This document shows positions 1-64,000 of a stretch of DNA of 64,000 nucleotides, one piece after another. The stretch is taken from the IMG/VR virus record IMGVR_UViG_3300037840_000216, positions 20,468 through 84,467 of that record; one strand, 5' to 3'. This stretch comes from a virus. Numbering within the stretch: the stretch's first letter is position 1; each line of letters begins with the position of its first letter. A program made the translations under genes and the position numbers. A model generated the notes under the pieces. The model made no database searches and was not told the DNA's origin. It saw nothing but the letters and a program-made list of their open reading frames with translations.

Positions 1-1336
1 CGATCACGTACTGGTGCTTCCACTTACCATCGGTGCTGTCTAGGAAGCGCCGCTTGTAAGCTACGCAGAAGATAGGCTCGGCGGAGGTCGTTGTCTCTCC
101 GATGATGCCGATCGTTCCGTTCGGAGCAATCGCACGAGTCTTGACGGGCCGACTGAGCTTGTGCTTGTCCGCCCATTCACCTGCGAGGTCTGTGGACTCC
201 GCGTATGCCTCCAACCAGTCGCGTAGCTCGGGCACCATTTCGTATCGGTAGCCACGCACAAGTAGCCACTCGTGCAGACCCATCAAGCCGAGCCCGAGAC
301 GACGGTTCTTCGCGCGGATCTCCTTCACCCTCTCGTATGGCACGTCTGAGTAGACGGTACCGGCGAGCAAGAAGAGAGTCGCTAGACGCACGACCTCTGC
401 GAACTCCTCGCGGCTGTGAATGCGGGCCATGTTGATCGAGCCGAGGTTGCATACGTCCGAGTCGTCTTCCGATGTGATCTCGGTGCAAGCGTTTCGCAAG
501 TTCTCGTTGACGTGCTCTCCGGTGTCGATGCTGAACCCAGGCTCGCCCGTCGCAACCATGTGCTCACAGGTGGTGTAGTAGACAGACTGGGCCAAGTCGT
601 GCTGCGGATGGTTGGGGTCCTCGAACGCGAGGAAGAAGTCATCGTTCAAGATGACGGAGATGTTTGTCATGTCGAGTGGCGCGGGTGCTTCATCACCTTT
701 CTCGACGGCTGCCTTCTTGGCTGCGACGATCTCCGGGGACCAGTCCTTGGCCTCGATCCATCTAAAGATGTCACCATGGTTCCAGTGAAGCCCAGCCCAG
801 ATGGCGGAGCGCCTGTGACCACCTTGCATAACGTGACGAGCGATCTCGTTGACCATCTTGGCAGGCGAGAGCGGTCCAGTTGCGAAGCCGCCAGTCTTCT
901 GAATCAAAGTGCCGTAGGGGCGCACGTCTGAGTAAACAGCCCCAATGCCGCCACCAGAAGAGAGTGACATGATAGCCTTGTGAACCAGGTCCGCCCAACC
1001 CTCGCGCGAATCTTCACAACGAAGGAGAAAACAGTTGTTGATCTGATGGATAGTGCGGCCAGAGGAGGCTAGGTAGCGACCGCCGGGAATGAACTTGCGC
1101 TGGATGATCAATCGGACTAGAGCCTGAAACTCGGGGTCCTTGTCGGTGTAGTTGAGTGCCCCCAGTACGTGACGCACTACGCGATAAGCGGTGTCGGGCC
1201 AGACCTCGATCGGCTCTTCGTCCTCGTCCTTCCATGAGTACTTGTCCATGTACTGCAACAAGGCCCACGGACCCATCTGTTCATCCTGCTCTTCAAAGTC
1301 GAAACCCGCCGTGGCGGGAAGTAGTGCTGCCTCCAT
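1..1336 (-). CDS. nrdJ: Class II (adenosylcobalamin-dependent) ribonucleotide reductase, partial
   Basis: Reduces ribonucleotides to deoxyribonucleotides for phage DNA synthesis in the host cytoplasm. The visible 445 codons hold the N-terminal half of the catalytic barrel; the 3' end runs off the window. Seen: GGRYLASSGR near residues 85-94, the first redox cysteine in NNCFLLR (Cys102), SLSSGGGIG near 125, HRRSAIW near 174, and the active-site loop NACTEI with Asn282, Cys284 and Glu286, followed by CNLGSIN. These motifs resemble phage and bacterial B12-dependent enzymes, which need no separate radical-generating subunit; none is seen nearby. The ATG follows an AGGA about 5 nt upstream. It is divergent from the early genes, with its own upstream region holding a palindrome and a G-rich tract. 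Class I cannot be fully excluded without the C-terminus. Confidence 0.88.
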   Translation of the reverse strand, partial: MEAALLPATAGFDFEEQDEQMGPWALLQYMDKYSWKDEDEEPIEVWPDTAYRVVRHVLGALNYTDKDPEFQALVRLIIQRKFIPGGRYLASSGRTIHQINNCFLLRCEDSREGWADLVHKAIMSLSSGGGIGAVYSDVRPYGTLIQKTGGFATGPLSPAKMVNEIARHVMQGGHRRSAIWAGLHWNHGDIFRWIEAKDWSPEIVAAKKAAVEKGDEAPAPLDMTNISVILNDDFFLAFEDPNHPQHDLAQSVYYTTCEHMVATGEPGFSIDTGEHVNENLRNACTEITSEDDSDVCNLGSINMARIHSREEFAEVVRLATLFLLAGTVYSDVPYERVKEIRAKNRRLGLGLMGLHEWLLVRGYRYEMVPELRDWLEAYAESTDLAGEWADKHKLSRPVKTRAIAPNGTIGIIGETTTSAEPIFCVAYKRRFLDSTDGKWKHQYVI

Positions 1337-1423
1337 GTGATCCTATCTTATCGTTGTGTGGGTTACTGTTCGCTCAGCTTATCAGAGGAGTGGCAACCCA
1401 AGCTACTCGCAACCAAATAAAAA

Positions 1424-1494
1424 TTCCCCCTCCCCCTCCCCCTCCTCTCTCCTCTCGCGCTCTTCTCTCTCCGACCCCCTCCCCAGTATAGCGT
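1424..1494. repeat. Polypyrimidine/polypurine tract with three C5T units
   Basis: Seventy-one bases with only four purines on the + strand, including an uninterrupted 33-nt pyrimidine run that starts TTCCCCC and continues as three CCCCCT-type units. The first part is a mirror repeat, a sequence class able to form triplex (H-DNA). On the minus strand it gives three G5 runs separated by single A, with more G runs distally. It lies in the presumed 5' leader of the ribonucleotide reductase transcript, just downstream of a minus-strand TATACT box. Confidence 0.85.
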
Positions 1495-1517
1495 ACACAG
1501 ACAAACACTAAGTGTTT
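1495..1517 (-). promoter_or_regulatory. Putative RNR promoter with palindromic operator
   Basis: Reading leftward there is a TATACT -10 box (1495-1500). Immediately upstream is a perfect 15-bp palindrome, AAACACT-A-AGTGTTT (1503-1517), covering the space between -10 and -35. No good -35 hexamer is present. The arrangement suggests a repressor- or activator-controlled promoter for the reductase. It does not have the ACAC-N8-GTGT spacing of an NrdR box. Confidence 0.5.
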
Positions 1518-1589
1518 AGCAAAGGACTTGGGCCTGTTAGACACAGAAAACCGCCGAAGCACGCGCGAGCCCAAGTTGCTACCTCGCCG

Positions 1590-1598
1590 TGATAAACT
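1590..1598 (+). promoter_or_regulatory. Extended -10 promoter, leaderless type
   Basis: TGA-TAAACT ends 7 nt before the ATG at 1606, so transcription would start at or next to the start codon. No -35 is recognisable; the TGN extension may compensate. This supports the ATG at 1606 over the upstream in-frame TTG at 1528. Confidence 0.5.
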
Positions 1599-1605
1599 TT
1601 CGCCG

Positions 1606-1917
1606 ATGTCGATCATCATGACTCAGCGATGTCTCTCTACCGAACCATGGTTCGAGATGTACGTGCCTTCCGCTACCGAACAGGGCAAGGAGTACCGTGT
1701 GTTGATGCCTTGGCCTGACGATGAAGTTGATGGTTTGGCCTGCGAATGTATGTCATTCGTCCATCGAGGGCACTGTCATCACCAGCAGATTGCCTTCGAC
1801 TTGTTGTGTCGCTGGACCTCTTTTGAGGGTCCCGAGAAGCAGACTCGCGAGCAACGTCGCAACCGCATCTGCCCTCGTTGCGAGGGTAAGACTGTGGCCG
1901 AGGCTGAGTTCGAGTGA
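1606..1917 (+). CDS. Small SWIM-type zinc-finger protein
   Basis: A 103-residue protein with CECMSFVHRGHCHH near residues 47-60, which fits the SWIM zinc-finger pattern CxC-xn-CxH. A second metal-binding pair, CPRC, lies near the C-terminus. SWIM fingers bind DNA or proteins and occur in bacterial SNF2 ATPases and recombination-linked factors; this phage also encodes an SNF2-like helicase (19172-21115), but a partnership is only inference. The start is chosen at the ATG placed 7 nt after an extended -10 box; an in-frame TTG 26 codons upstream has no convincing ribosome-binding site. It is the first gene of the early block. Confidence 0.7.
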   Translation: MSIIMTQRCLSTEPWFEMYVPSATEQGKEYRVLMPWPDDEVDGLACECMSFVHRGHCHHQQIAFDLLCRWTSFEGPEKQTREQRRNRICPRCEGKTVAEAEFE

Positions 1918-1924
1918 ACCTGAG

Positions 1925-1933
1925 TGATATGAT
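1925..1933 (+). promoter_or_regulatory. Extended -10 promoter, leaderless type
   Basis: TGA-TATGAT ends 8 nt before the ATG at 1942. There is no convincing Shine-Dalgarno sequence for that ATG, consistent with leaderless expression. Confidence 0.5.
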
Positions 1934-1941
1934 GGACGATC

Positions 1942-2514
1942 ATGACTAACAACCTCACTCAGATCACCAAGACGCTTGGCAGCGCACACCGAGCAAAGTC
2001 CACTGCAGAAAAGGAACTCAAGGAGTCACGAACCAAGTTCTTCGATGCGGTCGATGAGGAGATCGTTGCCACCGAGACGCTCGCTCAGCAGACAGTTGAC
2101 ATCCCGGCCGATGTCGAGAGCGCAGAGGCGTACGTCACGCAGTTCTACCCAGGCTGGAGAATCGTCGGGGACGAGCTAAAGAAGGGCACAGATTCAGCCC
2201 TCATCGAAGAGGACCCGGCTTTCAAGAAGTTCGTCTACGTCAACCACGACGACGGGTATGTCTACCGGCGCAACGTCTCTCAGGGCGGACCGTCCTTGGA
2301 CAACGAGCGCCTCAAGGCAGAGAACCCGAAGCTCTGGAAGCGCATCACCGAAGAGAGGGTGCAACCGGCAACGAAAGTGCGCGTGCTCAAGGACCTAGAG
2401 GAAGTGGACAACAAGGATCTGGCAGCGATGCAAGAGTACTTCGTACCCGGCCCGATGACGGTCAAGCTCGACGCTCCTCGTAAAGCAAAGCCGGACGAGT
2501 TGGATGCGGCTTAG
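1942..2514 (+). CDS. Hypothetical early protein, 190 aa
   Basis: No family recognised. The N-terminal 50 residues are rich in Lys, Glu and Ala and likely form a coiled coil. A central segment with FVYVNHDDGYVYRR looks like a compact beta-rich domain, and the C-terminus is charged (Asp/Lys/Pro). It is transcribed from its own leaderless-type -10 box and followed without a gap by the MerR-like gene (stop TAG directly abuts the next ATG), so the two are probably co-translated. Expression with the early regulatory genes suggests a host-takeover or accessory replication role, but nothing in the sequence proves it. Confidence 0.75.
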   Translation: MTNNLTQITKTLGSAHRAKSTAEKELKESRTKFFDAVDEEIVATETLAQQTVDIPADVESAEAYVTQFYPGWRIVGDELKKGTDSALIEEDPAFKKFVYVNHDDGYVYRRNVSQGGPSLDNERLKAENPKLWKRITEERVQPATKVRVLKDLEEVDNKDLAAMQEYFVPGPMTVKLDAPRKAKPDELDAA

Positions 2515-2805
2515 ATGCGAACCACCACCCGAGCCAATTGGAGATTTTCTTTCACAATCTCAGACTTGGGACGATTGCTTGGAAAGTCTCCGGTCACTCT
2601 CCGAGGCTGGGATGATCGAGGACTGGTCGATATCCCACGGGACCCTTCAGGGGACCGCAAGCTTGGATGTGCAGATATCCGTACGATTGCCGATCAAGCT
2701 TTCGAGCTTGGTCGTATCAATCGTCGCCGTGCCAATCTAGTGCATGCTACTATGACTCTCATAGAGCAGATCGAAGCAGAGAATAACTGGAGAGCAAAGG
2801 AATGA
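2515..2805 (+). CDS. MerR/excisionase-like winged-helix DNA-binding protein
   Basis: 96 residues. Residues 15-55 (LGRLLGKSPVTLRGWDDRG, then DPSGDRKL and DIRTIAD) match the pattern of a MerR-type winged helix: a helix-turn-helix, a wing ending in the Arg-x-Leu/Tyr step, and a following helix. The C-terminal 35 residues form one long helix that could dimerise. There is no ligand-binding domain, so it is more like a phage excisionase-sized DNA binder than a full MerR sensor. The ATG directly follows the upstream stop and its own stop overlaps the next start as ATGA. Likely an early transcription regulator. Confidence 0.7.
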   Translation: MRTTTRANWRFSFTISDLGRLLGKSPVTLRGWDDRGLVDIPRDPSGDRKLGCADIRTIADQAFELGRINRRRANLVHATMTLIEQIEAENNWRAKE

Positions 2806-3014
2806 ACCCGCCTCGCATCAAGATCGTCAGCGACGGTCACGCTTCAGGTACAAAAGCGTACGTGGAAGACGATGACGGCAAAATCACCTACATTCCAAAT
2901 ATAGTTAGAGCGTATTGGCATGTTCATGCAGGGTCCCCGGCACAAGCAACGCTAGATCTCATCAACGTCGAGGTAGACATCCTTGGCGAGAAGAATGAAA
3001 CCAAAGATGACTGA
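2802..3014 (+). CDS. Hypothetical small protein, 70 aa
   Basis: Not recognised. It begins in an ATGA overlap with the MerR-like gene and ends overlapping the next gene, which supports translation as part of the operon. The sequence is beta-rich with an acidic DDDG turn near residue 24 and an acidic, Lys-containing tail. No motif indicates function. Confidence 0.65.
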   Translation: MNPPRIKIVSDGHASGTKAYVEDDDGKITYIPNIVRAYWHVHAGSPAQATLDLINVEVDILGEKNETKDD

Positions 3015-3651
3015 TCTGCGCATAGGAATTCTTGGAGCACCCGGAGCAGGCAAGAGCACTTTTGCCAAAGCTCTAGCCACCAAGCTACGGTCTGAGAAAG
3101 GCGGCGTCACACGTCAGACGGTCAAGGTCGTGGATGGCTACATGGATAGCCTCATCAAGCGTACCGGCTATGCCTTCGACATCTTTGCCACCTACCCGCA
3201 GAACTATCAGATCCTCTTCGAGCGCTGGACCAGGGAACAAGAGGCTGAACATGCCGGGTGCGAGATACTGATCACGACCGGCTCACTCTACGAAACGATC
3301 CTCTACACGGCGCTTCGCGTCAACTCGGATATCGTGCTTAAAGAGGACTCCACTGTGCAGCTACAGGGACGCGCCGCCATGGAAATGCTTGGGGTCACGC
3401 AGTCACTCATCGCCACACACGATCTGCTACTATTCTTGCCGTATGATGGCAATATACTCACTGAGAAGGGTCACTCGTACGATGTGGCCATCAATGAGAA
3501 GCTACCCGGCGTCGTCGCGGGGTACTTCCGCCCGCTCACAGAACTCACCGGCACAACGAAGAGGAAGGTAGCTGATGCCGTCCAAGCAATCCAAGCCATC
3601 GAACGTACCAAGTCCGCTCTCGCTGCGGCGGATCAACAATCGGCAGTTTGA
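3007..3651 (+). CDS. P-loop NTPase, kinase-like
   Basis: The N-terminus carries a canonical Walker A, GAPGAGKST (about residues 11-19), following a beta strand (IGILG). The size (214 residues) and helical middle resemble nucleotide- or nucleoside-kinase-type P-loop folds rather than a helicase. A possible Walker B-like strand is ILITTGS near residue 83, without a clear acidic pair. The start is set at the ATG overlapping the preceding gene; in-frame starts at 2983 and 2995 are possible. The last 77 nt overlap the helicase-loader gene. The substrate cannot be told from sequence alone. Confidence 0.65.
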   Translation: MTDLRIGILGAPGAGKSTFAKALATKLRSEKGGVTRQTVKVVDGYMDSLIKRTGYAFDIFATYPQNYQILFERWTREQEAEHAGCEILITTGSLYETILYTALRVNSDIVLKEDSTVQLQGRAAMEMLGVTQSLIATHDLLLFLPYDGNILTEKGHSYDVAINEKLPGVVAGYFRPLTELTGTTKRKVADAVQAIQAIERTKSALAAADQQSAV

Positions 3652-4429
3652 CGAGATCGAATCGCTGATCAGGAAGTCGTCCTTGATCAAGCTCGGTCAG
3701 TGCCCGACGTGTGAAGCCAAGGCCGAACATGTTGCGGAGGCTCTGATCTGGCCGACTGACAGCACCTATTTCTACGACGACAAGGATCACCCCTGCAACT
3801 GCGCAGAACAAGAGACGCTATTCCGTCACTACATGCTCGCGCGTATCCCTGAGGAGTACATGCGCCTCGGCGTAGATACCTATTGGGGGGATCCTGATGC
3901 AATGGCGGCGGCGCTCGCGTACATCGAGAACTGGCCTAAGCTACGCAGATACGGACTCGGCATCGGCTTCTATTCCAAGGCGCAAGGTACAGGTAAGACC
4001 TTCCTCGCGATGATGATTGCGCGCGAGCTAGTCAAGCAAGGCGAGTCGGTTCATTGTATCTTCTTCCGGCGCATGGTCGAAATCTACGATTTGGATGTGA
4101 AGGAACGCCGATTCGAAGAGGAGCGTATCCGCGACTGCACAGTGCTCGTGTTGGACGAGGTAGCGCGTCCGGTGTCCGAGGCTCAGCGTGCCCTTTTTGC
4201 GGAGAAGTTCGAGGAGTTGATTAGGCATCGGAGCAACTACAACAAAGTCACGATCCTGACGACCAATATGGAGCCCGACGAGCTTGACACTATTTACCCA
4301 CGTACATACTCACTACTCGCAGCCAAGGAGGAGTCGGTCTATGTCAACGGCACGGACGTACGCAAGGAGAACCTGAACAATCTCAACAAGGAACTCGCCC
4401 TGAACGGCGAAATCCGTACTATCATTTAG
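3575..4429 (+). CDS. DnaC/IstB-like AAA+ helicase loader
   Basis: 284 residues. An N-terminal segment with CPTC (about 43-46) and CNC (about 74-76) could bind zinc. The AAA+ core follows: Walker A in AQGTGKTFLAMMIARELV (about 136-153), Walker B VLVLDEVA (about 189-196), and sensor-1-like ILTTNM (about 226-231). DnaC-type loaders place the ring-shaped replicative helicase on single-stranded DNA; the DnaB-like helicase gene lies two genes downstream. The ATG has a strong ribosome-binding site (GAGGAAGG, about 6 nt upstream) despite overlapping the previous gene by 77 nt. Confidence 0.82.
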   Translation: MPSKQSKPSNVPSPLSLRRINNRQFDEIESLIRKSSLIKLGQCPTCEAKAEHVAEALIWPTDSTYFYDDKDHPCNCAEQETLFRHYMLARIPEEYMRLGVDTYWGDPDAMAAALAYIENWPKLRRYGLGIGFYSKAQGTGKTFLAMMIARELVKQGESVHCIFFRRMVEIYDLDVKERRFEEERIRDCTVLVLDEVARPVSEAQRALFAEKFEELIRHRSNYNKVTILTTNMEPDELDTIYPRTYSLLAAKEESVYVNGTDVRKENLNNLNKELALNGEIRTII

Positions 4430-4437
4430 GAGGCATC

Positions 4438-4965
4438 ATGTGGTTCGTAGTCAGTAAGAAACGTTATTACGAGCATCTTAACCAATGGGGTCTTGCAGAA
4501 CGCAAACGACAAGCGAAAATAGGTGAGCTAGAAAAGACGATCGAAGACCAAGACGCACGCCCGCGCAGCACGGAACGAGAGAAGGTCTTGCAAGATCTGC
4601 AAGAAGCGTTCAACTTGATCCTTGGGTACCAGCGGGCGCTTACCATCGTCGGAGGGGCCGATCCTCAGATCTCCAAGGCTAACGCTCTGCTGGAGCGATA
4701 CGGATTGCAAGGCGAGGCTAGCGCCTCATATTTGGGGTTCAAGCGCGTAGAGGGATTCAAAGAGCCGCGCGCTGAGGAGTCGCCGAAGCGACTTTCACCC
4801 GAGTGGTGGGCGCAAGAAGAGAAGCGCTGGGGCACAGAGGCATACGGCAACGCCAACGTACGTATCGAGGCTGAGGCTATCGATGACGGCGATGACAAGG
4901 AGCCCGGTTATACCCGCGCGGTGGTGCGATTCGTGGACCTCGACGCAGAGCCCGACGCATCTTGA
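4438..4965 (+). CDS. Hypothetical coiled-coil protein between loader and helicase
   Basis: 175 residues, not assigned to a family. Residues 20-65 are strongly helical and charged (Glu/Lys/Arg/Gln) and probably form a coiled coil. A middle segment includes SPEWWAQEEKRWG, and the C-terminus is acidic. A good Shine-Dalgarno (TAGGAGG) lies 6 nt before the ATG, 8 nt after the loader gene. Its position between a DnaC-like loader and a DnaB-like helicase suggests a replisome accessory role, by context only. Confidence 0.7.
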   Translation: MWFVVSKKRYYEHLNQWGLAERKRQAKIGELEKTIEDQDARPRSTEREKVLQDLQEAFNLILGYQRALTIVGGADPQISKANALLERYGLQGEASASYLGFKRVEGFKEPRAEESPKRLSPEWWAQEEKRWGTEAYGNANVRIEAEAIDDGDDKEPGYTRAVVRFVDLDAEPDAS

Positions 4966-4967
4966 CC

Positions 4968-4976
4968 TGCTACGAT
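4968..4976 (+). promoter_or_regulatory. Extended -10 promoter before leader peptide and helicase
   Basis: TGC-TACGAT ends 10 nt before the ATG of the 20-codon leader ORF. It overlaps the region just after the previous stop codon. There is no clear -35. Confidence 0.35.
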
Positions 4977-4986
4977 CAAGACCGCA

Positions 4987-5049
4987 ATGGCTGTTGACCT
5001 AGACATAGAGCTTCTAAGTCACCTCGATGTTGTTCTAGTTGAGGTCTAA
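4987..5049 (+). CDS. 20-residue leader peptide copying the helicase N-terminus
   Basis: This short ORF ends 1 nt before the helicase ATG. It encodes MAVDLDIELLSHL then DVVLVEV. The helicase begins MAVDLDVELLSHL and, after five more residues, has WVVL. Twelve of the first 13 residues are identical, yet nine of those twelve use different codons, including AGT versus TCA for serine; nucleotide identity over the 39 bases is only 24/39. That pattern points to selection on the peptide sequence rather than a recent DNA duplication. It could be a competitor for the partner of the helicase N-terminus, or a translational-coupling leader. No strong ribosome-binding site is visible. Confidence 0.6.
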   Translation: MAVDLDIELLSHLDVVLVEV

Positions 5050-5050
5050 T

Positions 5051-6268
5051 ATGGCCGTAGATCTCGATGTCGAGTTGCTATCACATTTGCCAGATCCAGA
5101 GGCATGGGTTGTGCTCCGTGGTGAGAAATTCCGCGATGTCTTGATTGAGGATGATGCTGTTCGCACGATCTACCAGTGGGCGGACCAGCACTACCGGGAG
5201 CACAAACAGATAGCAACCTCGGCCGTTCTGGATGAGGAGTTTGAGATCGATTTCACCACGCCGGAGACGGCCATTGGTGATCTGATCGATCGTATGCGCG
5301 AACGCTACATGAAAAACCAAGGCCGCGAGTCTGTGCGCGCCATTGGGGAGCAGTTCAAAGAGGACCCATCCGGCGTTCCCAAGCTGCTGCTCCAGAAGGG
5401 TAAGGAGCTAACCGATCTGCTCACTCGGCACGGGGAAATGTACGGCACCGGGGATTTTGACCGTACGCTTAAGGGATATTTGGACAAGGCAACCAAAGGA
5501 CCAGGGCCAAGCCTTGGGTTTAAGACCTTGGATGATTATTTTCATGGTCAAAGAGGAATTACCATTTATGCAGGTCCCCCAAAGCATTGGAAGTCGTGGT
5601 GTATGGTCAAGGGTGTAATTGAAAACGTCTTTCAAGGTACCTATCCGTGGCTTTACCCGCTAGAGCTTCCCGCTGAGGAAACGAACATGCGCCTGATCTG
5701 TATGATCTCGGACATCCCGTGGCACAAGTACATCCACAACACCATCACGCGCGACGAGCAGAAGATGATGAGAGAGATAGCTAAAAACCTGGACGAAATG
5801 GGTATATATAAGATTGTCCAGCCACCACAGGGCGAACGTTCACCTGACGAGTTGATTGGGAAAGCGCAAGATGCCGGGGCAGGTTCAATTTGGGTCGATC
5901 AACTTCAGTACGTAGAGATCGGTGGTAAGTCGCTAGGGGCATGGAATGAGACGGGCAAGTATTGGGAGGTACTTGATCGTTCGCGTAATCTTACAGATGA
6001 CATTTGTTTTGCTCATCAATTTAATCGCTCTGTAATAAATGCAGATAAAATGCCTTCGATTCAGCAACTAAAGGGCTCGTCCGCTATAGAGGAGACGGCA
6101 ACTTTGGTTCTCGGTCTATGGGCTAGTAAAGAGATGCGCAAGTCTAAGCGTTTTGAAATCGGTACTCTTGCCTCGCGTAACCATGACTTCTGTAACTGGG
6201 AAGTCGAAGTGGATCTGACGCGCCGCTGCAACTTCGAGATCGTCGGCGTGGTAGAGGACGATGAATGA
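5051..6268 (+). CDS. DnaB-like replicative DNA helicase with altered Walker A
   Basis: 405 residues. The N-terminal third is helical, as in DnaB primase-interaction domains. The C-terminal RecA-fold domain has a P-loop AGPPKHWKS (about residues 176-184), ELPAEE (about 206-211), Walker B SIWVDQLQ (about 282-289), FAHQFNRSV and LKGSSAIEETATLVLGL, which correspond to conserved DnaB motifs H2-H4. The invariant glycine before the P-loop lysine is replaced by Trp, the codon being an unambiguous TGG. The ATG at 5051 has GAGG 6 nt upstream. It unwinds the fork, probably loaded by the DnaC-like protein and paired with the downstream primase. The stop overlaps the next gene. Confidence 0.82.
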   Translation: MAVDLDVELLSHLPDPEAWVVLRGEKFRDVLIEDDAVRTIYQWADQHYREHKQIATSAVLDEEFEIDFTTPETAIGDLIDRMRERYMKNQGRESVRAIGEQFKEDPSGVPKLLLQKGKELTDLLTRHGEMYGTGDFDRTLKGYLDKATKGPGPSLGFKTLDDYFHGQRGITIYAGPPKHWKSWCMVKGVIENVFQGTYPWLYPLELPAEETNMRLICMISDIPWHKYIHNTITRDEQKMMREIAKNLDEMGIYKIVQPPQGERSPDELIGKAQDAGAGSIWVDQLQYVEIGGKSLGAWNETGKYWEVLDRSRNLTDDICFAHQFNRSVINADKMPSIQQLKGSSAIEETATLVLGLWASKEMRKSKRFEIGTLASRNHDFCNWEVEVDLTRRCNFEIVGVVEDDE

Positions 6269-6542
6269 GGTCAGGATCACACGACGCAGGAGAGCGGTGG
6301 AAGACCCGTCTCCTATCCCTAGCTGGCTAGACAACCCTGAGGAGATTGGGCCGTGTCCGTGTGGCAACCCTCCCGACGACGCCTGTATGTTGATCGAGGG
6401 CGACGCTCCGCTCAGTAGGTGGTTCCACATGGGGTGTTTGGACTTCCTGGAGAAAGAGATGGACGAGGAGGAAATCGAGGAAAAGCGCGCCTGGGAACAC
6501 CATGTGAAACGCATGCAAGAAGGAGAGGACGACGATGAGTAG
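6261..6542 (+). CDS. Acidic zinc-binding small protein
   Basis: 93 residues with CPCG (about 32-35), Cys42, His56 and Cys59, a spacing that could bind one or two zinc ions in a RING- or treble-clef-like way. The C-terminus is strongly acidic. It starts inside the helicase stop (ATGAATGA) and its own stop overlaps the primase ATG, so it is translated with both. A role at the helicase-primase interface is plausible from position only. Confidence 0.7.
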   Translation: MNEVRITRRRRAVEDPSPIPSWLDNPEEIGPCPCGNPPDDACMLIEGDAPLSRWFHMGCLDFLEKEMDEEEIEEKRAWEHHVKRMQEGEDDDE

Positions 6543-7635
6543 GCATAAACTGGAGTACCGAGACTTCGTAGATGCCATCGATCTTGACGTTTTCGAGGAG
6601 GCGATCGGATTTGAACCTCTAGAACATCGTAACGGCGAGGATATCGGCTACTGTCCAGACTTTTGGGGCTTGCATAAGCATGGAGATACAACAGGCAAGT
6701 TCGCCATCAATCGCGAGAAGCGCGTCTACCATTGTTTTGTTTGTTCGGGAGGAACGCTTCTTTCATTGGCTATGGAGCATAACCAGATGGATGAAGAGAC
6801 AGCGACCGAGTGGCTCTATCAGTTTGCCCATGGTGACACTCGTACCGACACTGAATTCGTGGATGACTTTATGAAACTGCTCGATGACTACGCGGAGAAG
6901 AAGGGTGACAGGATGCCCTACTTCAACGAGCACGTTCTGAAACAGTTCGACGCGGCCTACCATGCGCTCGACCTGGATGGTGAGCCTATTTCTTGGTACG
7001 AGGAGCGTGGCATCTCCGAAGAGATTCAGCAGGCGTATCGTCTCTGTTACGGCGCGAACCACAAGAAGGTCGCTCCCATCCGGGGAGGAGAGAAGATCGC
7101 TGAGGACTACTTCGGGCCGTGCATTGCCTTCCCGCACTTCTGGGAGGGCCGACTGGTCGGATGGCAACATCGCTGGCTCAACCATGGCAAAGACACGCCC
7201 AAGTGGCTCCCCAAGTACACAAACACCAGCGACTTCCCCAAAAAACAGACCCTCTACAACTACGATCGGGCGATCAAACATCCTGCTAGCCGAGTGGTGG
7301 TGGTGGAGTCATGCCCAACAGCAGGCTTCCTCGAAAGCATGAAAATCCCTGCCGTGGGTGCCTTCGGATCGGGGATTACCGAGGGACAGCTACGTCTCTT
7401 GCGCCGCTTTACGGAGGGAGTGATCTTCGCACCCGACAACGACAAGCCTGGTGTCAAGTTCGCCAACATCGGTCGCGCCTACCTAGAGCGCTACATTGAC
7501 GTGACTGTGCTGAAGCCCGTGGAGCTAGGCGAGGGTGCCGATCTGGGCGACTATATGAAAACCGATGACCCCGTGGGCAATCTGTACGACCACTTGGAAA
7601 CAGCCGTAGAGGACGATGTTTTCGGGATCTTCTGA
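6535..7635 (+). CDS. DnaG-type DNA primase (CHC2 zinc finger and TOPRIM)
   Basis: 366 residues. The N-terminal zinc-binding domain shows CPDFWGLHKHGD and YHCFVC (Cys40, His48 or His50, Cys67, Cys70). A middle domain has PYGANHKKVAPI-like and GPCIAFPHFWEGRLVGWQHR elements typical of the RNA polymerase basic domain. The TOPRIM fold is seen as VVVVES (metal-binding Glu, near 260), then GAFGSGITEGQ and APDNDKPG (the DxD motif). There is no C-terminal helicase domain; the DnaB-like protein two genes upstream supplies that. It makes RNA primers for lagging-strand synthesis. ATGAGTAG overlaps the previous gene. Confidence 0.85.
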   Translation: MSRHKLEYRDFVDAIDLDVFEEAIGFEPLEHRNGEDIGYCPDFWGLHKHGDTTGKFAINREKRVYHCFVCSGGTLLSLAMEHNQMDEETATEWLYQFAHGDTRTDTEFVDDFMKLLDDYAEKKGDRMPYFNEHVLKQFDAAYHALDLDGEPISWYEERGISEEIQQAYRLCYGANHKKVAPIRGGEKIAEDYFGPCIAFPHFWEGRLVGWQHRWLNHGKDTPKWLPKYTNTSDFPKKQTLYNYDRAIKHPASRVVVVESCPTAGFLESMKIPAVGAFGSGITEGQLRLLRRFTEGVIFAPDNDKPGVKFANIGRAYLERYIDVTVLKPVELGEGADLGDYMKTDDPVGNLYDHLETAVEDDVFGIF

Positions 7636-7648
7636 GAGCTAATAGGTG

Positions 7649-7807
7649 ATGGGATTTACGAAGACACAGAGTGTTGAGAAGGCGGAGGTCTTGACCCCCG
7701 ATGAACATCAACATATCTTCCAGGGTCTTCGTAAACTGGGCAAGACCTCAGTAAAAGACCTTACTGAGGTCGAGCGTAAGCGTCTGCTAGACTCTCCATC
7801 AGAGTAA
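7649..7807 (+). CDS. Small hypothetical protein, 52 aa
   Basis: ATG preceded by AGGTG. Encodes a charged, helical 52-residue protein (contains TPDEHQHIFQGLRKLGK and VERKRLL) with typical codon use. It fills most of the gap between the primase gene and the promoter of the next gene. No family recognised. Confidence 0.6.
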   Translation: MGFTKTQSVEKAEVLTPDEHQHIFQGLRKLGKTSVKDLTEVERKRLLDSPSE

Positions 7808-7830
7808 TCTAGTTCGGTCCAGAAGGATCC

Positions 7831-7870
7831 TGCTACACTCATAACGACAACGGCAATCGGGCTATGCCCG
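7831..7870 (+). promoter_or_regulatory. Promoter and 5' leader hairpin of the SSB-like gene
   Basis: An extended -10, TGC-TACACT (7831-7839), is followed by a leader of about 43 nt containing a small hairpin CGGGC-TAT-GCCCG (7858-7870) and a strong AAAGGAG ribosome-binding site 9 nt before the ATG at 7890. In contrast to the leaderless genes, this one appears built for strong initiation on a leadered mRNA. Confidence 0.45.
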
Positions 7871-7889
7871 GCCAAAGGAGAAAGACTAG

Positions 7890-8975
7890 ATGTCTGAAAT
7901 TCGACGAGGTTCCGCAGCAATCCAGGACGCAGCTAAATCGTCCGACGGCGGTGAGTTCCGCCCCTTCCTTCCGTCGATCTACTGGAAGGATGACCAAGAG
8001 GAGCATTACGTCCTCTTCCTCAATGAGGTAGATGACATGCCGCTCTTCGACATGATCCAGTATATTCCGACGGACAGCGGCTTCTTCCAGGAAACTGTGT
8101 CGAAGACCGACCCGTTCTTCGGAGAGCGCGGCGATGGATTCGTGGACGATTGGGATGCCACCGTGCGCAAAACCAACGTCGCCATCGCAGTCGAGCTTGA
8201 GCCCATCGTGGAGATCGTGAACAAACGTCGCAAGCCGCGTGGCTTCGAGGTCAAGACAATCGAGTACGAGCGTCGTATCTTCGATGATGACGGCGAGGCT
8301 ACTGGCGAGACAGAAGAAGTGACCGCTCCGGCTATTGGGTATGTAGCCCAGAGCCCGAACAACTTCTTCAACCAGATCAGCAACTATGATGTCAACGAGT
8401 ATCCGGTCACCGCGACGGCGCTGAAGATTACCCGCATTGGCAAGGACAAGTCCACGACCTACCAGCTTGTCGGTTATGACGAACTGCCGATCGATCTGTC
8501 CAATCTCGTCGGGTACATCGACGGCATCAGCTACCTGGGCGACGAGCTAACCCCTCTCCTGGATGAGATCGAGGATCTTTCCCCGGAGGATGCGGCTCTT
8601 GCCATCGGCAAGAAGCTCCTTGACAAACGCGAAGAGGAGTTGATCGATGACGAGCGTTACCAGGAGTTGCTTGGTGGCGTCACGGAGTCGATGGACAAGT
8701 TCGGCAACAAGAAAAAGAAAAACAAGAAGGACAAAGACCCCCCGAGGAGCCGCGCTGCTTCGCGTCGTACGACGAAAGCGAAGGAGGCGGAGCCAGAGGA
8801 CGCATCAGGAGATGAGCCGGGCGAGCCTGCATCTGACTCTGAGCCGACCGAGGAGGCGGAGTCTGCTCGCAAAGCGAAAGCGGCCAAAAAAGCAGCTTCG
8901 ACTAAACAGACTCCTGAGACGCGCATGGCAGAGTTGCGCGCCAAGGCAGCCGAGAGAGCAGCAGCGCGAAAGTAA
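7890..8975 (+). CDS. Candidate single-stranded-DNA-binding or replication accessory protein
   Basis: 361 residues. The first 260 residues are a mixed alpha/beta domain rich in aromatic and acidic residues; the last 90 switch to low-complexity Lys/Ala/Glu/Arg sequence (KKKKNKKDKD, then repeated AKAAKKAA-type runs). I do not recognise a family motif. Its own promoter with a strong ribosome-binding site, suggesting abundance, and its position between primase, RNase H and polymerase fit a gp32-like SSB, but classical SSBs have acidic rather than basic tails, so this is a context guess. Other possibilities are a clamp-like or nucleoid-associated protein. Confidence 0.45.
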   Translation: MSEIRRGSAAIQDAAKSSDGGEFRPFLPSIYWKDDQEEHYVLFLNEVDDMPLFDMIQYIPTDSGFFQETVSKTDPFFGERGDGFVDDWDATVRKTNVAIAVELEPIVEIVNKRRKPRGFEVKTIEYERRIFDDDGEATGETEEVTAPAIGYVAQSPNNFFNQISNYDVNEYPVTATALKITRIGKDKSTTYQLVGYDELPIDLSNLVGYIDGISYLGDELTPLLDEIEDLSPEDAALAIGKKLLDKREEELIDDERYQELLGGVTESMDKFGNKKKKNKKDKDPPRSRAASRRTTKAKEAEPEDASGDEPGEPASDSEPTEEAESARKAKAAKKAASTKQTPETRMAELRAKAAERAAARK

Positions 8976-8980
8976 CGCGC

Positions 8981-9427
8981 GTGCTTGATCCGCAAGGACC
9001 ATATGCCCTATTCACCGATGGGTCGGCCTATTACAAAGACGGCTCCGGTGGATGGGCATATGTAATCATCGATCGTTTCGGAAACGAGGAGATTGGCTCT
9101 GGCTATGTCTCTGATACAACGAACAATCGTATGGAGATGCAGGCGTGGATCGAGGGCTTGAATCATTTGGTCGAGACTCTTGGTCCGTGCAGTGTCCTTG
9201 TCTACAGTGACAGCCAATACGTAGGAAACGGAGCTTTGCGTCTATATCCGTCGCCCGATATGGGACGATCAAAAAACCAGGATCTATGGATTGAGATCGA
9301 TGAGGCCATTGACCAACACCAATCGGTAGAGTTCGTATGGGTCAAGGGACATCACGAGAGCCGTTACAATCAACTAGTTGATGAGCTAGCCGGAAACGCG
9401 AGACGTAATGGTATTCAAGAGATTTAG
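8981..9427 (+). CDS. rnhA: Ribonuclease HI
   Basis: 148 residues, the usual size for RNase HI. The four acidic catalytic residues are visible: Asp13 in FTDGSAYYKDGSGGWAYV, Glu52 in NNRMEMQA, Asp76 in VYSDSQYV, and Asp134 in VDELAGNARR. The handle-like region with WVKGHHESRYNQLVD matches the family. It degrades RNA in RNA-DNA hybrids, removing primers at the phage fork. It starts at a GTG 5 nt after the previous stop. The last 20 nt overlap a small downstream gene. Confidence 0.92.
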   Translation: MLDPQGPYALFTDGSAYYKDGSGGWAYVIIDRFGNEEIGSGYVSDTTNNRMEMQAWIEGLNHLVETLGPCSVLVYSDSQYVGNGALRLYPSPDMGRSKNQDLWIEIDEAIDQHQSVEFVWVKGHHESRYNQLVDELAGNARRNGIQEI

Positions 9428-9563
9428 ACGCAGACGCATCGAACGAAAACTCTATTGGCTTAGGTGGGAGCAGGATCATTTTGAGTGGTACTGGCCTCCT
9501 TCTCGTATGCATACGGAATTGAAAATTCGCTCACTCGAAGAACGATTGCTGCGATTTATATGA
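9408..9563 (+). CDS. Small basic protein bridging RNase H and polymerase genes
   Basis: A 51-residue, strongly basic and aromatic protein (starts MVFKRFRRRRIERKLYWLRW). It overlaps the RNase HI gene by 20 nt, and its TGA overlaps the polymerase start as ATGA, so its translation is probably coupled to the polymerase. It could be a nucleic-acid-binding peptide or mainly a coupling device. No family recognised. Confidence 0.6.
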   Translation: MVFKRFRRRRIERKLYWLRWEQDHFEWYWPPSRMHTELKIRSLEERLLRFI

Positions 9564-12500
9564 GCCTCCATGTACATAGCGAGTACTCCTCTCTTGATGG
9601 ATGGTCCACGGTCGATGAGATCGCGGAGCGCATGCTTGAGATCAAGTGCCCGTTCTGCGGATTGACCGATCACGGCGTAGTCGCGGGTCACATCGAGTTC
9701 GACAAAGCCATGCGCAGCCGTGGCCTCAACCCTGTGTTCGGGGCGGAGCTATACCACGGTGTGAAATTCGATGACCTCAAGAAAAACGAGCGCGACCAGG
9801 CGCACCTAATCGCCCTGGCCATGACCGACGAAGGTCTGCGCAACCTCTGGCGGCTGACCAACGCAACCTCTGATCGGGATCACTTCCATCACGTTGGGCG
9901 AGTCACCAACGATGACATCGTGAAGTACAAGGAGGGGATCATCTTCACGTCGGCGTGCCCGCTGGGGCTTGTGCCACAAGGTCTGCTCAAAGGCGACAGC
10001 ACGATGCTCAACTGGTACCTCGACAATCTGGGAGACAATTTCCGCATGGAGATCACCACGTACCCCGGCGATGTCGAGTGGCGCGACTCAGACTCGGAGG
10101 ACGATGAGGATGTGATTGTCACCCCGCGCCTCATCAACGAACTTGTCGTGGATGCTGCGCAGGAGCGCGGTGTCAAGATCACATATGGAGACGACGGCCA
10201 CTATGCCCGCCCGGACCAGTACGAGGAGCACGATATGTACATCGCTGCGCAGACACGGCAGTCGATCTACACGCCGGTCGAGGATCGCAAGATGTGGCAC
10301 CCGCCTGGAGCCCTGTGCATCAAGGACGAGAAGACCGTACGCGAGAACCTTGGCTATCTGCCTGAGTCCGTGGTCGATGAGGCTATCGCTAACACGTACG
10401 AGATCGGCGAAGCCGCTGACGCCCACCTACCAGACGTAGGTAAAGCGCACATGCCGCTCTTCGTGCCGGGCGACTGCCCGTGGCTCGATGACCCAGAGGA
10501 GGACGTAGCTGCGCTCTTCACACGGCTCGTGTCGGAAGGCATCGAACGGATCTACGCTGGTACGGAGCACGAGGCAGAGGCCGTGGAGAAAGCCATCCAC
10601 GAGATGGAAGTCCTCATGGAGGACCACCTGGAGCACTACTTCCTCCTGGCATGGGACGTGATCCAGTTCTGCAAAATGGAAGGGATCAACGTCGGGCCGG
10701 GACGAGGGTCGTCTGCCGGTGCGATCGTAGCCTACGCGCTCGGTATCACCGACGTGGACCCCCTGCACTACGACTTGTACTTCGAGCGTTTCTGGAACAA
10801 GGGGCGCACCGACGGTTTCCCCGACATCGATACTGACTTCGCCAAGTCACGACGCGGCGAGATCCTTGACTACCTGATCGATCGCATCGGCTATGAGCGC
10901 GTGTGCTCCATCGGCACCATCACTCGCATGAAGCCTGTGGCTGTCATCGAGAAGCTAGCGATGGCATGCGAGATCGATCATGTGGAAATGGAGCAACTGA
11001 AGAAGATCGTCAAGCAAACCAAGGACATCGAAATCCACGGCCACGAACAGATCGGTTGGAGCCCTGAGTTCGAGCCTGACAAGGTGATCTACGTCAATAG
11101 CTCCACGGAGATGAACCCCGAGGGTGACAAAGTAGGAGAAGAAATCGATGAGTGGATCGGCTTTGATCAACATCAAGCTCGATCAAAGCGTGCCAAGTTC
11201 GTGGCGATGTGTGAACACGCCTGCTCCCGCAACAGCAACTACGGCATCCACGCATCGGGCATCGTGGTTGCAGACATCGATCTTTCCGACTACGCTCCAG
11301 CTTACCGTCGCGGAGGCAAGGACGGTATCCCGGCCACGCAGTTCCCCATGTCCACAGTCGAGAAGCGCATGCTCCTCAAGCTTGATGTCCTGGGGCTCAA
11401 GACGCTCGATACGCTAGCCGAGTGGGACAAACTCATGAAGGCCAAAGGCGTCGAGACTGAGTGGTCGGGCCTCGACCTTCAGGACCACCCCGAGGAGATG
11501 TGGGACCTACTAGAGGAAGGGTTTGTCTCCGGCGTCTTCCAGGTCGAGACACCATTGGGTAAGAAACTCGCCGAAAAACTGAAACCACGCTCCATCGAGG
11601 AGCTAGCAGTCCTGGGCTCCTTGAACCGACCTGGCCCGCAGCGCGATGGTGTGCCGAACCGTTACATCGCCCGCATGGAGGGGCGCAGCGAGATCACCTA
11701 TCCGCACCCGATGCTGGAACAGATCCTCAAACCGACATACGGACTCTTTGTGTACCAGGAGCAGATCATCAGGTTCATGGGTGCCCTTGGGTACTCGCTA
11801 GGCGACGCGGATGCCGTGCGAAAGATCCTGGGAAAGAAGCACCCGGAGAAGCTGAGTGAAATCTTCGACGGCTTCAACGAGTGGGATAAAAAGGGCTTCC
11901 TCGCTGTCGCGATGGAGAAAGGATTCACCAAGGAGTCAGCGACAGAGGTCTGGAAAGGCATCGAAGGGTTCGCTAGCTACTCGTTCAACAAGAGTCACGC
12001 CGTCGCCTACGCGATCATTGGGTTCCGTTGCCTATACGCTAAGTACTACGGACCTCAAGAGTTCTACATCGCCTGCATACGCACCGTGGACAAGCAGAAG
12101 CGCGCGGAACTCACCCCCGAATACATCAAGGAGGCTAGGCGTGCCGGAATCAAGGTGCTGCCGCCCGACATCCGTTACTCTCAGGCTCAGGTGGACGTGC
12201 ATGACGGCAATATCTACTTCGGATTCGGGGATGTCAAGGGCGTTGGCACAAGCGGAGAGTACTTGGTCACGCTGCGCGACGAGGAGCAGTTCGAGATCGA
12301 ATCACCCGATGAGTTCGAGGAGATGTTGAAGTGCTACAACGACATCGAACTGGCCCGCAAGAAGCAAGCACAGGCAAAGGGCGAACCCTTCCCCGCAACC
12401 TGGAAGTCACCGAAACAACTACTCAACGAGAAAAAGCTCTCGCTGATCCACGCCGCCGGGGCCTGGGACGAACTGGAAGAAACCGCTGTAGACCTCAAGA

Positions 12501-12964
12501 CCAAGCAGAAATGCGAGCTTGAGCTACTGAGCGTGATCCTCACCGACAACACAGAGGAGATATTGGCTGATCACGAGGAAGAGCTTGAACAGTGCTCGTC
12601 GTGGGATCAGGCGGTCATGTCGTGGGAGGACAAAGAGGATGACCCTGACCAGCACATCGATTGGACATACGAGGACACTGGCGAGGAGGTTCCTATGGCC
12701 AAGCGCTACAGGGACTATCGTCTACCTGGTATCATCACAGGAGTCAAACCGACGAAGGTCAGGGCTACCGGAAAGGCGATGGGCATCATCACTATCGAGC
12801 ACGGCAGGCACGAGTTGTCGTTCGCTTGCTTCTCCAACAAGTGGCCCTCTAACAAGTTCATGTTCAAGCCACACAACGTCGGGATCTTCACGATCCGGCA
12901 ATCCGCCCCCACCGACAAGCGTGGCGACGGTTATCACTTTGAGGCCGGGCGACTGCTAACATGA
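9560..12964 (+). CDS. dnaE: DNA polymerase III alpha subunit (DnaE type)
   Basis: 1134 residues, close to bacterial DnaE. The N-terminal PHP domain keeps its metal ligands: His4/His6 (LHVHSEY), Asp37/His38 (LTDHG), Glu63 (GAEL), His82, Cys133 (SAC) and a later GDDGHY. The catalytic palm has GPGRGSSAG, two aspartates in PDIDTDF, and the third in LKLDVLGLKTL. Helix-hairpin-helix and OB-fold regions follow (FASYSFNKSHAVAYA, then the C-terminal 150 residues). It is the phage replicative polymerase. The start is placed at the ATG directly before the PHP motif, overlapping the small upstream gene as ATGA. No separate DnaQ-type exonuclease is seen in the window. Confidence 0.95.
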   Translation: MSLHVHSEYSSLDGWSTVDEIAERMLEIKCPFCGLTDHGVVAGHIEFDKAMRSRGLNPVFGAELYHGVKFDDLKKNERDQAHLIALAMTDEGLRNLWRLTNATSDRDHFHHVGRVTNDDIVKYKEGIIFTSACPLGLVPQGLLKGDSTMLNWYLDNLGDNFRMEITTYPGDVEWRDSDSEDDEDVIVTPRLINELVVDAAQERGVKITYGDDGHYARPDQYEEHDMYIAAQTRQSIYTPVEDRKMWHPPGALCIKDEKTVRENLGYLPESVVDEAIANTYEIGEAADAHLPDVGKAHMPLFVPGDCPWLDDPEEDVAALFTRLVSEGIERIYAGTEHEAEAVEKAIHEMEVLMEDHLEHYFLLAWDVIQFCKMEGINVGPGRGSSAGAIVAYALGITDVDPLHYDLYFERFWNKGRTDGFPDIDTDFAKSRRGEILDYLIDRIGYERVCSIGTITRMKPVAVIEKLAMACEIDHVEMEQLKKIVKQTKDIEIHGHEQIGWSPEFEPDKVIYVNSSTEMNPEGDKVGEEIDEWIGFDQHQARSKRAKFVAMCEHACSRNSNYGIHASGIVVADIDLSDYAPAYRRGGKDGIPATQFPMSTVEKRMLLKLDVLGLKTLDTLAEWDKLMKAKGVETEWSGLDLQDHPEEMWDLLEEGFVSGVFQVETPLGKKLAEKLKPRSIEELAVLGSLNRPGPQRDGVPNRYIARMEGRSEITYPHPMLEQILKPTYGLFVYQEQIIRFMGALGYSLGDADAVRKILGKKHPEKLSEIFDGFNEWDKKGFLAVAMEKGFTKESATEVWKGIEGFASYSFNKSHAVAYAIIGFRCLYAKYYGPQEFYIACIRTVDKQKRAELTPEYIKEARRAGIKVLPPDIRYSQAQVDVHDGNIYFGFGDVKGVGTSGEYLVTLRDEEQFEIESPDEFEEMLKCYNDIELARKKQAQAKGEPFPATWKSPKQLLNEKKLSLIHAAGAWDELEETAVDLKTKQKCELELLSVILTDNTEEILADHEEELEQCSSWDQAVMSWEDKEDDPDQHIDWTYEDTGEEVPMAKRYRDYRLPGIITGVKPTKVRATGKAMGIITIEHGRHELSFACFSNKWPSNKFMFKPHNVGIFTIRQSAPTDKRGDGYHFEAGRLLT

Positions 12965-13194
12965 AGGATATGTTGAGGATATTCGTATTGCACTCAAACG
13001 GTACATGGACAGTTGATCATCCGCGCCTAAGCGATGTACAGACGCCCCCCGAGGTCGTTGAAAAGAAAGAGCTTGATCAAGTGTTGGATGTTTTGTATCA
13101 AATGCAACACACGGCTAACTGGACCTTTTCGCCTAAAAGTAAACTCGTCGAGCGCGCTGAAGCTATTCTTCGAAAGTACAAAAGACTCAAATGA
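12961..13194 (+). CDS. Hypothetical small protein, 77 aa
   Basis: Overlaps the polymerase stop as ATGA, and its own TGA overlaps the RecA start. A short beta-rich N-terminus (RIFVLHSNGTWTVDH) is followed by a helical, charged C-terminus. No family recognised. Sandwiched between polymerase and RecA, it is translated with them. Confidence 0.7.
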   Translation: MKDMLRIFVLHSNGTWTVDHPRLSDVQTPPEVVEKKELDQVLDVLYQMQHTANWTFSPKSKLVERAEAILRKYKRLK

Positions 13195-14282
13195 GTAAGC
13201 AAACGCAACGAAAAAAGCTAGATGCAATGAAGACGAGCGCCATCAGAAACTACGGGCCACGCTCTGCCGCCTTTGGAAGCGAGCACTATGTCTTCAACGC
13301 TGTGTCCACGGGCTCCCTCATGCTGGACTACAAGCTCGGCACCGGGGGCGTCATCTATGGCGGTCTGGTTGAGGTCTTTGGAGCCAACGGACTCGGTAAG
13401 AGTAGCGCCCTTCTCTACGGCACGCTCGCCAATGTACAGAAGGAAGAAAAGCTCGCGGCCTTGATCGCAACGGAGCCTATCTTCGACAAGAAGTGGGCAG
13501 CCAAGCTCGGGCTCGATCCCGACTTCCTCCTCATCCTCAGGCCGGAAAACGCGCAAGAGGCATTCGACATGATGCGCGATCTGACGTTCAACACCGATAT
13601 CGACTTCATCGGTATGGACTCGCTCGGCGCGATGGGTAATGAATCGAGCCAGAAAGAGGGCGGTAGGCCAAAGGCGTACGGCATCTCTGGCGAGGTCACG
13701 TCTGGGCTCAACGACATCATGCCTCGGGTGTACAAGGCCAACAAGGGGATCATGGTCATCAACCAGCAACGCCAGGCTGGGTCCGCGAACGGCAACACCT
13801 TCTACGAGTCACCCGGTGGAGAGGCCCTGAAGCACCACGCCTGGGTGCGCATCCAGGTCAAGCCTGGGGCGAAGAAATACCAGGTCAAGATAGATGGTGA
13901 GGACGTGCTTGCCGGTCGAGAACTGAAGTGTACCTTCAAGAAGCCAAGCAAGGTGTCACACCTACTTGGCAAGGCGGCGGAGTTTGACTTCTACACGGTC
14001 GAACACCCAGACTTCGAAAACCTGATCGGCATCGACCAGGTGGGCGACTATGTGAAAGTGGCCAAGGTCACAGGTGTCTTCAAATCACAGGGCTCGTGGC
14101 TCGAACATCCCGTGTTCCCCAAAGGGAAAATCCAGGGCATTCCCAAGGCACGCAAATTCTTCACCAAAGAGCCCGAGGCGATGGAGGCTGTGCGCAAAGA
14201 TGTGATGAGCGTTATGGTTCAGCAAGAGCTTGAGGCTCAAGAGAAGTCTGGTCCTCCAACTGACGAGGAGCAGAGCGACTGA
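13191..14282 (+). CDS. recA: RecA-like recombinase
   Basis: 363 residues. The RecA core is clear: STGSLMLDYKLGTGGVIYGGLVEVFG, Walker A GANGLGKSS (about residues 65-73), Walker B FIGMDSLGAM (about 139-148), the L2-type region after MVINQQRQAGS (about 184-194), and SPGGEALKHHA (about 203-213), matching RecA TPGGRALKFYA. It catalyses strand invasion for recombination-dependent replication and repair, and is the functional counterpart of T4 UvsX. The start overlaps the upstream stop as ATGA. It heads a recombination cluster with two PD-(D/E)XK nucleases and RuvC. Confidence 0.9.
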   Translation: MSKQTQRKKLDAMKTSAIRNYGPRSAAFGSEHYVFNAVSTGSLMLDYKLGTGGVIYGGLVEVFGANGLGKSSALLYGTLANVQKEEKLAALIATEPIFDKKWAAKLGLDPDFLLILRPENAQEAFDMMRDLTFNTDIDFIGMDSLGAMGNESSQKEGGRPKAYGISGEVTSGLNDIMPRVYKANKGIMVINQQRQAGSANGNTFYESPGGEALKHHAWVRIQVKPGAKKYQVKIDGEDVLAGRELKCTFKKPSKVSHLLGKAAEFDFYTVEHPDFENLIGIDQVGDYVKVAKVTGVFKSQGSWLEHPVFPKGKIQGIPKARKFFTKEPEAMEAVRKDVMSVMVQQELEAQEKSGPPTDEEQSD

Positions 14283-14425
14283 TGCTGGGAATCAAGCTTT
14301 GGTATACGCCTGGCCCTAACGGTTGCATGCGATGCGGTGCCCAAACGCGGCTGGCATCACCGGGCTTCTTTACGATGCAACTGTGGTGCGAAAAATGCTT
14401 GCTCGAAACGGGGCGAGCGCGATAG
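14282..14425 (+). CDS. 47-residue zinc-ribbon protein
   Basis: Begins one base into the RecA TGA (TGATG overlap). It encodes CMRC near residue 15 and CEKC near residue 36, a four-cysteine zinc ribbon in a very small protein. It overlaps the next nuclease gene in another frame by about 30 nt. Too short for confident family assignment. Confidence 0.55.
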   Translation: MLGIKLWYTPGPNGCMRCGAQTRLASPGFFTMQLWCEKCLLETGRAR

Positions 14426-14778
14426 CACGTCGAGGATCGAGCAAGCGCCTCTCCGTAGAACAAGAGCACGCCATTGCTCATATCTACGGAGGCACTGTAT
14501 CTCCTTCCTCGGGCGGGGCCGCTCATGACTACGGCGATGTAAGGTGTCCGGGGCTCCTGATAGAGTGTAAGGTCACGATGCAAGAGAAACGCCCCAAGAT
14601 CCTGAAAGAGTTCGAGAAGATCGCTGCCGAGGCATGGGCGGAGGGACGGGACCCTGCGCTCGCGCTGCGTTACTTCGCTCCCGAGAGCATCCTCGCCAAC
14701 ACCGATGGCTGGGTAGACCTCATAGTCCGACGTGTAGCTGATGATCATCCGCTTGCGCCAGGAGGTGAAGTCGAATGA
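14395..14778 (+). CDS. PD-(D/E)XK family nuclease, resolvase-like
   Basis: About 127 residues from the chosen ATG. The core has RLSVEQEHAIAHIYGG, then SGGAAHDYGDVRCPGLLIECKVT, in which the Asp of GDV and the E-C-K form the PD-(D/E)XK active site. Small phage proteins with this layout are annotated as Holliday junction or DNA-repair endonucleases. The start is uncertain: in-frame starts upstream (near 14323-14332) lie inside the 47-aa zinc gene. The next gene overlaps as ATGA. Function inferred from motif and neighbours (RecA, RuvC). Confidence 0.65.
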   Translation: MLARNGASAIARRGSSKRLSVEQEHAIAHIYGGTVSPSSGGAAHDYGDVRCPGLLIECKVTMQEKRPKILKEFEKIAAEAWAEGRDPALALRYFAPESILANTDGWVDLIVRRVADDHPLAPGGEVE

Positions 14779-15569
14779 TGAAGCTTGACAAAACTCAGAT
14801 CACCAAAAACCTCAGCAAGAAGTATAAGTACGTTCCCTATCTGGAGAAGGCGATTGCCACCTTCGAAGATGATTGGCAGTTCGTCTACACCGAAAAGGAA
14901 CACGACCTATACTGGCACCCTTCCGGTCACTGCATGCCACCTGCGACGGAGCTATACGCCATTGCGCAGGAGCAAGCAGAGCGCGAGAACATCTCGGGGT
15001 CGGTGCGCAAGGCTTTCCAGGTCGGCCACTTCTGGCATCAGTGGCTCCAGTACATTACCCTGCACAAGCTGGAGTTCTGCACCCCAGAGGCTATCGAGCG
15101 CCGCGTCCTGCGTAGCTGGGGAGGCAAGGAAGTTGCCAAGGTAGAAATCACCGAGGCAGGTCTGTCGGCAGGTGACTGGAAGCCTGCTCCCTTCCACGCT
15201 GTGGCAGGATCGGGTGATGTGGCTCCGCTGGAAGCTCCCGGCTGGACTGGCATTGTGGACTACAAGACCATGAACGCCAATAGCTTTGCGCAACAGAGGA
15301 TTCCCGAGCGCTTCAACGCTAAGTATGAGTGTCAGATCAACATCTACATGGACCTCTTTGATCAGGCGCAGGCGATCATCTTGCCGATCAATAAGGACAC
15401 AGGTGATTTCAAGGAGTTTTTGTACGAGCGCAACCAAGACTTGATCGACACTATCTACGAGAAGTGGGAATTCGTGAGCGCATGCATTTCGGCTGAATCT
15501 GCACCTACAATAGATGATGACGGATTCTTCGATATCGATTCTCTCCTCACAGGACCAGTCTCAACGTGA
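14775..15569 (+). CDS. RecB/Cas4-like PD-(D/E)XK exonuclease
   Basis: 264 residues. A helical N-terminus with GHFWHQWLQ contains the early histidine expected in RecB-type nucleases. The catalytic segment has GSGDVA (Asp near 140), IVDYKTM (Asp/Lys near 157) and YECQINIYMDLF, the QxxxY motif typical of RecB/AddB/Cas4 nucleases. It probably resects DNA ends in the RecA pathway. No four-cysteine Fe-S cluster is evident, which argues for a phage RecB-like exonuclease rather than true Cas4. The 3' end overlaps an HNH gene by 56 nt. Confidence 0.75.
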   Translation: MMKLDKTQITKNLSKKYKYVPYLEKAIATFEDDWQFVYTEKEHDLYWHPSGHCMPPATELYAIAQEQAERENISGSVRKAFQVGHFWHQWLQYITLHKLEFCTPEAIERRVLRSWGGKEVAKVEITEAGLSAGDWKPAPFHAVAGSGDVAPLEAPGWTGIVDYKTMNANSFAQQRIPERFNAKYECQINIYMDLFDQAQAIILPINKDTGDFKEFLYERNQDLIDTIYEKWEFVSACISAESAPTIDDDGFFDIDSLLTGPVST

Positions 15570-16059
15570 GTGTCTGATCAAAGATTGTCCGCGCCCTGCC
15601 GTTGCTAAAGGATATTGTGGATCGCATTATGCACGTCTACGGCAGGGACGTAATCTTGAGAATCCTCCGTTGCCCTCTTACGAGCCTCGAACATGTTCGG
15701 TCGAGGATTGTGAGTGGCCTTGTTACTGCCGGGACCTATGTCAACGCCATCATCGCAAATGGCTGACCTACGGTGATCCGTGCGGCGGAAAGCAATATCG
15801 CCAACGTGGCACGGGTAGCTACTACAGTGGTGGATATATTCGTATCGGCCAGCGCGGTCAACATCAACTCATCATGGAAGAAATACTAGGCCGCGCCCTG
15901 TATCCCGGTGAGACCGTTCATCACAAAAATGGCATCAAGGATGATAACGATCCTGATAATCTAGAGCTACGGGCAAAAAATCATGGTCAAGGACAGACTA
16001 TTCCTGATTTGCTAAAATGGGCACGTACAATCATTGAACGTTACGAGGCGACAACGTGA
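15514..16059 (+). CDS. HNH endonuclease with two zinc modules, probably homing
   Basis: 181 residues. Two N-terminal metal-binding repeats (CLIKDCPRPAVAKGYCGSHY, and CSVEDCEW with CYCRDLCQRHH) precede an HNH core TVHHKNGIKDDNDPDNLELR near residues 135-155. This is a common free-standing homing endonuclease of phages. It overlaps the exonuclease gene in another frame by 56 nt, suggesting insertion at the junction. Codon use is more A/T-rich than its neighbours. Confidence 0.82.
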   Translation: MMTDSSISILSSQDQSQRECLIKDCPRPAVAKGYCGSHYARLRQGRNLENPPLPSYEPRTCSVEDCEWPCYCRDLCQRHHRKWLTYGDPCGGKQYRQRGTGSYYSGGYIRIGQRGQHQLIMEEILGRALYPGETVHHKNGIKDDNDPDNLELRAKNHGQGQTIPDLLKWARTIIERYEATT

Positions 16060-16211
16060 AAACGCATATCGATTATCTCAGCAAAGACGAAGAGAGCTAC
16101 CTTCAAAAGTTGAAGGCTATCGCATACTTTTCTGTCAATCTAAAGGCTTTCGGTCGGGCATGTCGCACTCTTGCCGACATGATCGAGATTCATGAACGTA
16201 TTGGCCATTGA
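16056..16211 (+). CDS. Small helical protein, 51 aa
   Basis: GTG start in a GTGA overlap with the HNH gene. It encodes a helical 51-residue protein (starts with Lys-Thr-His-Ile-Asp, ends HERIGH) and runs 20 nt into the RuvC gene in another frame. The tight overlaps on both sides support translation. No family recognised. Confidence 0.5.
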   Translation: MKTHIDYLSKDEESYLQKLKAIAYFSVNLKAFGRACRTLADMIEIHERIGH

Positions 16212-16737
16212 TCCCGGTGCCACGCGGGCCGGATGGGCTGTTCTCGGCATTCCCGGCACAGATGGTCAAGCCACGTACGTGGCCTCCGGCGTGGTACATC
16301 ACCCTCGCCTACCCAAGCAGGCGTTCCAGGACTACCGAATGGAACTGACGGAGCACTGGATAGAAGAGTCCTTCAGCCTGATGGAGGAGTACAAACCTAG
16401 CGTATTGATCTCTGAGACAGTACCCTCTCGTGGCCCGGAGATCATGGATCAGTTGTACCTAGCCAATGTGCAGATCACCGTGCTTCACACAATCGCTCTG
16501 TCGTATGGGGTAAAAGTTGAGCAGGTGTCGGCTCGCACAGTGCAATCCAAAATGGCGCTGCGCAAGAAAGATGTGAAAGTGACTAAACCTCAGGTGCGCA
16601 ACGGTGTACTCTCTTACTTCCCCGAGTTGGAGCCGCGCCTAAAGACCAAGGGTAAGCAGGTATTTGAGGAGTCAGATGCCTTGGCTATCGGCCTGTGGTT
16701 TTGTAACTGCTATAATGTCACAGTGAAATGGTCGTAG
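16192..16737 (+). CDS. ruvC: RuvC-like Holliday junction resolvase
   Basis: 181 residues with the RNase H-like fold of RuvC: first acidic residue in AIDPGATRAGWAV (Asp7), Glu76 in LISETVPSRG, a DNA-binding element in VSARTVQSKMA, and a final acidic pair in FEESDALAIGLW (about 160-165). It resolves four-way junctions left by RecA-driven recombination before packaging. It follows the nuclease cluster and overlaps the small upstream gene. Confidence 0.88.
   Translation: MNVLAIDPGATRAGWAVLGIPGTDGQATYVASGVVHHPRLPKQAFQDYRMELTEHWIEESFSLMEEYKPSVLISETVPSRGPEIMDQLYLANVQITVLHTIALSYGVKVEQVSARTVQSKMALRKKDVKVTKPQVRNGVLSYFPELEPRLKTKGKQVFEESDALAIGLWFCNCYNVTVKWS
16708..16716 (+). promoter_or_regulatory. Extended -10 promoter inside ruvC 3' end
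   Basis: TGC-TATAAT, a consensus -10 with TGN extension, lies within the last codons of the RuvC gene and 11 nt before the ATG of the sigma-like gene at 16728. A transcript would begin about 5 nt upstream of that start. Confidence 0.5.
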
Positions 16738-17120
16738 CAACCAAAAAGACAAACAAACCGACAGCGCCAATTCCGCTGCATCGTATCCTGCGTGAGGTCC
16801 TAAGACACTACACGGAGTACCGTGAACTAGTAAATCAGGACGGGCGGGCGCATATTATCGATTACGGCTACTGGGTCTATAACGAGGACGGGACTAGGAA
16901 GCAAAAAGAGGAAGTATCGATCTCGTTCTGGGATCTACATGAGGGACTCAAAGAGTTGGCTCCCCGCAAGCGCGAGGCGATCTTCTACAACGTCATCCTT
17001 GACATGAAGCAAAAGGATGTTGCGAAGATCATGGGCATAACCACTGTGAGTGTTGGTCAGTACGTGGAGGCAGGCACCATACAGCTAGCAAAGCAGTACT
17101 TTGCGGAGCGGGCGGGCTAA
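16728..17120 (+). CDS. Sigma-factor region-4-like helix-turn-helix protein
   Basis: 130 residues. The C-terminal half, LAPRKREAIFYNVILDMKQKDVAKIMGITTVSVGQYVEAG, fits the sigma-70 region 4 pattern (conserved RxAI step, then a helix-turn-helix with KDVAKIMGIT). Regions 2 and 3 are absent, so it is not a complete sigma factor; it could be a -35-recognition or sigma-appropriation protein that redirects host RNA polymerase, or a simple HTH regulator. It has its own near-leaderless -10 box and overlaps both neighbours (TAG within ATGGTCGTAG; TAATG at its end). Confidence 0.65.
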   Translation: MVVATKKTNKPTAPIPLHRILREVLRHYTEYRELVNQDGRAHIIDYGYWVYNEDGTRKQKEEVSISFWDLHEGLKELAPRKREAIFYNVILDMKQKDVAKIMGITTVSVGQYVEAGTIQLAKQYFAERAG

Positions 17121-17698
17121 TGGGATATGACGACGCTGATCCAGAGCCGGCCGAGGAGGACGAAGACCTCCTGCTGGAAGAGGAGGGAGAGCAACAGTTT
17201 CGACCCGATGGCAAATACGCATCGGAAGAGCTAGTGGCCTTCGCCGACAAGATCCTGCGCGAGGACTCGAACCGCGAGCTTTGCCGCAAATGCAAAGAGA
17301 AAGACAAACGCGACGACTTTCTGCCATATGGGGAGGAGACAGGCATGATTGAGTCGGCCCCTCAGTACATGTCTGATGGCGAGCCACTTCTTGATGATGA
17401 GGGGAACCAGTTGTATCTCGACTTCCCCGAACTCAAGTGCGAGAAAGGGCATCGGTGGTTCCAAGGGGAGGGACAGCGACGAGACATCCGGGGGCCTAAT
17501 CCAATCCTCTTCGAGAGCCATCTGTACAACCGCAAACGTCGAGAGATCTACGTGGAGAGCGGCGTACCAGATCCGGCATTTACTATGGATCGACACGGAC
17601 GACCTACACACGGACTATACAACAGATCGCACCCAGATGGTAGAAAGATTAACACAAAAGATCAACGGGCTCGGAATGGCGCATCATATTATAGATAA
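17120..17698 (+). CDS. Hypothetical zinc-binding acidic protein
   Basis: 192 residues with an acidic N-terminus (runs of Glu/Asp over the first 25 residues). CRKC near 55 and CEKGHRWF near 107 could make a zinc ribbon of the kind seen in phage structural or regulatory proteins. The C-terminal 60 residues are basic. Starts in a TAATG overlap with the sigma-like gene. No family recognised. Confidence 0.65.
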   Translation: MGYDDADPEPAEEDEDLLLEEEGEQQFRPDGKYASEELVAFADKILREDSNRELCRKCKEKDKRDDFLPYGEETGMIESAPQYMSDGEPLLDDEGNQLYLDFPELKCEKGHRWFQGEGQRRDIRGPNPILFESHLYNRKRREIYVESGVPDPAFTMDRHGRPTHGLYNRSHPDGRKINTKDQRARNGASYYR

Positions 17699-17709
17699 AG
17701 GTTATCATA

Positions 17710-17784
17710 ATGGACGGTATCGAGGAGCGCACGGTGCTATCATGGGATGTTATCGAAGAACTGAAACGAGAAGCCGATGAGTAA
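17710..17784 (+). CDS. 24-residue acidic microprotein
   Basis: ATG with AAAGG 8 nt upstream. It encodes a short acidic peptide (MDGIEERTVLSWDVIEELKR and four more) whose stop overlaps the next start (ATGAGTAA). The ribosome-binding site and overlap suggest translation; function unknown. Confidence 0.45.
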   Translation: MDGIEERTVLSWDVIEELKREADE

Positions 17785-18262
17785 ACAAGCTACTACCGAT
17801 AGTCCGTTTACCATGACACCGCAACGGTGGTATGACCTGATGGTTGAGGTGGGTATTACCCGCGAGGATGTCGAGCCAACTTGGGAAAACCACACAGAGA
17901 GAATTGTCGCTGCTCATCTCGTTGGGCCGACGATCATTCCCCCTCAAGAGAGGGATGATTTCCTGATCATCCTGCCTCCGGGTTTCGAGTTGCCCGAGGA
18001 TGAATGGCTTGAGATCGAGAAGCTGTTTGGAGTCGAACGCATTCTAAAGGGATCAACGGTCGTAGGTTGGGTTAACTTGATCAGAGATGATGGCGACGAG
18101 CATCCGAACACTCTACGTATCGGCCAGTTGGTCGGTACGCGCGCTTGCCACAAAGCGAATGTGGACTATGATGGCATCGTGAATGACTACAACATCAATT
18201 GGGATCGTCTGGATAACGATCGCGTCCTGGACGAACAACCGTGGGGTGTTGAGCCCAGATGA
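17777..18262 (+). CDS. Hypothetical protein, 161 aa
   Basis: Not recognised. It contains a hydrophobic, proline-flanked segment (FLIILPPGFELPEDEW) and WVNLIRDDGDEHPNTLRIGQLVG, consistent with a compact globular domain. Overlaps the microprotein upstream. Part of the early operon. Confidence 0.7.
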   Translation: MSKQATTDSPFTMTPQRWYDLMVEVGITREDVEPTWENHTERIVAAHLVGPTIIPPQERDDFLIILPPGFELPEDEWLEIEKLFGVERILKGSTVVGWVNLIRDDGDEHPNTLRIGQLVGTRACHKANVDYDGIVNDYNINWDRLDNDRVLDEQPWGVEPR

Positions 18263-18275
18263 ACGCAGGCTAGTC

Positions 18276-19052
18276 ATGGATGAGATCGAAGCTCAAGAAT
18301 TGGGGGTGTCTGATGAGGAGCGCAGGAAGCGCAAACGCATCCTGGATAAGCGCTCGGGCGCTGATCTCAAGAAGCGCTGGGAGCAAGGTGACCGCGCCGA
18401 ATTGGAGGAGAGGCAGAAGGACGCGGCCCCTCCAGTTATCGTTGAGCCTCGGTGTCACGTATGCCAGAGTCCGTATCGCGAATTCATTGAGGAATCCCTG
18501 GTCAAAGGGCATGCCTACTCGCGCATCGCGAGGCAGATCCCGGCCGATGAGAACGGGCAGCAGATCGACAGACGCTCGATCTCCAACCATCTCAAGGAAC
18601 ACATGGATCTCCAGCGCACGGCGATCCGCGAGGAGCTTGAGGAGGAGGCCAGGGCTATCCAGCAGAATGTAGAAGAGGGCTCGCTAGGTGCGAAAACCGA
18701 TCGCGGGATCTTGAAGGTCCTGGTGGCCAAAGGATTCGATGATGTCCTCAACGGCGTCTCGACTGTCGAACCTAAGGATCTCATCCAGATCATCAAGCTT
18801 CTGAATGAACTGAACAGCGATGCCTCCAACACGCGCGCTGAGGAGAACGAGATTGCCCTACGTACCTTCGTGCGCGCGATTGAAAACGTCTGCTCAGTCG
18901 AGATGATCAAGCAGATCGTGGCCGAGGCAGAACGTATCCGCAACATGGACGATGTTGAGTTCGCCATGGAAGGCATCATCATCCGAGACGATCGTGCGGT
19001 GGTCAAAGCACCGCCGTTGGAACTAGAGGCCAGCGTTGCCGAGGTTGTCTGA
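18276..19052 (+). CDS. Zinc/HTH DNA-binding protein, possible small terminase-like
   Basis: 258 residues from the chosen ATG (GCAGG 6 nt upstream). A basic-acidic helical N-terminus precedes CHVCQSPYREFIEESLVKG, continuing into SRIARQIP and DRRSISNHLKEHMDL, which looks like a zinc knuckle fused to a helix-turn-helix. The C-terminal helices (ILKVLVAKGFDDVLNGVST, IIKLLNELNSD) resemble the oligomerisation region of some phage small terminases. It sits in the early block, away from any terminase large subunit, so a transcriptional or replication-origin role is equally possible. Confidence 0.55.
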   Translation: MDEIEAQELGVSDEERRKRKRILDKRSGADLKKRWEQGDRAELEERQKDAAPPVIVEPRCHVCQSPYREFIEESLVKGHAYSRIARQIPADENGQQIDRRSISNHLKEHMDLQRTAIREELEEEARAIQQNVEEGSLGAKTDRGILKVLVAKGFDDVLNGVSTVEPKDLIQIIKLLNELNSDASNTRAEENEIALRTFVRAIENVCSVEMIKQIVAEAERIRNMDDVEFAMEGIIIRDDRAVVKAPPLELEASVAEVV

Positions 19053-19063
19053 TCGTCTATACT
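19036..19063 (+). promoter_or_regulatory. Sigma-70-like promoter, leaderless type
   Basis: TTGCCG (19036-19041), a 16-nt spacer and TATACT (19058-19063), ending 7 nt before the ATG at 19071. Confidence 0.55.
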
Positions 19064-19070
19064 GTAGAGT

Positions 19071-19175
19071 ATGGCCTCGAAAAGAGCTTTTCAGGAAGGC
19101 GAACGGTTTGGTAGTTGGACCTTTTTGCGAGAATTTGAAATTTACCTTGGTCGGGTGGCAAAGTATCGATCATGA
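19071..19175 (+). CDS. 34-residue peptide preceding the SNF2-like helicase
   Basis: Starts 7 nt after a TATACT box and has no Shine-Dalgarno, fitting leaderless translation. Its TGA overlaps the helicase ATG as ATGA, so the helicase, which also lacks a good ribosome-binding site, is probably translated by coupling to this peptide. The peptide is basic and aromatic; function unknown. Confidence 0.5.
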   Translation: MASKRAFQEGERFGSWTFLREFEIYLGRVAKYRS

Positions 19176-21115
19176 AATATCACCTCCTTACTGATGGGCT
19201 ACTTGATAAAATCGAAATGCTTTCTCGGGATGAGCAAGAGCGATGGCTTTTCTTGTCCGAGAGCGAGGAGTTCAAAGGCCGTTGGGAAGTAAAAGGAATT
19301 TGGCCAACTTGGTTTTTTGACCTGGAGTCTATTGTGGGCCATTTCCGTACGGTTTCGCCCGCCCGTCTAAAGGATTTCATTGAGGCGTGTGACGATTATT
19401 ATCAAATAGTTTTTGAGACCCCACCAGAGTCAATTTTGACAATATATGAAGATCTACAGAACCCACCGCCTTTTGCGTTGAACTCAAATCTACCCAACAC
19501 CATTCACGGGATGTTTCCGTGGCAAGTAGAAGGCTTCAATCGGCTGATCAAAGATGAATCACTCGGGGCCGGTCTAGCGATCTGGGCCACGGGGGCTGGA
19601 AAGACTGCGTTTCTTGCTTCAGCTATCAAGTGGCATGAAACCGAGGGTCATCCATATGATCTCGCCTTGGTGGTAGTGAAGAAGAATAACAAGATTGATA
19701 TGCAGCGAAAGCTCAAAGCGCTTGCTAATCTCGATTCGTTTGTAGTGATAGGAACACCCACTAAACGCAATGCTGTCTATGACGAAATGTCTGCTCGTCT
19801 AGAGGCAAAGGAAAAAGTCATCCTCGTTACCAATTATGAGAACTTTCGTCAAGACGACGAGGCATTCAAGTGGCTGATGGAAGATCGGGACTGCTTGATC
19901 CTGTGGGATGAGATGCCTACGCGCCTGAGCAACCGTACCACACAAGTTTACGAGGCTGTGCAAAAGTGCCTTTGGAAGACCTTCCAGCCGCGCACAGGGC
20001 TCCCGACGCCTAGACCTAGCTGGATGCGTCAATGGATGCTAACAGCCACTCCGATCGAGAATAGTCCTGAAGGTCTTTTCAACCAAATTAGATTGCTAGA
20101 TCCGACGCTTCTCGGTACTGTTGGGCAATTTGAGTCCAATTACGTAGTCAATCGCAATCCCATTTCACACAAGCCGGAACGATGGGGACGGCTTGATAAG
20201 CTAGAGGGAAAGATTGAGTTCATGACACATCGCGTAAGTTTGGCCGATCCAGAAGTGGCTAAGTTGTTCCCCGAGGTCATGGAGGACACACTGATCATCG
20301 ATTGGGACCCACGGGATCGCGCCATCTACGACATGCTTGCCACAAATGCTGTCAAGATCCTCGAAGAAGAATCAGAGTCAGAAGAATTCAACGTGTTGGC
20401 GCTCATTCAAGTAATGCAGATGATGTGTGATGCGCCTTCAATGATCGGAAAGTCGGCAGAGAACCACAAAGAGTTCAAGAAAGTCCTCGCAGAGCTAGGG
20501 GGAGAAGAAGATGACATGCCGCGTCTTATGAAGGGATCGGAGATTGCTGTACGCCTGGTCGAAACGCTGCGGAAAGCGCCAACCGATGAGCGACACACTA
20601 AGTTTGAGACACTCAAAGAAATCCTCACCGAGAAACATCCCGATGACAAGGTGCTTGTATACATGACTTGGGCCTCTTATGGTTTTGAGCCGATGGAAAA
20701 GAAGCTCAACGAGTGGGGCATCAGCTATGTCGCTTACGCGGGCACAGACAAACAACGCCAGGCGGCTAAGGATGCCTTTCGTGCCGACCCTGACATTCGG
20801 GTCTTCCTATCCAGCGATAAGGGTTCGGATAGCATCGACCTCCCCGAGGCGGCTGTAGGCGTGCATTTCAATCAGCCCTGGACCTGGACTCGAAAGCAGC
20901 AGAGGGAGGGCAGGAACAACCGGGTCGATAGCTTGCTCCCGACTACGTTTTGGTACTCGTTGACGATGGCAGGCTCAGTGGAGGATCGCAAGCAGGAAAT
21001 ACTAGCGACTAAGCGTGGCTATCACGAGGCTCTCTTCGATGGCAAAGCCGCAGAGGACGCGATGGCCTCTAAGCTTTCACGCGAGGATTTGGTCTGGATT
21101 TTGACCGGCTCTTGA
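19172..21115 (+). CDS. SNF2-type superfamily 2 helicase/ATPase
   Basis: 647 residues. Motifs in order: PWQVEGFNRLI (Q-like motif), Walker A WATGAGKTAFLA (about residues 137-148), motif II LILWDEMPTR (about 241-250), motif III MLTATPIEN (about 287-295), a long insertion, then the second RecA lobe with VLVYMTWASYGFEP, FLSSDKGSDSIDL (motif V) and QQREGRNNR (motif VI). Such proteins translocate on DNA, remodel protein-DNA complexes or drive branch migration. It is the last gene of the early block. Its A/T-richer first 100 codons differ somewhat from neighbours. It may act with the RecA/RuvC group. Confidence 0.85.
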   Translation: MKYHLLTDGLLDKIEMLSRDEQERWLFLSESEEFKGRWEVKGIWPTWFFDLESIVGHFRTVSPARLKDFIEACDDYYQIVFETPPESILTIYEDLQNPPPFALNSNLPNTIHGMFPWQVEGFNRLIKDESLGAGLAIWATGAGKTAFLASAIKWHETEGHPYDLALVVVKKNNKIDMQRKLKALANLDSFVVIGTPTKRNAVYDEMSARLEAKEKVILVTNYENFRQDDEAFKWLMEDRDCLILWDEMPTRLSNRTTQVYEAVQKCLWKTFQPRTGLPTPRPSWMRQWMLTATPIENSPEGLFNQIRLLDPTLLGTVGQFESNYVVNRNPISHKPERWGRLDKLEGKIEFMTHRVSLADPEVAKLFPEVMEDTLIIDWDPRDRAIYDMLATNAVKILEEESESEEFNVLALIQVMQMMCDAPSMIGKSAENHKEFKKVLAELGGEEDDMPRLMKGSEIAVRLVETLRKAPTDERHTKFETLKEILTEKHPDDKVLVYMTWASYGFEPMEKKLNEWGISYVAYAGTDKQRQAAKDAFRADPDIRVFLSSDKGSDSIDLPEAAVGVHFNQPWTWTRKQQREGRNNRVDSLLPTTFWYSLTMAGSVEDRKQEILATKRGYHEALFDGKAAEDAMASKLSREDLVWILTGS

Positions 21116-21129
21116 TAGCCTGCTATACT
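21101..21129 (+). promoter_or_regulatory. Sigma-70-like promoter of the intergenic RNA
   Basis: TTGACC, a 17-nt spacer and TATACT with a TGC extension, overlapping the end of the SNF2-like gene. No start codon lies just downstream; the predicted transcript (from about 21136) runs to the strong terminator at 21306-21358. Confidence 0.65.
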
Positions 21130-21218
21130 CAAACTTCGTAGACGAGAGCTAGGAGATGTGCGCTGACTCTGGAAGTCGGCAGCATCCAAAGCCAAACATA
21201 CAGACAAGAGGTATCGTA

Positions 21219-21260
21219 ATGAATATCGTTCTAGAGATAAAGGGGACCCCTGGGGTCTAA
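21219..21260 (+). CDS. 13-residue micro-ORF in the intergenic RNA
   Basis: ATG with AAGAGG about 7 nt upstream; encodes MNIVLEIKGTPGV. Its last codons lie inside a GACCCC/GGGGTC inverted repeat, so translation would affect RNA folding. It could be an attenuator-like leader or simply fortuitous. Confidence 0.3.
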   Translation: MNIVLEIKGTPGV

Positions 21261-21305
21261 ATCCGGGACGCCACCTTGGCGCTTCCCCTTCCGTGAAGCA
21301 ACTGG

Positions 21306-21358
21306 CCACGAGCCGCGCTACCAGCCGCAAAGCAAGGGAGCGCGGCTCGTGGGGTTTT
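21306..21358 (+). terminator. Strong intrinsic terminator of the early block
   Basis: Perfect 14-bp stem CCACGAGCCGCGCT / AGCGCGGCTCGTGG with a 19-nt loop, followed by GGTTTT. It ends the rightward early transcript. There is no T-run on the opposite strand, so it should not terminate the leftward late operon. Confidence 0.8.
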
Positions 21359-21390
21359 ACGTCGTCCCCAGCCCCAGCTACGGCATGCAG

Positions 21391-21610
21391 GGCTCGGTTT
21401 GGCAGGCAGGGCGGAGCAGGGTTCGGTTGGGTCTGGTGAGGCTTGGCGGGCTTGGCTGGGCTGAGTAGGGTTGGGCTCGGTAGGGTTTGGCAGGCTTGGT
21501 TGGCGTGGTAAGGTCTGGTTAGGCACGGCGCGGTTCGGCATAGTTAGGCAGGCGAGGCAAAGCGGTGTTCGGTGAGGCTCGGTATGGCGAGGCTTGGTTT
21601 AGTGAGGCGA
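21391..21610. repeat. Degenerate pentamer array, 45 RGYNN units
   Basis: 220 bp that can be cut completely into 45 units: 40 of five bases and five of four. By hand count the second base is G in 45/45, the third is a pyrimidine in 45/45, and the first is G in 39, A in 5 and T in 1; the last two are variable. On the minus strand this reads NNRCY, a C-rich, G-poor stretch beginning at the stop codon of the last late gene. It has no reading frame because the period is five. It lies exactly at the junction of the converging early and late blocks. Possible roles: Rho utilisation site for the late transcript, protein-binding array, or replication or packaging signal. Confidence 0.85.
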
Positions 21611-22573
21611 TTTGCCAAGAAGACCGAGAAGAGCTTCAATGAGGCGTCGATAGTGCCACGTTGGTCTTGCATCGCTAGAGACAGACATCTCGGTTGCGTG
21701 AGCAAAGCGGTGTGTGATTCGAGTTGCTTTATCGACCTCATAGAAGGGCGAAGGTTCCGGGTAAGGCATTGCGGGTCCAATCGTAGCCAATAGTCGTTGA
21801 CGCGATTGCCCTTCACTAACGACTTCGACGGGCAGCGATGGGGCTCGGACCAAGGATCGATTAGGATCGGTAGCGTGGCGCACCATGTTGCGAGTGCGGA
21901 TGGGGACATCGTCTGAGAGGCTCGTGTCTGTAGTCGAGCGGAAGAAGTGGGTGAGGATTGTCGCCCGGTCTGCGGACAGAGCTTTCTCTTCCTCTTCGCG
22001 TATGGGCTCCCCCGCACGAGCGATCCAGACGCGCGTCGGCGTGCCCTCCACGGTCAGTGCGAAGTCCCCCGACGCCTCAGCTTCTTTCCGTTTCGGAGGC
22101 GTTTCGGTGTTGACTCCACGGATGCGTGGGTAGGTGTAGCCGAAGTCCACGAAGACGAGGCTGAGCGTCTTCGAGGTTGACCACTCCCGCCCGAGGGAAT
22201 CGAGCACAGTCAGGCTGATCTCTGTATCCGGGTCGGCGACCTCGTAGGTGTGCGTGACGGTCGGTCCGTGTCCGACATGTCCGTCCCCGAAGTCCCAACG
22301 GTACTCCAGGATGGTGACGCCCGGAGGCGGCTGAACGTGGGGCTGGACTTTGGATTCGACTTCGAATGGTTCCGCGTGGAACTCGACAGCGAGGAACACC
22401 GGGGTCGTGCCCCAGGCGTAGCGGTAGTCGCTGCCTTTGTCACTCGGCAGTGGAGGGTACGGATAGGTGTCGCCGTCGTACGTGGCGCTGCCTAGAGGGC
22501 CTGCCTGTTCGAAGTAGAAGTCTACGGTGACCGGAAGGGCGGGGCGGTTTGGATCGTTGACAATGGAGGTCAT
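21599..22573 (-). CDS. PKD-domain virion protein
   Basis: 324 residues, last gene of the leftward late operon. Residues 85-140 form a PKD (Ig-like) domain: ILEYRWDFGDGHVGHGPTVTHTYE, with the hallmark WDFGDG and HTYE. The remainder is not recognised. PKD domains decorate virion or tail-fibre proteins and often contact surface sugars. It starts in a TAATG overlap with the upstream gene, which also ends in a PKD domain, suggesting the two act together at the tail tip. The stop is within the pentamer array. Confidence 0.7.
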   Translation of the reverse strand: MTSIVNDPNRPALPVTVDFYFEQAGPLGSATYDGDTYPYPPLPSDKGSDYRYAWGTTPVFLAVEFHAEPFEVESKVQPHVQPPPGVTILEYRWDFGDGHVGHGPTVTHTYEVADPDTEISLTVLDSLGREWSTSKTLSLVFVDFGYTYPRIRGVNTETPPKRKEAEASGDFALTVEGTPTRVWIARAGEPIREEEEKALSADRATILTHFFRSTTDTSLSDDVPIRTRNMVRHATDPNRSLVRAPSLPVEVVSEGQSRQRLLATIGPAMPYPEPSPFYEVDKATRITHRFAHATEMSVSSDARPTWHYRRLIEALLGLLGKSPH

Positions 22574-25089
22574 TAGAACACCGCGATGTTGTGGGTGGCG
22601 TGGTTGCGTAGGCCGTTGCGGTCAATCGTAATCAGCGTGACGGCGTATTCGCCGGGGAGCGAGTAGGTGTGTTCTTCCTGAAGGCTGTTGCCCACCGAAA
22701 ACGCACCATCGCCAAAGTTCCATTCGCGTGTGACGATGGCTCCGGTGCCAGGGGTCGATTCGTCGGTGAACTTGAAGGACCTCGCTTCGATCCCTTTCGA
22801 TTTGAATTGCGCATCCGGGGGAATCAGATCCTCAAGACGTTCCTCTGGCCACACGAGCCGCCCAAGGGAGGCGTAGCGAGGTACGATCTTTGGTGTCTTG
22901 ATGGTGGCGTTCTGGCGCAGCGCTCGGGCGCGTAGCTGAAGTTCCTTGCCACGAGGCTGGAGCAGGATGCCCTTGCGGTTGACGTTGACGATCTCGCGGA
23001 AGTCCGTCCACGGTGCGTAGTTGCTGTCCCATGGGTCGCTGACGGTCGAGCGAGCGCTCCACTGCACGACACGCTCAAAGATGGACACGCTGTCGATCCA
23101 CCAGGTAGAAGCGATCTCGGTGGGCTGAAGGATCTGAACCTGGTAGTTGCCTGTCTGGAGGATCTCTTCTTCCGGCACTCGAATGATGATCTCCTGCCAC
23201 TGGTTCGTTTCGAGTTCTGGCGTCGGCAGCGGGATGATGGTGCCTTCGCTGCTCACGAGGCGCACCGCTATGTTTGGGAACTGTCTCTGGTCGAAGGTGG
23301 TGAAGCCTTTGCTCGGGAAGGTGCCTTTGCTCGGGAAGGTGCGGTGGCGGCTTGGGAAAGTCGGGCGGTGTTTGTCTTCGATGGTTTCCACGGTGCGTGG
23401 TTCGCCCGCGTACCAGATGAAGAACTTGATCTCTGCCTGCTCGAAGTTGCTGAAGTTGATAAAGTCGGTCGTGAGCCCGACGTTGTGTTCAGTGCCATTG
23501 GTGTCCACCCGGAAGCTTTCAGCGGTGAGCGCGCGCGACTTGTCGCGCGAGAGCGTGATGCCTTTAGCCGACGCCGGGGTGATCTTGAAGCCCTGGTTCC
23601 AGAGTTCTTCGTTGCCGGTGTAGCTCGCGAAGAGTTGGGCTCCATCCACGGGCGTAAAGCTGGTGAGAGGAGCGGACTGATACTCGGCGAAGACGACACC
23701 GCGCGGTCGGATCGAGCCGACGTAGGCATCGGGGTCAGGTAGGTATGCCTTCCAGCCAACGCGCCCCTGGCGGCGGCGGAAGACACCATCGTCGTTGACC
23801 AGCGTCGTGTCGAAGATCGGTGTCTGTTCTACGGACTTGTCGGGGGCAAGCTTATAGATGCGCACGCGGGCTCCCGAATCTTCGAGCGAGCAGGTCATGA
23901 GGTATTCGGTGTTGTCGAGCAGTTCAGGGAGAGCATTCGGGCCGTGGTCGGGGAAGACGTAGCCGGGGCTCACCGAGTTGTTCATGATCAGCTTTCGTTT
24001 GCCTTCGCCCCATTGTAGAGTGAAGGTGATCCAACTCTCCTCAATGGGGTTGGCCACAGGTAGACGCTCTAGGTCTTTCATCTTCTCCAGGTGGTCGAAG
24101 CGCGACATGGGCTGTTTGTCGAATTCGCCTACGGTGCGGGGGACGAACTCTTCGGTGCCGAGGTCAGGCTGCGGGTGCCCATCAAGCTCGGACTGTGTGG
24201 TCCCGATGAGGTCAAGCTGCGTCTGGAAGATTAGCGGCTCCTCGCGCATGTAGAAGACGAGTTCGTTCAGGTGTAGCTGTGAGCCAGGGTTGAAGACGAG
24301 GCCGAACTCGGCATCGACCGGCTTGGGGTCGTTGTAGCCAGGTAGGAGGTCTGACTTCCACATGATGCCCTGTTCGAGCAGCGGGCCGCTCGTCACGTCT
24401 CCGTCGAGCGGGTTGGGCTGGCGCAGCATGCCGTTGAAATTGTCGTAGTCCACCGTGGACACCACCCATCCAGGATTGCCTGGCGTGGGAGCGAGGATGA
24501 GCTTAATGCCCATGACGCCCATGTCGGTTTCTTCCCCTTCGTTGCACACGATGGTGAAGCGCACTCCGGTGATGGCTTCGAGGTCGATTTCGTTCTGCTG
24601 CAACGCCGCGCGTTCGATGACGAACTGACTGTCTCCTTCGATCAGCGCTTTGAGGCTCTCCGAGAACGAGAGGGTCGCGGTGACTGCGGTGTTCGAGCAG
24701 TGGCCTGCCGGGTCGGACGTGATTTTGATCCTGCTCTGGACGATGTTGATCGCCGGGAGGTTGAAATCGGGGAGCGCGAATGTGAAGAGGTCCGTGTCCG
24801 CAAAGCCGGTGAGCAGATCGACTGGGTGGTCCGGCGTGGCTGATTCTGTTTCCGTCGTGCCCTTGCATTCCAGAACGAGCGTTGGGAAGTAGTGGAGCGA
24901 CGAGCGGTAGGTGAATGTGCCCTCGGTCCAAGCCTCGCCCGAGGTCGGCACGAACGTGCGCAGATCAACGTGCCGCTGGAACGGCAACTGATCTTTGGTT
25001 TCCACTTCGAACGAGTCGTAGTACATCCACGCTCGCTCTGTGAACTCCTCGCCTAGAGGAACATTGGATCTTTCGCGTTCAAGTGCCAT
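22573..25089 (-). CDS. Large tail-fibre-like protein ending in a PKD domain
   Basis: 838 residues from an ATG 1 nt after the upstream stop. Mostly beta-rich, consistent with jelly-roll or lectin-like modules (for example residues 560-690, with WYAGEPRT and WWIDSVSIFERV, which resembles carbohydrate-binding modules). The last 70 residues form a PKD domain (TREWNFGDGAFSVGNS, then EEHTYSLPGEYAVTLITID). It probably belongs to the adsorption apparatus. No catalytic motif is recognised. Confidence 0.7.
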   Translation of the reverse strand: MALERERSNVPLGEEFTERAWMYYDSFEVETKDQLPFQRHVDLRTFVPTSGEAWTEGTFTYRSSLHYFPTLVLECKGTTETESATPDHPVDLLTGFADTDLFTFALPDFNLPAINIVQSRIKITSDPAGHCSNTAVTATLSFSESLKALIEGDSQFVIERAALQQNEIDLEAITGVRFTIVCNEGEETDMGVMGIKLILAPTPGNPGWVVSTVDYDNFNGMLRQPNPLDGDVTSGPLLEQGIMWKSDLLPGYNDPKPVDAEFGLVFNPGSQLHLNELVFYMREEPLIFQTQLDLIGTTQSELDGHPQPDLGTEEFVPRTVGEFDKQPMSRFDHLEKMKDLERLPVANPIEESWITFTLQWGEGKRKLIMNNSVSPGYVFPDHGPNALPELLDNTEYLMTCSLEDSGARVRIYKLAPDKSVEQTPIFDTTLVNDDGVFRRRQGRVGWKAYLPDPDAYVGSIRPRGVVFAEYQSAPLTSFTPVDGAQLFASYTGNEELWNQGFKITPASAKGITLSRDKSRALTAESFRVDTNGTEHNVGLTTDFINFSNFEQAEIKFFIWYAGEPRTVETIEDKHRPTFPSRHRTFPSKGTFPSKGFTTFDQRQFPNIAVRLVSSEGTIIPLPTPELETNQWQEIIIRVPEEEILQTGNYQVQILQPTEIASTWWIDSVSIFERVVQWSARSTVSDPWDSNYAPWTDFREIVNVNRKGILLQPRGKELQLRARALRQNATIKTPKIVPRYASLGRLVWPEERLEDLIPPDAQFKSKGIEARSFKFTDESTPGTGAIVTREWNFGDGAFSVGNSLQEEHTYSLPGEYAVTLITIDRNGLRNHATHNIAVF

Positions 25090-25090
25090 C

Positions 25091-27478
25091 TTAGTATGCG
25101 AACCAGGTGCTTTCTTCGCCGTAGACAATTCCGTTATTTTCGACCGGGTAAGTTTCGACGTTGAAGTCGCTTAGCAACGTATTGGTATCGTCCGTGCCAG
25201 TCTCCTCGTAGATGCTAGTGTCAGCCGCGACCGAGAACTGGCTGCGCAGGAAGGCCAGTTCTTTGAGGCCTGCGAAATACGCGCGGTCGGATTCGAACTT
25301 GGCTTTCGCTTCCTTGTATTCGTGGCGGCAAGTAACCCAGAAGTACATGACCGGCGTCGATTCATCCAGCACGAGAGCCTGCCGGTTGAGGCCGGAGACG
25401 GCGATGCTCGTGTTGCCTCGGAACTGAGGTTCTCCCTCGACCGGGTAGCTAACTGCGTTTTCAGCATTCTGGGCGGCGCGCGCCCCGAGGAGCGTGGTGG
25501 GGCTGGAGCGAGCAGCCGGTGGCTTGAGGAAGGTGTTGATCTGGAGTTCGATCTGACGTAGCGTTTCCGGGTCCACGCGGTTGGCCGCAGGCGGGGCGAC
25601 GGTTGGCGTCGGGGTTGGATGTTCTGGCGTGGACGGTCCCTGGATCAGGTCGTTGAGGATCGGCTGGTATGCCAGTTCGAGCGCGTCGTAGATGACACCG
25701 ACTCGCTTGGCCGTGAAGGACGGCACGGAGATTTCCGCGAGGAAGGGCAGCGCCACCCAGTCCGGGAAGAGCTTGTAGCTCGTCGGCTTCTGGTAGTCGC
25801 CTGGTTCGTACGGGCGAGCCTGAAGGTGGCTGAACTCGATCTTGACGAACTTAGCAGTGATCGGTTCCGGCAACACGTAGGTCGTCTTGACGCTAGTGAT
25901 GTAGGATTGCGGAACGTGGATCCAGAGCTTCTGTTCCCACTCTTCTTCGGTCATCGGTTCCGTGCCTTCGCTGCCGGTCAGGTCGTTGGTGTAGTAGATG
26001 TTGAACGCCACGCCAGGAGTGAGCGGGTCGATGATGATGCTGTCGATGACCACGGCGTTGTCTTCGATTTCGGGTTCGATCAGTTCGACGGAGCCAGAAC
26101 GGCCCTTCTGGTTTTCCCACTTGGCGCTTGCCTCGTCCCCATCGACGTAGGCTGTCGTTTTGGTGCCGGACTGAGCCTGAGCCCCATCGATGTAGAAGAT
26201 CCGTGCGTGTGTCTCGTTGGCCAGCGTACGAACGGCGACGGTGGACTGGCCGGTGGAGATGGGGCTTGCGAGCGTCACAGAGAACCGCTGCCATTCGGCA
26301 GTGAGCGTGACGACTTCTTCCGCTTTACCCACGGTGTCGTCGCCGACTTCCAGAACGACATCGTAGGTGCCCGTGTTGCTCCGTGCCCACACGGAGAAGG
26401 TGGTTGGTTTCGCGACGGCGATGTTGACCTGAGCGTACACGCCTTCGGGGTAGTGGAAGCGGTCGCTACCGTGTTCGGCGGTGTGGACTTCGAGAGAGTT
26501 GACACCCTTCTCGGCGGTCGGCGTGTTGACGACTTTGATGACGCACTGGCTTTCGAACTCTACGTCGAAGCGCAGCACGGCCTCCAACTTCTGAACGAAG
26601 GAACCTGAGGATGGTTCTTCCACGGCGGGCTGTTCGGGCTCCACGAACTCTTCGAAGTCTGATGAAGTCTGCCACCCGAACGGCTGACCTCCCACGATGT
26701 CGTACTCGAAGCTCGGATTGAGCAGTTGGTTGACGACTCCGTAGGTCGGCGTCTCGGGGAACTGGCGCAGGTCGGAGTAGTGGCTGGTGACCGCGAACTG
26801 GGACGGTTGTGGTGCTGAGAGCCAGTATCCGACGTTGGTGTTCGCTCCGACCGGAGCTTCCGCATCCGAGTGAACAGTGACCGCGCGGTAGGGATTACCC
26901 AGGAAGTCCGTGCCGCCGTCTGCTACGAGCCCCAGGAGCCGGAAGGCCAGGGACGCAGGCGCAGCTTCTTTGCCCGCGAGAGGGGTGCTGCCATCGCTCT
27001 GGACGGCTTCTACGAACCCAGGCAGCGGGTTAGGCTGAGCATAGTAAAGCTTCTCCACGCCGGACACCACGGTAATGCCGATGCGTAGCTCGGAGACGTT
27101 CGTGGTCATGCTCACGTCCACCGGGATTTCCTCGTCCAGGATGGCATCGATCCAGATGCGTTCGCCTTCGGCCTGAGCCCCTACTGCGGTGCCCTTGGCG
27201 AGGATCTCCCAGGCGGTGTCCCCGAAGTTGTGTTGTTCGATGGTGAAGTTGATTGTGACGGGCGCTTCGGCGCTCGGGAAAGCGGCGTCTTCCGTGACCT
27301 CCACTAGAAGCTGGAAGCCCGAGATGCCAGGGAAGCGAGTTTGTCCCGCTTTGACTCCACGCAGGTAGTCTTCCGGTAGGCGGAACTGTTGGTAGTAGGT
27401 TTCGTCAGGCGTGAGCGAGGCAGTGACGACATTCTGGTCGATCACTACTCCGCTGTATTCGGCGCATACGTTGCTCAT
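25091..27478 (-). CDS. Tail-fibre/minor tail protein with carbohydrate-binding-like module
   Basis: 795 residues. A central stretch begins LLNPSFEYDIVGGQPFGWQ and ends RIFYIDGAQAQSG, the beginning and end typical of CBM4/9-like or discoidin-like modules in fibres. Another part (IVIDSIIIDPLTPGVAFNIYYTNDL) is beta-sandwich-like. A Pro/Thr linker separates a C-terminal helical region containing many Ala/Glu. Likely binds host surface glycans. An alternative GTG start lies one codon upstream. Confidence 0.65.
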   Translation of the reverse strand: MSNVCAEYSGVVIDQNVVTASLTPDETYYQQFRLPEDYLRGVKAGQTRFPGISGFQLLVEVTEDAAFPSAEAPVTINFTIEQHNFGDTAWEILAKGTAVGAQAEGERIWIDAILDEEIPVDVSMTTNVSELRIGITVVSGVEKLYYAQPNPLPGFVEAVQSDGSTPLAGKEAAPASLAFRLLGLVADGGTDFLGNPYRAVTVHSDAEAPVGANTNVGYWLSAPQPSQFAVTSHYSDLRQFPETPTYGVVNQLLNPSFEYDIVGGQPFGWQTSSDFEEFVEPEQPAVEEPSSGSFVQKLEAVLRFDVEFESQCVIKVVNTPTAEKGVNSLEVHTAEHGSDRFHYPEGVYAQVNIAVAKPTTFSVWARSNTGTYDVVLEVGDDTVGKAEEVVTLTAEWQRFSVTLASPISTGQSTVAVRTLANETHARIFYIDGAQAQSGTKTTAYVDGDEASAKWENQKGRSGSVELIEPEIEDNAVVIDSIIIDPLTPGVAFNIYYTNDLTGSEGTEPMTEEEWEQKLWIHVPQSYITSVKTTYVLPEPITAKFVKIEFSHLQARPYEPGDYQKPTSYKLFPDWVALPFLAEISVPSFTAKRVGVIYDALELAYQPILNDLIQGPSTPEHPTPTPTVAPPAANRVDPETLRQIELQINTFLKPPAARSSPTTLLGARAAQNAENAVSYPVEGEPQFRGNTSIAVSGLNRQALVLDESTPVMYFWVTCRHEYKEAKAKFESDRAYFAGLKELAFLRSQFSVAADTSIYEETGTDDTNTLLSDFNVETYPVENNGIVYGEESTWFAY

Positions 27479-27502
27479 CACAAGTTACCGTGCCGAAGTT
27501 GC

Positions 27503-29437
27503 CTAAGGCGCTACGTTCCGCCCGATGCGCAGGTTCCTAACCTCGATGCTGTAAGGAAACGTCAAGCCCCCCGGTTTGCGCGCGAATTCGAAGCGCAAGA
27601 AGCGCGTGTAGATCATGGCTCCCAGAGACGTGCCGACGTTGAGCGTGACCAGGGTCCACTGGTTGACGTTGTGGGCGTCGTAGGACAGGCTGAGGGTAGA
27701 TGGAGCATCCACTTCGCTCTGGATGGTGACGGGAATGAAGCGCTTGTCGGGAGCCGCGTCGAGCAGGTCGTAGTCCACGCCGATGGTGAACGGCTTTTGG
27801 GTCGCTTCGAACGTGATGAAGTTGACAGCCTGGACCGTACCGAAGTCGATCTCCAGGAAGTCGGTACCTTCGAGGCGCTCGTTCGAGGACCAGAACGGAG
27901 CCGTTTCCGGTGGGGCTCCATGGATCTCGGTGAGCGTCTGATAGACCGCAGGGTAGACAGAGTTGACCAGCGGTTCTGGTCCGACCTTGGTGGTCAAGAG
28001 TTCTGGTGGGTTGACCGCCGCGTCGAGCGCGGTGAATTCCTCCAACGGGCTCTGGAAGGTGGCGAGGAACGGGTACTGTGCCTGCTGTTCCTTCGAGAAC
28101 GGGCCGACGTGTTCGTCCGGTGCGTTATCTTCGGTGTAGGCGGTGGCTGCTGGAATGTTGTGGAAGTTAACGTAGTTGGCATGCCCACCGTCAAGCGCCA
28201 TCGGTGCCTCGTTCTCGACGCCTGGTTCGATCCAGGTGGTCGAGCTAACCGGAGGCCACGGGAGCCCTCGCTTGCCAGTGACGTAGCGTAGAACCTGAAT
28301 GAATTCGGAGTCGGCGAAAACTTCGCTCGGGATCTGACGTTTGGTCGTGCCAGGTGCTTTGCCTGGTGTCAGGATCGCGGTAACCGGCTTGATATTGTCG
28401 ATGGCGACCTGAGCGAAGTACCAGTCTTCGGTCGGGATCACCGCGTCCTCGCCGTCTGCGCTCACGCCGACTTGTTCGACGGTCACTTCGACCTCGCACA
28501 GTTTTTCTTCATCGTCGGCGAGGAGGTTCTTCGTGACAAGGAACTGCGGCATGGGCCTGTCGGCCAGTTCACCAGTGAAGCTGATAACCAATGGGTTGCC
28601 AGGGAAGGGTCCACCTGTAACCGATACGTTGCGATCCCCTATGACCGGAACGAGTTCGAGCGCTTCGGTCAGTTGGCCAAAGTCTACGTCGAAGGGTAGC
28701 GGCGCGGTAGTAGTGGTGTTCTGGACTTCTTCTTTGCCGCCGCCCGGACCCAACGGCATTGTGAGTTGGAAGGTCCCTTCGATGGGGTTACCTTCCTCTA
28801 CGGAGATCGTCTGCTGTGCGCTCTGAGGGTGCTCCTGGCGAGGCAGGAGGATGATCTCCTCGGTGGAGTGGGTCAGGCCGATGCGCTGGATGCCCTGCGG
28901 GTCGTCGGAGTACTGGTCGTATAGCGCGTGATAGTTCTCCACGATTTCGACATCCCGGTTGAGTGCGGACTTGGCAGCAAGCTCGATCCCGAGGATCGTA
29001 CCTCCGGCACGGACGGCCTTAAGGTAGTTGATCGCGCGGTTCTTGTAGGACGAGTCGGATTCACGGATGGCCTCTGCTTGTTCGTGATCGAGCAGTCCTT
29101 CCGTGTCATCAGTGTATGTCTCGAACGCCAGGCGGGCGAAGGAGAACGGTTCCGCGTAGAAAGAATCAAGTTCAGTTGTGCGTAGGCCGTTGTTTTCCAC
29201 GTTCAGGCGAGCGATGAGGTAGTTCTGCTTGAGGGTGCCGAGGCCAGCCGGACCAAGCAGAGCGTACATGAGCGCGACCAGGTTCGAGTCGAGCGACTTG
29301 TTGTACAGCGATTCCGGGAAGGCATCGAGGTAGCTGACGGGATGTTTCGGTCCGCCCAGAGGCTCAATGAATACCTGCTGGTTGATGACCGTCGTAATGT
29401 CAGGTGTTTCAACTGTTGTGCCGATGGGTTCAGCCAT
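27503..29437 (-). CDS. gpI-like baseplate/tail protein
   Basis: 644 residues from the ATG with GGGG about 5 nt upstream; an in-frame upstream start lacks this signal. The N-terminal 150 residues (SYLDAFPESLYNKSLDSNLV, then YLKAVRAGGTILGIELAAKSAL) are helical and, directly downstream of baseplate J, occupy the place of P2 gpI-type tail-tip proteins. The rest is beta-rich with a lectin-like repeat region. It probably links the baseplate wedge to the fibres encoded next. Assignment rests mainly on gene order. Confidence 0.6.
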   Translation of the reverse strand: MAEPIGTTVETPDITTVINQQVFIEPLGGPKHPVSYLDAFPESLYNKSLDSNLVALMYALLGPAGLGTLKQNYLIARLNVENNGLRTTELDSFYAEPFSFARLAFETYTDDTEGLLDHEQAEAIRESDSSYKNRAINYLKAVRAGGTILGIELAAKSALNRDVEIVENYHALYDQYSDDPQGIQRIGLTHSTEEIILLPRQEHPQSAQQTISVEEGNPIEGTFQLTMPLGPGGGKEEVQNTTTTAPLPFDVDFGQLTEALELVPVIGDRNVSVTGGPFPGNPLVISFTGELADRPMPQFLVTKNLLADDEEKLCEVEVTVEQVGVSADGEDAVIPTEDWYFAQVAIDNIKPVTAILTPGKAPGTTKRQIPSEVFADSEFIQVLRYVTGKRGLPWPPVSSTTWIEPGVENEAPMALDGGHANYVNFHNIPAATAYTEDNAPDEHVGPFSKEQQAQYPFLATFQSPLEEFTALDAAVNPPELLTTKVGPEPLVNSVYPAVYQTLTEIHGAPPETAPFWSSNERLEGTDFLEIDFGTVQAVNFITFEATQKPFTIGVDYDLLDAAPDKRFIPVTIQSEVDAPSTLSLSYDAHNVNQWTLVTLNVGTSLGAMIYTRFLRFEFARKPGGLTFPYSIEVRNLRIGRNVAP

Positions 29438-29481
29438 TACGTTCCCCTTTGTTCCAGATCTGCTGCACTTCCTTGTTTCAT

Positions 29482-32166
29482 TTAGCTCTTCTCCCACACG
29501 TTCTGGGCGCGAGACTTGATGATCAGGCCCGGGACGGTATCTCCTTCCTGCATCCCAGTCGGCAGCGCAGGAAGCTCGTCGTCGCGCAGGAAGAAGTCAG
29601 AGTCGAAGGTGTATTCTCCACCGGCCAGCGGTTTGTCCAACGGGTCAGCCGGGTAGATCACGGTCGGGAGAACTCGTTTGCCGGTGGCTGCGTACGTAAT
29701 GCGGAAGGAGCGGATCGGTTCGGTGACGCCCACGTTCGAGCGTTTGTCCTCGGTGACGGTGACGGTCGCAGCGCCCAAGACTTTGTTGATTTCTTCCTCC
29801 AGCTTAGCTGCCGTTGTGCCTTCTTCGATGGGCTCAATTTCTTCCGTTTTTTCGGAGCCCCCTTTTCCGTACACAAGCTGGTAGGCTCCACGTTCCGGGT
29901 TGCCGACAACGTAGAGAGCTTGGATCTCTTCGTTGGGGGTGTTGCCCCACTGCACGCGGTCGAGGAAGACCCCCTCCAACGGCTTGCCGTGGATGTCAGT
30001 CTGCTGCACGCGAACGAGGTTGGGATCGTTTGGTACATCGTTGGACCAACGCACATTCTGCACGCCTGCGACGTTGTGGATCTGCGCGAGCAGATCGGAG
30101 AGGCGTACGACGTTGCCGAAGGACTGGTTGGCGAAGAACTGCGAGATCGCTTCCTGGATGGCATTGTTCACCGTGGACGGCGTAGCCTGCGGTGAGTAGA
30201 CTACGGTGATGTTGAGCTTGAAGTAGCGGATCTTGGCACGGTGGGCGAGCACGTCGGTGGTGACCTGACGGTTGGCCTCTAGCGCAGCTTGGAGGTCTTC
30301 GATGTTCTGGTCGTAGAAGTACGGTTCGACTTCAACGAGTTCCGGGCTTTCGTGTTCGGCGAACGTTTTGCCGGTGTACACAGGCTCTTCTTTTTCAGGT
30401 GTCGGCACGCCTTCTCCGGCTCCGCCTTTGTCTCCCTTGATGGTGGCGCTCCACTCGATGCCATCGCGTGCTCGCACGGTGCCGAAGTAGGTTGACGTGT
30501 CATGTACAAGCCAGTAGTGGACCCCGAGATAGTATTTGTCCGACCCGATGTTGATCTGGCCAGGGATCTTCAGGACGGGCTCGGCAAAGAGGGTGGTAAG
30601 AATGTTGCCTTCGAGCGGGCGCTTGGTCGGGTTCCCGTCGCGGCGGTAGTTCTCGTAGTAGTACATGCTCGTCGGGTCGTCCACGAACTCTTGGGCGCTA
30701 CCCGAGAGCAGGCAAGAGAAGATCGTGCTCGTGGACTGTTCGTTTGTACCGTCGATGTAGATATCGACTGCGTTGGTGACGTTGTGCAGAATGCTATTGC
30801 GTGAGGCCGCTGATGTGTAGGCGTATTCGAAGAGCACGATGTCTTCTGGTGAGAGGGCGGCGATAGCCCCTGGTTCTGCACCGAGGAAGACGTTGATGAA
30901 GGTGACGTTTGGCTGGTTTTTGCCGGTGATGCTCGTGCGGGGGTCCGGGCCTACACCGTCGATCATCGCGCGTAGGGTGTCGCCCTGTAGCAGCGGCGGG
31001 TAATTGAAGTTGAAGTCCACGTCTTCGCGAAAGAAGAATTTACTGATGCCCGACGTGATGTCCGAGACAAAGACCGGCAGCCCTTTCCAAATTTCCTTAG
31101 CGAACGGATTGGTCGAGAGAGCGGTCGTCCACTTGTTGTGGAGCGTTTCGCGTACCGCTTCGGGGTCGCCGATAAAGACCCATCCGTCTACGACTTCGCT
31201 CGACAGCGCTTTCGAGATTTCGATTTCGGTCGGGGACAGGATGCCGATGACCGTGCCGGATGAGGCTAGGGTCGGGCTGTCTTCTGATTTGTAGACCTCG
31301 ACCGGGACGCCCGTTTCGATCCCGATGGTGGACGGGATCGTTACGATTTTGCTGAAGTTCGCGCCAGAGCCACGCACCATGAACGGGGATGGATAGCCGG
31401 GGTAGGATTCGCCGCCGCCGAAGGGGTAGAGGGTCGTGTCGTCCTGGAAGGGGACCTGGATATACTCCTGGTATTTGGAGATCGGCCCGATGACGTTCGC
31501 CTTGGTGCTAAAGGCGGTCGCCACAGAGAGTGCGAGGAACTGATCTTCAGTGCCCGCAAGGTTCCTGAAGACGGTGTTCTTGAAGCGCGTCTTGAGACTG
31601 TTGTCGTCTTCCTGGTCGGTACCCCCGGTCGTCGCAGCGGGGTTGGTGACGGCGGTGATACCGAGGACCGGCGCAAAGGACATGATCGTAACGGCTTCAG
31701 CTGGGACGTTGCCGATGGAGCCAGGGCTTTTTGCCTTGATCGGGACGAGTTCCGTTTCGGTTTCGCCAGCGTGCAACGTGATGGATGAGGTCGTGACGAA
31801 TTCAGGCAGAATGCCATCGGTTGCCGTCGAGACGTGGGACTTGAGAATAATTCCTGAGGGAATGACGATATTCGTGGGTGACGGTGTGTTGCGCGAGAAC
31901 TTGACGAAGCCTGTGGCGTTTGTGGCCACCTGGCGTTCGAAGCCGAAGAGCGCCATGAAGTTAGTCAGGTTCGCCCCGAACTTGCTGTCCACGTTCAGCG
32001 CTTCGGCGAGGCCGATCAGGTCGATGGAGCTTTCCGCTAGCGCTCCGGCCACGGTGTCCAGGATGAGACGCTCCGGCGTACCGACTTCAGCGGAGATCGT
32101 AGGCTTGAGCAGCCGAAGCTGCGCCACCATCTGTTCCGCGATCTGGGTCTGACTGAGGGCTGCCAT
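29482..32166 (-). CDS. Baseplate J-like wedge protein
   Basis: 894 residues. The N-terminus (PERLILDTVAGALAESSIDLIGLAEALNVDSKFGANL, FGFERQVATNATGFVKFSR) and the stretch after AKSPGSIGNVPAEAVT with TGGTDQEDDNSLKTRF are characteristic of baseplate J/T4 gp6-like proteins. It is longer than P2 gpJ (about 300 aa), with added beta-rich C-terminal domains. With the gp25-like protein it builds the wedges that trigger sheath contraction. Starts at the ATG whose A shares the stop region of the gp25 gene. Confidence 0.85.
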   Translation of the reverse strand: MAALSQTQIAEQMVAQLRLLKPTISAEVGTPERLILDTVAGALAESSIDLIGLAEALNVDSKFGANLTNFMALFGFERQVATNATGFVKFSRNTPSPTNIVIPSGIILKSHVSTATDGILPEFVTTSSITLHAGETETELVPIKAKSPGSIGNVPAEAVTIMSFAPVLGITAVTNPAATTGGTDQEDDNSLKTRFKNTVFRNLAGTEDQFLALSVATAFSTKANVIGPISKYQEYIQVPFQDDTTLYPFGGGESYPGYPSPFMVRGSGANFSKIVTIPSTIGIETGVPVEVYKSEDSPTLASSGTVIGILSPTEIEISKALSSEVVDGWVFIGDPEAVRETLHNKWTTALSTNPFAKEIWKGLPVFVSDITSGISKFFFREDVDFNFNYPPLLQGDTLRAMIDGVGPDPRTSITGKNQPNVTFINVFLGAEPGAIAALSPEDIVLFEYAYTSAASRNSILHNVTNAVDIYIDGTNEQSTSTIFSCLLSGSAQEFVDDPTSMYYYENYRRDGNPTKRPLEGNILTTLFAEPVLKIPGQINIGSDKYYLGVHYWLVHDTSTYFGTVRARDGIEWSATIKGDKGGAGEGVPTPEKEEPVYTGKTFAEHESPELVEVEPYFYDQNIEDLQAALEANRQVTTDVLAHRAKIRYFKLNITVVYSPQATPSTVNNAIQEAISQFFANQSFGNVVRLSDLLAQIHNVAGVQNVRWSNDVPNDPNLVRVQQTDIHGKPLEGVFLDRVQWGNTPNEEIQALYVVGNPERGAYQLVYGKGGSEKTEEIEPIEEGTTAAKLEEEINKVLGAATVTVTEDKRSNVGVTEPIRSFRITYAATGKRVLPTVIYPADPLDKPLAGGEYTFDSDFFLRDDELPALPTGMQEGDTVPGLIIKSRAQNVWEKS

Positions 32167-32618
32167 TAGGTGCTCATCGGGATGTTGAGTTCGATGCTAT
32201 CATTGCCGATTTCAAGTTGGAGCGTGCAGAGCAGGTGGTCTTCTGCCTGCACGAACTTGATGCTCAAGACCTGGAGCAAGATCTCTCCGGGAGTGAGCGT
32301 TGGCTTGCCGAATCGTACGGCGTCAGATTCGTTACGTGCAATCTGCTGCGCCTGGTAGTTCTGGCACAAGCGCGTAAGCTCTGAGCGGATGAGGGCGGCG
32401 GCATGCTGGAAGTCTTTCGACCCAATGATCTGGACCTCCGGGTTGATTAGGTCTTCCTCCAGGATCGAGCCGAATTCAGGATGCAGTTCCTCGAACCCAA
32501 GGGGGGTCAGAATGGCGCACACAAGGTCCTGCTGGAGCTTCGCAGCGTCCACCACGGTACCGAGGGAAGTTCCGCTCAGCCCCAGGTCGCCGTTCTTGAG
32601 TGCAAGTGAGAAGCTCAT
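32166..32618 (-). CDS. gp25/GPW-like baseplate wedge protein
   Basis: 150 residues. Contains the gp25-like lysozyme-fold signature: an N-terminal LQQDLVCAILTPLGFEELHPEFGS with IL and D following, and a C-terminal half (VLSIKFVQAEDHLLCTLQLEIG). In phages P2 and T4, gpW/gp25 sits beside gpJ/gp6 in the wedge, as here. It is a structural, not enzymatic, member. ATG preceded by AAGG. Confidence 0.85.
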   Translation of the reverse strand: MSFSLALKNGDLGLSGTSLGTVVDAAKLQQDLVCAILTPLGFEELHPEFGSILEEDLINPEVQIIGSKDFQHAAALIRSELTRLCQNYQAQQIARNESDAVRFGKPTLTPGEILLQVLSIKFVQAEDHLLCTLQLEIGNDSIELNIPMST

Positions 32619-32622
32619 CGCC

Positions 32623-32667
32623 TTAGTCGTCCAGGTATTCGATTTCGCACTGTGAGCAAATATTCAT
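32623..32667 (-). CDS. 14-residue micro-ORF with CxxC
   Basis: Between the GNAT gene and the gp25 gene. ATG preceded by ATAGGCG; encodes MNICSQCEIEYLDD and ends just before the AAGGCG of the gp25 gene. Possibly a coupling leader or a remnant of a zinc ribbon. Weak support. Confidence 0.25.
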   Translation of the reverse strand: MNICSQCEIEYLDD

Positions 32668-32689
32668 CGCCTATTACCCCATCGTTTGC

Positions 32690-33535
32690 CTATAGCAACT
32701 TCGCCTGTTGACGTAGCTCTTGATGCCACTCGGGCTCTTGTTTGGGATTCGATCCAGTTTCGAGCCACTCGCGGTAGTCGTCCATGCGGTCCCGCTGATC
32801 AAGGCGCACACCAAAGTAGCTCTGACCATTGAACTCCTGCCAGTGAAACCCGCCCAGAGCCAGCACTCGCTGCGCGTGGGCATCTTCTGGCTCCGCCGTG
32901 ATGATCTTGACCCCGAGGGTACGCCACCAGGACGGCCTGCGGATCAGCGCTTGGTAGAAGCCTTGGCCTCGGTACTCGGGTTCCACTTCCAGCTTGTCAT
33001 AGTGGGCGCGTTCAGCATCAAGGTGCAGCCGGAGTCCAGCGACTCTCTTGCCTTGGTTCGTCCAGACGGTTTCAACCACGGTAGATCCCTCCGGGTGGAT
33101 GCGTTCTGCTACCGCCGCCTTCGTACCAGGAAAGGCGGTACTAAGATCCATGCGGTCGGCAAAAGCCGTTGCAGTGCCAGGTCCATGCAAAGCGTCGAGA
33201 TGCTCGCCGGTCCTCACATGAAAGTGGGCTTCGGGATCAACTTCTTCCTTGGCTTCTACCATGTTGAAGGCAAAGACTGTATTGCGGACCTCGTTGATGA
33301 TCGAGGCAAGCATCGATAGTGCTTCTTCTATTTCTTTAGTGCTTTTGGCTTTGCCCGCACTAGCCTGCGGAAACCATGGCACGCGCAGCCCGTTGGGTAC
33401 TTCGGTGACGGTGCCCTCCTTGTTCTGAAGGATGCGACCCGAGGACGCGGAGATAACAGCATCCCCTGGTTTCACCTGAGGGACTTTGACAAGGTTCCAA
33501 GGACCTTCGCCACCTGGTTCAGGGTTATTCGACAT
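32690..33535 (-). CDS. GNAT acetyltransferase-domain protein in the baseplate cluster
   Basis: 281 residues. The C-terminal 150 residues look like a GNAT fold: VAGLRLHLDAERAHYDKLEV strands, then acetyl-CoA-binding EPEYRGQGFYQALI (about 191-204, R-G-x-G type), and LALGGFHWQEFNG. The N-terminal 120 residues (PGDAVISASSGRILQNKEG, then a helical segment) are of unknown fold and may anchor it to the tail. Acetyltransferases are unusual among baseplate genes; it could modify a host or virion protein, or be a structural derivative that has lost activity. Confidence 0.65.
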   Translation of the reverse strand: MSNNPEPGGEGPWNLVKVPQVKPGDAVISASSGRILQNKEGTVTEVPNGLRVPWFPQASAGKAKSTKEIEEALSMLASIINEVRNTVFAFNMVEAKEEVDPEAHFHVRTGEHLDALHGPGTATAFADRMDLSTAFPGTKAAVAERIHPEGSTVVETVWTNQGKRVAGLRLHLDAERAHYDKLEVEPEYRGQGFYQALIRRPSWWRTLGVKIITAEPEDAHAQRVLALGGFHWQEFNGQSYFGVRLDQRDRMDDYREWLETGSNPKQEPEWHQELRQQAKLL

Positions 33536-33543
33536 TAGCTGAT

Positions 33544-33858
33544 TTATTCTTGTAGTTCATAGTACTTACCCTTGTGTTTCACTATAGCGCCTGCAAGGTA
33601 TTCACCATCGGGTTTCCAGTCTTCGATGGCAGGGTCCTTCTGCTCGTAGACACCAGTGAGGTACCACGAACCGTTTTCTTCGGTAACCATCCACCGCTCG
33701 CCCGGCACGGGCCAACGAAACGTGGGCGAGTAGTGGTAGGAGTTGATGGAGATAACCTCGCCGTTACGTGTTTCCGCTTCGATGGTGTTCGTGATCGGTT
33801 CGCAGGTAAGGATCTTGACACCCTGTTTCAACTGCATGTTCATGTGGTCAGTGAGCAT
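33544..33858 (-). CDS. Small OB-fold-like baseplate protein
   Basis: 104 residues starting at MLTDHMNMQLKQ; longer upstream in-frame sequence overlaps the hub gene and is not needed. Beta-rich, with FRWPVPGERWMVTEENGSWYLTGV, resembling the OB-fold of gpV/gp5-type spike assembly proteins. The end, EYLAGAIVKHKGKYYELQE, resembles a small chitin-binding-like module. It follows the hub gene as expected for a spike component. Confidence 0.55.
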   Translation of the reverse strand: MLTDHMNMQLKQGVKILTCEPITNTIEAETRNGEVISINSYHYSPTFRWPVPGERWMVTEENGSWYLTGVYEQKDPAIEDWKPDGEYLAGAIVKHKGKYYELQE

Positions 33859-33880
33859 TAGTGGGCCTGTCCGGTCGGCG

Positions 33881-36730
33881 TTAGGTGGACTTTGGTGGGT
33901 GGGCCGGTCGCGGTTTCGGAGCAGCAACGTTCTTGGCTCCTTCTTCTCGGACGGGCTCGATAAGAGCGTCCACCATGTTCGGCGGAAGCTGATCGTAGCC
34001 ACTGACGACGGGAGCTTTGCTGTTCGGATGCAGCACCGATGGCGCGATGAGCTTGGCCACCGTTGTGTAGCCGTTCGTGGTGTCCCAGTTGTGAACCACT
34101 TCTTCGATGAACATCTGGAGCCCGTGCTCAGGGAAGCCGACCTTGCCGCCAGGGAACAACTCGGGCATAAAGGTGAAGGTGAACGGAGTTTCGAACTGGC
34201 GGGACCAGCCGAGGAGGAACTGTTGGTAGGCGAGCAGGCACTCGTAGATTGTGCTGGTGACCAGAGGGTATTCTTCGCGTAGCACGCGAGGTCCGTAGCG
34301 CTTGAGGAATTCGACTGCCTCCTTGCTGTTCATGAGCGCAGAGACGCCGGGGCGCTTCAGGTTAATGCCTTCCTGTTCGAGGTTGAAGAGAATCCCTTCG
34401 GAGTCCATGGCTTCGAAGATCGTCATGACCCCGGCCTTTTGCTCGATCACCAACGGGTTGCTCTGCGGACTCGCCGGGTAGATCGGGTTGCCGAGGGAGA
34501 AGACGTGCGTGACGAGGTTTTCGTCGTTGAGATCGATGCCGCCATCGAGAACCTCGATGTCGTAGATCAGCCAGTAGGCGTCGTGGTGTCCGAATTCGCC
34601 GAAGTAGTCCGGGTAGAAGGCAAAGAAGTCACCGTTCGGTAGGGACTGGAAACTGCGCAGCGATGCCTGACAGACTTGCTGTACGAAGTTCATGAGTGGC
34701 TTCGCATTCATGAGCGCCTTCTGCCCGCCAAAGAGGAACGCCTCGGCTCGTTCCTCGGCGCTCGGGAGACTGATGTTGGAAGCAAATGCCGCCGCCGTGG
34801 CCTGGCTCAGGATCGATCCTTCAGGCGAGCCCTTGCCCACGTTGCCCGGTCCTCCGGTTTCTCCTTCGGTACCTGCGAGCGCCGGAGCAGGTTCACCCGT
34901 GTAGGGTTCTTCGAGTTCGGCAGTCTTTAGGTGCAGTGATTCGTACTGGCCTTCTGCTGACGGCCACTTCGTCGGGTCTTCGCTGCCCCATCCTGCGCCG
35001 CCCTTCGGATTATTGTTCCAGCCCGTGCTGAAGTAGCGCCCGTTGATCGTCATCCACTCGTGCGATGAGTTCCAGTAGACCGAGACGCCGTTGCCTTTGG
35101 CAGGCGCAGGACCCGGTTCACCGATGCGCCCGTAGACGTGGCCCATTTCGCCGGAGGTCCCGAAAGACGAGCCGGTCGGTACGAAGCCTCCTGCTGCAAG
35201 GACGGCCATGACGGAGCCGGAGCAGTCGAAACCGTTGACCAGCGCACCGCCTGACTCGGTTTCTGTGCCCATACTCGGGGTACCGACGTGGGGGTGCCCG
35301 CCACCGAACGAGTAGGGGTAGTTCTTATTGCTGATTTCAGAAGCGCGGGTGATCATCGCTTCAAGGCGGGAGGTCTGTCCGCTACCGGACTTGCCTTTAC
35401 CTTCGGTCGAGTTGCGCTGTGTTTCTTCTGGTTCTTCTGGGCCGCCCTTGAGCGGAGCACCACCTTCCTTCGGCGGATACTGCGTCACGAGGCGCTTGGC
35501 CTTGGCGAGGTTGGTGGTCCAGTTCGCCTTGTAGGCTTCCTTACCAGGCTGCTGCGTCGTGGTCGCCCATTCTTCCCAGTTACCTTCAGTCTTCAGGTTC
35601 GGTTTTTCGACAGCGCGCATGACCGCTGCCTTGCAGAACGCTTCCGTCGCCTTGCCCGTGTCGCGAGCGTCTTCTGGGTAGTTCACTTTGATGCCGGGGT
35701 ACGGTTCGTCCGACGTGAACTGGAACCAGCCCGTGGCGTTAGCACTGTTGGTTCCTTCGATCTCACTCTGGTTGAAACCCTCCTCGCACAGAGCCGTGCA
35801 GATGACGAACTCGGGCGGTAGGTTCTGCCGGGTCGCACAGCGCGTCATCGTTTCCACGATTTCCTTGACGTTGCTCAGGTTGCCAGTCGGTTCGCCTTTG
35901 CCTTCACCACCGCCTGGTCCTCCGCCCTGGCCGTGCGAGCTAGTGCCAATGGCTGCGGCCCAGAACTTATTGATGCCTTCCTGTGCCGCTTTGTCGTTCT
36001 GTTCGAAATCATTCCACAGCTTGTTGATCAGCTTGGGCACCGATGCTGGGACGTTCTCGATCCAAATCTTCTCGTCCTGCCAGTCGCCGACGAAGAAGAG
36101 GATGGCCCAGAGTAGGTTGGCAAACGACCCGTCGTTGGACGAGTACTTGCCATCTTTTTCGAGTCCAAAGGGAACGCCGTTAGAGCTTTTCTGGAAACCT
36201 TCCTGTCCGGCCTTCGCCTTCCATTCGACCTCTTCCACGCCTTCTTCTTGGGCCGCCTGTCCACCGATGCCAGCCGTCTCTCCTAGCGGGCCGATACCAG
36301 CTTCGCCGGTCCCCGTGGGGATACCCTGAATCCACCCGAAGTGCTTGAGTAGCGCGAGCGTGTACGGCTGTGCAAGCTGGTACCAGGTGTAGAGCAGTTT
36401 CTTGAGCGTGCAGGACGCTTCAAGCGTGATCGGGCCAGGGCGGAACTGGTAGTACGGTGTCTTGTCGAGGAAGCCCGTGAAGACCTGGACCGGGTGGCCA
36501 GGGGTGCGCTCCAGGAAGATGGTAATCGGGTCCATCGGATGAAAGGCGGCTTCGCCCGGTCGCGTGAAGATGCGGTCGGGGTTGCGCAGCGTAAGTTTTG
36601 CCGTGGACACCTGGTTGAGCAAACGCTTGACTTCTCCGGCCACTACGTATTCGGAGATGTCCATGATTTCTTCGCGCGTGTTCTTGATGTACACGTATGC
36701 CTTCGGGCTATATACGAGGCGCTCTGCCAT
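33881..36730 (-). CDS. Baseplate hub protein with two peptidoglycan-hydrolase domains
   Basis: 949 residues. The N-terminus (AYVYIKNTREEIMDISEYVVAGEV, TLRNPDRIFTR) and a C-terminal part resemble gpD/gp44-type hub folds. Two inserted enzymatic modules: a lytic-transglycosylase-like segment near residues 290-400 with catalytic-type Glu in ALCEEGFNQ and ATGWFQFTSD, and an NlpC/P60-like segment near 475-600 with Cys in NGFDCSGSV and His in SSHEWMTI. Gly/Pro-rich linkers separate them. Such tail lysins open the cell wall during DNA injection. Two different cleavage activities in one hub suggest a thick actinobacterial-type wall. Confidence 0.75.
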   Translation of the reverse strand: MAERLVYSPKAYVYIKNTREEIMDISEYVVAGEVKRLLNQVSTAKLTLRNPDRIFTRPGEAAFHPMDPITIFLERTPGHPVQVFTGFLDKTPYYQFRPGPITLEASCTLKKLLYTWYQLAQPYTLALLKHFGWIQGIPTGTGEAGIGPLGETAGIGGQAAQEEGVEEVEWKAKAGQEGFQKSSNGVPFGLEKDGKYSSNDGSFANLLWAILFFVGDWQDEKIWIENVPASVPKLINKLWNDFEQNDKAAQEGINKFWAAAIGTSSHGQGGGPGGGEGKGEPTGNLSNVKEIVETMTRCATRQNLPPEFVICTALCEEGFNQSEIEGTNSANATGWFQFTSDEPYPGIKVNYPEDARDTGKATEAFCKAAVMRAVEKPNLKTEGNWEEWATTTQQPGKEAYKANWTTNLAKAKRLVTQYPPKEGGAPLKGGPEEPEETQRNSTEGKGKSGSGQTSRLEAMITRASEISNKNYPYSFGGGHPHVGTPSMGTETESGGALVNGFDCSGSVMAVLAAGGFVPTGSSFGTSGEMGHVYGRIGEPGPAPAKGNGVSVYWNSSHEWMTINGRYFSTGWNNNPKGGAGWGSEDPTKWPSAEGQYESLHLKTAELEEPYTGEPAPALAGTEGETGGPGNVGKGSPEGSILSQATAAAFASNISLPSAEERAEAFLFGGQKALMNAKPLMNFVQQVCQASLRSFQSLPNGDFFAFYPDYFGEFGHHDAYWLIYDIEVLDGGIDLNDENLVTHVFSLGNPIYPASPQSNPLVIEQKAGVMTIFEAMDSEGILFNLEQEGINLKRPGVSALMNSKEAVEFLKRYGPRVLREEYPLVTSTIYECLLAYQQFLLGWSRQFETPFTFTFMPELFPGGKVGFPEHGLQMFIEEVVHNWDTTNGYTTVAKLIAPSVLHPNSKAPVVSGYDQLPPNMVDALIEPVREEGAKNVAAPKPRPAHPPKST

Positions 36731-37503
36731 TAGCCAAACGGACCTCCTCCGGGGAGTGGCGGGATGAGTTCGTTGGGTTCTTCAGGTTCGCTCGGCTGTG
36801 CCGGAGGTGTGCTGGTTGGCTTAGAGTTCTTGGCCGTTTCTTCTTGGAAGACCGGCACGAACGGAGTCGTGAGTCCCTGAAGGATGCTGATCCAGCTTGC
36901 CTGCTCGTTTTCGTAGACGCTCGCTTCGACATCTTCGTAGAGGCCCTCGAAGGAGCGCGCGACCGTGAACGGAAATTCGAAGATCGGTGCGTATTCTCCT
37001 GCCTTGTACCGGCGCTGGATGCGCGGCGCGAATCCCTGCACACAGGTTCGTTTGTGCGGACCTCTCATGATCGGATTGTTGAGTTTAAAGCCTCCACCCT
37101 TGACCTCTAGCTGCGTCGTGTTGTTCGCTGCGTTCTTGACGGCTCGCACTTGTGCCTGGTGAATGAACTCAACAAGCACTCCGTAGTCCCCCTGGTCAAG
37201 GCATTGAGCTTTGATTTTGAGCGACGGCAAGATGATGTTGTTGGCGTAGAAGTCGCGCGTTAGACGGCCCTGCGATGTGTTACCGCTAAGTCCGAGATCG
37301 AGGGTCATCTCCGATACGAAGAATTCGACCTTGTGCTCGCCATCGCAGAGGATCGCGTTGGCGCGTTCGAACGCGGCTTTGCGTCGAGCTTCGCTAATGC
37401 GCGTAGCCCGAATGTCGTACGCTTGCTGCGTCTCGGGAACGACCCCGGCTTCCGACGTAGGCACGTAAACTGGAAGCGCAGCGCTGTTGTATTCAGATGG
37501 CAT
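36730..37503 (-). CDS. Tail/baseplate protein, 257 aa
   Basis: No family recognised. The N-terminal two thirds are beta-rich (VEFFVSEMTLDLGLSGNTSQ, IILPSLKIKAQCLDQGDYG), followed by helices and a Pro-rich C-terminal tail. Its position between the hub and the gene after the tape measure, with single-base overlaps (TAATG) on both sides, places it among baseplate-hub or tail-tube-initiator components. Confidence 0.6.
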   Translation of the reverse strand: MPSEYNSAALPVYVPTSEAGVVPETQQAYDIRATRISEARRKAAFERANAILCDGEHKVEFFVSEMTLDLGLSGNTSQGRLTRDFYANNIILPSLKIKAQCLDQGDYGVLVEFIHQAQVRAVKNAANNTTQLEVKGGGFKLNNPIMRGPHKRTCVQGFAPRIQRRYKAGEYAPIFEFPFTVARSFEGLYEDVEASVYENEQASWISILQGLTTPFVPVFQEETAKNSKPTSTPPAQPSEPEEPNELIPPLPGGGPFG

Positions 37504-38288
37504 TACGCCTTCTTCGTTTCGTTGGTCTTGACCGTGGAGCCCGGTAGCGTTTCTTCACTCTCTTTGCCGCCACCTTCGTTGCCGAAGTTCGGCTTGGCTC
37601 CTATGGCTGTCTCGGTTTCGAAGAAGCTGTCGTTGAGGTACGACGGCAACAGTGAGTTGTAGTAGTCGCCGATCTTGGTGACACCTTCCGCTGCTTGCTT
37701 GGCTGTCGCCGCCACGAATTCGTCGCCAAGGAACGTGCCGGGGGCGATGAACGGGTTCTGTCCGGGGTCGCCGGACTCCGGGGAGATGAGCCCTTTGAGA
37801 CTGAACTGTTCTTTGTTGACCAGTTCTTGTGTGATGAGATCCTTCAGCTTGGACACGTCCGGCGTTTTGTCAACGACGTGCGCCTTTAGGCTCCATTTTG
37901 GAGCAACCAACTCGGTAGCGTATGTGAAGCCAGGCGCTTCCTTTGGCTGGATTTCGAAGACCCATCCTCGGTGACCGTATTCCATGATCATCGGGATCTG
38001 TGTGTATTTGTCCTGGTCGGCTGCCTCGCTGCCCTGTGTGGCTACGGTGAAGTACTTCATGAAGAACGAGTAGATCGCCTCCGTCTCTTCGTACGTGTGC
38101 GCGGTGCCTTCGACTTCAAGGTCATCGATGTAGACGCTGAGGATCTGCACGACTTCGCCGCCGTAGGTCGGGAACGACGCGGTGTTGAGCGCGTACGCCC
38201 AGGCGATTTCATCGATGCCCGTCGTGACGATCAACGGCACACCGTTGTTCACTAGCTCGTGGTGGAAGAGAAGCTGTGTTGCAGACAT
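37503..38288 (-). CDS. Tail protein downstream of tape measure, 261 aa
   Basis: Not assigned. Contains YGGEVVQILSVYIDDLEVEGTA and GHRGWVFEIQPKEAPGF; many tail-assembly proteins encoded right after the tape measure have comparable size and a beta-sandwich or LysM-like domain used at the hub-tube joint. The C-terminal 40 residues are charged and disordered. Overlaps the next gene as TAATG. Confidence 0.6.
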   Translation of the reverse strand: MSATQLLFHHELVNNGVPLIVTTGIDEIAWAYALNTASFPTYGGEVVQILSVYIDDLEVEGTAHTYEETEAIYSFFMKYFTVATQGSEAADQDKYTQIPMIMEYGHRGWVFEIQPKEAPGFTYATELVAPKWSLKAHVVDKTPDVSKLKDLITQELVNKEQFSLKGLISPESGDPGQNPFIAPGTFLGDEFVAATAKQAAEGVTKIGDYYNSLLPSYLNDSFFETETAIGAKPNFGNEGGGKESEETLPGSTVKTNETKKA

Positions 38289-38290
38289 CT

Positions 38291-40537
38291 CTAACCTTTA
38301 GAAGGAGGGAAATAGGCTTCATTTCTGTGAGCCTGTTCAAATAGCTTCTTATTTGCTTGGACTTCTCCTGGCAGACCCGTACTTGGTTGCGCCGCCTGGC
38401 TGGCCGTAGACTTGCCTCCCGCATTGGCTTCTTCCTTAGGAGACTTTGCATTCGGGAATTGAAGTTTGAACCACTTTTCGGCATTAGGACTTAGCACGAT
38501 TTCAGCCTTTGCTTCTTCTGACCTTTCCGGTTTCACTTCGGCGATCTTGGAGAGAGCTGCGGTGATGTTCTTGACCTGCTTTTCAGGCGATTCCATCATC
38601 CACTGCTTGAGTTCTCCGTGCTTCTCTAGGCCAGCTTCTTTGGCTCGTTCATAGAGGCCGCCCTTACCCGCTAGTGCTTCAACAACATGATCTTCCTGGT
38701 TGACGTTGAGAGTTCCTTCACCCGCCGCCCCGCGCTTTGCCTTTATCAAGGCTGTTTCTTTGCGGCCAAGGTCTTCCATCTGACCTTCGTTTAGCTTTCC
38801 ATATTCACCTTCGCCTTGTTTTTCACCTTCCTTTTTGAGTTTTTGTAGATGCGCAATTTCTGGCTCAAGCTTGAAAACCGCATGGGTATTTTTTCCATAT
38901 GCCTCATTTTCATGACGCTTCTGTGAAATAAATGCGCTCAGTTGATTGGCTTTGTGCTGTGCGCTCGCGGCGGCTTCCATGTGCGGCCCGATCTGGAGCA
39001 TGCGCTTCATGTATTCCGTCGTCAGGTTCGGTTCAAGCTGGTGCATCATCGCGAGCTTGGCCGCTTCGGCGGAGATCGTTTCCGTTTCACCGTATTTGTT
39101 TGTCGTCGTGACTGCTTTGCCTGGGCCTGCGATTTCCGCAAGCTGCCTGACGGCGGCGTAGGCGTTAGTCGATGACTGATTACCGGTCATAGATGTGATC
39201 TGCCACGGCAGCACGCCTTTCTGTGCGGCCTGTACTTTGCCGAACGTACCTTCGTTCGCAGCCTGGGTGAGAAGCGGGTTGATGCCCGTGTTCTTCCAGA
39301 TTTCGTTGTAGGCATGCGCGCCGTGGATCATGGTCGAGCCGCCCTCAACGGTCTTGGCCGCGAAGTCTTCCATGCCCTGCGTCACTTCTTCGAGCGTTTT
39401 GTGCAAGACCTTCACCGCTTCAGGAAGCTGTTCGAGCGTCTTCGTGAGTTCTTGCGGTGTCGCCTGACCTAGCTTGAGCGCGTTTGTCCACGAGCCAAGT
39501 TGCTCAATGGAAGTTGGGCTGTTAAAGCCCATCTTGACGAGCGGTTCGAGTGTCTGCGCGAGTGTCTCTTGCTGGCCACCAACGGTGAAGCCAAGCGCGC
39601 CCCCGCTGCGCTGGTTGGTCCAGCCCTGTGAGGCCAACGCCTGGCGTAGGTTGCTGGCTTCTCCGAGCCCGATGCCCGTGCCACCAAACGCCGCTTCGGC
39701 GGCATTCACGACGGTGCCAAGACCTTGTTTGGCGGCAGGGCTTGTGAATGCAGCGATCGGGTTCGGAATGCCAAGGATGTGGCTCGCGCCAAAGACACCT
39801 TCGCCCTGTGGCGTGTAACCCAAAGAGGCTCCCATGTGGGACGCGCCAAAGCCGATGTCGAGCATGGGCTGGAATATCTTTTTGTGAAGCAGGCTGGCTT
39901 CGGCGATCCTAGATGCTCCGCCTTCAAATCTCTGAGCTAGGTTGCTCGCCGCGAGCGGTCCCTGCTGCTGCTGCCATTCCTCGGGGCTCAGTGGTTCTTC
40001 TTCGTTCGAGAGCGCTTCAGAGGCGTAGCTACCGTACTGTTTCGTTGCCCTTCGTCCTGCTGCCCGTGCGGCCTCACGAAGGAGCGTGTCAACCTGCCAC
40101 TCACCGAATTGGGGGATCTTGAAGCCTTCCTTGGCAATTGTGGACGCTTCTTGGTTTGTCCGTCCGGCAATCGGGCTCCCTGCGTCGGGCGCTAGGCCTT
40201 CGTATCCCGGACGTGCTGCTCCCTGCTGACCCAAGAATCGTTTCCACGCTGAGTCGGCCTTTTCCGGCGTCGAGCTATCCGGGCTCAACTGGCCTGGCTC
40301 GGCAGTCCCGATGGTCGCTCCCGGTCCCGCCTGCGAGATGAACTTTCTAAGGAGGTCAGAGGGGTCGCGTTCTTCAAGGCCAAGATCGCTAGCTCGTTTC
40401 TTCTGGATGAGCGCAAGCTCCATCGTGGGAGCAGTAAGTGCCTGGATATGTTCGTCCAGTTGGAGCATCACAACCCGCAACTGATCATTTGCGCGTCGTT
40501 GTGACTGTGCGGGGTCGAGATCGTCGTTGGTTGCCAT
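38291..40537 (-). CDS. Tape measure protein
   Basis: 748 residues from the ATG (the in-frame TTG two codons upstream is less likely). Ala/Gln/Glu/Lys-rich and mostly helical, with a Gly/Ala-rich hydrophobic middle (GASLGYTPQGEGVFGASHIL, TVVNAAEAAFGGTGIGLG) and a coiled C-terminal third. It lies directly after the frameshifted chaperone pair, the standard place for the tape measure. At about 0.15 nm per residue the tail would be roughly 110 nm; this length is an inference from the family rule. Confidence 0.75.
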   Translation of the reverse strand: MATNDDLDPAQSQRRANDQLRVVMLQLDEHIQALTAPTMELALIQKKRASDLGLEERDPSDLLRKFISQAGPGATIGTAEPGQLSPDSSTPEKADSAWKRFLGQQGAARPGYEGLAPDAGSPIAGRTNQEASTIAKEGFKIPQFGEWQVDTLLREAARAAGRRATKQYGSYASEALSNEEEPLSPEEWQQQQGPLAASNLAQRFEGGASRIAEASLLHKKIFQPMLDIGFGASHMGASLGYTPQGEGVFGASHILGIPNPIAAFTSPAAKQGLGTVVNAAEAAFGGTGIGLGEASNLRQALASQGWTNQRSGGALGFTVGGQQETLAQTLEPLVKMGFNSPTSIEQLGSWTNALKLGQATPQELTKTLEQLPEAVKVLHKTLEEVTQGMEDFAAKTVEGGSTMIHGAHAYNEIWKNTGINPLLTQAANEGTFGKVQAAQKGVLPWQITSMTGNQSSTNAYAAVRQLAEIAGPGKAVTTTNKYGETETISAEAAKLAMMHQLEPNLTTEYMKRMLQIGPHMEAAASAQHKANQLSAFISQKRHENEAYGKNTHAVFKLEPEIAHLQKLKKEGEKQGEGEYGKLNEGQMEDLGRKETALIKAKRGAAGEGTLNVNQEDHVVEALAGKGGLYERAKEAGLEKHGELKQWMMESPEKQVKNITAALSKIAEVKPERSEEAKAEIVLSPNAEKWFKLQFPNAKSPKEEANAGGKSTASQAAQPSTGLPGEVQANKKLFEQAHRNEAYFPPSKG

Positions 40538-40569
40538 CGACAATTACGCTGCGTTCGACGCTATTTCGC

Positions 40570-40598
40570 TTGACTGGAGGCGGTTGATGCCGTATACT
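40570..40598 (+). promoter_or_regulatory. Sigma-70-like promoter, leaderless type
   Basis: TTGACT, exact 17-nt spacer, TATACT, ending 6 nt before the ATG at 40605. It overlaps the region upstream of the leftward tape-measure gene and drives a rightward gene. Confidence 0.7.
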
Positions 40599-40604
40599 AC
40601 AGGT

Positions 40605-40844
40605 ATGGGACAAGTCGCCATCGTCATCTTCTTCCTCGGATGCATCGCTTGTGTCGCGTGCGCGGGATGGCTAACCTGGATGTTCGTGTCGCAGACCATC
40701 GCCGAACTAAAAGACCCCGGCTGCTTCTCGTTGTTCCCGGTCGGTACCTCGCAGCACTCACGACCGATTCACCCGATTGGTCAGACGTACCAAGAACGCC
40801 AGGAATGGGACGGCCCTCGGGCCGAAGGCAAGAACTGGCTCTAG
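40605..40844 (+). CDS. Single-pass membrane protein in the late region
   Basis: 79 residues. One strong transmembrane segment near residues 4-27 (VAIVIFFLGCIACVACAGWLTWMFV), then a cytoplasmic or periplasmic tail ending EGKNWL. Transcribed rightward against the surrounding late operon from a perfectly spaced promoter, apparently as a leaderless mRNA. It could be a superinfection-exclusion or lysis-related membrane protein; nothing specific is recognised. Confidence 0.7.
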   Translation: MGQVAIVIFFLGCIACVACAGWLTWMFVSQTIAELKDPGCFSLFPVGTSQHSRPIHPIGQTYQERQEWDGPRAEGKNWL

Positions 40845-40937
40845 CCGACTCACGCAGAGCGTATGGATACAATTTGATCGACTCGGAGGAGAGGGAGCAC
40901 AAGGTTCATCGCACGTATCAACAGAGCAGGGCACCCT

Positions 40938-41728
40938 TTATCCCTTGGGAGCATACTGATTTGTCCAACCGTCCTCCTCCCATTCGCGGATCATCTCCTC
41001 GAACTCCTCCTCCGTCGTCGGCATCTTGATGACGACGCCAGGGCTCTCTTCGACCATCTGGTCCTCTCCGTAGACCTTCTTCCACATCTCGGGGTTGGTG
41101 ATGAACATCGACCGTTCGAGATCGACCTGATCGTTGTCTTCCGCGATTCGGTTTTCCTCCTTGTGCAGGCACAGGAGAAGCTCGGCTTGAAAGTCGCTTA
41201 GGGCTGGATAACCGAATCGGTCGGCGCGCCCAAAGTATCCGGCTCTGTCAAGGAATCGGGCGAGGGCTGCGAAGGGACCCGGTTCCTCTCTGAGAAATCC
41301 TGCAATTCTCGAATCCCATCGAGGGCCTCCCTCTCTAGCTCCAAGTACCGCGCGTAGAGGAACGCGAGCGTGGGCTGGTACCACTGCTTGGTGACCCAGT
41401 TGAGCCGGGTGCGGGCGAAGTCGTTCAAATCAGGTCCGACCGGGGGACAGAAGTCGTCCACGGTATCCACGGACTGGAGCGCGAGGGCGACCTGAGCGTT
41501 GGCCCAGACCTCTCCCTCGGAGATGGACCCGCGCCAGGGCTGGACCACCATCGAGACAGCCGCCTTCTCGGACGGATAGAGGGTGCGCATGCGGAACGTG
41601 TGACCGCAAAACTCGACCTCCTTTTCCAGGTGGCCGATATATGTGAGCCCGCGCACGGCGAACCGGACTTGCTCTGTGAACAGGGCGAACGGATCGGTCT
41701 GCTTGGGTGCTGCCTCCTGCTCTGCCAT
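40938..41728 (-). CDS. Tail assembly chaperone GT fusion (via -1 frameshift)
   Basis: The product is read in the G frame from 41728 to the heptamer TTTGGGC at 41228-41234, then shifts -1 and continues to 40938, giving about 263 residues. The T part (from RADRFGYPALSDFQAELLLC) is helical and acidic at its end (EEEFEEMIREWEEDGWTN). In lambda and most long-tailed phages, G and GT chaperones coat the tape measure during assembly. The heptamer fits the canonical X XXY YYZ pattern in the zero frame (ACT TTG GGC) and sits 10 codons before the G stop. A separate start for the T frame is not needed. Confidence 0.8.
41198..41728 (-). CDS. Tail assembly chaperone G
   Basis: 176 residues, the unshifted product. 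Helical, with the first 60 residues beta-containing (CGHTFRMRTLYPSEKAAVSMV), a pattern like G-type chaperones that bind the tape measure. A near-perfect AGGAGGT ribosome-binding site lies 4 nt before the ATG. Located immediately upstream (in transcription order) of the tape measure and after the tube gene. Confidence 0.75.
   Translation of the reverse strand: MAEQEAAPKQTDPFALFTEQVRFAVRGLTYIGHLEKEVEFCGHTFRMRTLYPSEKAAVSMVVQPWRGSISEGEVWANAQVALALQSVDTVDDFCPPVGPDLNDFARTRLNWVTKQWYQPTLAFLYARYLELEREALDGIRELQDFSERNRVPSQPSPDSLTEPDTLGAPTDSVIQP
41228..41234 (-). promoter_or_regulatory. Programmed -1 frameshift slippery heptamer TTTGGGC
   Basis: In the G frame it reads T TTG GGC, so both tRNAs can re-pair after a one-base backward slip. 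Downstream, GGGC...GCCC and ACCGA/TCGGT can form stems that might stimulate the shift. Confidence 0.75.
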
Positions 41729-41769
41729 GATACCTCCTATGCCCGGTCAAGGGCCTTGACTGACTTGGG

Positions 41770-42441
41770 TTACAGCGGGTTGTCGCGGATCTTGAACCCG
41801 AGGCTAGGGTTACCGTTACGGGTCATGTAGCGGTAGTTGATCGTGATCTGCTTCAGGACTTCCATGGTGCCGATGGCGATCTGCTCGCCGTCCTGTACGT
41901 TCGTGATAACGCAGCCATGGTACTCCTCCGTGTACGGCGTGACCGGGGAGCCCGCAGGACCCGACGCGCCGAGGGGACGGATGATCTTGACGACTTCGGT
42001 CTGGGATGGGCTGGCCTGCGCCTGGCGGATGAAGATGTCCACAATGTCCACCGCGCCCATGAAGAGTCCGCCGTTGTTCGGGCCGGTGAGTTTGAAGTTG
42101 GTGCTCTGGTTTTCAGGCGTTTCAGATCCGAACGGGCCGTTCTTCGCGCCGAGGCTGAGCCCCAGTCGGTCCCAGACCTTGGAGGCGACTCCGCCTGAGC
42201 CGAACAACTCGAACATGTTCAGGACGATCTGTCCCGGTCCTGCTGCGGCTGGCGTGATGATCTCGATGGGGTACGGCTCATCCAACGGCTGGATGGCTGA
42301 CATGCCTCCGCCGACCGGCTGCGGTGACGTGTGACTTGCCTGCTGGCAGAAGGTAATCGGCTGACCTCCGAACGTGAAGATCGTGAAGCCGGAACCGCCT
42401 ACGCGGACTCTTGAAGTAAATGTGGGATCTGTACCTGCCAT
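41770..42441 (-). CDS. Tail tube protein
   Basis: 223 residues starting MAGTDPTFTSRV. Beta-rich, small, and placed directly after the tail sheath gene, as tail tube genes are in contractile-tailed phages. Contains VGGSGFTIFTFGGQPITFCQ and a C-terminal ITINYRYMTRNGNPSLG. No strong ribosome-binding site: its ATG overlaps the stop of a 28-codon ORF (TAATG), which suggests translational coupling. It assembles the inner tube that penetrates the envelope. Confidence 0.7.
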   Translation of the reverse strand: MAGTDPTFTSRVRVGGSGFTIFTFGGQPITFCQQASHTSPQPVGGGMSAIQPLDEPYPIEIITPAAAGPGQIVLNMFELFGSGGVASKVWDRLGLSLGAKNGPFGSETPENQSTNFKLTGPNNGGLFMGAVDIVDIFIRQAQASPSQTEVVKIIRPLGASGPAGSPVTPYTEEYHGCVITNVQDGEQIAIGTMEVLKQITINYRYMTRNGNPSLGFKIRDNPL

Positions 42442-42527
42442 TAGATTGTATTCCACCCATAGGTTTCATTGCGCTCTTCGTTATGACACTTCCAGCGTTG
42501 CTGTGCTTTTGTAGTTGAGAGTGCCAT
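42441..42527 (-). CDS. 28-residue ORF coupled to the tail tube gene
   Basis: Between sheath and tube. Encodes a basic hydrophilic peptide (starts MALSTTKAQQRWKCHNEERN) and ends at TAATG shared with the tube start. The tube gene has only a weak ribosome-binding site, so termination-reinitiation from this ORF is plausible. May have no function beyond coupling. Confidence 0.4.
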   Translation of the reverse strand: MALSTTKAQQRWKCHNEERNETYGWNTI

Positions 42528-42533
42528 CGACTA

Positions 42534-44321
42534 TTACCCAAGCGTTTCGCTCTGTGAGTTTTCTGCAATCGAGACGGTCTGTGACGAGAGGTCCAGGCTG
42601 AACGCGATGTCGATGTTGTTAAGGGTGAAGGCCGGGCGGTAACTGAAGCTTGCCGTGATCGTGGTCGGTTCGGTAGTGGCCAGAGCAACGACCGGGGTCG
42701 CAAAGTCCACGATGTTGCCCGCTGACTGGAGGGCGCTGAGCACTCCGACGATGGCAGAGCGCACGATGATCGGTGAGTTGCCATCTGCGATGATCTGACC
42801 GATGATCTGGTTTTCGAGAGTTTCCTTGACCGATTCGATCATCAGGAACTTCGCACGAATCACAGATACCTCGGAGCGCGAGGCACCGTGATTCGTGTCT
42901 AGCGTGATCGCGTGATTGCAGCGAATCTGGCCATTCTGGATCTGTTCGATGACCATGAGTCCTTCTTCAGCATCTTCGTTCTTCTGCGTGGTGGTCTTGA
43001 GCGTTTTGACCTTGGTGAATCCAGTGATACCCTTGCGTGTAAGTGACGAAGCGACCGGGCGAGAGGCCATAGCCCCGGCAACGGCAGCTGCGAGGTACTG
43101 AGCCCCGACCGATGATTCGCTACCTTCGATGAGCGAGATGCCGACGTTGTTGATGTTGAGCAGGACGTTGTGAGATGCCAATGCACCACCCGCGTATGAG
43201 CGGATTTCCTGAGCGTGTTTGTAGATTTTCGCTGTGAGCGCTTCGCCGGTTGTGCCGTCCTCACCAAAGACACCGAAAATGAACTTCTCTTCGACTTCTC
43301 GTTTCTGCTCGTAGCCAAGGAATTCTTTGAAGATCGCGGTGATGATGCCGTCGTTGACTTTACCTTCGGCGTTACCCTGGCCAATGATAGGCACGATCAG
43401 ATCGATGGCCTGCACGATGTCGAGGCCTTTGAGGGTCTTGCCCCAGGTGGTCGGTTCTGCGACCGCGAGAGGCATTGGCTGTTCCGCGTTGATGATGAAA
43501 CCGTTTTCGTCATATTCCGGTTCTGTGCCGCTGCTCAGCTTGAAGAGAGGCTGAAGGATAACATTGCTCGCGCCAGCTTCGAATGCCTTCTGTGCGGCGA
43601 GGCTTAGCGGTGACGTGAGTTCGCCCAATTCGTTCCTGCCTTCGGGGCTACCGAAGCGGTTGACGACTTCGCTGACACCGAAGAGACGAATCGGATTGTA
43701 GTAGCCAGCCGGGACGTATTCATAGGTAACGTTGACAAGCTGGTTGGCACCAATCAGACCGCCGTTGATACGCACAACAGCGTTCGCTGATTTGTCTTCT
43801 TTCCAAGCGCCCGTGCCGCTTTCATACTTTTTGAAGCCCTTGCCTTCGTTTTCGCCTTCGGCCGGATCAGTCGCACTGTAAACAGAGATGACTTTCTCAA
43901 GCGTCGATCCCGGTAGCGCGGCGAGAAACGGTAGTGCAGTCGGTTCGAATTCGAACGTCAGTACTGCTTCTTCGAAGGTCGCTTCTGCGTTAGCGCTAAG
44001 TTCGACTTCGGTTTCCGAAAGGACCGCGACAACGGTCGTGGCCGCAGGAATGTGGAGGCCCGTGACTGAAGAGCCCACCTGGATTAGGTTTTTGGCTTCT
44101 TTCAGTTTTTTGACAACCTTGTTGTTTTCGGTGATCTTGACTTTTTCAGCTGCACCCGTAACAAATGCACCACCGCCCAGGCGTACCTGGTCTGTGCGCG
44201 TCTGGTGGCCGAGAGTCAGGCCGACGAGCACGACTTCAGAAGCAGAGGCGATAAGCGGCACGACCTGCGGAGCAACGACCTCCGTAATGGTGACGCCAGG
44301 TGAGACGTAGGAATGGGCCAT
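42534..44321 (-). CDS. Contractile tail sheath protein
   Basis: 595 residues. The N-terminal SYVSPGVTITEVVAPQVVPL is the classic start of phage sheath (FI-type) proteins. The large middle domains and the conserved C-terminal core (LAAAVAGAMASRPVASSLTRKGITG, then VIRAKFLMIESVKETLENQIIG) match sheath subunits. It polymerises around the tube and contracts to drive it through the cell wall, which defines this as a myovirus. AAGAGG lies 5 nt before the ATG. Ends with tandem TAA TAG. Confidence 0.9.
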   Translation of the reverse strand: MAHSYVSPGVTITEVVAPQVVPLIASASEVVLVGLTLGHQTRTDQVRLGGGAFVTGAAEKVKITENNKVVKKLKEAKNLIQVGSSVTGLHIPAATTVVAVLSETEVELSANAEATFEEAVLTFEFEPTALPFLAALPGSTLEKVISVYSATDPAEGENEGKGFKKYESGTGAWKEDKSANAVVRINGGLIGANQLVNVTYEYVPAGYYNPIRLFGVSEVVNRFGSPEGRNELGELTSPLSLAAQKAFEAGASNVILQPLFKLSSGTEPEYDENGFIINAEQPMPLAVAEPTTWGKTLKGLDIVQAIDLIVPIIGQGNAEGKVNDGIITAIFKEFLGYEQKREVEEKFIFGVFGEDGTTGEALTAKIYKHAQEIRSYAGGALASHNVLLNINNVGISLIEGSESSVGAQYLAAAVAGAMASRPVASSLTRKGITGFTKVKTLKTTTQKNEDAEEGLMVIEQIQNGQIRCNHAITLDTNHGASRSEVSVIRAKFLMIESVKETLENQIIGQIIADGNSPIIVRSAIVGVLSALQSAGNIVDFATPVVALATTEPTTITASFSYRPAFTLNNIDIAFSLDLSSQTVSIAENSQSETLG

Positions 44322-44329
44322 TCTACCTC

Positions 44330-44473
44330 TTACCTTCGCGGATCAGGGCCTTTGTAAGTCCGTGCTGTCTTGAGCTTTAGAGCAAGCTTATCGATCCGCG
44401 CAAAGTCCTTGAGCGATTTTGCATGTACGGCTTCCTTCCAGATGCCATAATCGTTAGCCCTACGGGCACGCAT
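44330..44473 (-). CDS. Small basic protein, 47 aa
   Basis: Fills the gap between the 366-aa neck protein and the sheath. Encodes a Lys/Arg/Ala-rich helical peptide (MRARRANDYGIWKEAVHAKS, ending GPDPRR). Its stop overlaps the sheath ribosome-binding site. No family recognised. Confidence 0.5.
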   Translation of the reverse strand: MRARRANDYGIWKEAVHAKSLKDFARIDKLALKLKTARTYKGPDPRR

Positions 44474-44480
44474 CGGAAAT

Positions 44481-45581
44481 CTACAACAGCTTGCGGGGAA
44501 CGAGGGAGGCGCTGAGCCCCATCTGTCCATCGAAGGCGCGCTCGCGGTTGCCGAGGATCGGCGGGATGTTGTAGTAGTCTTCCTCCGGTACTTTGCCTTC
44601 GGGGAATTCGTCGGGTTCCACTTCGCCAAAGTGGCCGCTTGGATCGTCCGAAATCCCGGCATCGGCTTCGAGCCACGGGTACAGCTTGACGCGCTTGACC
44701 AGATTGAGAGTGCCCTCGCCGCCTTTCGGTGTAATGCTGTAGAACTCGCCGATGATCGGGACGCGGTACTCGCATCGGTAGACCCAAGTATCCTCGGCCA
44801 TCCATGGTGCCATTTCCTCACGATCCCCATAGCCGGAGAGCAGGTCTGTGTTGACGGCGATGAAGTGCCAGTCCGAGTAGGGGCTAAGGCCGATCGTGTC
44901 GTAGATGCGTTCCTGGAAGGTCTTACCCTCTTCTCCGACAACACCCATCTGCACGACTTCGACCAGGGCGTCGGCAATCTTGTCACGGTCGGGTGAGCTA
45001 AGTCCGTAGACCTCTAGAGCTATGTCACCGTGGTAAATGCTGTGGTGGTACTCAATGAACTTTTCGTTAATGTCTAGTTCGCCCCTGATCGAGAGTGTGG
45101 TTTCACGAGTTTCGAACGCCTCCTTGTTGACCAGCACGCTCGACTCACCAGTGACCCTGATGACGATGGCGTTTTTCGGGATGCCGTCGGCTTTGATTTC
45201 AGTAATGCCAGGGAACAGGTCTTGAGTCGTGGCGAGGCCAGTGATTTCCCCAGAGCCTTCCGTGATGTGCCCGACACCCGTGAGAATGATCACATCGGCT
45301 TCTGGACCCCACTCTATGTGGCCTACGCCCGCGTTCTTTAGCTGCTGCTCGTAGAACTTGACAACAACCGATGGGAAGTTGGCGCGCGTGGTCTGGTAGT
45401 CAGGGCCGATTTTCGTTTTCTGCAAAGTCTTATCTTCGTAGAGGCCAAAGGCGTTCTGGAGCGCCTCCGTCATCGTGCGCTTCAAGAACGTGCGATATTG
45501 AAGAGTTTGTTGTGCGAGATATTTTGGAGCAATTGGTCTAGGATTGGGTACGACTGACTGTTGGTCTTTCTGGGCAGCCAT
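44481..45581 (-). CDS. Neck/tail-completion structural protein
   Basis: 366 residues from the ATG in a TAATG overlap with the preceding gene. Helical N-terminus with KYLAQQTLQYRTFLKRTMTEAL, then beta-rich sections. Placed just upstream of the sheath gene, where tail terminator or head-tail joining proteins are encoded. No specific motif. Structural role inferred from order. Confidence 0.6.
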   Translation of the reverse strand: MAAQKDQQSVVPNPRPIAPKYLAQQTLQYRTFLKRTMTEALQNAFGLYEDKTLQKTKIGPDYQTTRANFPSVVVKFYEQQLKNAGVGHIEWGPEADVIILTGVGHITEGSGEITGLATTQDLFPGITEIKADGIPKNAIVIRVTGESSVLVNKEAFETRETTLSIRGELDINEKFIEYHHSIYHGDIALEVYGLSSPDRDKIADALVEVVQMGVVGEEGKTFQERIYDTIGLSPYSDWHFIAVNTDLLSGYGDREEMAPWMAEDTWVYRCEYRVPIIGEFYSITPKGGEGTLNLVKRVKLYPWLEADAGISDDPSGHFGEVEPDEFPEGKVPEEDYYNIPPILGNRERAFDGQMGLSASLVPRKLL

Positions 45582-45865
45582 TAGACTTTTCTCCAATCTC
45601 CGTGCTCCAGATATCCGTGCCACAACTCGTGCTCACCGTCGTCGCGGCGTTCGGTGATCAGGATGGAAGGAGCAACTGTGATCGCGCCATCCTCATGCTC
45701 GGTAACATCGTGGGCGTCTAGGTTGCCGACATGACCGTTGGGTGTGACGCACCACCACTGCCAGCGGTGTTGCTCGCCGCCCACATCGACACGTCCGTAA
45801 GCTCCCGGTCGAAACGGGTTATCTCTCAATTCGTTATCCGCTACCCGGGTTCCGCGAATGATCAT
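45581..45865 (-). CDS. Small protein resembling DUF6527-type phage proteins
   Basis: 94 residues from the ATG with GGAG 8 nt upstream. Contains RWQWWCVTPNGHVGNLDAHD and VTEHEDGAITVAPSI, then GYLEHGDW, a layout I associate with a small family of phage/plasmid proteins having a C-x-G-H core and possible metal binding; the family name is a tentative match from memory. It overlaps the previous gene as ATGA and the next as TAATG. Confidence 0.5.
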   Translation of the reverse strand: MIIRGTRVADNELRDNPFRPGAYGRVDVGGEQHRWQWWCVTPNGHVGNLDAHDVTEHEDGAITVAPSILITERRDDGEHELWHGYLEHGDWRKV

Positions 45866-46665
45866 CTGTCCCACTCCACACCAGTTTGTGCAGCGCCGGT
45901 TCCATTTGGGTTTCCGCCATAAATCGGATCAGTTTCCGGTACCTTGGAAGCTTCCGATTGCTGACCCACTAGGTGACGGTTACCGCCCGCCGTCAAGTTG
46001 ACGGTGTCCTTCTCGCGGCGTCCTAGTCCATCTCGCTGGAGCGCTGCTGCACCGCGCATTGTGATTGGAGCTACCTGCTTGAGTTGGTAGCGCTCGAAGG
46101 TCTGGACGATTCTCTCTGCGGAGTCGATTTCACAAGGGATCAGGAGATCGTTGTCGCTCACCTGTGGGAACCACGGCAACTGGAGACGTGCCTGCTGGGT
46201 GCGGATCAGCGCACCCTCTTCTGTGAGCTTGTATCGATCTTCTGGTGCATCGGGCAGGATCGCGTAGGTGAGATAGCCCGCACCAAACCCACGGTAGAGC
46301 GGAGCAGCTTCCCATTCTGGTTCTGGTTCTTCCTGGACGATCAGTTCTGCCACTTCCGTTTCGGTAGCTGGCTTGATCCACTCACCACGCGGGGCACGCT
46401 CGACTGACACATACCCAATGCCATAGGACAACTGATCGTCGTGGATCGGTTGCTGGTAGACAGTATCTAGTCCTACGCTTGCTTCTGCGATGCCCTGTTC
46501 CACGTCCTGGATCGTGTACATGGGCTTGATCAACACGGGTGTACCCATTCGGCGCATCGTTTCCAGTGAAAGGCGTCGGCGGCGCAAGATGTCTTGGCTT
46601 ATTCCTGCATCGCCTGTATAGCGAATTACATTTTTGTAAATAGGTTTGAGGAGGGCCGTTGGCAT
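45862..46665 (-). CDS. Head-tail connector-region structural protein
   Basis: 267 residues starting MPTALLKPIYKNV. Contains RRRRLSLETMRRMGTPVLIKP and YGIGYVSVERAPRGEW; the C-terminal 60 residues are low complexity. By gene order (between capsid-side genes and sheath) it is likely a head completion or neck protein. Some neck proteins of Bxz1-like phages have similar size. No motif proves it. Confidence 0.55.
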   Translation of the reverse strand: MPTALLKPIYKNVIRYTGDAGISQDILRRRRLSLETMRRMGTPVLIKPMYTIQDVEQGIAEASVGLDTVYQQPIHDDQLSYGIGYVSVERAPRGEWIKPATETEVAELIVQEEPEPEWEAAPLYRGFGAGYLTYAILPDAPEDRYKLTEEGALIRTQQARLQLPWFPQVSDNDLLIPCEIDSAERIVQTFERYQLKQVAPITMRGAAALQRDGLGRREKDTVNLTAGGNRHLVGQQSEASKVPETDPIYGGNPNGTGAAQTGVEWDR

Positions 46666-46685
46666 AGTTAGAACAATTCTAATTA

Positions 46686-47801
46686 TCAAAAGAAGCCGCG
46701 ACCTACATTTTGCGTCCTCCATGTTCCGTTGAAGAAAAGGCGTCCAGCCTTACTTCCCACGAGCAACGCCGAGTGGCCAAGGTTGAGTTCCTGACGCTTG
46801 TAAAGGCGCACCATTGAGATCCAGTCTTCGCGCTCGACCGTGTACGAAGACTGCCATGCCTGCGCGTAGCGCGTACGATCCTCGTAGGCGATCTGTGCGC
46901 CCTGTGGGACCGGCTGCTCAATGTAAGAACGGACCATGTGCAAGAGCACCTTGCACATAACGCCCTTGGAGAGCAGAGGCATGAGCGGGTTGATTTCACC
47001 ATTACCAAGTGGGCGAGCGAAGTATGAGATCGAGTACTGCGTAGGCGGCATCTGAACGTTGATATCAAGTAGGGCTTCAGGGATGAAGTGTTCGATTTTC
47101 CTTACGTCGAAGTGAGCTAGCGTGTAGTCGCGGAGGATTGGTCCACCCTCTACGGAGTCGAACATATCCTCGAAGCGCAGCCACACTTCTTCGGCGACAA
47201 GCTGTGATTCGGTCGGAGGCGGAATGTTGAAGGGATCTACTACGGCGAAGTTCACCATGACTGATTTTATCTCTTGTGTCGTTAGGGTGAATTGAGCTTG
47301 TACTAGATATTGCCCTGATTCTTCTGTGTTCGTCCACTGTAGGTAACCTTCGCCATTTTCTTCAATTTCACCTGGCCATTGGGCACTTTCATATTCAATT
47401 TCTATTTCTTCTGAAGTTGCATTAGGTTCAGCGATCAGCGATTCATAATCCATCAGGATGGCCGAACTACTTAGGATCTTGGCTACCGTCGCTCCCGGCT
47501 TGATGTTATGACCTCGAAGCAGCGTCTTGCCAGGCGCGAGCCCAGTGGTAGACGACAATCCACTGATTTCAAATCCTTTGTTTTCTGATGAACCGGGTTC
47601 GCCTCGATGGATCGTGCCTTTGTTACCCGTTTTGGTGGTAGCCGGATTACCGATCAAAATTCCATTAGGTCCTTGAACTGTGAATTCGACGCCTGCGATG
47701 TCTTCCTGGGGTACGATACCTTCACGTTCTCGAAGGGCAGCGCGAAGCTCAGCCGTATCGCTTCGATTGATTGGGTTCAGCTGGTATCTGACGCCTAGCA
47801 T
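46686..47801 (-). CDS. Structural protein, 371 aa
   Basis: Unrecognised. The first 200 residues are beta-rich with Gly/Thr (an Ig-like or adhesin-like domain: FEISGLSSTTGLAPGKTLL, GATVAKILSSSAILMDYES); the second half is helical with YFARPLGNGEINPLMPLLSKG. It is the first gene of the tail-side segment of the late operon, divergent from the leaderless gene at 47876. GAGTAGG precedes the ATG. Confidence 0.6.
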   Translation of the reverse strand: MLGVRYQLNPINRSDTAELRAALREREGIVPQEDIAGVEFTVQGPNGILIGNPATTKTGNKGTIHRGEPGSSENKGFEISGLSSTTGLAPGKTLLRGHNIKPGATVAKILSSSAILMDYESLIAEPNATSEEIEIEYESAQWPGEIEENGEGYLQWTNTEESGQYLVQAQFTLTTQEIKSVMVNFAVVDPFNIPPPTESQLVAEEVWLRFEDMFDSVEGGPILRDYTLAHFDVRKIEHFIPEALLDINVQMPPTQYSISYFARPLGNGEINPLMPLLSKGVMCKVLLHMVRSYIEQPVPQGAQIAYEDRTRYAQAWQSSYTVEREDWISMVRLYKRQELNLGHSALLVGSKAGRLFFNGTWRTQNVGRGFF

Positions 47802-47836
47802 GCCTACTCTTTATGGCGCGGATCGGACTCTTTCTG

Positions 47837-47868
47837 GAGCCGCCATTGGCGGCTCTTTGTGTTATACT
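47837..47868 (+). promoter_or_regulatory. Hairpin-overlapped extended -10 promoter, leaderless type
   Basis: A perfect inverted repeat GAGCCGCC-ATT-GGCGGCTC (47837-47855) followed by TTTG lies just upstream of TGT-TATACT (47860-47868), which ends 7 nt before the ATG at 47876. No -35 is present at the right distance; the repeat occupies that place and may be an operator, or a terminator for stray rightward transcription. Confidence 0.55.
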
Positions 47869-47875
47869 GGTCCGC

Positions 47876-48313
47876 ATGTATAGGCATCTGGCCGTTTTTG
47901 AGATGGACGGGACCTTTGTTGGCTACGTTGTCAAGGAGGCCAATAACCGCACCCTCCAATCCACCCATCTATATAGCGAGGAGGAGGGCGAGGATCTTGC
48001 CAAGCGCATCGCCGAGTTGAACGAGTCGCAGAACGTGCTCGCAGCTTGGCCAGATGCTCGGGACCCGGACGTACAGTGTCTTGTCGATGACCCGGCCTTC
48101 GAGCCGATCGAGATGGCCAACGAGGAGGTCGTTGACGAGGAGAACAGCTACATCGTCTACCTCAAAGACGCCGACGGCGAGGACACCTTCGAGATCGACC
48201 GGGATGCGTCGGTGCTCAAGTACAAGGTCATCGCAGTCCCCGTCCGCTCATCCGACGTGATGAAGCGCACGAAGACCGCTTGCGAAGTAGTTGCGCGCAG
48301 GCGTGCGGCCTGA
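47876..48313 (+). CDS. Acidic hypothetical protein, 145 aa
   Basis: Not recognised. A short beta-rich start (HLAVFEMDGTFVGYVVKEAN) is followed by helical acidic sequence (EEEGEDLAKRIAELNES) and a basic C-terminus. It is the first gene of the rightward 47.9-50.6 kb island, transcribed from a leaderless-type promoter, and its stop codon is part of the next promoter. Confidence 0.65.
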   Translation: MYRHLAVFEMDGTFVGYVVKEANNRTLQSTHLYSEEEGEDLAKRIAELNESQNVLAAWPDARDPDVQCLVDDPAFEPIEMANEEVVDEENSYIVYLKDADGEDTFEIDRDASVLKYKVIAVPVRSSDVMKRTKTACEVVARRRAA

Positions 48314-48319
48314 TACACT
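48291..48319 (+). promoter_or_regulatory. Promoter whose extended -10 contains the upstream stop codon
   Basis: TTGCGC, 17-nt spacer, TACACT (48314-48319), 8 nt before the ATG at 48328. The TGA stop of the upstream gene (48311-48313) immediately precedes the hexamer and forms the TGN extension. Confidence 0.6.
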
Positions 48320-48327
48320 ATCTACTG

Positions 48328-48576
48328 ATGCCCGAGACAGATCCAGCTATTATCGGTATAGAGCCATGCGGTTGCATAACGTATGCAGATGCACGCCCAG
48401 ATGCACCTCAACCAAAGTATATGCAACGCGAACAAGACGAAGCATTGATAGCCATTGTGCGCAGAGGGGGCAGCGTAGAGCGCACCACGGTAGGTGAGGC
48501 TAGATCAATGCCGAATTTTCTTGTTGCCAGATGTCCGCATCAAGTGAGCGCAGAAATAAACGACGAACTAACATGA
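48328..48576 (+). CDS. Hypothetical protein, 82 aa
   Basis: Leaderless start 8 nt after a TACACT box. Contains CGCITYADARPD and a later RCPHQ; the cysteines (two near residue 14, one near 70) and His might bind metal. No family recognised. Heads the phosphatase/zinc-ribbon/membrane operon. Confidence 0.6.
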   Translation: MPETDPAIIGIEPCGCITYADARPDAPQPKYMQREQDEALIAIVRRGGSVERTTVGEARSMPNFLVARCPHQVSAEINDELT

Positions 48577-48583
48577 GAGGCGG

Positions 48584-49471
48584 GTGGTATCGATATCTAA
48601 ATCAGACCGCAGATGTCTAGTTGTGGGGGATTGCCATGGGCACCTAGATCGCTTGGAGGCTCTGCTGCGGCAAGAGGGCATTCTTGACGACTGCCCGGAC
48701 AGCGGCGTGGTGCGCCGCAACTACGACGTAGAGGTCGTGCAACTTGGAGATCTCGGTCACTTCGGCCAGGACACGCAGGCAAAGGACCGCTCCATGTGGA
48801 TGGCCGCGCCTTCCTGGCTCGACGTGATCCTTTGGGGCAACCACGACCGCGCCGTCTGGGATGGACGCCACCACTTCGGAGGCTACTCCAAGCCCTTCCC
48901 CGAGACGTACGACTTGATCAAGCAGTACCAGGGTGAGGGCAAGCTGCGTCTCGCCCACGAGGCCCACGGGTTCCTACTAACGCACGCAGGCCTGCACTCC
49001 GCCTACAAGCACAACAAGGCGCCGCAGACCGGCGCTGCTGACACAGTGAAGTGGCTGTTGGCCCACGAGGCGGAAGACAGTCAGGACCCTGAATTCTTGG
49101 CCATCAGGGACAACATCGGAGCGCGCAGGGGCGGTCGGGCGACGGCGGGGGGCATCCTGTGGCGCGACGCCTCGGAGAGCCTCTACCCGGCCTACAGGCA
49201 GGTCTTCGGTCACTCGGCCAAGGACGAGAGCGCTACCCGCGCCTATCAGTCCAAAGGGGTCGGCGACTCCTACTGCATCGACGTAGGCAACAAATACAAC
49301 GGCAGGCTCAAGGGCATCTGGCTCCCGGAGTGCCGCGTGGTCGAGATCAAACTGGAGCGGGATCAGGCCACGCAGGACTTCGAAGATGCAGTCCGCAAGC
49401 GACTCGCTGCACGGTGGGGCGAGGACGACTTCTGGAGCGAGGACGGTCCCTGGCGTCAACTCATTACCTAA
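48584..49471 (+). CDS. Calcineurin-like metallophosphoesterase
   Basis: 295 residues with all metal-site blocks of the PPP-type family: VVGDCHGH (about 14-21), LGDLGHFG (about 52-59), WGNHDRAV (about 83-90), LLTHAGLH (about 130-137) and VFGHSA (about 205-210). Lambda and other phages encode related protein phosphatases; it could dephosphorylate host proteins or nucleotides. GTG start with AGAGG upstream. TAATG overlap with the next gene. Confidence 0.85.
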   Translation: MVSISKSDRRCLVVGDCHGHLDRLEALLRQEGILDDCPDSGVVRRNYDVEVVQLGDLGHFGQDTQAKDRSMWMAAPSWLDVILWGNHDRAVWDGRHHFGGYSKPFPETYDLIKQYQGEGKLRLAHEAHGFLLTHAGLHSAYKHNKAPQTGAADTVKWLLAHEAEDSQDPEFLAIRDNIGARRGGRATAGGILWRDASESLYPAYRQVFGHSAKDESATRAYQSKGVGDSYCIDVGNKYNGRLKGIWLPECRVVEIKLERDQATQDFEDAVRKRLAARWGEDDFWSEDGPWRQLIT

Positions 49472-49734
49472 TGCCCCTCTACGAGTACCGCTGCAAGGAC
49501 GGCCACGAGACTCAGGTCTTCCGCCAGCGCAAATGGGTGCGCTGCCCGAGTTGCGGGAAACGCGCAAATCGGGTATACTCCGCACCAGCCATCAGCTTCA
49601 AGGGCACCGGATTTTACAATACCGACTATCGGCAGAAGAAGCATCACGGAGCCAAAGAGGACCATTCTACCCCGCAGGAAACTAAGGATAAAGCCGATGC
49701 AGGTCAAAGCAGTACTCTCAACAAATCTACTTGA
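49471..49734 (+). CDS. FmdB-type zinc-ribbon protein
   Basis: 87 residues beginning MPLYEYRCKDGHE and continuing with RCPSCGKRANRVYSAPAISF and FKGTGFYNTDYR, the signature of the FmdB (CxxC...CxxC, SSSS) regulatory family; here the first pair is C-x3-H-like (CKDGHE) and the second CPSC. Such proteins are common in bacteria, rarely noted in phages, and may be host-derived. The C-terminal 40 residues are Lys/Ser/Thr-rich. Start overlaps the upstream stop (TAATG). Confidence 0.8.
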   Translation: MPLYEYRCKDGHETQVFRQRKWVRCPSCGKRANRVYSAPAISFKGTGFYNTDYRQKKHHGAKEDHSTPQETKDKADAGQSSTLNKST

Positions 49735-50020
49735 CGGCGAGGTTCAGCTTGTACGCTGGAAGATTCCCAAGCGCGCCATGTTCCCTCTCGTCCTGCTGCT
49801 GGTCGCTTTGGGCGGGATCTTCTCCCCGCTGTTCAACTTCAACGACATCCACGGCATTCCGTCCGCTCGGCTCTACGCTCAGCACATCTACTTCGACGGC
49901 ATCGCCGACGCCGGAGGGTTCTACGCTGCGACCTTCTGCCGCCATTGGTATCATCGCATCCCGATCGCGATCGGGATCGCGCTCGTATCTACCTTGGCGC
50001 TCGTGACGCTGGTCGGATGA
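49697..50020 (+). CDS. Membrane protein with two transmembrane segments
   Basis: 107 residues. Hydrophobic segments at about 28-42 (MFPLVLLLVALGGIF) and 88-106 (PIAIGIALVSTLALVTLVG). AAGG lies about 10 nt upstream; the start overlaps the zinc-ribbon gene by 38 nt. Small two-helix proteins like this can be holins, but no lysin is adjacent, so exclusion or transport roles are possible. Confidence 0.65.
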   Translation: MQVKAVLSTNLLDGEVQLVRWKIPKRAMFPLVLLLVALGGIFSPLFNFNDIHGIPSARLYAQHIYFDGIADAGGFYAATFCRHWYHRIPIAIGIALVSTLALVTLVG

Positions 50021-50427
50021 ACCGCCTGGCGAACATCTTCATTGGCTTCGGCCTCTTCGTTGGTATGATCGCGATGTACACGCTGGGGATCATCCTGACG
50101 ATGGTGTTCGGGCTATCAGTCATACCCTTCTTCGTGATCGTCGTCCTGATCGAGATCGTCGGGGTAGTCTTTGCCGTCCTCTTCTGCTTGGCATGGCTAC
50201 TAGTGGGACTCGTGGGACTACTCACTACTGGCTCGACATCATGGCTCAAACATCTACGCATCAGCAACGTGGAAGACAAGGTTGATAAAGGCTTTAACGC
50301 TACCTTTGAGCCTATGTGCTGGTGGCTAGACCGCACGTTGGAGCCCATAGCTTTTGACGGTTGCATAGAGGCAGGCGAGTACTGCCGCAAGCGCCTCATC
50401 AGGAACGGCGATTTCACTAATGGGTGA
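50017..50427 (+). CDS. Multi-pass membrane protein
   Basis: 136 residues starting in an ATGA overlap. Three closely spaced hydrophobic helices between residues 5 and 70 (IFIGFGLFVGMIAMYTLGI, VIPFFVIVVLIEIVGVVFAV, AWLLVGLVGLL) and a soluble C-terminal part with conserved-looking Trp and Cys residues. Function unknown; forms a cassette with the flanking membrane proteins. Confidence 0.65.
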   Translation: MNRLANIFIGFGLFVGMIAMYTLGIILTMVFGLSVIPFFVIVVLIEIVGVVFAVLFCLAWLLVGLVGLLTTGSTSWLKHLRISNVEDKVDKGFNATFEPMCWWLDRTLEPIAFDGCIEAGEYCRKRLIRNGDFTNG

Positions 50428-50608
50428 TACCCTGATCATCCTACTATCTCTTACTTCTAGTACTCTTGGTAGCCTGATCGCATTGGCTATTTGGTTTCAT
50501 TGGGACATCGAGGGTTTTTGGGAGCAGCGTAGACTAGAGCATGGCAAGAAGCTTGATCAACGACAGCTAGAAGCTGCTAGGAAACATGGCTATAAAACAG
50601 ATTACTAG
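50420..50608 (+). CDS. Small single-pass membrane protein
   Basis: 62 residues; one transmembrane helix near 5-25 (IILLSLTSSTLGSLIALAIW) and a charged tail. Overlaps the previous gene. Its stop TAG and the TAG of the convergent gene share the CTAG palindrome. Confidence 0.6.
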   Translation: MGDTLIILLSLTSSTLGSLIALAIWFHWDIEGFWEQRRLEHGKKLDQRQLEAARKHGYKTDY

Positions 50609-50868
50609 AGGAAAAGCTGTGAATCCTTGCGCCAGCGCTTCTTTGAAAATTTCATAGGTTTCCAGGGTTTATATGGATGTTCGCAAGGCTCCTCGCATTG
50701 GTAGCGTAGAAGTTCCTCCCTCTCTTTGCGCAAGACCTTCAAAGCCTCGACGGGACCTTCGTATCTTACCAAAGATTTTGGACCAAGACGATGCTCCTCT
50801 AGTTTACCTAGAAGAGCATGGCCCAATTCCACCCTCGTAAGGGTGCTCAAGCGTCGCAAGAATTGCAT
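50605..50868 (-). CDS. Small basic protein, 87 aa
   Basis: Leftward, its start overlapping the stop of the 297-aa gene upstream. Basic and Leu/Glu-rich, with CEEPCEHPY and a Trp/Lys-rich end (KPWKPMKFSKKRWRK). No family recognised; likely a head-region accessory protein. Confidence 0.6.
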   Translation of the reverse strand: MQFLRRLSTLTRVELGHALLGKLEEHRLGPKSLVRYEGPVEALKVLRKEREELLRYQCEEPCEHPYKPWKPMKFSKKRWRKDSQLFL

Positions 50869-51761
50869 TATGCGCTCCTAGTCGGCTCAACTGATACCGT
50901 GAGCCCAAGGATGTCCTCGGGACGACCCTGCCTGCCTTTGATGCGAGCGAGCTTGTCTGCCACGGCTGCCCTAGCGTTGTCAGTCAGAGGACCCTGAGAA
51001 ACGATGGCCGGGTTGCCTCCAGTCGGAACGAAGTGCGAGACGAGATCCGGCTGTTGCCGGGTCAGGTCGCCTAGTGGGCTTTTCGACCTACCGAATTCGC
51101 CCTGCTCCAGTTTCGCGTGCTGGTTCGGATCGACATAGGCAACCGTGACGCCCTGCTGGTTGTACTCCGTCTCGACGGTGAGCTTCTGAATCGGCTCACC
51201 AAGCTCGTTGGTAATCATCGCTAGCGTGGTGTTCGTCTTCTGAATGTTGTGGGTCTGTCCCTGCTGTACCTTCTGTGCCGTGCCGAACCCGATGATCTCG
51301 ACGTAGCCGAGGCTGCCTGAGAGGGTGGGGTCGTTTTCGTCACCAGGCTCCAACGGGTGCATGTCGCCACGCACGCCACGAGGTTTCAACTCGATGCGGC
51401 GGATGCCGTCCTTCTGATTTTGGCGCTGGAGGCGTAGGTGGAAAGGCGAGAACAGGAGGTTGCGGACGTATTTAGGTCCTTCGGCGTCGGCCTTGGCGAC
51501 GGCCTCCGCTTCCGCCTCACCTGCCTCTAGGGCAGCTTCTTCCACTGCGACCTGCTTCTCGATCCACTCCTCAACGGGACGGGCAAGATCATCCGGGATG
51601 GGTAGTCCCAAGTCCTTGAGGCTGACGTACGTCTCTACGAGCTTTGCCCATTGCGGGCTGTTATAGTCCGGTGTTTCAGCCGTTACCTTCAGTGCTGCTG
51701 GTTTGCGAGCGCGTGTTTTCGTTGCTTTGCGCTTCGCGGGTGCTTCCTTTGCTGTTGCCAT
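50868..51761 (-). CDS. Head-region structural protein, 297 aa
   Basis: The N-terminus is Lys/Ala/Thr-rich (KEAPAKRKATKTRARKP), resembling DNA-binding or disordered tails, followed by Ala/Glu-rich helix and a beta-rich domain with FSPFHLRLQRQNQKDGIRRI. AGGAG precedes the ATG. Position downstream of the capsid genes suggests a head vertex or decoration protein, without motif proof. Confidence 0.55.
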   Translation of the reverse strand: MATAKEAPAKRKATKTRARKPAALKVTAETPDYNSPQWAKLVETYVSLKDLGLPIPDDLARPVEEWIEKQVAVEEAALEAGEAEAEAVAKADAEGPKYVRNLLFSPFHLRLQRQNQKDGIRRIELKPRGVRGDMHPLEPGDENDPTLSGSLGYVEIIGFGTAQKVQQGQTHNIQKTNTTLAMITNELGEPIQKLTVETEYNQQGVTVAYVDPNQHAKLEQGEFGRSKSPLGDLTRQQPDLVSHFVPTGGNPAIVSQGPLTDNARAAVADKLARIKGRQGRPEDILGLTVSVEPTRSA

Positions 51762-51820
51762 GGGTGGCTCCTATCTATATTTGAACTAATCTTGGACTGC
51801 GTACTGCTCTCCCTTTTTAT

Positions 51821-51859
51821 CTCACAGAGGTCACCCGAAAATAGGTGATCTTCTGTGAG
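51821..51859 (+). promoter_or_regulatory. Long 5' leader hairpin sequestering a ribosome-binding site
   Basis: CTCACAGAGGTCACC (51821-51835) pairs with GGTGATCTTCTGTGAG (51844-51859) to give 15 base pairs with one G-U pair, one bulged U and an 8-nt loop. The right arm includes the GAG of the GAGG (51857-51860) that serves the ATG at 51870, so folding would block initiation. Could act as a thermometer or protein-controlled switch. Confidence 0.5.
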
Positions 51860-51869
51860 GTAATGGACA

Positions 51870-52631
51870 ATGACTACTCTTCTCCCTTATAAGACTGGAC
51901 GTTTGAAAGCAACTCGATCTGTGGCCTTCAAGGATCTCAGTGTCTACGCCACAGCGCCCATCCCGACACCCCCTCCGACCTGGGAAGTCCCGTTGCAGAA
52001 ACAGGTCAGCGCAGGACAGGCAGTTTACCCGATTGACGGCAACGCCACTTACGGTGACTGTACCATCGCAGGCGTCGATCATCTTCAGCGCGCCTTCAGC
52101 GCTCTCTTCAACGAGCCGTACATACCGCCGACTGAAAAGGATCTCGTCGCTAAGTACTTCCAACTCGGCAACGGCCAGGACAATGGCCTCAACGAGGAAT
52201 TCGTACTCAAGACATGGTATGAAAAGGGACTCTTTGGGACGAAAATTGCAGGCTTTGCTCCGGTATCCACAACAAGCCTCTTGCAACAGCATCAGGCCAT
52301 CAGCTTGTATGGCGGCTGCTACCTGGGCATCAAGTGCCCGGAATCAGCACAGCGTGCCTTCCAGAAGGAACAGGAAACCGGACAGGTAGTCCCGTGGGTC
52401 TACGAAGGAGAACAGACTGAAGATGGACATTGTGTTGTCGCTCTTGGATACGGTCCGAACGGTGGTTTGCACTGCGCGACTTGGGGAGGTATTGCGGTAC
52501 TTGAGCCTAGCTTCCTGGCTCACTACCTTGACGAGGCATTCGTCGTTTTGAGTCAACAATTGGTTGAGGCTAAGGGCGACACATTCGGTCTAAATCTACA
52601 GATGTTGCAAGAAGACCTAGCTAAACTGTGA
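51870..52631 (+). CDS. Papain-like (C1-fold) cysteine protein
   Basis: 253 residues. Cys in GNATYGDCTIAGVDHLQ (about Cys54) and His in TEDGHCVVALGYGPNGG (about His188), then CATWGG, give the Cys...His...Asn/Trp order of papain-like folds seen in a family of uncharacterised bacterial proteins. It could be a protease, amidase or inactive structural domain. No signal peptide. Transcribed rightward within the head region. The leader hairpin may control translation, and the TGA stop forms part of the next promoter. Confidence 0.65.
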   Translation: MTTLLPYKTGRLKATRSVAFKDLSVYATAPIPTPPPTWEVPLQKQVSAGQAVYPIDGNATYGDCTIAGVDHLQRAFSALFNEPYIPPTEKDLVAKYFQLGNGQDNGLNEEFVLKTWYEKGLFGTKIAGFAPVSTTSLLQQHQAISLYGGCYLGIKCPESAQRAFQKEQETGQVVPWVYEGEQTEDGHCVVALGYGPNGGLHCATWGGIAVLEPSFLAHYLDEAFVVLSQQLVEAKGDTFGLNLQMLQEDLAKL

Positions 52632-52637
52632 TACACT
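52629..52637 (+). promoter_or_regulatory. Extended -10 promoter fused to the upstream stop codon
   Basis: The TGA stop of the papain-like gene is followed directly by TACACT (52632-52637), 7 nt before the ATG at 52645. No good -35. Confidence 0.55.
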
Positions 52638-52644
52638 TTAGATC

Positions 52645-52908
52645 ATGAAATGGTGCCCTGGTTGCAAAACAGAAAAGCATCTTCGTGAGTTCCATCGCAA
52701 TCGCAAGATGCCGGACGGTCGGCACAGGCTTTGCAAAGACTGCCGTAAAGGAGAGGGCAACACTGAGCGGCGGAAAGCAACCTCGAAAGCCTGGCGTGAA
52801 AAGAACGCTGAGGGAATCGCTGCGGTGCAAAAGGTCTGGAACGAAACGCATCGTGAGCATCGCCGTGAATACATGATGGTCAAGCATTACGGCATCACGC
52901 TTGCTTAG
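52645..52908 (+). CDS. Truncated HNH/endonuclease VII-like zinc module
   Basis: 87 residues. CPGCKTEKHLREFHRNRKMPDG followed by LCKDCRK is the N-terminal zinc element found before HNH or endonuclease VII domains; the helical linker (REKNAEGIAAVQKVWNETHRE) follows, but the catalytic HNH part is missing. Leaderless promoter. Overlaps by 14 nt the 3' end of an opposing small gene that encodes a similar linker-type sequence, so both look like remnants of endonuclease genes. Confidence 0.65.
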   Translation: MKWCPGCKTEKHLREFHRNRKMPDGRHRLCKDCRKGEGNTERRKATSKAWREKNAEGIAAVQKVWNETHREHRREYMMVKHYGITLA

Positions 52909-53062
52909 CTCGATATTCCCTTTCCTGACGACGTACCTTCGCCAAATTCTTTTCACGGTATTCTTTTTGCTCTTCAAGACACTTTGCTTTATGACGTTCA
53001 TAATACTTTCTTGAACCTCTTCGTCCTGCGGCGCGTTTAGCCTCAATGTTCTTATAGGGCAT
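52895..53062 (-). CDS. Small charged protein resembling an HNH linker
   Basis: 55 residues, very Arg/Lys/Glu/Tyr-rich (RRGSRKYYERHKAKCLEEQK, YREKN). The repeated charged helix resembles the linker of phage HNH endonucleases, without zinc or catalytic residues. It has its own TATAAT box 6 nt before the ATG and lies just beyond the capsid-gene terminator. A fragment of an endonuclease gene, or a genuine small protein. Confidence 0.55.
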   Translation of the reverse strand: MPYKNIEAKRAAGRRGSRKYYERHKAKCLEEQKEYREKNLAKVRRQEREYRAKQA

Positions 53063-53068
53063 AGGTCA

Positions 53069-53074
53069 ATTATA
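53069..53074 (-). promoter_or_regulatory. TATAAT box, leaderless type
   Basis: Consensus -10 on the minus strand, 6 nt before the ATG at 53062 and immediately downstream of the capsid terminator. -35 weak. Confidence 0.5.
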
Positions 53075-53078
53075 GCAC

Positions 53079-53102
53079 AAAAAAGACCCTCCGAAGAGGG
53101 CC
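53079..53102 (-). terminator. Intrinsic terminator of the capsid gene
   Basis: Reading leftward: GGCCCTC-TTCG-GAGGGTC followed by TTTTTT, a 7-bp stem (one G-U) with a stable UUCG tetraloop. It ends the major capsid transcript about 30 nt after the stop codon, so late head genes are not read straight into the tail genes. Confidence 0.85.
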
Positions 53103-53132
53103 TTTGATGAACTCAATAAAGAGTTTTGGAGA

Positions 53133-54251
53133 CTAAATTCTCCATTCACCTGTACCGGAGGTAACGCCCGACCCAGTTCCAAGGCCAGAAATGTTGAGCT
53201 TTGCGGGAGCCGCATTTGAAGAAGCCTTGACGATCCTTGACAGACCTCGGGGATTCAAAATTAGCATTCCAATCAACTCGTCCATGACCCAACCCTTCCA
53301 GAACTGCTCGACCTGGTGGTTCTCCTCGACATCGAGAGAGTACATGACAGGGAAGACCCCGATGAACTCCGGCTCGGCTGCGAGGAAGACCTCACCCTGA
53401 GGGATGATGATCGAACGCTGGATCTGGAACTCACCGAAGCTCGTGATGCGGCCTCCTGCGAATACCTCGTCCTTGAAACGGAATCCCGTTACGTTGAGGT
53501 CCCAGTTGTAGAGATCGCGGATGTCTGCCGGGTGGGCTAGCACGCGACGTGCCTCTAGCTGGTTGATTTCGATCTGCGAAACAGCGTTGTAGAAGTCGGC
53601 AGGCTCAAGCGGGTTACCTTCGCCAAGGAGCACGGTGTGTTCGTTGACGTTGGCTTCCGGTCCTGATGCTACTCCTACTGCGCGACCGCCGGTAGGTGCA
53701 AGTCCTACCGGACCTTCACCAGCCTGTGATTTCGTGATTGCTTCGCCGAGTCCGACGATGGCCTGCTCCAGGAGCAGAACGAGACGTGCGTCCTCCTGCT
53801 TCTGAATGGCCTGACGTGACTCGTCCTGGGCGTATTCGACTGCGTTCACGCGGAGGTAGTACAGATCCTCCTTGCGGATGCGTGGGAAGGTGGCGAGCCT
53901 GAAGAGGCTCGGGAATGCCTGCCTACCCTCGAACGGTGTGATCTTGACCTCTGCGTCAGTGCTGTTCAGCACGTACGCGCGGCCGAGGTCGTCCAGAATG
54001 TCGTACGGCATGAGGGGTCCTCGCTCCAGCGTGTCCTCGACAAGGACGTTGCGGACGATTCCCTCATAGCGCAGGCGGATCTGGATGGGACCGATCATGC
54101 CCTGGCCGATGCGGCGCATAGCGTTACCCTTGTCAGCAAGGATAGCTTCTAGACGGCCGATCTTCTGTTTCTTGGAGAGCTTCGGAAGGTCTTTCAGCTT
54201 CTCCTCGTAGTCAGCGGATGCCACTACTTGTCGTTGAAAGTTTTCGTACAT
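53133..54251 (-). CDS. Major capsid protein
   Basis: 372 residues, size and composition typical of an HK97-fold capsid protein. Contains an extended N-terminal helix region (ASADYEEKLKDLPKLSKKQK), a spine-helix-like stretch (ARLVLLLEQAIVGLGEAITK) and FGEFQIQRSIIIPQGEVFLAAEPEFIGVFPV, the P-domain/A-domain pattern of SPO1/Bxz1-like capsids. Followed by its own strong terminator, consistent with high-level expression, and preceded by a probable head decoration gene and the prohead protease. Confidence 0.75.
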   Translation of the reverse strand: MYENFQRQVVASADYEEKLKDLPKLSKKQKIGRLEAILADKGNAMRRIGQGMIGPIQIRLRYEGIVRNVLVEDTLERGPLMPYDILDDLGRAYVLNSTDAEVKITPFEGRQAFPSLFRLATFPRIRKEDLYYLRVNAVEYAQDESRQAIQKQEDARLVLLLEQAIVGLGEAITKSQAGEGPVGLAPTGGRAVGVASGPEANVNEHTVLLGEGNPLEPADFYNAVSQIEINQLEARRVLAHPADIRDLYNWDLNVTGFRFKDEVFAGGRITSFGEFQIQRSIIIPQGEVFLAAEPEFIGVFPVMYSLDVEENHQVEQFWKGWVMDELIGMLILNPRGLSRIVKASSNAAPAKLNISGLGTGSGVTSGTGEWRI

Positions 54252-54263
54252 TTCAGTGGCTCC

Positions 54264-54911
54264 TTAGATCAGTACCCTGATACGCAGGACCGATGGGTTG
54301 TATTCAATTACTTCTGCGACTTTTTGTGTATTTTTGGTAGGTCCACCGACAACACAAAGGCGACCATCTAGTCCCGAAGTCAAATATACTGGCACGCCTT
54401 CTTTTCCCTTTTCTGATACTTCAGTTGATAGTTTCTGAGAATTGAATCCCGGTGCAAGTAGGTCGTAGATTGAGTCAGGTCCCTGCCACGCAGAGATGTT
54501 GCTGGTGTTTTTGACACCATCAAACGTTCCACCGACCCACTGACCGAGAAGACCGAAGACATTCTCATTTGCTGAACCAGCGGCAATAGCGTAATTTTCT
54601 CCGGCCGTCTTGACGAGACATAGCCCTGGTGTCAAAGAACCTTCGTAGGTAAACGCTGTTCCTGTCGTGCTTTCTTTTGTTTCGTTATTACGTGAGAATG
54701 GAGAAGCTGCGGCTGCCCCTGTTGCGACTGCCGCCTTTTCATCCGTCTCTAGCGGAACCCGAATTCCACCGCTTGTGTTTCGTAGTGACGGGTCCAGATA
54801 GCCCGATGTCGGAGTTGCCTGGGTCTGACCCTGAACAACACGAAGAAGCCTTTTTTGGCTTGTAACGTTTATATTACTCGCATCACTGCCAACTGGATAA
54901 ATAATCTCCAT
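54264..54911 (-). CDS. Head decoration/stabilisation protein
   Basis: 215 residues, small-residue- and beta-rich (Gly/Ala/Ser/Thr). Contains SLTPGLCLVKTAGENYAIAAG and FGLLGQWVGGTFDG, a layout seen in phage head decoration proteins encoded just upstream of the capsid gene. AAGGA lies about 10 nt before the ATG. Codon use is more A/T-rich than the capsid gene. Confidence 0.6.
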   Translation of the reverse strand: MEIIYPVGSDASNINVTSQKRLLRVVQGQTQATPTSGYLDPSLRNTSGGIRVPLETDEKAAVATGAAAASPFSRNNETKESTTGTAFTYEGSLTPGLCLVKTAGENYAIAAGSANENVFGLLGQWVGGTFDGVKNTSNISAWQGPDSIYDLLAPGFNSQKLSTEVSEKGKEGVPVYLTSGLDGRLCVVGGPTKNTQKVAEVIEYNPSVLRIRVLI

Positions 54912-55006
54912 TTAGTCTAATTCCTTGTGATGTTGAAGCGACTAGGATTAGGCGCTTCTCGCCTATTCTTGTGATGGGCTGTAGGTAAAATATAGTAAGG
55001 GTGTGC

Positions 55007-55012
55007 TAAAAT
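55007..55012 (+). promoter_or_regulatory. TAAAAT box, leaderless type
   Basis: Lies 6 nt before the ATG of the HNH gene at 55019, in a short A/T-rich intergenic region (54912-55018) between divergent genes. No -35 consensus. Confidence 0.4.
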
Positions 55013-55018
55013 ATACAT

Positions 55019-55474
55019 ATGCGCGCATTGGATTTGACAGGACATGTATATGGACGATTGACCGTGTTACGGCGGGCTCCGAATCAAGGACAATTTACAG
55101 TTTGGATGTGTCAATGCGATTGCGGAAACGAGACCGTTGTGCGCTCTAACGATCTCCGTACTGGTAACACAAAGAGTTGTGGCTGCAAACAATACGATGG
55201 TCTTCGTAATGACAACGGTTATAGACATGGTTGGTATGGAACGCCCACTTGCGTTACTTGGAAAGCTATGAAGCAACGTTGTAATTATCCCAATCACCGT
55301 AGTTATTCGCACTATGGAGGACGCGACATCAAAGTCTGCGAACGTTGGAACGACTTCGAGAACTTTTTGACCGACATGGGCGAGCGTCCAGAGGGTCATT
55401 CGATTAGTCGAGCCGACCACGACGGGGACTACTGCCCTGAGAACTGTTCGTGGGCTTTAGAAGGCACCCATTAG
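55019..55474 (+). CDS. Phage HNH-type homing endonuclease, C-terminally short
   Basis: 151 residues. Matches the widespread phage family with LTGHVYGRLTVLRRAP, CQCDCGNETVVRSNDLRTGN, SCGC, then RCNYPNHRSYSHYGGRDIKV and SRADHDGDYCPENCSWA, which hold the zinc site and catalytic H-N-H residues. The usual C-terminal continuation after WA is missing; the protein ends LEGTH. Leaderless start. Independent selfish gene within the head region. Confidence 0.8.
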   Translation: MRALDLTGHVYGRLTVLRRAPNQGQFTVWMCQCDCGNETVVRSNDLRTGNTKSCGCKQYDGLRNDNGYRHGWYGTPTCVTWKAMKQRCNYPNHRSYSHYGGRDIKVCERWNDFENFLTDMGERPEGHSISRADHDGDYCPENCSWALEGTH

Positions 55475-55493
55475 ACGAACGTATGTTCGGGTC

Positions 55494-55522
55494 TTGACAT
55501 ACGCTACGCGATGCCGTAGACT
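55494..55522 (+). promoter_or_regulatory. Consensus sigma-70-like promoter, leaderless type
   Basis: TTGACA, exact 17-nt spacer, TAGACT, ending 7 nt before the ATG at 55530. Confidence 0.75.
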
Positions 55523-55529
55523 ACGGAGC

Positions 55530-55924
55530 ATGAAAAAATACTGAAGTTCTTTGCCTGGTGGTTCATTGGAGGCGTGGTACTGATCGTAATCATCGCCATC
55601 GTCGCATCCAGCGGAAGTAGTTCAAGCAGCACCAGCACAACCGTCGTGCCAGAAACATCGCCGCAAACATCATCAAATCATGTCTCTACGCCAGTAACAC
55701 CTAAACACTACAGCGGTAATGGTGGAGAGAACCTTGGCACCATCACGATATCTTCGTCCGCCACGTTGAAATGGACGAACGACGGTGGGTTGTTCTCTAT
55801 CATCACGAGCGAAGGCGTTTCCGTCAATTCACAAGCGAGTAGCGGTTCGTCAGTTCTCGAAGCGGGGACTTACCACGAATTCCAAGTCAACGCAGTAGGC
55901 AACTGGACAATCACTATCGAATAG
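55530..55924 (+). CDS. Membrane-anchored extracellular protein, frame broken at A6 near the start
   Basis: The ATG placed 7 nt after a consensus promoter opens MKK then a stop. Adding one A to the A6 run gives MKKILKFFAWWFIGGVVLIV and then IAIVASSG, an ideal membrane anchor fused in frame to the long ORF (Ser/Thr linker, then NLGTITISSSATLKWTNDGG and a domain ending GNWTITIE). So the gene requires a -1 slip at AAAAAA, or the sequence lacks one base, or translation starts at GTG 55574 without the N-terminal part. The C-terminal beta domain resembles small domains of actinobacterial secreted proteins. Confidence covers the gene, not the mechanism. Confidence 0.65.
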
Positions 55925-55968
55925 CGTCCATCTACCACCCGCAGAGAAGAGCCCGCCAAGGCAAAAGG

Positions 55969-55998
55969 AAAGGCCCGCATTCGCGGGCCTTTCTCTTT
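55969..55998. terminator. Bidirectional intrinsic terminator
   Basis: AAAGGCCCGC-ATTC-GCGGGCCTTT, a 10-bp perfect stem with T-rich sequence on both sides (TTTCTCTTT rightward, TTTCCTTTT leftward). It serves the rightward membrane-anchored gene and the leftward prohead protease gene. Confidence 0.85.
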
Positions 55999-56018
55999 GG
56001 TAAGGTCTATATTACCTG

Positions 56019-58364
56019 TTACGCAAAGAGGGCAGAATCAGCAACATCCTCGGTTACTGACTCGGACTCCGACTCATCACTGGCGATTACGCTATCGAAT
56101 CGCTTGGTCGAAGCAGTGACCTTGCCAAACGCGCCCGGCATGCGTGTTACGCCTGCTGTACGCTGAGCAGCAAGCTTCTTGGTGCCCGCTGTCTTGACGC
56201 GAGAGAGCATGTCCATCTGGGCCTGAATCTCCTCGTCACTCTGCGGCGATAGCTCTGCTAGGCGCTCGTACTTGGCATCTTTCTCGATTAGACCGAGATC
56301 AACTTCCATATCAGCAAGCTTGAGCGAGGCGACGAAGTGCGAAGTGAACCCATCGAACTGCATGTCGCTGACCTCGCGGGTAACCGGCTCCTGCTGGCGA
56401 TAGATCTTGTTGCCATCTGTGCCAGTCCACTGACTCGTCGGCCCAGAGTTGTTCTCCGGTGTGCTTGCAGGTGAAAGGACATCGACGCGATCCTGAGCTT
56501 TCCCTACCGGGTCAGAAGGCTCCGTGCCTTTGTTAGCAGACCCGCCAGAGAGTCCCGGCTGGTCGTAGAACGGCTTCGAGTCGTACGCCTGGCGGACAGA
56601 TGAATCCTTGTTCTGGTTGCCTTCAAGGCTCTCCGTCGTAACCTCATCCGTGAGCCCTTTCTGGGTACCGTCTGAATCACCGAAGGTCTTGGTCGGTCCG
56701 CTGTCCTCTGTCGTTTTGGTCGCGTCAAATCCTGAGTCGTCAGATGTCTCCGATGCCGTAGGTAGACTCTCCGTTTTGTCAGCGCCTACGTCTGTGACGC
56801 CGGTTGAACCTACGCCGGTAACGTCTACTTGTGCGTCGGCTGTTGATGCTGCCTCGTTACTTGGCTCAATGACCCCACCGACGCCAGTAACATCGACTCG
56901 CGCGTCAGGCGAAGCCTCCGGGCCAGTAGGACCATCAGCGGTATGTGTGGTGCCCATGGTGTCTCCTGTTTGGTTGTGCTTGGCTGCCTCGATGAGGTCT
57001 TGCGCTGTCCGCATGGCTGCGGTGACCGGCTTCTTGGGGCTCTTGGTCACAACTACCTCCTGCGGATCGTTGGACGCAGGCGTCGATCCGGGTAGCAACG
57101 GCTTTTCAAATTGCTTGATTCGGGCCGCTACCTTTGGGTTTAGCTTTGGTTGCCAACGCATGTCACTAGTTATTTGCGCGGATGCACCCCGATTTCTAGT
57201 CTGTAGGAAGCTACCCGGTTGCTTAGCGTGTGCGGCCGGTCCTCCTGGAGGCGGCATCGGCTGTCCTTCACCGCCCGGTATAGGCTGCGGCTGTGCTCCC
57301 TGTGCCTCGGCGTTGTCCTGCTGGATCTGCTGCTCGCTGCCCTGGGCCATATCGCCCTGTAGCTCTTTGGCCTTGGTAAGGTCAGGATTGTCCATGCCCT
57401 TCGGTGGCTCAACATATCCACACACATCACATGTCTCGCCATCCATGTTCTCACCACAGATCGGGCATGAATGCTCTTGGCGCATAGTATCTATTTGTTC
57501 AGGGGCAGTCGTCTCAAAAGACTGAGGCAGCGGGTTCTCTGCTGTCTTGGTTAGACCCTCGTTCTCGACGCTGGCGCGGATTTCACGAGCAAGCGCTGTC
57601 TCGTCGGCGGGGTCAAACACGCCGCTGATCTCGAAGAAGTGAATGCCGTAGCAGTTCTCGTAGCTCTTGCGCGAGATGCGTTTGCCATCGGCGGTCTTGT
57701 AGTCGTGGTGCGCGCCCTTCATCAAGATGTGAGAGCAGTACTCGTCAGGGTTGGTTGCAATATGGCCGCAATGTGAACACTTGGACTCACGAACGTCGCA
57801 TCCCATCGAGAACCCATCTAGGTCGCCATTGCGCACAGCCTTGGCGTATTTGGGGAACTGCTTGGCGTCGATCTCAAGGAGCAACTCGATCTCGGTCGGC
57901 GGGGCGTGCTCTGGGTCTAGGCTCGCGCCAGTCCAGTAGTCATCTCCAGAGGCCGCAACCTTCTCGATCGGAAGCACGCGAAGCTTGCTGTCCACGACAA
58001 CGCCGCGTGAACGGCTAGGGTCCGAGTTGTTGTGGTCGATGAAGTTGGGCTTGCCCATGAAAGTGGCGAAGCCGAACCTCTGGTTGCCCTCCGCAGCCTC
58101 TACGGTGAAGCCTGATGATGATTGCCTGGCGTGGCGCTCGAAGATCTCGGGTCCGCCCGCAAGCTCCACAGACGGCCAGCCGTCGTTGTTCTTGTTGACG
58201 CGCGATGAGATCGCACGCAGACGGACGTACATATAGCCGTCGTCGGTGCGGTATTGATGAAAATCTGATAGGCTCTGGAGCGAAGCTGTATGTGATCTAG
58301 TCGGCGAGCCCTTGACCTCCAAGACCTGAGCGTCCTCAAACGTTGCGTACTTTGTGAAAGCCAT
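56019..58364 (-). CDS. Prohead protease with zinc ribbons and scaffold-like tail
   Basis: 781 residues from MAFTKYATFED. The N-terminal 230 residues resemble capsid maturation proteases: FIDHNNSDPSRSRGVVVDSKL (catalytic-type His) and GDLDGFSMGCDV (catalytic-type Ser). Zinc-binding pairs follow: CSHCGH with C-x-H (about 205-222) and CPICGENMDGETCDVCGY (about 315-332). The long C-terminal half is acidic, Gln/Pro-rich and low complexity with three DVTGVG repeats, like an internal scaffold that is cut up during maturation. AGAG and AGG precede the ATG. Confidence 0.65.
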   Translation of the reverse strand: MAFTKYATFEDAQVLEVKGSPTRSHTASLQSLSDFHQYRTDDGYMYVRLRAISSRVNKNNDGWPSVELAGGPEIFERHARQSSSGFTVEAAEGNQRFGFATFMGKPNFIDHNNSDPSRSRGVVVDSKLRVLPIEKVAASGDDYWTGASLDPEHAPPTEIELLLEIDAKQFPKYAKAVRNGDLDGFSMGCDVRESKCSHCGHIATNPDEYCSHILMKGAHHDYKTADGKRISRKSYENCYGIHFFEISGVFDPADETALAREIRASVENEGLTKTAENPLPQSFETTAPEQIDTMRQEHSCPICGENMDGETCDVCGYVEPPKGMDNPDLTKAKELQGDMAQGSEQQIQQDNAEAQGAQPQPIPGGEGQPMPPPGGPAAHAKQPGSFLQTRNRGASAQITSDMRWQPKLNPKVAARIKQFEKPLLPGSTPASNDPQEVVVTKSPKKPVTAAMRTAQDLIEAAKHNQTGDTMGTTHTADGPTGPEASPDARVDVTGVGGVIEPSNEAASTADAQVDVTGVGSTGVTDVGADKTESLPTASETSDDSGFDATKTTEDSGPTKTFGDSDGTQKGLTDEVTTESLEGNQNKDSSVRQAYDSKPFYDQPGLSGGSANKGTEPSDPVGKAQDRVDVLSPASTPENNSGPTSQWTGTDGNKIYRQQEPVTREVSDMQFDGFTSHFVASLKLADMEVDLGLIEKDAKYERLAELSPQSDEEIQAQMDMLSRVKTAGTKKLAAQRTAGVTRMPGAFGKVTASTKRFDSVIASDESESESVTEDVADSALFA

Positions 58365-58374
58365 CCTAACTCTT

Positions 58375-58974
58375 ATGCCGCAGAACCCTCTCACTTGCAA
58401 GCTATGCGATCAACCACGTAAGCCCCGTACAGCCGAACCCGGTCGGTTCTTTACGCTCTGCGTCGATCATTTTGCTGAATACAAAAAACAAAAGGATCGC
58501 GAATACTATCTTCGTACCAAAGCCAAGCGTATCCAAATAGCCTCTGATTGGAACAAAACGCACCCTGAAAGGCATCGGACTCATCAAAAGGCTTACGAGG
58601 CAAAGCCTGAGTACGAGGCATACCAACGACAATACTATCGCAACAACAAAGATCAAATCGTTACAAGGGTAGGGGAATGGGCGAAAGAAAATCGTGATAA
58701 GACGAGGGCCGGTAATCGTCGCTACGTTTCGCGCAAGCGATCATCGGGCGGCAGATATACCGAGGAGCAGCTACAGGCGCGCATCAACTTCTATGGGCGA
58801 CGCTGCTACTTGTGCGGGTGCGATTGGGACGCCCTGCCGCGCGAGCAGAAACACATAGATCATGTCATTCCGGTGAGCCTCGGTGGCACAAACTGGCCAG
58901 CCAATCTTCGGCCTGCGTGTCGTTCTTGCAACCAACGTAAGAGCGCTAGGATGCCGGATCAATTGACCGCCTAG
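58375..58974 (+). CDS. HNH endonuclease, complete
   Basis: 199 residues. N-terminal CKLCDQPRKPR zinc element, a long charged linker, then a full HNH domain: RCYLCGCDW, HIDHVIPVSLGGTNWPANL and LRPACRSCNQRK. The start codon is only 10 nt from the divergent protease start. Probably a free-standing homing endonuclease; its action site might be the neighbouring protease gene. Confidence 0.85.
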   Translation: MPQNPLTCKLCDQPRKPRTAEPGRFFTLCVDHFAEYKKQKDREYYLRTKAKRIQIASDWNKTHPERHRTHQKAYEAKPEYEAYQRQYYRNNKDQIVTRVGEWAKENRDKTRAGNRRYVSRKRSSGGRYTEEQLQARINFYGRRCYLCGCDWDALPREQKHIDHVIPVSLGGTNWPANLRPACRSCNQRKSARMPDQLTA

Positions 58975-58991
58975 AACAAACGTCCAGGCCC

Positions 58992-59020
58992 TTGACGTAG
59001 CTCCTCGGCTGGTGTATCAT
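58992..59020 (+). promoter_or_regulatory. Sigma-70-like promoter, leaderless type
   Basis: TTGACG, exact 17-nt spacer, TATCAT, ending 7 nt before the ATG at 59028. Confidence 0.75.
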
Positions 59021-59027
59021 ATGTAGT

Positions 59028-59582
59028 ATGAAAACTCTACGAAGCATCTCGACTGCCGTTCTGCTTTGTCTCGTCCTGGCGGTTCCCGCCTCAGCGGCTG
59101 AAGTCAACCTGTCCCTCTCAACCACCAGCGTCATCCTCGGAACGCCGGTCACGGCGACTGCATCTGGTGTTGCCACGACCAACTATGGCGTGGCGGTCAT
59201 CAAAGAAGCTCCCTGCACCAAAGACAACGCGACGACCATGGTGCTTGGCGTCAATGAACCAGGTCCTTTCGACCAGACCGTAACGCTCGGCTACTCAACC
59301 GTGGGGACCTACAACGTTTGCGCGGAGATTGATCACTGGACAACGGTCGTCGAGGCCACTCTCACAGTGCTCGCGGTGCCGCTGCCTCCTGCTCCGGCTC
59401 CCGTGGCAGTCGCCCCTGCGCCTACGGCGGTAGTCGCTCCTGTGATTGCGCCGAAGCCGGTCGTCAAACCGTTAACGACGGCACAGAAGCTTCACACGTC
59501 GCTCGTCAAGTGCAAGAAGCAGAAGAACAAGAAGAAGCGCGTGCAGTGCGAACGGTTGGCTAAGAAGAAGTTTCGTCGCTAG
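59028..59582 (+). CDS. Secreted Ig-like protein with host-type Cys/Lys tail
   Basis: 184 residues. A clear signal peptide (MKTLRSISTAVLLCLVLAVP, cleavage near ASA-AE). An Ig-like beta domain with two cysteines follows (Cys at about 63 and 98), then a Pro/Ala/Val-rich linker and a C-terminal KCKKQKNKKKRVQC ending KKKFRR. I associate this last motif with exported proteins of Thermoleophilia-type actinobacteria. It suggests a gene acquired from such a host, perhaps altering the infected cell surface. Leaderless, consensus promoter. Confidence 0.75.
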   Translation: MKTLRSISTAVLLCLVLAVPASAAEVNLSLSTTSVILGTPVTATASGVATTNYGVAVIKEAPCTKDNATTMVLGVNEPGPFDQTVTLGYSTVGTYNVCAEIDHWTTVVEATLTVLAVPLPPAPAPVAVAPAPTAVVAPVIAPKPVVKPLTTAQKLHTSLVKCKKQKNKKKRVQCERLAKKKFRR

Positions 59583-59799
59583 TTAGATCAACCAATAGCT
59601 TCTCAGAATCATATGTAATAGCCTTGAGCGTTTGCTTGCAAGCGCTCTCGCGCCTTTCATCTAGACCCCACGACTCGATCAGGCCGCAAAGACGTCCGCG
59701 TAGACGATTTAGCTCAACATGGATCGCTTTCTCTACATCAAGAAGCCGCGATTCCTCAGAACTGCACTCGCCTTCCTCAAGCTCGTCACGCTTGGGCAT
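59560..59799 (-). CDS. Small helical protein, 79 aa
   Basis: Starts at MPKRDELEEG with AAGGAGG 8 nt upstream (a strong site; longer in-frame upstream sequence is inside the next gene). Charged helical, Leu/Glu/Arg-rich with two Cys. Its 3' end overlaps the convergent secreted-protein gene by 23 nt. Unrecognised. Confidence 0.65.
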   Translation of the reverse strand: MPKRDELEEGECSSEESRLLDVEKAIHVELNRLRGRLCGLIESWGLDERRESACKQTLKAITYDSEKLLVDLTSDETSS

Positions 59800-59812
59800 G
59801 ATATGACCCTCC

Positions 59813-60670
59813 TTAGTAGGCGCTGATGAGAGCTTTGGCAATGCGGTGGCCCGTGCGCTCGTCTGTGTAGACTTGCGCCTGCTTGACTTTGAAGCCAGTA
59901 CCGTATGCGACTTCCTGAAGTTCAGCGTCAACGTCGGCAGCCGAGTAGTGATCGGGGACCCGTTCCTCAACCTCGAAGGTGGCGGTAACGCCAATCAGTC
60001 CCTCCCACGGATGCTGTCCGCCGCGAGCGATGATCGGGTTGACGTGCGAGAAGGCAGGAGCGCCGACTGGAGTCTGTCCAGGAGGAACCTCGCCCGGCTT
60101 CAGTGACTTCTCGTGATGCACCTCTTCAGGTGCGGGGGGTGCGCCTGCCCCTGGAGGACTACCTTCAGGAGGACCCGCTGGAGGTTCTTCTCCCGGCACA
60201 GGACTTTCGCCACCTTCGGTATCAGGAATTCCAAGAGCTACAAGGATCTTCTGTACGGCGTCAAAGAGAGCGTCGATCTTGTGTGACTCTCCGCCCTTCT
60301 CCTTATGCTCACCATCCTTTGGAGGACCCTCGTCGCCGTCTGGCTCAGAGTGATCGCCCGGAGGCCCACCATCGTCAGAATCTCCATCGTCTGGCTTCAC
60401 ATCTTGTGTATCGTCAGGACCCTCACTCTTTGGACCAGGCGCATCATCCGTCTGATCAGCAGGACCTCCGAATGGGTTATCCGCTAGATGCAGAGTTTTA
60501 GATGAATCCGCTACATGGATAGCTGCGACCCAGTGGCCATCCAACTCTTCAACAGTGATATCATCAGCATTCTTGGGAAACTGCGGGCTTGTCTTAGCAG
60601 CCTCAACAGCCGCCTCACGGGTCATTGTTGTGACCTTTGGACCAGTGGCAAAGACTATACTCATGTTCAT
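59813..60670 (-). CDS. Low-complexity head-region protein, 285 aa
   Basis: An N-terminal small domain (PKVTTMTREAAVEAAKTSPQ, VEELDGHWVAAIHVADS) is followed by about 130 residues of Asp/Gly/Pro/Glu-rich low-complexity sequence and a C-terminal structured part (VTATFEVEERVPDHYSAADV, then VYTDERTGHRIAKALI). AGGAG precedes the ATG. The acidic low-complexity middle resembles scaffold or internal head proteins. No catalytic motif. Confidence 0.6.
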   Translation of the reverse strand: MNMSIVFATGPKVTTMTREAAVEAAKTSPQFPKNADDITVEELDGHWVAAIHVADSSKTLHLADNPFGGPADQTDDAPGPKSEGPDDTQDVKPDDGDSDDGGPPGDHSEPDGDEGPPKDGEHKEKGGESHKIDALFDAVQKILVALGIPDTEGGESPVPGEEPPAGPPEGSPPGAGAPPAPEEVHHEKSLKPGEVPPGQTPVGAPAFSHVNPIIARGGQHPWEGLIGVTATFEVEERVPDHYSAADVDAELQEVAYGTGFKVKQAQVYTDERTGHRIAKALISAY

Positions 60671-60699
60671 TATCTCCTAGAAGTCATTACTTTGTAAGC

Positions 60700-60930
60700 C
60701 TATCGACCAATAGGTGCAGATCCGGGGATCTGAACAATTGTTGGAGGTGCTCCAGATGCTCGCTCATCAGTAAATGATGGAGCCCGTCCTGAGCGAACCT
60801 CTGACAAAGTATACTGTCTGGGCTGTTCGATAGGACGATTGCAGTCTGGACATTTTGTTCCAAATCTGCCATTGATGCCGCAAATGCTGCACTCGTATTG
60901 TGGCTCTTTTGTTACTTGCTCATCTGACAT
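60700..60930 (-). CDS. Small zinc-ribbon protein, 76 aa
   Basis: CSICG and CPDCN (about residues 14-29) form a rubredoxin-like zinc ribbon; the rest is Ser/Pro/Gly-rich. GGAG lies 6 nt before the chosen ATG; an upstream in-frame TTG is less likely. It belongs to the cluster of zinc-ribbon head-region proteins here. Confidence 0.65.
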   Translation of the reverse strand: MSDEQVTKEPQYECSICGINGRFGTKCPDCNRPIEQPRQYTLSEVRSGRAPSFTDERASGAPPTIVQIPGSAPIGR

Positions 60931-60940
60931 ATCTATCTCC

Positions 60941-63900
60941 TTATACGCCAAGAAAGAGATCGCTATCTCTTACTCGATCTGGGTTTGTCTTACTATCATA
61001 ATTTTCTCGCACCTTATAATGTGTCCCTGCAAGGTCAAGCATATCACTATTACGCGCAACGCCGTCCTCGTCAATCAGTTCACGTTGTTCCCTCGGAGTA
61101 AAGTGCCGTCCTGAGAGGCGCTCTTGTCGAGCGGCACCCTCGCGGGCCAAATACTCGCGCGTAGCACGGAGCCTGTCATCCTTTTCAGCGATGTCTGCGA
61201 TGTTCTTGGACTGCACTGCTGCACGCTGCATGTCTGTGCGGCGCGGGCTTAGGAAGTCCTCGGCATCCCCGTCTTCCATCAGGTAGGAGAGGTCCACGCC
61301 AGCGGTGAACTCCATCGGCTCTTCCTCGGTCACCCAGTCATGGCCGCAGCGGAAGCAACTATGTTCCGTGGCCTCCGGCGTGATCATGGATGATGTGAAT
61401 TCGCGGTGTCCACAGCGCGGGCAGTCAGGATCGACACTCGACTGAGCAGCCATCTGCGGTTCGCTAGCGGCCTGCTCATCCGTGGTCTGGCCTGACGGCG
61501 GCACCTGGGCGTGTCCTGGAGCCGCTGAGCCCGGTGGTGGTTCGTTGTTCTGTTCGTCAGCGTTCTGACCGACAGGTTCGAAGGAGATGTGCTGCATTTC
61601 CATGTCCTGCCTAGACAGCGGTGTGCTTGACGTGAGCGTGTTCGGGTCGTGCTGGCCTGGGTCGTTGGCGTAGGTGCCGAGCAGGGTCAAGTCGATGCCA
61701 TCAGGCTTGACGCGCTCGACTCGAACAAGGTCAGGTAGCGCGAACGACGGGTTGACCATCTGGTACTGCTGGCCTGCCTTGAGCGGAGCGCCTGTGCTGT
61801 CCTTCCAGGTGAGAGATGAGTCTTCATCGCCGCCCTGGTTTGTCTGTCCTTCTTGCTCTGCTGCCGGTACACCGATCGGGTTCGCCTGCTCGCCGCCTCC
61901 GCCGTGCTGACGCTCATCGCGCAAAGCAGTCCTGGCGATGCTGGTCTGGCCATAGTTCTCGTCCGAAACGAGATCGCCGATTTTCCAGATATTGTGGCAA
62001 GAGTGACAGCGGGCATTGTGATCCTGATCGCCTACCAAGCCGGTCGTACCAGAACCACATTTCGGGCAACGTGGGGCGATGTTATCTGCGGCCGTTCTGG
62101 GACTCGTTGTACGAGATGGTGCGTAACCCGACCCTCCACATTGGTTACATTTCACATAGTTTCCAGCCCCATCAGTGTGTGATCCATATCCTGCACATTG
62201 AGAGCATACGTCTTTGTCTCCTTGATTCCACGGTGTATTTCGTTGCTGGCGTTCATCAGGCGTAGCATGCTCCCATGAAGGGAAATCGGCCGTAAAATCT
62301 GGCAAGAAAGATGACATTGGCTGCATTGGCTGACCACCTGCTTCGCCCGGAGCCATACCTGGCACAGGCATACCTCCCGGAGCCGAAGGCTGCGGTGGAG
62401 GCGGTTGTGTCTGCTCTTCGGGAGTGACGGTCGGCGGTACGTTCGGGTTACCCTGAACCTCTGCGAGGATCTTGGCGTATTCCGGGTTGCCTGGGTCGAG
62501 CGGTACGTTTGGTACCTCGTCTACACGGCCCTCTTGAATGAGGTACTGTTGGACGGCAGCGATCTGCTCCGGGGTCACTGGTCCCTGGTGGTTAGCTGAC
62601 TCCACGAGAGACGCAAGGAGGTCCATGTGCGAGAACATCTGTGGATTCTGAGCTACGCTCGGTCCTCCAGGTAGCTCACCTGCCCCTTCGGCCTGTTGAT
62701 TGTTGGCACCGCACTGTGGGCATGCGCCATTGGCCTGCGTGACAGAGCCGCAGTTCTTGCAGTGGCCTGCCTGTGCTCCTCCGCCGGGAGGCGTAGCAGA
62801 TGATGGCGCAAGCTGCTGACTTGGATTGAGCGAGGTCGGATCAAGTGCCATCTGCTCTGCTTGAAGATTGCCCTGCTGCATCGGCGGCATGATGGCCTCG
62901 TGGACCGTTGCGTGGACATGCTCTGGCTTTTTCTTGTTCTGCATAAAGCGCTCGGCTGCCTCGGGGTCTGCGCCATTGAGGTAACCAGGGACTTCTGCCT
63001 CCAGCATTTCGTGTAGTCCCTTCAACATAGGGTCACTCGCTCCCGACTCCTCTGAATGGTAGTACTTTTCTATCAATGGCATGAGCATCTCCATGCGTTG
63101 AATTGCGGGACTCTGCTCTGAGAACTGTCCCTGACTTGGCTTACCCATGTCCTTGCGAACTTCATCCTCGCCCGACGCTCCCGAATCCTGTAGGTTCGGG
63201 TTCATTGGGTTGGAAGGGTTTTTGTCCTGGTCGTTGAACTCCTTTTGATCAACGTCCTCGGGGTCGTCGTGCTTGACACCTACGTCTGGGTTGGATGCAG
63301 GCGTTTCGTAATCGCTCTCTACGAAAGCTGCAAGGACGTGCGTGAACTGCTGGAGCGGGCCAGAGTAACCAGCGCCTCCACCACCAGCTTCGCCACCACC
63401 GCCCATGCCAAGTGCCTTCTCGCCCATACCGACACCTTGACCGACCAAGTTACTGATTCCCTCGGCCTTCGCAACTCCTCCGGCTCCGCTCATAGCTTTG
63501 CTCATGAGTCCCCCGGCTGTTCCTGTAGCGCCATCTGCCGTTGCTCCCTCTGCGGCCCCCGCAGCACCCGCTCCAGCTGCCTCTCCACCCAACAGAGCCG
63601 CGCCCTCACCTGCATCGAGTGCAAGGGATGCTCCGCCCGTCTCTGGGGCTAGGGCAAGACCGGCGACTGGTAGCGCGGCCTCACCTAGAGTGGACCAGAA
63701 GCTTGCCATGCGCGCTGTGGCCGGGAAGGGGAAGGTGCCTGGTATTGGATCGAGAGTCTGAGGATCGATGCCTGGGGGCGCAGCCACTTCACCATTCTGG
63801 ATCTTCGGAACCAATTCGTTGATCAACGTAGAGTGCCCAGCGGGGTGCTGAAGTGACTCGACGGCAACAGGGAGATGCGCCGGATCATGAACTCCAACGA

Positions 63901-64000
63901 CAACTGGTTTGCCGAAGTCGGGCGATGAACGGAAGCCGTATTTGGTGATGAGTTCACCGCCGTGTCCCCTGACTGGCACGCCGTTGATATGTGCGTCAAG
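60941..64000 (-). CDS. Large zinc-ribbon-rich structural protein, partial at window end
   Basis: At least 1019 residues; the frame stays open to the right edge, so the true start lies outside. The left part of the protein is Ala/Gly-rich (possible membrane or internal core segment). Further on are four cysteine-pair modules: CKNCG with CPQCG, CSQCAGYG with CNQCGGSG (a DnaJ-like CxxCxGxG pair), CPKCGSG with CHSCH, and CPRCGH with CFRCGH. Gln/Pro/Gly-rich linkers join them. Position upstream of the prohead protease suggests a head or internal virion protein. No portal or terminase motif is evident in the visible part. Confidence 0.6.
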   Translation of the reverse strand, partial: LDAHINGVPVRGHGGELITKYGFRSSPDFGKPVVVGVHDPAHLPVAVESLQHPAGHSTLINELVPKIQNGEVAAPPGIDPQTLDPIPGTFPFPATARMASFWSTLGEAALPVAGLALAPETGGASLALDAGEGAALLGGEAAGAGAAGAAEGATADGATGTAGGLMSKAMSGAGGVAKAEGISNLVGQGVGMGEKALGMGGGGEAGGGGAGYSGPLQQFTHVLAAFVESDYETPASNPDVGVKHDDPEDVDQKEFNDQDKNPSNPMNPNLQDSGASGEDEVRKDMGKPSQGQFSEQSPAIQRMEMLMPLIEKYYHSEESGASDPMLKGLHEMLEAEVPGYLNGADPEAAERFMQNKKKPEHVHATVHEAIMPPMQQGNLQAEQMALDPTSLNPSQQLAPSSATPPGGGAQAGHCKNCGSVTQANGACPQCGANNQQAEGAGELPGGPSVAQNPQMFSHMDLLASLVESANHQGPVTPEQIAAVQQYLIQEGRVDEVPNVPLDPGNPEYAKILAEVQGNPNVPPTVTPEEQTQPPPPQPSAPGGMPVPGMAPGEAGGQPMQPMSSFLPDFTADFPSWEHATPDERQQRNTPWNQGDKDVCSQCAGYGSHTDGAGNYVKCNQCGGSGYAPSRTTSPRTAADNIAPRCPKCGSGTTGLVGDQDHNARCHSCHNIWKIGDLVSDENYGQTSIARTALRDERQHGGGGEQANPIGVPAAEQEGQTNQGGDEDSSLTWKDSTGAPLKAGQQYQMVNPSFALPDLVRVERVKPDGIDLTLLGTYANDPGQHDPNTLTSSTPLSRQDMEMQHISFEPVGQNADEQNNEPPPGSAAPGHAQVPPSGQTTDEQAASEPQMAAQSSVDPDCPRCGHREFTSSMITPEATEHSCFRCGHDWVTEEEPMEFTAGVDLSYLMEDGDAEDFLSPRRTDMQRAAVQSKNIADIAEKDDRLRATREYLAREGAARQERLSGRHFTPREQRELIDEDGVARNSDMLDLAGTHYKVRENYDSKTNPDRVRDSDLFLGV

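What the first reader, a model, noticed from the sequence alone, without database searches (positions are those of the whole stretch)
59028..59582. Secreted protein carrying a Thermoleophilia-like Cys/Lys tail
The signal peptide, Ig-like domain and KCKK...KKKR..C...KKKF tail match a pattern I associate with exported proteins of Solirubrobacterales. This gives a host clue and suggests phage alteration of the host surface.
Basis: inference. Interest (0 to 1): 0.5.

Follow-up and report, generated by a model that had tools for sequence, protein, structure and literature searches.

The report
Phage protein wearing host's export tail
A soil-type phage encodes a protein with an export signal and a small Lys/Cys tail that our searches found, outside such phages, only in one bacterial order (Solirubrobacterales), mostly on exported proteins; this points to the phage's host and suggests that the phage changes that host's cell surface.

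Summary
ORF 59028-59582 (184 aa) has a signal peptide, an Ig-like domain, a Pro/Ala linker and a Cys/Lys tail predicted as a helical hairpin. A tail profile matched 36 of 201 genomes of the order taken as Solirubrobacterales (up to 20 matches per genome), 0 of 249 Pseudomonadota, 0 of 201 Chloroflexota, and 2 of 396 in the phylum sample, both known from the order. Of 35 bacterial tail ORFs with complete N-termini, 31 have a signal-like start, against 30 of 135 controls. No Pfam or NCBIfam model in the proteins scanned, and no PDB sequence, covers the tail. The phage is a distant Myrna/Bxz1-like myovirus. A syntenic prophage-like block of about 164 kb in a genome of the same order (head protein 74% identical) is an independent host link. 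Five phage alleles occupy one site; in the three closest, both ends are 65-87% identical but the Ig domain 25-38%. One allele keeps the tail alone. The gene opposes the late genes and has its own apparently leaderless promoter. Best reading: a host-derived, surface-displayed phage protein, perhaps for superinfection exclusion. Signal peptide and host link are well supported; export, anchoring and exclusion are inferred.

The parts
59028..59582 (+). Whole gene: signal peptide, Ig-like domain, linker, Cys/Lys tail, 184 aa
   Evidence: further alleles at the same site in other phage contigs
59028..59096 (+). Sec-type signal peptide, aa 1-23
   Evidence: sequence, by eye; 74-87% identical between the three closest alleles, 50-55% to the L057 allele
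59097..59378 (+). Ig-like beta-sandwich, aa 24-117, the most diverged part
   Evidence: AlphaFold2; structural matches; 25-38% identity between the three closest alleles
59379..59474 (+). Pro/Ala/Val-rich linker, aa 118-149
   Evidence: low pLDDT
59475..59579 (+). Cys/Lys helical-hairpin tail, aa 150-184 (C162, C174)
   Evidence: family in the bacterial order; up to 65% identical over 34 aa to a bacterial tail
58992..59020 (+). Promoter-like TTGACG-17-TATCAT, 7 nt before the ATG (leaderless layout)
   Evidence: 1 in window; shuffle mean 0.13, 11 of 100 shuffles reach 1; similar elements in the other four alleles, read by eye
58972..58986 (+). Upstream element TAGAACAA[GA]CGTCCA, shared by four of five alleles
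   Evidence: by eye; at 3 mismatches not more frequent in the window than chance
58354..58974 (+). HNH endonuclease gene directly upstream, possible mobiliser
   Evidence: PHROG HNH/endonuclease VII families; no such ORF at the site in L008
56019..58400 (-). Neighbour: head-maturation-protease-like gene
   Evidence: phrog_18299, phrog_2774
59560..59799 (-). Neighbour: conserved 79-aa gene whose 3' end overlaps the last 23 nt of the tail gene
59813..60670 (-). Neighbour: conserved 285-aa gene used to find relatives

Best explanation
This is a host-derived 'moron' of a Myrna/Bxz1-like contractile phage that infects Solirubrobacterales. Its own sigma-70-like promoter makes an apparently leaderless mRNA, opposite to the late genes. 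The product leaves the cell by Sec. A polybasic two-cysteine helical hairpin, the same C-terminal module that part of the host order puts on its own exported proteins, then holds it in or on the envelope, and the linker displays one Ig-like domain. In the closest alleles the displayed domain has diverged much more than signal peptide and tail, as expected of a surface display whose binding face is under changing selection. The likeliest benefit is to block or alter adsorption of competing phages (superinfection exclusion); a changed host adhesion is possible. Shown: gene, promoter-like layout, architecture, taxon link of the tail, host link by a related prophage. Inferred: export, retention by the tail, superinfection exclusion.
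For: Architecture. Tail family: 36/201 genomes of the order, up to 20 matches each, against 0/249 and 0/201 in two other phyla. Bacterial tails are C-terminal (39 of 41 within 24 aa of the stop) and 31 of 35 proteins have a signal-like start, against 30 of 135 controls, Fisher 5e-13. They end proteins with NHL, fn3, PKD, WD40-like or cupredoxin domains, as a portable module would. Two bacterial proteins, L132 and L135, have the same plan of signal peptide, one Ig-like domain and tail; the phage profile aligns along L132 at hhalign probability 93.9, 23% identity. Five alleles at one site with a diverged middle and better kept ends in the three closest. Host: related prophage-like block in a genome of the order. 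A cluster C mycobacteriophage carries a gene proposed to protect infected cells against superinfection, LRRHood gp44 (PMC3029335, passages read).
Against: No experiment; localisation and function are unknown. L008 keeps only start + tail (36 aa, no signal peptide), which a display role would not explain. Its tail differs from the window's by 11 nonsynonymous and 2 synonymous codons, so the tail is not under strict purifying selection there. The L057 allele is diverged throughout (tail 31%) and its tail was not found by the first profile even at E 10; it is assigned by site and plan. The G212 block and seven of 14 relatives with the flank visible lack the gene, so it is dispensable. How the tail would bind the envelope is unknown, and the two Cys are not obviously placed for a disulfide within the hairpin (from the helix limits; no coordinates seen). 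PADLOC gave no match.
Confidence: 0.55

Rival explanations
1. Secreted but not anchored: the Ig-like domain is released and the cationic tail binds an outside target (DNA, polysaccharide, other cells), acting as a diffusible effector or matrix protein.
For: Signal peptide and Lys/Arg-rich tail; no LPXTG, lipobox or transmembrane segment seen by eye; no curated family covers the tail.
Against: The same tail ends many large, diverse exported proteins of the bacterial order, which fits a retention module better than one effector.
Confidence: 0.2
2. Virion decoration: the Ig-like protein is a structural decoration of capsid or tail, like Ig-like domains on many phage virions.
For: Sits among head genes; Ig-like folds occur in viral structural proteins (BFVD hits).
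Against: Signal peptide; opposite strand to the late genes with its own promoter-like site; absent from seven of 14 relatives; a bacterial exported protein has the same plan.
Confidence: 0.08
3. Passenger cargo: the gene was carried into this site with an HNH element and is drifting without selected function.
For: An HNH gene lies beside it in the window and an HNH-like ORF, by eye, in L050, two of five alleles; L008 has lost signal peptide and Ig domain; high nonsynonymous share in the tail between window and L008.
Against: Open frame, promoter-like layout, signal peptide and tail kept in four full-length alleles; the other three have 75-81% identity to the window in the flanking 793-aa protein.
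Confidence: 0.12
4. The tail similarity is convergence of Lys-rich low-complexity ends, with no host meaning.
For: Short, biased sequence; the exact DNA pattern also hits many out-of-frame places and short frames in other taxa.
Against: Position-specific match LTxAQKL..AL..CKK.K.KKKR..CE..AKK[FY], up to 65% over 34 aa; 0 of 450 genomes in two control phyla with the same profile; prophage link.
Confidence: 0.05

Closest known systems
Proteins with a C-terminal Cys/Lys hairpin in Solirubrobacterales (unnamed here; e.g. L132, L135, L120, L136)
   Same: Signal peptide, extracellular-type domain, same hairpin at the C-terminus; L132 and L135 also have one Ig-like domain with a similar TYxVCAY-type strand
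   Different: From bacterial genomes, often 700-1400 aa with NHL, fn3 or PKD domains; function untested
Ltp-type superinfection exclusion lipoprotein of S. thermophilus phage TP-J34 (PMC3952083, abstract and section list seen)
   Same: Phage-coded, surface-exposed host-cell protein
   Different: Ltp is a lipoprotein of temperate phages; here a type I signal peptide and a cationic hairpin tail; no sequence tie was tested
Myrna/Bxz1-like phages (Ceeclamvirinae, cluster C)
   Same: Head protein about 56% identical; contractile tail genes
   Different: No opposite-strand gene is annotated in the 16.9-kb Myrna stretch seen; named hosts of the head-protein matches are Mycobacterium, Gordonia, Rhodococcus and a few others; cluster C genomes were described in 2011 as lacking an integrase (PMC3029335, passages)
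C-terminal export or sorting modules (LPXTG, PEP-CTERM; recalled)
   Same: Short, multi-copy C-terminal module on diverse exported proteins
   Different: No LPXTG or transmembrane helix seen by eye; no NCBIfam match for the protein

Membership tests
Solirubrobacterales proteins with Cys/Lys hairpin tail | Two Cys about 10-13 residues apart amid KK/KR, helix-loop-helix prediction | tested here: met
   alignment; structure predictions of phage rows
Solirubrobacterales proteins with Cys/Lys hairpin tail | Tail lies at the C-terminus | tested here: met
   phage: last 35 aa; bacteria: 39 of 41 within 24 aa of the stop
Solirubrobacterales proteins with Cys/Lys hairpin tail | N-terminal signal peptide | tested here: met
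   phage by eye; bacteria 31 of 35 by a crude scorer, controls 30 of 135
Solirubrobacterales proteins with Cys/Lys hairpin tail | Located outside the membrane | not testable with these tools
   needs fractionation
Superinfection exclusion proteins | Expression blocks infection by other phages | not testable with these tools
   no experiment; PADLOC and PHROGs name no such family for P0001
LPXTG / PEP-CTERM sorting domains | Motif plus transmembrane helix plus basic end, or an NCBIfam model | tested here: not met
   no hydrophobic segment in the tail by eye; no NCBIfam match for P0001
Ig-like fold | Beta-sandwich matched to solved Ig/fn3-type domains | tested here: met
   VIA-align Z 10.5-10.7, 89-97 residues, rmsd 2.7-3.3 A in the top four rows, e.g. 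6ru5_A and PECAM-1 5gni_B; C3, GH3 and CARDB rows are close, so no narrower class
Myrna/Bxz1-like phages (Ceeclamvirinae) | Homologous major head protein | tested here: met
   213 phage records, best 55.9%; 211 are named for actinobacterial hosts, 2 for Bacillus
Myrna/Bxz1-like phages (Ceeclamvirinae) | Formal membership by whole-genome comparison | not tested
   window is part of an 84,467-base record; identities are low, so it may be a sister group

The most novel reading that the evidence does not exclude
Part of Solirubrobacterales uses an undescribed C-terminal wall-retention module, a cationic two-cysteine helical hairpin, on up to about 20 exported proteins per genome. Phages of this order have captured it as a ready-made anchor for a fast-diversifying Ig-like display, and exchange the displayed domain between a promoter-plus-signal-peptide end and a tail end. 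The tail would thus be both a new export/anchoring signal and a sequence-based host marker for uncultured soil phages.
Probability: 0.35. Interest if true: 0.72.

Novelty: new variant of a known kind. Interest (0 to 1): 0.58.

Why it matters
Solirubrobacterales are common soil bacteria (recalled). None of the 213 phage records that match the head protein is named for this order. A tail that our searches found only in part of one order gives a host call from about 35 residues, here backed by a syntenic prophage-like block. If the tail retains proteins on the wall, it is a new kind of C-terminal anchor without a Pfam or NCBIfam model in our scans, and a phage has turned it into a surface-display device. 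The block also suggests that a Myrna-like lineage can be temperate, whereas cluster C genomes were described as lacking an integrase (PMC3029335, passages).

Tried and rejected
Direct homologue searches with the protein found nothing in viral contigs, phages or plasmids; the four-orthologue profile found only two contigs already known. Relatives came from a tail DNA pattern and from flanking genes. Tetranucleotide correlation: six samples of the order r 0.48-0.56, but Anaerolineae 0.50, Corynebacterium 0.485 and the Myrna stretch 0.555, other controls 0.28-0.43, so it does not discriminate; three control samples were too short and left out (L160, L162, L167). No att repeat was found: of six exact matches of 16-18 bases none was judged convincing. 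The upstream 15-mer is not above chance in the window at 3 mismatches. Rfam: no match. A3 against PDB sequences: no match. An intramolecular disulfide was considered but not claimed.

Limits of the taxon test. The tool names no group: I call the order of G001 Solirubrobacterales, and the two control phyla Pseudomonadota and Chloroflexota, from record titles (L038, L012, L023). The two control-phylum searches held no positive genome; the same profile did find G001 and G017 in the phylum sample. One MAG titled Solirubrobacterales (L025) has no tail match, and 165 of 201 genomes of the order have none. The profile A3 has 22 rows: five phage and 17 bacterial, the latter from seven of the 36 positive genomes (G001, G002, G017, G062, G088, G112, G116); without these, 29 of 194 remain. 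The less trained profile A2 gave 8 of 121. In the pattern scan in-frame matches near a stop in frames of 14-129 aa from other taxa, and L007 (viral, 244-aa frame), were set aside by eye. Of the 40 regions fetched, L125, L138 and L181 gave no tail ORF at the cut-off. Ig-only profile: 6 of 201; G168 and G062 were in training, G160 and G146 show Ig-like copies by eye but no tail, G105 was judged chance, G039 was not resolved.

Full report
WHAT IS THERE. The window is part of an 84,467-base IMG/VR virus record. ORF 59028-59582 (+) encodes 184 aa: a signal peptide (aa 1-23), a domain with two Cys (24-117), a Pro/Ala/Val linker, and a tail ending KCKKQKNKKKRVQCERLAKKKFRR. AlphaFold2 with four orthologues gives an Ig-like sandwich and a helical hairpin (mean pLDDT 72.2); the tail alone folds as a hairpin at mean pLDDT 90.5. 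No model matches the protein in Pfam, NCBIfam or PADLOC; PHROGs gave only E 0.019 and 0.062.

THE PHAGE. PHROGs name a DNA polymerase, UvsX-like recombinase, DnaB-like helicase, tail sheath, baseplate wedge and major head protein, so it is a contractile-tailed phage. The head protein matches 213 phage records, best 55.9% (Phabba, Myrna); by name 211 infect Actinomycetota and two Bacillus. The gene lies on the + strand among minus-strand late genes, between a maturation-protease-like gene with an intervening HNH gene and a conserved 79-aa gene, whose 3' end overlaps its last 23 nt.

FIVE ALLELES AT ONE SITE. The 793-aa flanking protein found 15 loci of relatives; one (L051) does not show the flank. 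Seven of the 14 that do carry the gene (L049, L050, L052, L053, L054, L056, L057). L052, L053 and L057 print the same protein, and L054 shows the same start but is cut; L049 is the L008 contig. In the other seven (L055, L058-L063) none was seen. With the window this makes five alleles. Between the three closest full-length ones (window, L050, L056) the signal peptide is 74-87% identical, the tail 65-74%, the Ig domain 25-38%. The L057 allele is diverged throughout: 50-55%, 31% and 27-30%. The L008 allele is a 36-aa start + tail only. Read by eye, four alleles have TTGAC[AG]-17-TA[TG][CA][AC]T 7 nt before the ATG; L056 has the weaker TTGATA-17-TATGCT at 6 nt. The window's site is the only match to the strict pattern in 64 kb (shuffle mean 0.13; 11 of 100 shuffles reach one). 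Between window and L008 the tail has 11 nonsynonymous and 2 synonymous codon changes, against 48:173 and 42:101 in two neighbours: relaxed or changing selection. The last codons also overlap the neighbour gene, which blurs this count.

THE TAIL FAMILY. An exact DNA pattern with GC-rich codons found 35 loci in 84,980 species genomes. After translation only L024 and L038, both titled as Solirubrobacterales members, carry it in frame near the stop of a long ORF; among 7 viral loci only L008 carries the tail (the loci set aside are told under Tried and rejected). A profile of 22 tails then matched 36 of 201 genomes of the order of L038's genome at E <= 0.001 (11 matches in G001, 20 in G216), 2 of 396 in the phylum sample (G001 and G017, already known from the order), 0 of 249 in the phylum of a Sphingomonas MAG, 0 of 201 in that of a Chloroflexi MAG and 0 of 11 assorted genomes, one of them a MAG titled Solirubrobacterales. 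Seven of the 36 supplied training rows; 29 of the other 194 match. I fetched 40 regions chosen from the hits. Of 41 tail ORFs with a stop in view, 39 have the tail within 24 aa of the stop; of 35 with complete N-termini, 31 have a signal-like start, against 30 of 135 control ORFs by the same crude scorer. Their other domains include NHL, fn3, PKD, WD40-like and cupredoxin; of eight tail proteins, two had no family. Two proteins (L132 in G168, L135 in G062) are signal peptide + one Ig-like domain + tail, like the phage protein.

HOST LINK INDEPENDENT OF THE TAIL. The head protein was sought in 232 genomes of the order; G212 matched at 74%, E 2.7e-175, and G1051 weakly. On G212 contig C5 (602,736 bases) 36 of 47 tested window ORFs have matches between 260 and 380 kb, nearly all in the same order at 311-366 kb; one lies apart at 263 kb. 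The GC content falls to 0.62-0.70 between about 216 and 380 kb, with mostly 0.70-0.77 around it. The block holds 32 tRNA genes and a tmRNA and a tyrosine integrase at its right edge, with LtrA and HbpS-like genes beyond. This looks like an integrated relative of about 164 kb. No tail gene was found in the 260-460 kb searched, and G212 has no tail match even at E <= 1. A chimeric contig is not excluded, no att repeat was found, and the integrase has no match in phage records nor a convincing one in the phage stretches tested.

HOW IT MOST LIKELY WORKS. Shown: gene, promoter-like layout, architecture, taxon link, host link. Inferred: export by Sec, retention by the tail as for the host's own exported proteins, display of the Ig domain, and a benefit such as superinfection exclusion. 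Phage-coded surface lipoproteins of the Ltp type are linked to superinfection exclusion in S. thermophilus (PMC3952083, abstract), and a cluster C phage carries a gene proposed to protect infected cells against superinfection (PMC3029335, passages). That the gene comes and goes, and that L008 has lost the display part, fits an accessory gene.

LITERATURE. Searches for Solirubrobacterales + phage (26 papers, 20 listed), Thermoleophilia + signal peptide + C-terminal (1), Thermoleophilia + phage + host prediction (2), Solirubrobacter + cell wall + surface protein (3) and Solirubrobacter + prophage (11, 10 listed) showed, in the titles and abstract starts listed, nothing on this tail or on such phages. 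One soil study speaks of DNA phages predicted to infect Thermoleophilia (PMC10604447, one passage). Most subscription journals are not in the library.

VERDICT. The surface role is plausible but untested. A portable C-terminal module, limited to one order in our searches and borrowed by a phage, is a new variant of a known kind.

Noticed in passing
window 55494-55924 (+): A second plus-strand unit of similar layout: TTGACA-17-TAGACT, an ATG 7 nt later, and a small membrane-type ORF (P0002). The ATG at 55530 is out of frame with the membrane ORF at a run of six A, so the start is broken or the true start lies elsewhere. Weak PHROG superinfection-exclusion match, E 0.011.
   Followed up: partly
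window 55019-55474 (+) and 58354-58974 (+): Each of the two promoter-led plus-strand genes is directly preceded by an HNH endonuclease gene, suggesting homing-type movement of accessory genes.
   Followed up: partly
L050 5815-6771 (-) and 6815-7390 (-): At the same site a relative carries a further signal-peptide protein with collagen-like GPQG repeats (318 aa from the internal Met) and an HNH-like ORF (by eye) beside the Ig-tail gene.
   Followed up: no
G212:C5 about 216-380 kb (L191-L196, L204-L206): Apparent Myrna-like prophage of about 164 kb with 32 tRNAs, tmRNA and an integrase at its edge, in a genome of the Solirubrobacterales order; cluster C phages were described as lacking an integrase.
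   Followed up: partly
L073, L080 (G017, G116): Bacterial proteins with two tandem copies of the Cys/Lys hairpin at the C-terminus.
   Followed up: no
L138, L139 (G156, G115): GYGYG-rich proteins ending in several Cys/Lys repeats, a possible divergent branch of the tail family.
   Followed up: no
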